This document shows, piece after piece, positions 1 through 6,428 of a stretch of 6,428 nucleotides of DNA. Every line of letters begins with the position of its first letter. The stretch's first letter is position 1. The notes beneath the pieces were generated by a model that had not been told where the DNA came from, made no database searches, and was given only the letters and a program-made list of their open reading frames with translations. This DNA comes from JACRDV01 sp024860865 [NCBI: Methanobacteriota archaeon]. GTDB lineage: Archaea; JACRDV01. The stretch is taken from NCBI GenBank assembly GCA_024860865.1, contig JACRDV010000122.1, positions 1-6,428 on the forward strand. Direction: 5' to 3'. A program made the translations under genes and the position numbers.

Positions 1-145
1 ACATACAACCAATTTTGAACAGAAAGTAGAGTCTATGCAAATAGAAAAAGCCTCAGTTCAAAGAGCAGAGAAAGGGCAATCCATTGGACTCAAAGTGAAA
101 GACAAAGTGAGAGCTGGTGATGTAGTATACAAAATACTACCTTAA
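1..145 (+). CDS. EF-Tu domain-2-like (translation elongation factor-like) protein, C-terminal part only
   Basis: The 3' end of a gene whose start lies left of the window; codons run from base 2 (HTTNFEQKVESMQIEKA...) to TAA at 143-145, giving 47 visible residues. The pattern TTNF-QKV-SMQIE, then GLKVKDKVRAGDVVYK, is that of the small (roughly 90-residue) archaeal proteins that consist of little more than a beta-barrel like domain 2 of EF-Tu. About half the protein is visible. Its role is not established: the name reflects the fold, and the protein lacks room for a GTPase domain. The same barrel also occurs at the C-terminus of some U32 peptidases, so a longer fusion cannot be excluded from this end alone. 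It converges with the gene ending at 228, with 82 bp between. Confidence 0.8.
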   Translation, partial: HTTNFEQKVESMQIEKASVQRAEKGQSIGLKVKDKVRAGDVVYKILP

Positions 146-227
146 AGACAAAACTAAATTTGAATTGCAAAGAGTTTAAGAGACATTATATCAACAAAAA
201 TTAAAGGCCTTAGAGATTTTTAGAAAA

Positions 228-1508
228 TCATATTTGAGATTCTCTCTTCCATATTATGTAGGGTGCTGCGTTCCACCCAGAAATCGCCCAAGCTAACCAT
301 TTTGCCAATCCTTCAAGGTCACCCTTAATAACTTCGATTTCAGTTGAAGTATTGTATAGTGGGAAGGAGAGCGGCGAGGCATTTGAAAGGGTTTCGGCCA
401 ATTTTAAAGCCGCAATTGGAGTCATACTAGTGAAACCAAGAGCAAATGTATAGTCGGTAAAATTATAAGTTGTAGAAATTCTAGAATTAATTTCCGCTAA
501 AATTTTATCAATTATCTCATTTGCTCTTCCAGCTCCATCATATGCACCTTTGATGTCCATTCTATTCGAGCACTTCTGAATTTCTATTAAAACCTTGAAA
601 TTCTCTTTCACTTCATCTATGTCCTCAACTTTCTTCACATATTCTAAAGGAGGGCAATTTTCTGGATAGCTGTAGTCCATAGTTTTCTTAAATTCGGCCA
701 CTAAAGCTCTGCTACAAGTTACAAAACTCGTGGGATGAGCATAAGGAACAAGCCTTTCAAAAAACTTTTGTAGTTCTACAAAGTGCTCTCGGTTACGACT
801 TGTATACCCGCCGAGAGAAATGAACATTGGGTTAGTGAGAAGGCTTGAGAAGCAAGCGCACTGGAGCGCATCATCTATAGAATTAAAACTTAATATGGCG
901 CTCGCAACTTGATCTAAGCCTAATAGCCTAAGGCTGCTGATATCGTTTGTAAGATATTCGTATACCTCTTCTTTAATTTCAAAAGTTTTGAAAATTTCTT
1001 GTAGCCGTAAACTTACACTGCCTTTAAACTTCTTTACATCTTCAAAAACTTTCTTTGAAAAAAGGCTCCATTCTTCCCCATGTTTTAAGCCCGCTAAAAT
1101 AAAACTTAAACGCAATATCGGCGGTATATGTCTTTGCTCTTTTAACTCCATCTCTTCGAAAAACTTGTTGAACCAGCTACCATATTTATCTAGATCACTT
1201 ACCAAAATAGGAATGATTTTCTCATCTCTTACCAACTGAGCGAATTCGCTCAATTTCAATCTATAAACTTTTTCAAACAACTCTTGGTTCCTGAAGGGAA
1301 TTAGCGGAACTATTATTTTTTTCATAAAAGGTAGTTGGAAGTGTACTGGCACCCCAGAAAACCAGTTCCCATACGGTTCCTCAAACATAAAGTCTGGGAA
1401 AATGCTCTTAACGTCAAATTTTTCTTTCTTTGAAAGATCTTCTGAAGCCCTGATCAATGATTCTTTTTCCTTTTCCCACCAAACTTCGCGCCAATCTGTA
1501 TTAGGCAT
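228..1508 (-). CDS. Unrecognised 426-residue cytosolic protein
   Basis: I do not recognise this family. It is a full-length open frame from ATG (1508-1506) to TGA (230-228). The first 60 residues are rich in Trp, Phe and Pro (WREVWWEKEK at 6-15, PYGNWFSGVPVHFQLPF at 45-61). Residues 75-310 look mainly helical and charged. The last third is less charged and has a Gly/Ala-rich stretch (GAYDGAGRAN at 321-330; FALGFTSMTPIAALKLAETL at 355-374) and ends with an amphipathic Trp-rich segment (LAKWLAWAISGWNAAPYIIW, 401-420). There is no signal peptide and no convincing membrane helix. The Cys residues (217, 219, 265, 285, 313) do not form a metal-binding pattern. It is divergent from the SplB-like gene. 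A TATA-like box about 24 nt before the ATG and the lack of a Shine-Dalgarno sequence suggest a leaderless mRNA. Length, codon periodicity and a clean start support a real gene; its function is unknown. Confidence 0.8.
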   Translation of the reverse strand: MPNTDWREVWWEKEKESLIRASEDLSKKEKFDVKSIFPDFMFEEPYGNWFSGVPVHFQLPFMKKIIVPLIPFRNQELFEKVYRLKLSEFAQLVRDEKIIPILVSDLDKYGSWFNKFFEEMELKEQRHIPPILRLSFILAGLKHGEEWSLFSKKVFEDVKKFKGSVSLRLQEIFKTFEIKEEVYEYLTNDISSLRLLGLDQVASAILSFNSIDDALQCACFSSLLTNPMFISLGGYTSRNREHFVELQKFFERLVPYAHPTSFVTCSRALVAEFKKTMDYSYPENCPPLEYVKKVEDIDEVKENFKVLIEIQKCSNRMDIKGAYDGAGRANEIIDKILAEINSRISTTYNFTDYTFALGFTSMTPIAALKLAETLSNASPLSFPLYNTSTEIEVIKGDLEGLAKWLAWAISGWNAAPYIIWKRESQI

Positions 1509-1630
1509 AGGGTATTGTATGCTCTGTAAATTTTAATACTTATCGTCATTTTAATTTCTATTTTTTTAGACAAAATAATTTCAGAAAACTAAGAAAAATA
1601 GCTTTAATTAAGAAAACTAAAATTCATTTT
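1509..1630. promoter_or_regulatory. Divergent promoter region with two leaderless-type TATA boxes
   Basis: This stretch separates two divergent starts. On the + strand TTTAATTA (1603-1610) is centred about 25 nt before the ATG at 1631, the usual archaeal distance from box A to the transcription start. On the - strand TATTAAAATTTA (1538-1527) lies about 24 nt before the ATG at 1508. Neither gene has a Shine-Dalgarno sequence, so both mRNAs probably begin at or next to the start codon. The assignment rests on spacing and base composition in an AT-rich region, so chance matches are possible. Confidence 0.45.
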
Positions 1631-2539
1631 ATGCCAGTAAAATACGAATTAATCCACTGTAAAAGCATTTTGAATCGATTGAAACGGCCGGATGATTGGT
1701 TTTTGTGCAGTTACACTTTAAATCCTTACAGAGGATGCCAACATGCGTGCCAATACTGTTATGTTCAAAGCGAGAAATACCTGCCATTTAGCAATATTGA
1801 AGAGTTCTCTAAGACTATTCAAGTCAAAGTTAATGCGCCACAAGTGCTCAAAAAAGAGTTATCGAAATTAAGAGACAAGGCTATTGTGGCAGTAGGCAGC
1901 GCAACAGATCCATATCAACCTGTGGAACAAGAATATCGCATAACTCGAAAAGTTTTGGATGTACTAAATGACCGCAACTTTCCGTGTCACATTTTAACAA
2001 AATCAGATTTGGTTTTACGTGATGTAGATATATTATCAGAAATTTCTAAAAAATCTTGGTGCGTAGTCTCGTTTACCATAACAACGTTAGATGCAAATTT
2101 AGTAAAAATGCTCGAGCCTCGTGCTCCATCTCCAGAGAGAAGATTGCAAGCGATAAAAAAATTATCTGATGTTGGAATAGTAGCTGGTGTTACATTTATG
2201 CCAATCATTCCATATCTTTGCGATACTAATGAAAATTTGGAGAAAGTTGTTAAAGGATCTGCCGCTAGCGGTGCAAAATATGTTATAGCTGGAGGAATGA
2301 CATTAAGGGATAACCAAAAGATTCGCTTTGTGAATTTACTTAAAACAAACTTTCCGAAGCTGATTAAAAAATATGAAAAATTGTATGGTGACAAAATCAG
2401 CCCAGATAGAGCATACGAAACAAAAATAGAGCAAAAAGTTGCGGATTTCTGCAAAAAATATAGAGTAAGGGATAGAGTTCCAAAATATATTCCAAGCAGT
2501 CGAAAAATACAAACGAAAATTGATTACCAATACCAATAA
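1631..2539 (+). CDS. Radical SAM protein of the SplB-like (COG1533) family
   Basis: A 302-residue radical SAM enzyme. The cluster motif is CX3CX2C (Cys36, Cys40, Cys43) in LNPYRGCQHACQYCYVQ, which binds the 4Fe-4S cluster that cleaves SAM to a 5'-deoxyadenosyl radical. Other family signatures are GSATDPYQPVEQEYRITRKV (93-112), ILTKSDLVLRD (about 121-131), VSFTITTLD and LEPRAPSPERRL. These are typical of proteins often annotated as DNA repair photolyase or Rv2578c-like. Spore photoproduct lyase uses the same Cys spacing, but most COG1533 members outside spore formers have no proven substrate, so 'photolyase' should not be taken literally. Length is normal for the family. The ATG at 1631 is the first start in an open frame and sits about 25 nt after a TATA-like box with no Shine-Dalgarno sequence. 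It is transcribed alone, away from the unknown gene at 228-1508. Confidence 0.88.
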   Translation: MPVKYELIHCKSILNRLKRPDDWFLCSYTLNPYRGCQHACQYCYVQSEKYLPFSNIEEFSKTIQVKVNAPQVLKKELSKLRDKAIVAVGSATDPYQPVEQEYRITRKVLDVLNDRNFPCHILTKSDLVLRDVDILSEISKKSWCVVSFTITTLDANLVKMLEPRAPSPERRLQAIKKLSDVGIVAGVTFMPIIPYLCDTNENLEKVVKGSAASGAKYVIAGGMTLRDNQKIRFVNLLKTNFPKLIKKYEKLYGDKISPDRAYETKIEQKVADFCKKYRVRDRVPKYIPSSRKIQTKIDYQYQ

Positions 2540-2548
2540 TTAAAGATA

Positions 2549-2570
2549 GGTTTTTCTATTTCACCTTTTG
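2549..2570 (+). terminator. Possible T-tract terminator after the radical SAM gene
   Basis: Ten bases past the TAA at 2537-2539 is GGTTTTTCTATTTC followed by TTTTG. T-rich tracts without a strong hairpin are the usual archaeal termination signal. The tract overlaps the 3' end of the proposed small - strand ORF, so the call is tentative. Confidence 0.3.
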
Positions 2571-2657
2571 TTCCACATACTTTTCCGTTAATCTAACTAT
2601 TTTGAGCCCAAAATAAACTGTTAAGATTAGTATTGTTGTAAAGAATACTATCGACAT
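2556..2657 (-). CDS. Possible 33-residue single-pass membrane peptide
   Basis: Short frame from ATG (2657-2655) to TAG (2558-2556). Residues about 3-18 (IVFFTTILILTVYFGL) form a hydrophobic helix long enough, though barely, to span a membrane. They are followed by a charged tail (KIVRLTEKYVEQKVK), the layout of small archaeal membrane peptides with a cytoplasmic C-terminus. The frame is open further upstream to a TAA near 2754, but has no other ATG, GTG or TTG. No Shine-Dalgarno sequence is visible. A weak AT-rich box (AAATATGTA, about 2684-2692) lies about 30 nt before the ATG. It could also be the last gene of the vapBC transcript, 98 bp after vapC. I do not recognise a family, and a chance ORF in AT-rich DNA is a real alternative; the amphipathic layout is the only positive evidence. 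Confidence 0.35.
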   Translation of the reverse strand: MSIVFFTTILILTVYFGLKIVRLTEKYVEQKVK

Positions 2658-2754
2658 ATCTTTGACTGAACTTGCTGGAAAGTTACATATTTCAAAGTCA
2701 ACTTTATGGGAACACTTGAGAACGATTGAAAAGAAAATCCTGTCGAAATCTTAG
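2617..2754 (+). pseudogene. Relic of a Bat/HTH_10-type helix-turn-helix regulator (C-terminal part)
   Basis: An open + strand frame, bounded by stops at 2614-2616 and 2752-2754, encodes about 45 residues. From 2656 it reads ISLTELAGKLHISKSTLW and continues with EHLRTIEKKILSKS. This closely follows the C-terminal helix-turn-helix of archaeal bacterio-opsin-activator-like regulators (typically S-L-x-E-L-A-x-x-L-x-I-S-x-S-T-L-x-E-x-L-R-x-A-E-x-K-I), with the recognition helix ISKSTL intact and a natural stop just after the last helix. There is no ATG, GTG or TTG before the motif, and the helix that should precede it is missing. In another frame, bases 2595-2612 read NYFEPK, which resembles the GYFxxP(R/K) sequence normally just before this motif but is about 35 bases too far away. 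I infer a decayed regulator with upstream frameshifts or insertion. The match is from memory of the family. Confidence 0.45.
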
Positions 2755-2755
2755 T

Positions 2756-3169
2756 TCACGGTAGGATTGAGAATCCATACTGTTTAAAATGTTCATCGTA
2801 AGCAAATGCTGTTTGTATTCCCTCTGCCTCCATAATTGCAAAAGATGTACAATCAGTAAAACTAAAATCCTTGTCAGAATACTCTTTAAAAATTTTCCAT
2901 GCTTTTTCTTCAACTTCCTCAGAAATCCTAAGTATTTTTATAGCCTTAGACTTTCGCATTTTTTCTCCAAAAGTAACGGCAGCTTTATGGTTACATGCAT
3001 ATCTAAGTAAAGTCAATGTTTCATCAATAGCATAATTGGAAGTATACAAAAAGCGGAACTTTGTCCCCTTTTTTCGCAGCTCATCCCTAAAATCAATTGC
3101 TGAGATATGATTCTTATCAGACTCATCTTCAAGGGCTAGAAAAGCGCTAGTATCTATGAACAGTAGCAC
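2756..3169 (-). CDS. vapC: VapC-type PIN-domain toxin (ribonuclease)
   Basis: A 137-residue PIN-domain protein, the expected length for a VapC. The conserved acidic residues for the metal-dependent RNase site are all present: Asp6 in LLFIDTSAFLAL, Glu50 in YAIDETLTLLR, Asp106 in FSFTDCTSFAIM, and Asp125 in FAYDEHF. VapC toxins cut tRNA or rRNA when free of their antitoxin; the target here is unknown. It begins with GTG (3169-3167), two bases after the stop of vapB, and a Shine-Dalgarno sequence (GAGG, 3181-3178 on the minus strand) lies inside the end of vapB with 8-nt spacing, so translation is likely coupled. The catalytic set is complete, so the toxin appears functional. It ends 99 bp upstream of the small membrane ORF on the same strand. 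Confidence 0.9.
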   Translation of the reverse strand: MLLFIDTSAFLALEDESDKNHISAIDFRDELRKKGTKFRFLYTSNYAIDETLTLLRYACNHKAAVTFGEKMRKSKAIKILRISEEVEEKAWKIFKEYSDKDFSFTDCTSFAIMEAEGIQTAFAYDEHFKQYGFSILP

Positions 3170-3171
3170 TT

Positions 3172-3408
3172 TTATTTCCTCTTTTTGTAAAGGTATTTAT
3201 CGTGTTTTTCAGAGATGTCGGTCACTCCACTTTTACCAGAAGGCGGTTCCGTGAAAAATGGATCGCCTGCATTTATTTCAATCTCATGAATGATGTAGCG
3301 CCTTATCGCCTCCCTTAAGCCGTCCTTTAGACTTAATCTTTTTGCTCTCAATGCCGCCAAAAGTGCCTTATATTCTTCTTTCTCCAGCTTTGTTTGTACT
3401 ACTTTCAT
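3172..3408 (-). CDS. vapB: VapB-like ribbon-helix-helix antitoxin
   Basis: A 78-residue antitoxin partner of the PIN toxin. The N-terminus has a ribbon-helix-helix layout: strand KVVQTKL (2-8), first helix about 9-22 (EKEEYKALLAALRA), and second helix about 26-42 (SLKDGLREAIRRYIIHE). This part should dimerise and bind the operator. The C-terminal tail (DPFF at 49-52, SGVTDISEKHDKYLY at 60-74) is a pattern I know from archaeal VapB proteins and should wrap the PIN active site. ATG (3408-3406) is the only good start. Three 17-bp-spaced repeats lie 34-78 bp upstream and are the likely binding sites for autorepression. It overlaps nothing and is followed two bases later by vapC. Confidence 0.88.
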   Translation of the reverse strand: MKVVQTKLEKEEYKALLAALRAKRLSLKDGLREAIRRYIIHEIEINAGDPFFTEPPSGKSGVTDISEKHDKYLYKKRK

Positions 3409-3442
3409 GTTTTTTCACTTCTAAACATTTTTATTTTAATTA

Positions 3443-3493
3443 CATGTATTTGAGTTTTGCATGTATTTAAGCAATACATGTATTTGAAAAAGT
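3443..3493. repeat. Three direct repeats of CATGTATTTRA with exact 17-bp period (likely vapB operator)
   Basis: Copies start at 3443 (CATGTATTTGAG), 3460 (CATGTATTTAAG) and 3477 (CATGTATTTGAA), so the spacing is 17 bp in both steps. Each has a conserved 11-base core with one variable purine, while the remaining bases of each unit differ. The cores contain the palindrome CATG: copy 3 is part of the 12-bp perfect palindrome AATACATGTATT (3473-3484) and copy 1 of TACATGTA (3441-3448). The array lies between a TATA box at 3495-3504 and vapB, covering the predicted transcription start, as expected for a repressor operator. It is not a CRISPR: the units are too short and there are no spacers of CRISPR size. 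Confidence 0.75.
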
Positions 3494-3494
3494 T

Positions 3495-3504
3495 GTATAT
3501 AAAG
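3495..3504 (-). promoter_or_regulatory. Strong TATA box (CTTTATATAC) for vapBC
   Basis: On the - strand CTTTATATAC is the closest match in the window to the archaeal box A consensus. Initiation would be expected near 3473, giving a leader of about 65 nt before the vapB ATG at 3408 and placing the 17-bp repeats across and just downstream of the start. A second AT-rich box (AATTAAAATAA, about 3431-3441) lies 26-30 nt before the ATG and could instead give a leaderless transcript. The box could also be read on the + strand (TATATAAAG), but no gene follows there. Confidence 0.5.
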
Positions 3505-3529
3505 ACATATCCTCAAAATCCTAAAAACC

Positions 3530-3582
3530 TTACTGCCACATGTAAAAAACAGGCAAAAAAGTTGGCAGTAATTAAATGCCAT
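3530..3582 (-). terminator. thiC 3' region: hairpin and U-tracts, probable terminator
   Basis: Downstream of the thiC stop the - strand transcript has two U6 tracts (complement of 3555-3560 and 3544-3549), good archaeal termination signals. A 9-bp perfect inverted repeat, TTACTGCCA (3530-3538) and TGGCAGTAA (3563-3571), encloses them with a 24-nt loop. TGGCA at 3563-3567 can alternatively pair with TGCCA at 3577-3581. The 174 bp between vapB and thiC hold this, the vapB promoter and the repeats, and no gene. Confidence 0.45.
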
Positions 3583-4860
3583 TTATTTTTTTAAATATTC
3601 ATTGATTATTTTTATAGCACATAAATCTGAGCACATTGTGCAGACGCGGGGGTTTTTAGGCAAACATTTTTCTCGATAGGCTCGAGCTCTTGGAGGGTAG
3701 ACTGAAAGCTCAATTTGCCTTCTCCAATTTTGCGCTTTCCTTGCCTTTGCAATGGCTAAATCTTGTTCAGCTCCAATTCCTTTAGCTATATCGCCAGCAT
3801 GAGCAGCAATCTTTGCAGCAATAACCCCTTCTCTAACATCCTCGACATCAGGTAAAGCAAGGTGTTCAGAAGGTGTAACATAACAAATGAAATCAGCTCC
3901 AGCCGCAGCTGCAATTGCTCCCCCAATGGCTGAGGTAATATGGTCGAAACCAGGCGCAATATCAGTTACAATTGGTCCAAGTAAATAGAGTGGAGCATTT
4001 TTGCTCAATTTTTTTGCTGAGAGCACGCTAGCTTCAACTTGATTAAGCGGAACATGGCCCGGTCCTTCTACAATTGTCTGAACATTTTTCTCTCTAGCTT
4101 TATCAACAAGTTCCCCTAAAATAATAGTCTCCTCAATCATAGGTCTATCCATAGAATCAGCTATACACCCGGGCCTCATCCCATCTCCTAGACTCAGAGT
4201 TAAGTCATATTTCTGAGCAAGCTCTAGCAGGTAATCAAAATTAGAATAAAGAGGATTTTCTTTTTTGTTGTGAATCATCCAAGCCGCATGGAAAGAACCC
4301 CCTCTGCTAACTATATCTAAAACCCTACCTTGCTTAATTAGCTCTTGCAAGCTCCGTTGTGTAACTCCGCAATGAACTGTGACAAAATCTACTCCATCTT
4401 TTGCATGTTTTTCAATTGCATTAAAAATATCATCTTCAGACATTTGAACTATCGCGCCTTTTTTTTGGATTGCCTCAACAGCAGCTTGATAAATTGGAAC
4501 TGTACCAATGGGTACTTGAACTTCTTTTAAAATGGATTTTCGAATTTGGTCTATATCTCCTCCAACGCTCAGGTCCATTACAGCATCTGCACCGGCTTCA
4601 ACTGCAATTCTTGCTTTCTCAAGCTCCTTTTTGAGATCTATCAAATCCGTCGAAGTTCCAATATTGGCATTTATTTTTGTGCGCAAACCCTCTCCAATTC
4701 CAACTAATTTAACATTGGTTCGGTTGACATTTTTAGGAATAACCAAGCTACCCCTAGCTAGGCGTTGTCTAACAGCTTCTGCTGATTGTTTTTCAGCTTC
4801 AGCTACTGCCTTAATTTCCTCAGTAATTATCCCTCTTTTTGCGGCAGCCATTAAACTCAT
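3583..4860 (-). CDS. thiC: Phosphomethylpyrimidine synthase ThiC
   Basis: ThiC converts 5-aminoimidazole ribonucleotide to HMP phosphate in thiamine synthesis, using SAM and a 4Fe-4S cluster. From the ATG at 4860 it has 425 residues, the short form common in archaea and some anaerobes. Visible signatures are NANIGTS (64-70), GTVPIYQA (119-126), LSLGDGMRPGC (222-232), VEGPGHVP (264-271) and FDHITSAIGGAI (305-316). His269 and His307 match the two metal-binding His of the family. Near the C-terminus Cys407, Cys410 and Cys414 (CTMCSDLC) should bind the cluster; the spacing is CX2CX3C, one residue shorter than the CX2CX4C of bacterial long forms. An upstream in-frame TTG at 4872 would add four residues (MRGS), but MSLMAAAKRGIITEEI from 4860 fits family N-termini, so I prefer the ATG. 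It stands alone, divergent from the CBS gene 57 bp away, with no TPP riboswitch visible. Confidence 0.95.
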   Translation of the reverse strand: MSLMAAAKRGIITEEIKAVAEAEKQSAEAVRQRLARGSLVIPKNVNRTNVKLVGIGEGLRTKINANIGTSTDLIDLKKELEKARIAVEAGADAVMDLSVGGDIDQIRKSILKEVQVPIGTVPIYQAAVEAIQKKGAIVQMSEDDIFNAIEKHAKDGVDFVTVHCGVTQRSLQELIKQGRVLDIVSRGGSFHAAWMIHNKKENPLYSNFDYLLELAQKYDLTLSLGDGMRPGCIADSMDRPMIEETIILGELVDKAREKNVQTIVEGPGHVPLNQVEASVLSAKKLSKNAPLYLLGPIVTDIAPGFDHITSAIGGAIAAAAGADFICYVTPSEHLALPDVEDVREGVIAAKIAAHAGDIAKGIGAEQDLAIAKARKAQNWRRQIELSVYPPRARAYREKCLPKNPRVCTMCSDLCAIKIINEYLKK

Positions 4861-4917
4861 ACTACCACGCAAACAAAGTTTTTTCTTAAGAGAAATAGAT
4901 TATTTTAGAGGTATTTT
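4861..4917. promoter_or_regulatory. Divergent thiC / CBS-gene control region
   Basis: Only 57 bp separate the two starts. The CBS gene has a Shine-Dalgarno sequence GAGGT (4908-4912) 5 nt before its ATG. TATA candidates are weak: the palindrome TCTTAAGA (4884-4891) lies 27 nt from the thiC ATG and 30 nt from the CBS ATG, and on the - strand CTAAAATAATC (4907-4897) could give a thiC start near 4876. Both promoters must overlap in this space, so the two genes may influence each other's expression. Confidence 0.4.
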
Positions 4918-5298
4918 ATGTCTCTTTCTGAGCTTAGGGCAAAGGATGTAATGATTAGAGAACTTTTAACTATTACTCCAGAAGAACGAGTAGCAGCAGC
5001 TAGATTAAGAATGGTTCGAAATAATATTGGAGCTTTACCTGTGGTTGAAGGGGATATTTTAGTAGGTATAATCACCCACCGCGATACTACTTTGGTTGAA
5101 CCAAATGGCTTGCTTTTAAAGGTTCGGGATATAATGTCAAAGAATATTATAACAATAACAAAAGAAACTACGCTAAAAGAAATCACAAATATTATGAAGC
5201 AAACAGGTTTCCAAAGGCTTCCTGTGGTTGAAAATAAAAAGTTAGTAGGGCTGGTAACACAAAGTTGCATCATCAATGCAATAGCAGACAGCCTTTGA
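4918..5298 (+). CDS. Two-CBS-domain (Bateman module) protein
   Basis: A 126-residue stand-alone CBS pair with no attached effector domain. CBS1 covers about 9-60 (DVMIRELLTI at 10-19, GALPVVEGDILVGIITHRD at 38-56). CBS2 covers about 70-123 (DIMSKNIITI at 71-80, QRLPVVENKKLVGLVTQSC at 99-117). Such pairs usually bind AMP, ATP, SAM or related adenosyl ligands in the cleft between repeats. CBS1 keeps the nucleotide-binding G-x-x-T-x-x-D pattern (GIITHRD), while CBS2 has Cys117 in place of Asp (GLVTQSC), so probably only one site is standard. The start is well supported by GAGGT at 4908-4912. It is the first gene of an operon with the SAM hydrolase (10-bp gap) and nadM. A role as an adenylate or SAM sensor for its neighbours is inference; the ligand and partner are unknown. 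Confidence 0.9.
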   Translation: MSLSELRAKDVMIRELLTITPEERVAAARLRMVRNNIGALPVVEGDILVGIITHRDTTLVEPNGLLLKVRDIMSKNIITITKETTLKEITNIMKQTGFQRLPVVENKKLVGLVTQSCIINAIADSL

Positions 5299-5299
5299 T

Positions 5300-5305
5300 G
5301 GTGAT
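5300..5305 (+). promoter_or_regulatory. Shine-Dalgarno GGTGAT supporting a TTG start
   Basis: GGTGAT just after the stop of the CBS gene pairs with the 16S 3' end of archaea (anti-GGAGGTGAT) and lies 3 nt before TTG at 5309. Because it matches the 3' half of the full Shine-Dalgarno sequence, the short spacing is as expected. It supports TTG 5309 as the start of the SAM hydrolase. Confidence 0.55.
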
Positions 5306-5308
5306 AAC

Positions 5309-6106
5309 TTGAAGTTGATTACATTATTGACTGACTTTGGAACGAAAGATGCATACGTTGCTGAAATGAAAGGGGTAATTCTTTCTATTAATCCTTCAGT
5401 TCAAATTATAGATATAACTCACGATATTCAAAAATTTAATATATTACAAGGAGCTCACGCTCTTGCTTCAGCCGCCCAATATTTTCCGAAAGATACAATC
5501 CACGTTGCAGTTGTTGACCCAGGAGTTGGAACAAAAAGACGGCCAATAATTGTTCAAACTAAACATTGCTATCTAATAGGTCCAGACAATGGCTTACTCT
5601 ATTATGTTGCCGAAAAGTTTGGAGTTATAAAGTCTGTTGAAATTACCAATAAAAAATACATGTTAAATGCAGTTTCATCAACGTTCCATGGGCGCGATAT
5701 CTTTTCTCCTGCTGCAGCATGGCTTGCAAAAGGGATCTCACTAAAAGAGTTTGGACCTGAAATTTCGGATATAGTAAAATTAGAAATACCAATGCCTCAA
5801 ATAACGAATAACAAAATAATTGGAGAAGTTTTGCATACAGATGAATTTGGTAACATTACAACTAACATTCCAAGTGAAGTTCTTAATAAATTAGAAATAA
5901 AATTTGGAGATAAAATTAACCTTAAGTTTGGAAAAAATACCCTGAGTATACCGTTTTTAAGGACATATGGTGAGATCGCAGTTGGAAAAATGCTTGCTTT
6001 AATTGGAAGCGAAAATTTGTTAGAAATAGCTATAAATCAAGGAAATGCAGCACAGTTCTTAAGCATGCAAATTGGAACACGAATTGAAATAATCAAGGGA
6101 GTATAA
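5309..6106 (+). CDS. S-adenosylmethionine hydrolase (SAM hydroxide adenosyltransferase, DUF62)
   Basis: A 265-residue member of the fluorinase-like SAM hydroxide adenosyltransferase family, which uses water to split SAM into adenosine and methionine. The N-terminal domain starts with ITLLTDFGTKDAYVAEMKG (4-22). The family's Asp-Arg-His set is present as Asp70 and Arg77 (VVDPGVGTKRRP) and His127 (STFHGRDIFSPAAAWLA). GPDNGLLYYV (91-100) is the SAM-site loop. The C-terminal beta-barrel domain carries DEFGNITTNIP (178-188), FLRTYGE (216-222) and LLEIAINQGNAAQFL (237-251). Length is typical. Translation starts at TTG, since MKLITLLTDFG matches the usual N-terminus. It sits 10 bp after the CBS gene and directly abuts nadM. 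In bacteria relatives make halogenated metabolites, but without the fluorinase-specific insert expected for halogenases the hydrolase reading is favoured. The physiological purpose of destroying SAM in archaea is unclear. Confidence 0.93.
   Translation: MKLITLLTDFGTKDAYVAEMKGVILSINPSVQIIDITHDIQKFNILQGAHALASAAQYFPKDTIHVAVVDPGVGTKRRPIIVQTKHCYLIGPDNGLLYYVAEKFGVIKSVEITNKKYMLNAVSSTFHGRDIFSPAAAWLAKGISLKEFGPEISDIVKLEIPMPQITNNKIIGEVLHTDEFGNITTNIPSEVLNKLEIKFGDKINLKFGKNTLSIPFLRTYGEIAVGKMLALIGSENLLEIAINQGNAAQFLSMQIGTRIEIIKGV

Positions 6107-6428
<322 letters not shown>

What the first reader, a model, noticed from the sequence alone, without database searches (positions are those of the whole stretch)
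3443..3504. 17-bp periodic operator overlapping the vapBC promoter
Three direct copies of CATGTATTTRA start at 3443, 3460 and 3477, exactly 17 bp apart, just downstream of CTTTATATAC on the - strand. The predicted start (about 3473) falls among them. A ribbon-helix-helix protein usually binds palindromes or repeats spaced near one helical turn (10-11 bp); 17 bp is about 1.6 turns, so successive sites would lie on different faces of the DNA. This suggests either an unusual cooperative VapB arrangement or another regulator. The palindromic CATG cores could each hold one dimer.
Basis: partly seen in the sequence, partly recalled or inferred. Interest (0 to 1): 0.6.

Follow-up and report, generated by a model that had tools for sequence, protein, structure and literature searches.

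The report
17-bp spaced antitoxin operator array
Three copies of a short DNA word, spaced exactly 17 letters apart, sit at the front of an archaeal toxin-antitoxin gene pair and are most likely the landing sites through which the antitoxin turns its own genes off; many related gene pairs carry similar core letters at other spacings, most often 7.

Summary
The repeats are real. CATGTATTTRA occurs exactly at 3443, 3460 and 3477, inside 13-bp boxes (TYAAATACATGYA on the - strand), between a TTTATATA box and vapBC. No other such pair was found in the 1.54-Mb assembly, and no shuffle reached the signal. The exact 11-mer is absent upstream of 36 homologues. Its CATG core is not: 9 of the 13 other members of the window's clade have CATG-type chains before vapB, with a 7-bp pitch. 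Over all homologues, chains of score 5 or more stand upstream of 14 of 37, against 0 of 64 control genes and 0 of 29 other PIN loci of the own genome. A four-heptad CATG pattern in 227 genomes hits three places only, all directly before vapB (the pattern was drawn from these). Outside the clade, pitches of 9 and 13 bp appear; 19 of 37 show no clear chain. Best reading: an autoregulatory operator of the ribbon-helix-helix VapB, one dimer per palindromic core. The pitch is a variant of known RHH arrays: about one helical turn longer than a heptad, so contact between neighbours probably needs VapC or the VapB tails. Binding, start site and cooperativity are not shown.

The parts
3475..3487 (-). 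operator box A (TCAAATACATGTA), between the TATA box and the estimated start
3458..3470 (-). operator box B (TTAAATACATGCA), just after the estimated start
3441..3453 (-). operator box C (TCAAATACATGTA), in the presumed leader
3426..3429 (-). possible weak fourth step of the 17-bp chain (AATG instead of CATG, flanks not conserved)
   Evidence: chain of 4 at pitch 17; weak
3496..3503 (-). TATA box TTTATATA
   Evidence: sequence, scan (8 of 8)
3427..3439 (-). possible second, weaker AT-rich promoter element (TTAAAATAAAAAT) that would give a leaderless vapB transcript
   Evidence: read by eye; not tested
3172..3408 (-). vapB: 78-aa antitoxin, N-terminal ribbon-helix-helix (MKVVQT strand), C-terminal tail
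   Evidence: profile of 20 homologues hits ParG, AvtR, ORF56, CopG-family chains; RHH_1 in 9 of 20 and FitA-like_RHH in 6 of 20 members at E up to 0.1, none in the window protein itself; model
2756..3169 (-). vapC: PIN-domain toxin, GTG start
   Evidence: PF01850 E 6.5e-15; closest solved chains VapC20 and AF_1683

Best explanation
The three boxes are the autoregulatory operator of this vapBC operon. A VapB dimer inserts its two-stranded ribbon (MKVVQTKL) into the major groove at each palindromic ACATGY core. Box A lies between the TATA box and the start, so its occupation blocks recruitment of RNA polymerase to the TBP-TFB complex; boxes B and C, 17 and 34 bp further on, add affinity. At 17 bp, neighbouring RHH domains are too far apart to touch as in contiguous arrays, so cooperativity would come from VapC dimers joining VapB tails (as in FitAB-type complexes) or from DNA bending. 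Shown: the sequence, its uniqueness as a pair in the assembly, the gene order, the RHH family signal, and recurrence of CATG-type arrays upstream of many related vapB genes. Inferred: VapB binding, one dimer per box, repression, the start site, bridging by VapC, and release when VapB is degraded.
For: Array real, no second pair in the assembly. PIN gene 2 nt behind vapB. RHH profile hits. CATG chains of score 5 or more in 14 of 37 homologue upstreams against 0 of 64 control ORF upstreams from the same loci, rank test p 1.9e-6; by genus, 10 of 21 have at least one such upstream. A core-free periodicity score is also higher for the 37 than for the 64, p 1.4e-9. Other PIN loci of the own genome: 0 of 29. 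CATGN3CATGN3CATGN3CATG with up to 1 mismatch matches in 3 of 227 genomes, each time just before vapB, control 0. The window groups (support 0.907) with a clade in which 9 of the 13 other members score 5 or more, all nine at pitch 7. A TATA-like box (7 of 8 or better) ends 15 bp or less before the first core, or overlaps it by 2, in 10 of the 17 relatives scanned. Two VapB genes of G261 (L045, L071) keep a heptad array although no PIN ORF shows in the roughly 200 codons behind them.
Against: The exact 11-mer is in 0 of 36 homologue upstreams, and no relative has 17 as the pitch of a CATG chain. 19 of 37 homologue upstreams score below 4, among them nine Thermococcales-like ones, most with a K-V/H/I-VQT strand, and the tree neighbour L073. 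In 7 of the 17 relatives scanned no TATA-like box stands before the array, and no shuffle control was made for that scan. The core and the chain score were chosen after looking at these upstreams, and the pattern was drawn from the three loci it found, so its weight lies only in the lack of other hits. Rows are related by descent; by genus median only 5 of 21 reach score 5. The core-free score is not corrected for base composition. The 65-nt leader implied by the TATA box looks long beside this genome's other PIN operons, by eye.
Confidence: 0.8

Rival explanations
1. The boxes are bound by VapBC, but the working promoter is the weaker AT-rich element at 3427-3439, giving a leaderless transcript; the array then lies upstream of the promoter, as the 13-bp array of L051 seems to do.
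For: In L051 the 13-bp array (-78 to -48) lies upstream of a TATA-like box at -41. Many other PIN operons of this genome show AT-rich boxes close to the start codon, by eye. In 7 of 17 relatives no TATA-like box stands before the array.
Against: TTTATATA at 3496-3503 is an 8 of 8 match and stands right before the array, as in 10 of 17 relatives.
Confidence: 0.2
2. The boxes bind another regulator with a palindromic ACATGT site, not VapB.
For: No binding data; the exact 11-mer is not shared with relatives; in RelB, an RHH antitoxin, half-site spacing was strict (PMC2812701, passages).
Against: No second pair in the own assembly, and CATG-type arrays follow part of this vapB family.
Confidence: 0.1
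3. The repeats act in the RNA or through a leader peptide: an ORF of 24 codons starts in box A (3479, - strand) and its stop overlaps the vapB start codon.
For: The ORF exists (read).
Against: The ATGs of the three boxes lie in three different frames because 17 is not a multiple of 3; the other two ORFs are 8 codons and 1 codon long (read); no Rfam match in the window. Conservation of the ORF was not tested.
Confidence: 0.03
4. A neutral tandem duplication without function.
For: Three copies at a fixed period could arise by duplication of a 17-bp unit.
Against: A 13-bp box is kept and 4 bases vary in each unit; the core recurs in relatives at other pitches.
Confidence: 0.04

Closest known systems
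Omega repressor (ParB of pSM19035) operators, WATCACW heptads
   Same: RHH dimer per short repeat, tandem arrays over promoters, among them that of an operon with a toxin-antitoxin pair; a 7-bp pitch like that in most of the window's vapB clade (PMC9499535 and PMC4803016, passages).
   Different: Core CATG, not ATCAC; here 17 bp between sites, not contiguous; the presumed repressor is the antitoxin itself.
FitAB (RHH antitoxin with PIN toxin) bound to a 36-bp operator segment
   Same: RHH antitoxin plus PIN toxin; [quoted passage not shown]
   Different: Here three evenly spaced direct boxes at an archaeal TATA promoter. FitA's exact site distance was not looked up.
RelBE operator relO
   Same: RHH antitoxin, toxin as co-repressor, short TGT-type repeats over the promoter (PMC2812701, passages).
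   Different: Two adjacent 12-bp half-sites there; adding 2 or 10 nt between them derepressed 45- and 50-fold, whereas here 17 bp is the natural distance.
AbrB-type VapBC, such as that of Shigella flexneri
   Same: VapBC octamers bind two operator sites over the promoter (PMC3384007, passages).
   Different: Antitoxin fold is SpoVT/AbrB; many other PIN operons of this genome look to be of that kind, by eye.

Membership tests
type II toxin-antitoxin, VapBC | PIN-domain toxin gene directly behind a small antitoxin gene | tested here: met
   PF01850 6.5e-15; 2-nt gap
type II toxin-antitoxin, VapBC | toxin inhibits growth and is neutralised by the antitoxin | not testable with these tools
   needs expression in a laboratory strain
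type II toxin-antitoxin, VapBC | antitoxin binds its own promoter | not testable with these tools
   comparative support only
ribbon-helix-helix (MetJ/Arc/CopG) DNA-binding proteins | strand-helix-helix domain with sequence similarity to known RHH proteins | tested here: met
   profile of the family: ParG 2.5e-5, AvtR 3.5e-4 and others; RHH_1 in 9 of 20 members; model with helices 10-22 and 27-43 behind an N-terminal stretch, no strand assigned in the single chain. Against: the window protein alone hits no Pfam family, and no Foldseek match reached E 0.001 (best 0.72, an RHH domain, CopASO)
omega-type heptad operator | contiguous 7-bp repeats, one dimer each | tested here: not met
   window pitch is 17 bp; identity at lag 7 in 3426-3510 is 0.22, at lag 17 0.57. 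Heptad form is seen in relatives such as L046, L047 and L004
archaeal repressor site next to the TATA box | site within the TATA-to-start region | tested here: inconclusive
   box A fits if TTTATATA is the promoter; the start was not mapped

The most novel reading that the evidence does not exclude
In this archaeal VapB family the recognition core (CATG or close to it) largely stays while the array pitch changes by clade (7, 9, 13, 17 bp). Seventeen bp is a heptad plus about one helical turn (240 degrees against 223 degrees of rotation per step at 10.5 bp per turn), so the window operon would keep the spiral path of a heptad array with a one-turn gap that VapC dimers bridge: a repressor family that re-tools its cooperative contact without changing what it reads.
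Probability: 0.3. Interest if true: 0.65.

Novelty: new variant of a known kind. Interest (0 to 1): 0.5.

Why it matters
In RelB, the RHH antitoxin whose spacing test I read, small changes of site spacing destroy repression. A family with one core and several natural pitches would make it directly testable how cooperativity is built, by the DNA-binding domains or by the toxin, and the operator word could help to find vapBC operons of this type in archaea.

Tried and rejected
Close relatives in named collections: the search for related loci with VapB and with VapC in genome contigs gave none, nor did VapB in viral contigs, plasmids or phages. Family, class and phylum searches around the window's genome held only that genome. 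The one viral contig with the paired 11-mer (L014) carries it in what reads by eye as a coding stretch; set aside as chance. Single-sequence PDB search of VapB gave three ankyrin designs at E 0.54 to 0.82. Rfam (gathering scores) and tRNA scans of the window: nothing. A 7-bp signal inside the 17-bp array was looked for and not found (lag 7 identity 0.22). Papers: eight searches; none of the listed titles or abstract starts speaks of CATG arrays for VapB, but the lists were capped, most subscription papers are not held, and only passages of six papers were seen.

Rows dropped before counts; 47 upstreams, 10 left out (L058 truncated; L059, L060, L061, L074, L092, L093 judged by eye not to be VapB-PIN homologues; L008, L010, L013 duplicates), leaving 37 (36 without the window); 30 upstreams, 5 left out (L058-L061, L074); its CATG count includes start codons; 36 rows, 23 examined, 13 weak ones (E 7.9e-6 to 9.5e-5) not examined; 26 rows; 17 read (three of them re-reads of loci, two also), 8 repeats, and L096, with a stop inside, not examined. 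PIN control: 31 rows, 30 with loci, 29 without the window; two of these have only 236 and 185 nt upstream. Tree: 35 of the 37 rows (L054, L057 left out as near-copies), 7 of them without a VapC part; midpoint rooting. In L071 the start codon had to be moved to see the array (score 5); it counts as negative. L062 and L009 look like broken heptads by eye only and count as negative.

Full report
What is there. The finding's three copies are exact: CATGTATTTRA at 3443, 3460 and 3477 on the + strand, part of 13-bp boxes 17 bp apart. Read in the direction of vapBC (- strand) the units are TCAAATACATGTATTGC, TTAAATACATGCAAAAC and TCAAATACATGTAATTA: a box of 13, TYAAATACATGYA, and 4 variable bases. 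The centre of each box is a palindrome, TACATGTA in the outer two and, with one change, TGCATGTA in the middle one. In the 174-nt gap between thiC and vapB the best three-copy 11-column match is 10 of 11 at lag 17; 5000 dinucleotide shuffles reached 8 at most. The own assembly has no other such pair, exactly or with 3 mismatches.

Surroundings. The genes on either side run on the - strand: thiC (PF01964) ends at 3583, vapB runs 3408-3172 and vapC 3169-2756. VapC is a PIN protein whose closest solved relatives are VapC20 and AF_1683. VapB alone hits no Pfam or NCBIfam family, but a profile of 20 homologues hits RHH proteins, best ParG at 2.5e-5; 9 of 20 members match RHH_1 and 6 of 20 FitA-like_RHH at E up to 0.1. 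The model has two helices at residues 10-22 and 27-43 with high confidence there and a poor tail (mean pLDDT 71.8, pTM 0.44); among the top Foldseek rows are RHH proteins (CopASO, ORF56, NikR, Arc), none significant (best E 0.72). TTTATATA at 3503-3496 is the best TATA-like match. Counting 26 bp on (a rule recalled) gives a start near 3473, so box A covers about -14 to -2, box B +3 to +15, box C +20 to +32.

Relatives. The genome is the only one held of its phylum. A wider search with VapB matched in 8 of 297 same-domain genomes, the own one included. Profile searches matched in 26 of 227 genomes of the phylum of G115 (my guess, not a result, is Asgard archaea), 2 of 29, 3 of 23 and 23 of 394 (own and earlier genomes included); some weak matches are other RHH proteins. 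A PIN ORF follows in 34 of the 37 homologues kept, by eye; not in L045 and L071 (both G261) and L009 (contig end). Upstream of many stand regular CATG-type arrays: L046 CATGAAA CATGTAT CATGTAA CATGAGG AATGTAA; L047 CATTTCA CATGTTA CATGTGA CATGAGG AATGTTC; L004, the closest by identity, CATGAAT CATCATT CATCATT GATGGTG. I scored chains of CATG (2) or one-mismatch CATG (1) at any constant pitch from 6 to 20 in 80 nt upstream: 5 or more in 14 of 37 homologues (window included) against 0 of 64 control ORFs of the same loci; 4 or more in 18 of 37 against 2 of 64. By genus 10 of 21 have at least one upstream with 5 or more, 5 of 21 have such a median. A score that knows no core separates the two sets too (means 13.0 and 10.9), though it was not corrected for base composition. 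A first CATG count was 39 in 25 upstreams, start codons included, against a shuffle mean of 18.7 and maximum of 30 in 500.

Specificity. In the own genome 31 PIN stretches were found; none of the 29 other loci examined has a chain of 5 or more in up to 400 nt upstream, the best being 4. In 227 genomes of the phylum of G115 the pattern of four CATG heptads with up to 1 mismatch is found in three genomes only, G500, G502 and G508, in each case directly in front of vapB (in G508 the last core holds the vapB start codon), with no control match. Since the pattern was drawn from these loci, the information is that nothing else matches.

Pitch. No relative has a CATG chain of 17 bp. The clade the window falls into (support 0.907) has 13 other members in the tree: nine score 5 or more, all at pitch 7; L071 does so after its start codon is moved; L009, L062 and L073 do not. 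L073, the nearest neighbour (support 0.509), also has a changed DNA-facing strand, MKSININM for MKVVQTKL. In another part of the tree L051 has three cores 13 bp apart and L050 two. In a third, L076, L077, L094, L095 and L091 have 9 as best period, built by eye on ACAAGT as much as on CATG; three other rows (L009, L052, L089) also have 9 as best period at background scores. L007 shows a weak 10. The nine Thermococcales-like members (L083-L090, L097; the name is my guess) show no chain. Seven bp turns the next site by 240 degrees and 17 bp by 223 degrees at 10.5 bp per turn, so the window keeps nearly the same angular step with one extra turn; this is arithmetic, not evidence.

How it most likely works. 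VapB dimers sit on the palindromic cores; box A blocks polymerase recruitment; VapC strengthens binding by joining VapB dimers; loss of VapB or an excess of VapC relieves repression. The first step has comparative support, the rest is inference from FitAB, RelBE and omega (PMC3920265, PMC2812701, PMC4803016, PMC9499535; passages seen). RelB shows that such operators can be strict about spacing, which is why natural variation of the pitch is worth testing. A second reading of the promoter, with a leaderless start at vapB and the array upstream of it, remains open: a TATA-like box stands just before the array in 10 of 17 relatives scanned and not in 7, without a shuffle control.

Verdict. It is a new variant of a known kind.

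Noticed in passing
window 3405-3479, - strand: A 24-codon ORF starts in box A and its TGA overlaps the vapB ATG (ATGA); possibly chance.
   Followed up: no
window 2617-2754, + strand: Apparent remnant of a helix-turn-helix gene (ends SLTELAGKLHISKSTLWEHLRTIEKKILSKS, then stop) behind vapC; resembles the HTH of bacterio-opsin-activator-like regulators by recall.
   Followed up: no
window 3530-3571: Inverted repeat TTACTGCCA/TGGCAGTAA with T-runs on the - strand just after thiC, perhaps its terminator.
   Followed up: no
L076, L077, L094, L095, L091 upstream regions: A separate VapB subfamily has 9-bp periodic ACAAGT/CATG elements before the start codon.
   Followed up: partly
L045 and L071 (genome G261): Two vapB homologues with heptad arrays but no PIN ORF seen in the roughly 200 codons behind them; perhaps solitary antitoxins.
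   Followed up: no
own genome, loci L015-L044: 31 PIN-domain stretches in a 1.54-Mb genome, many behind AbrB-like antitoxins by eye.
   Followed up: partly
window 228-1508, - strand: A 426-aa protein without a Pfam family above its cut-off.
   Followed up: no
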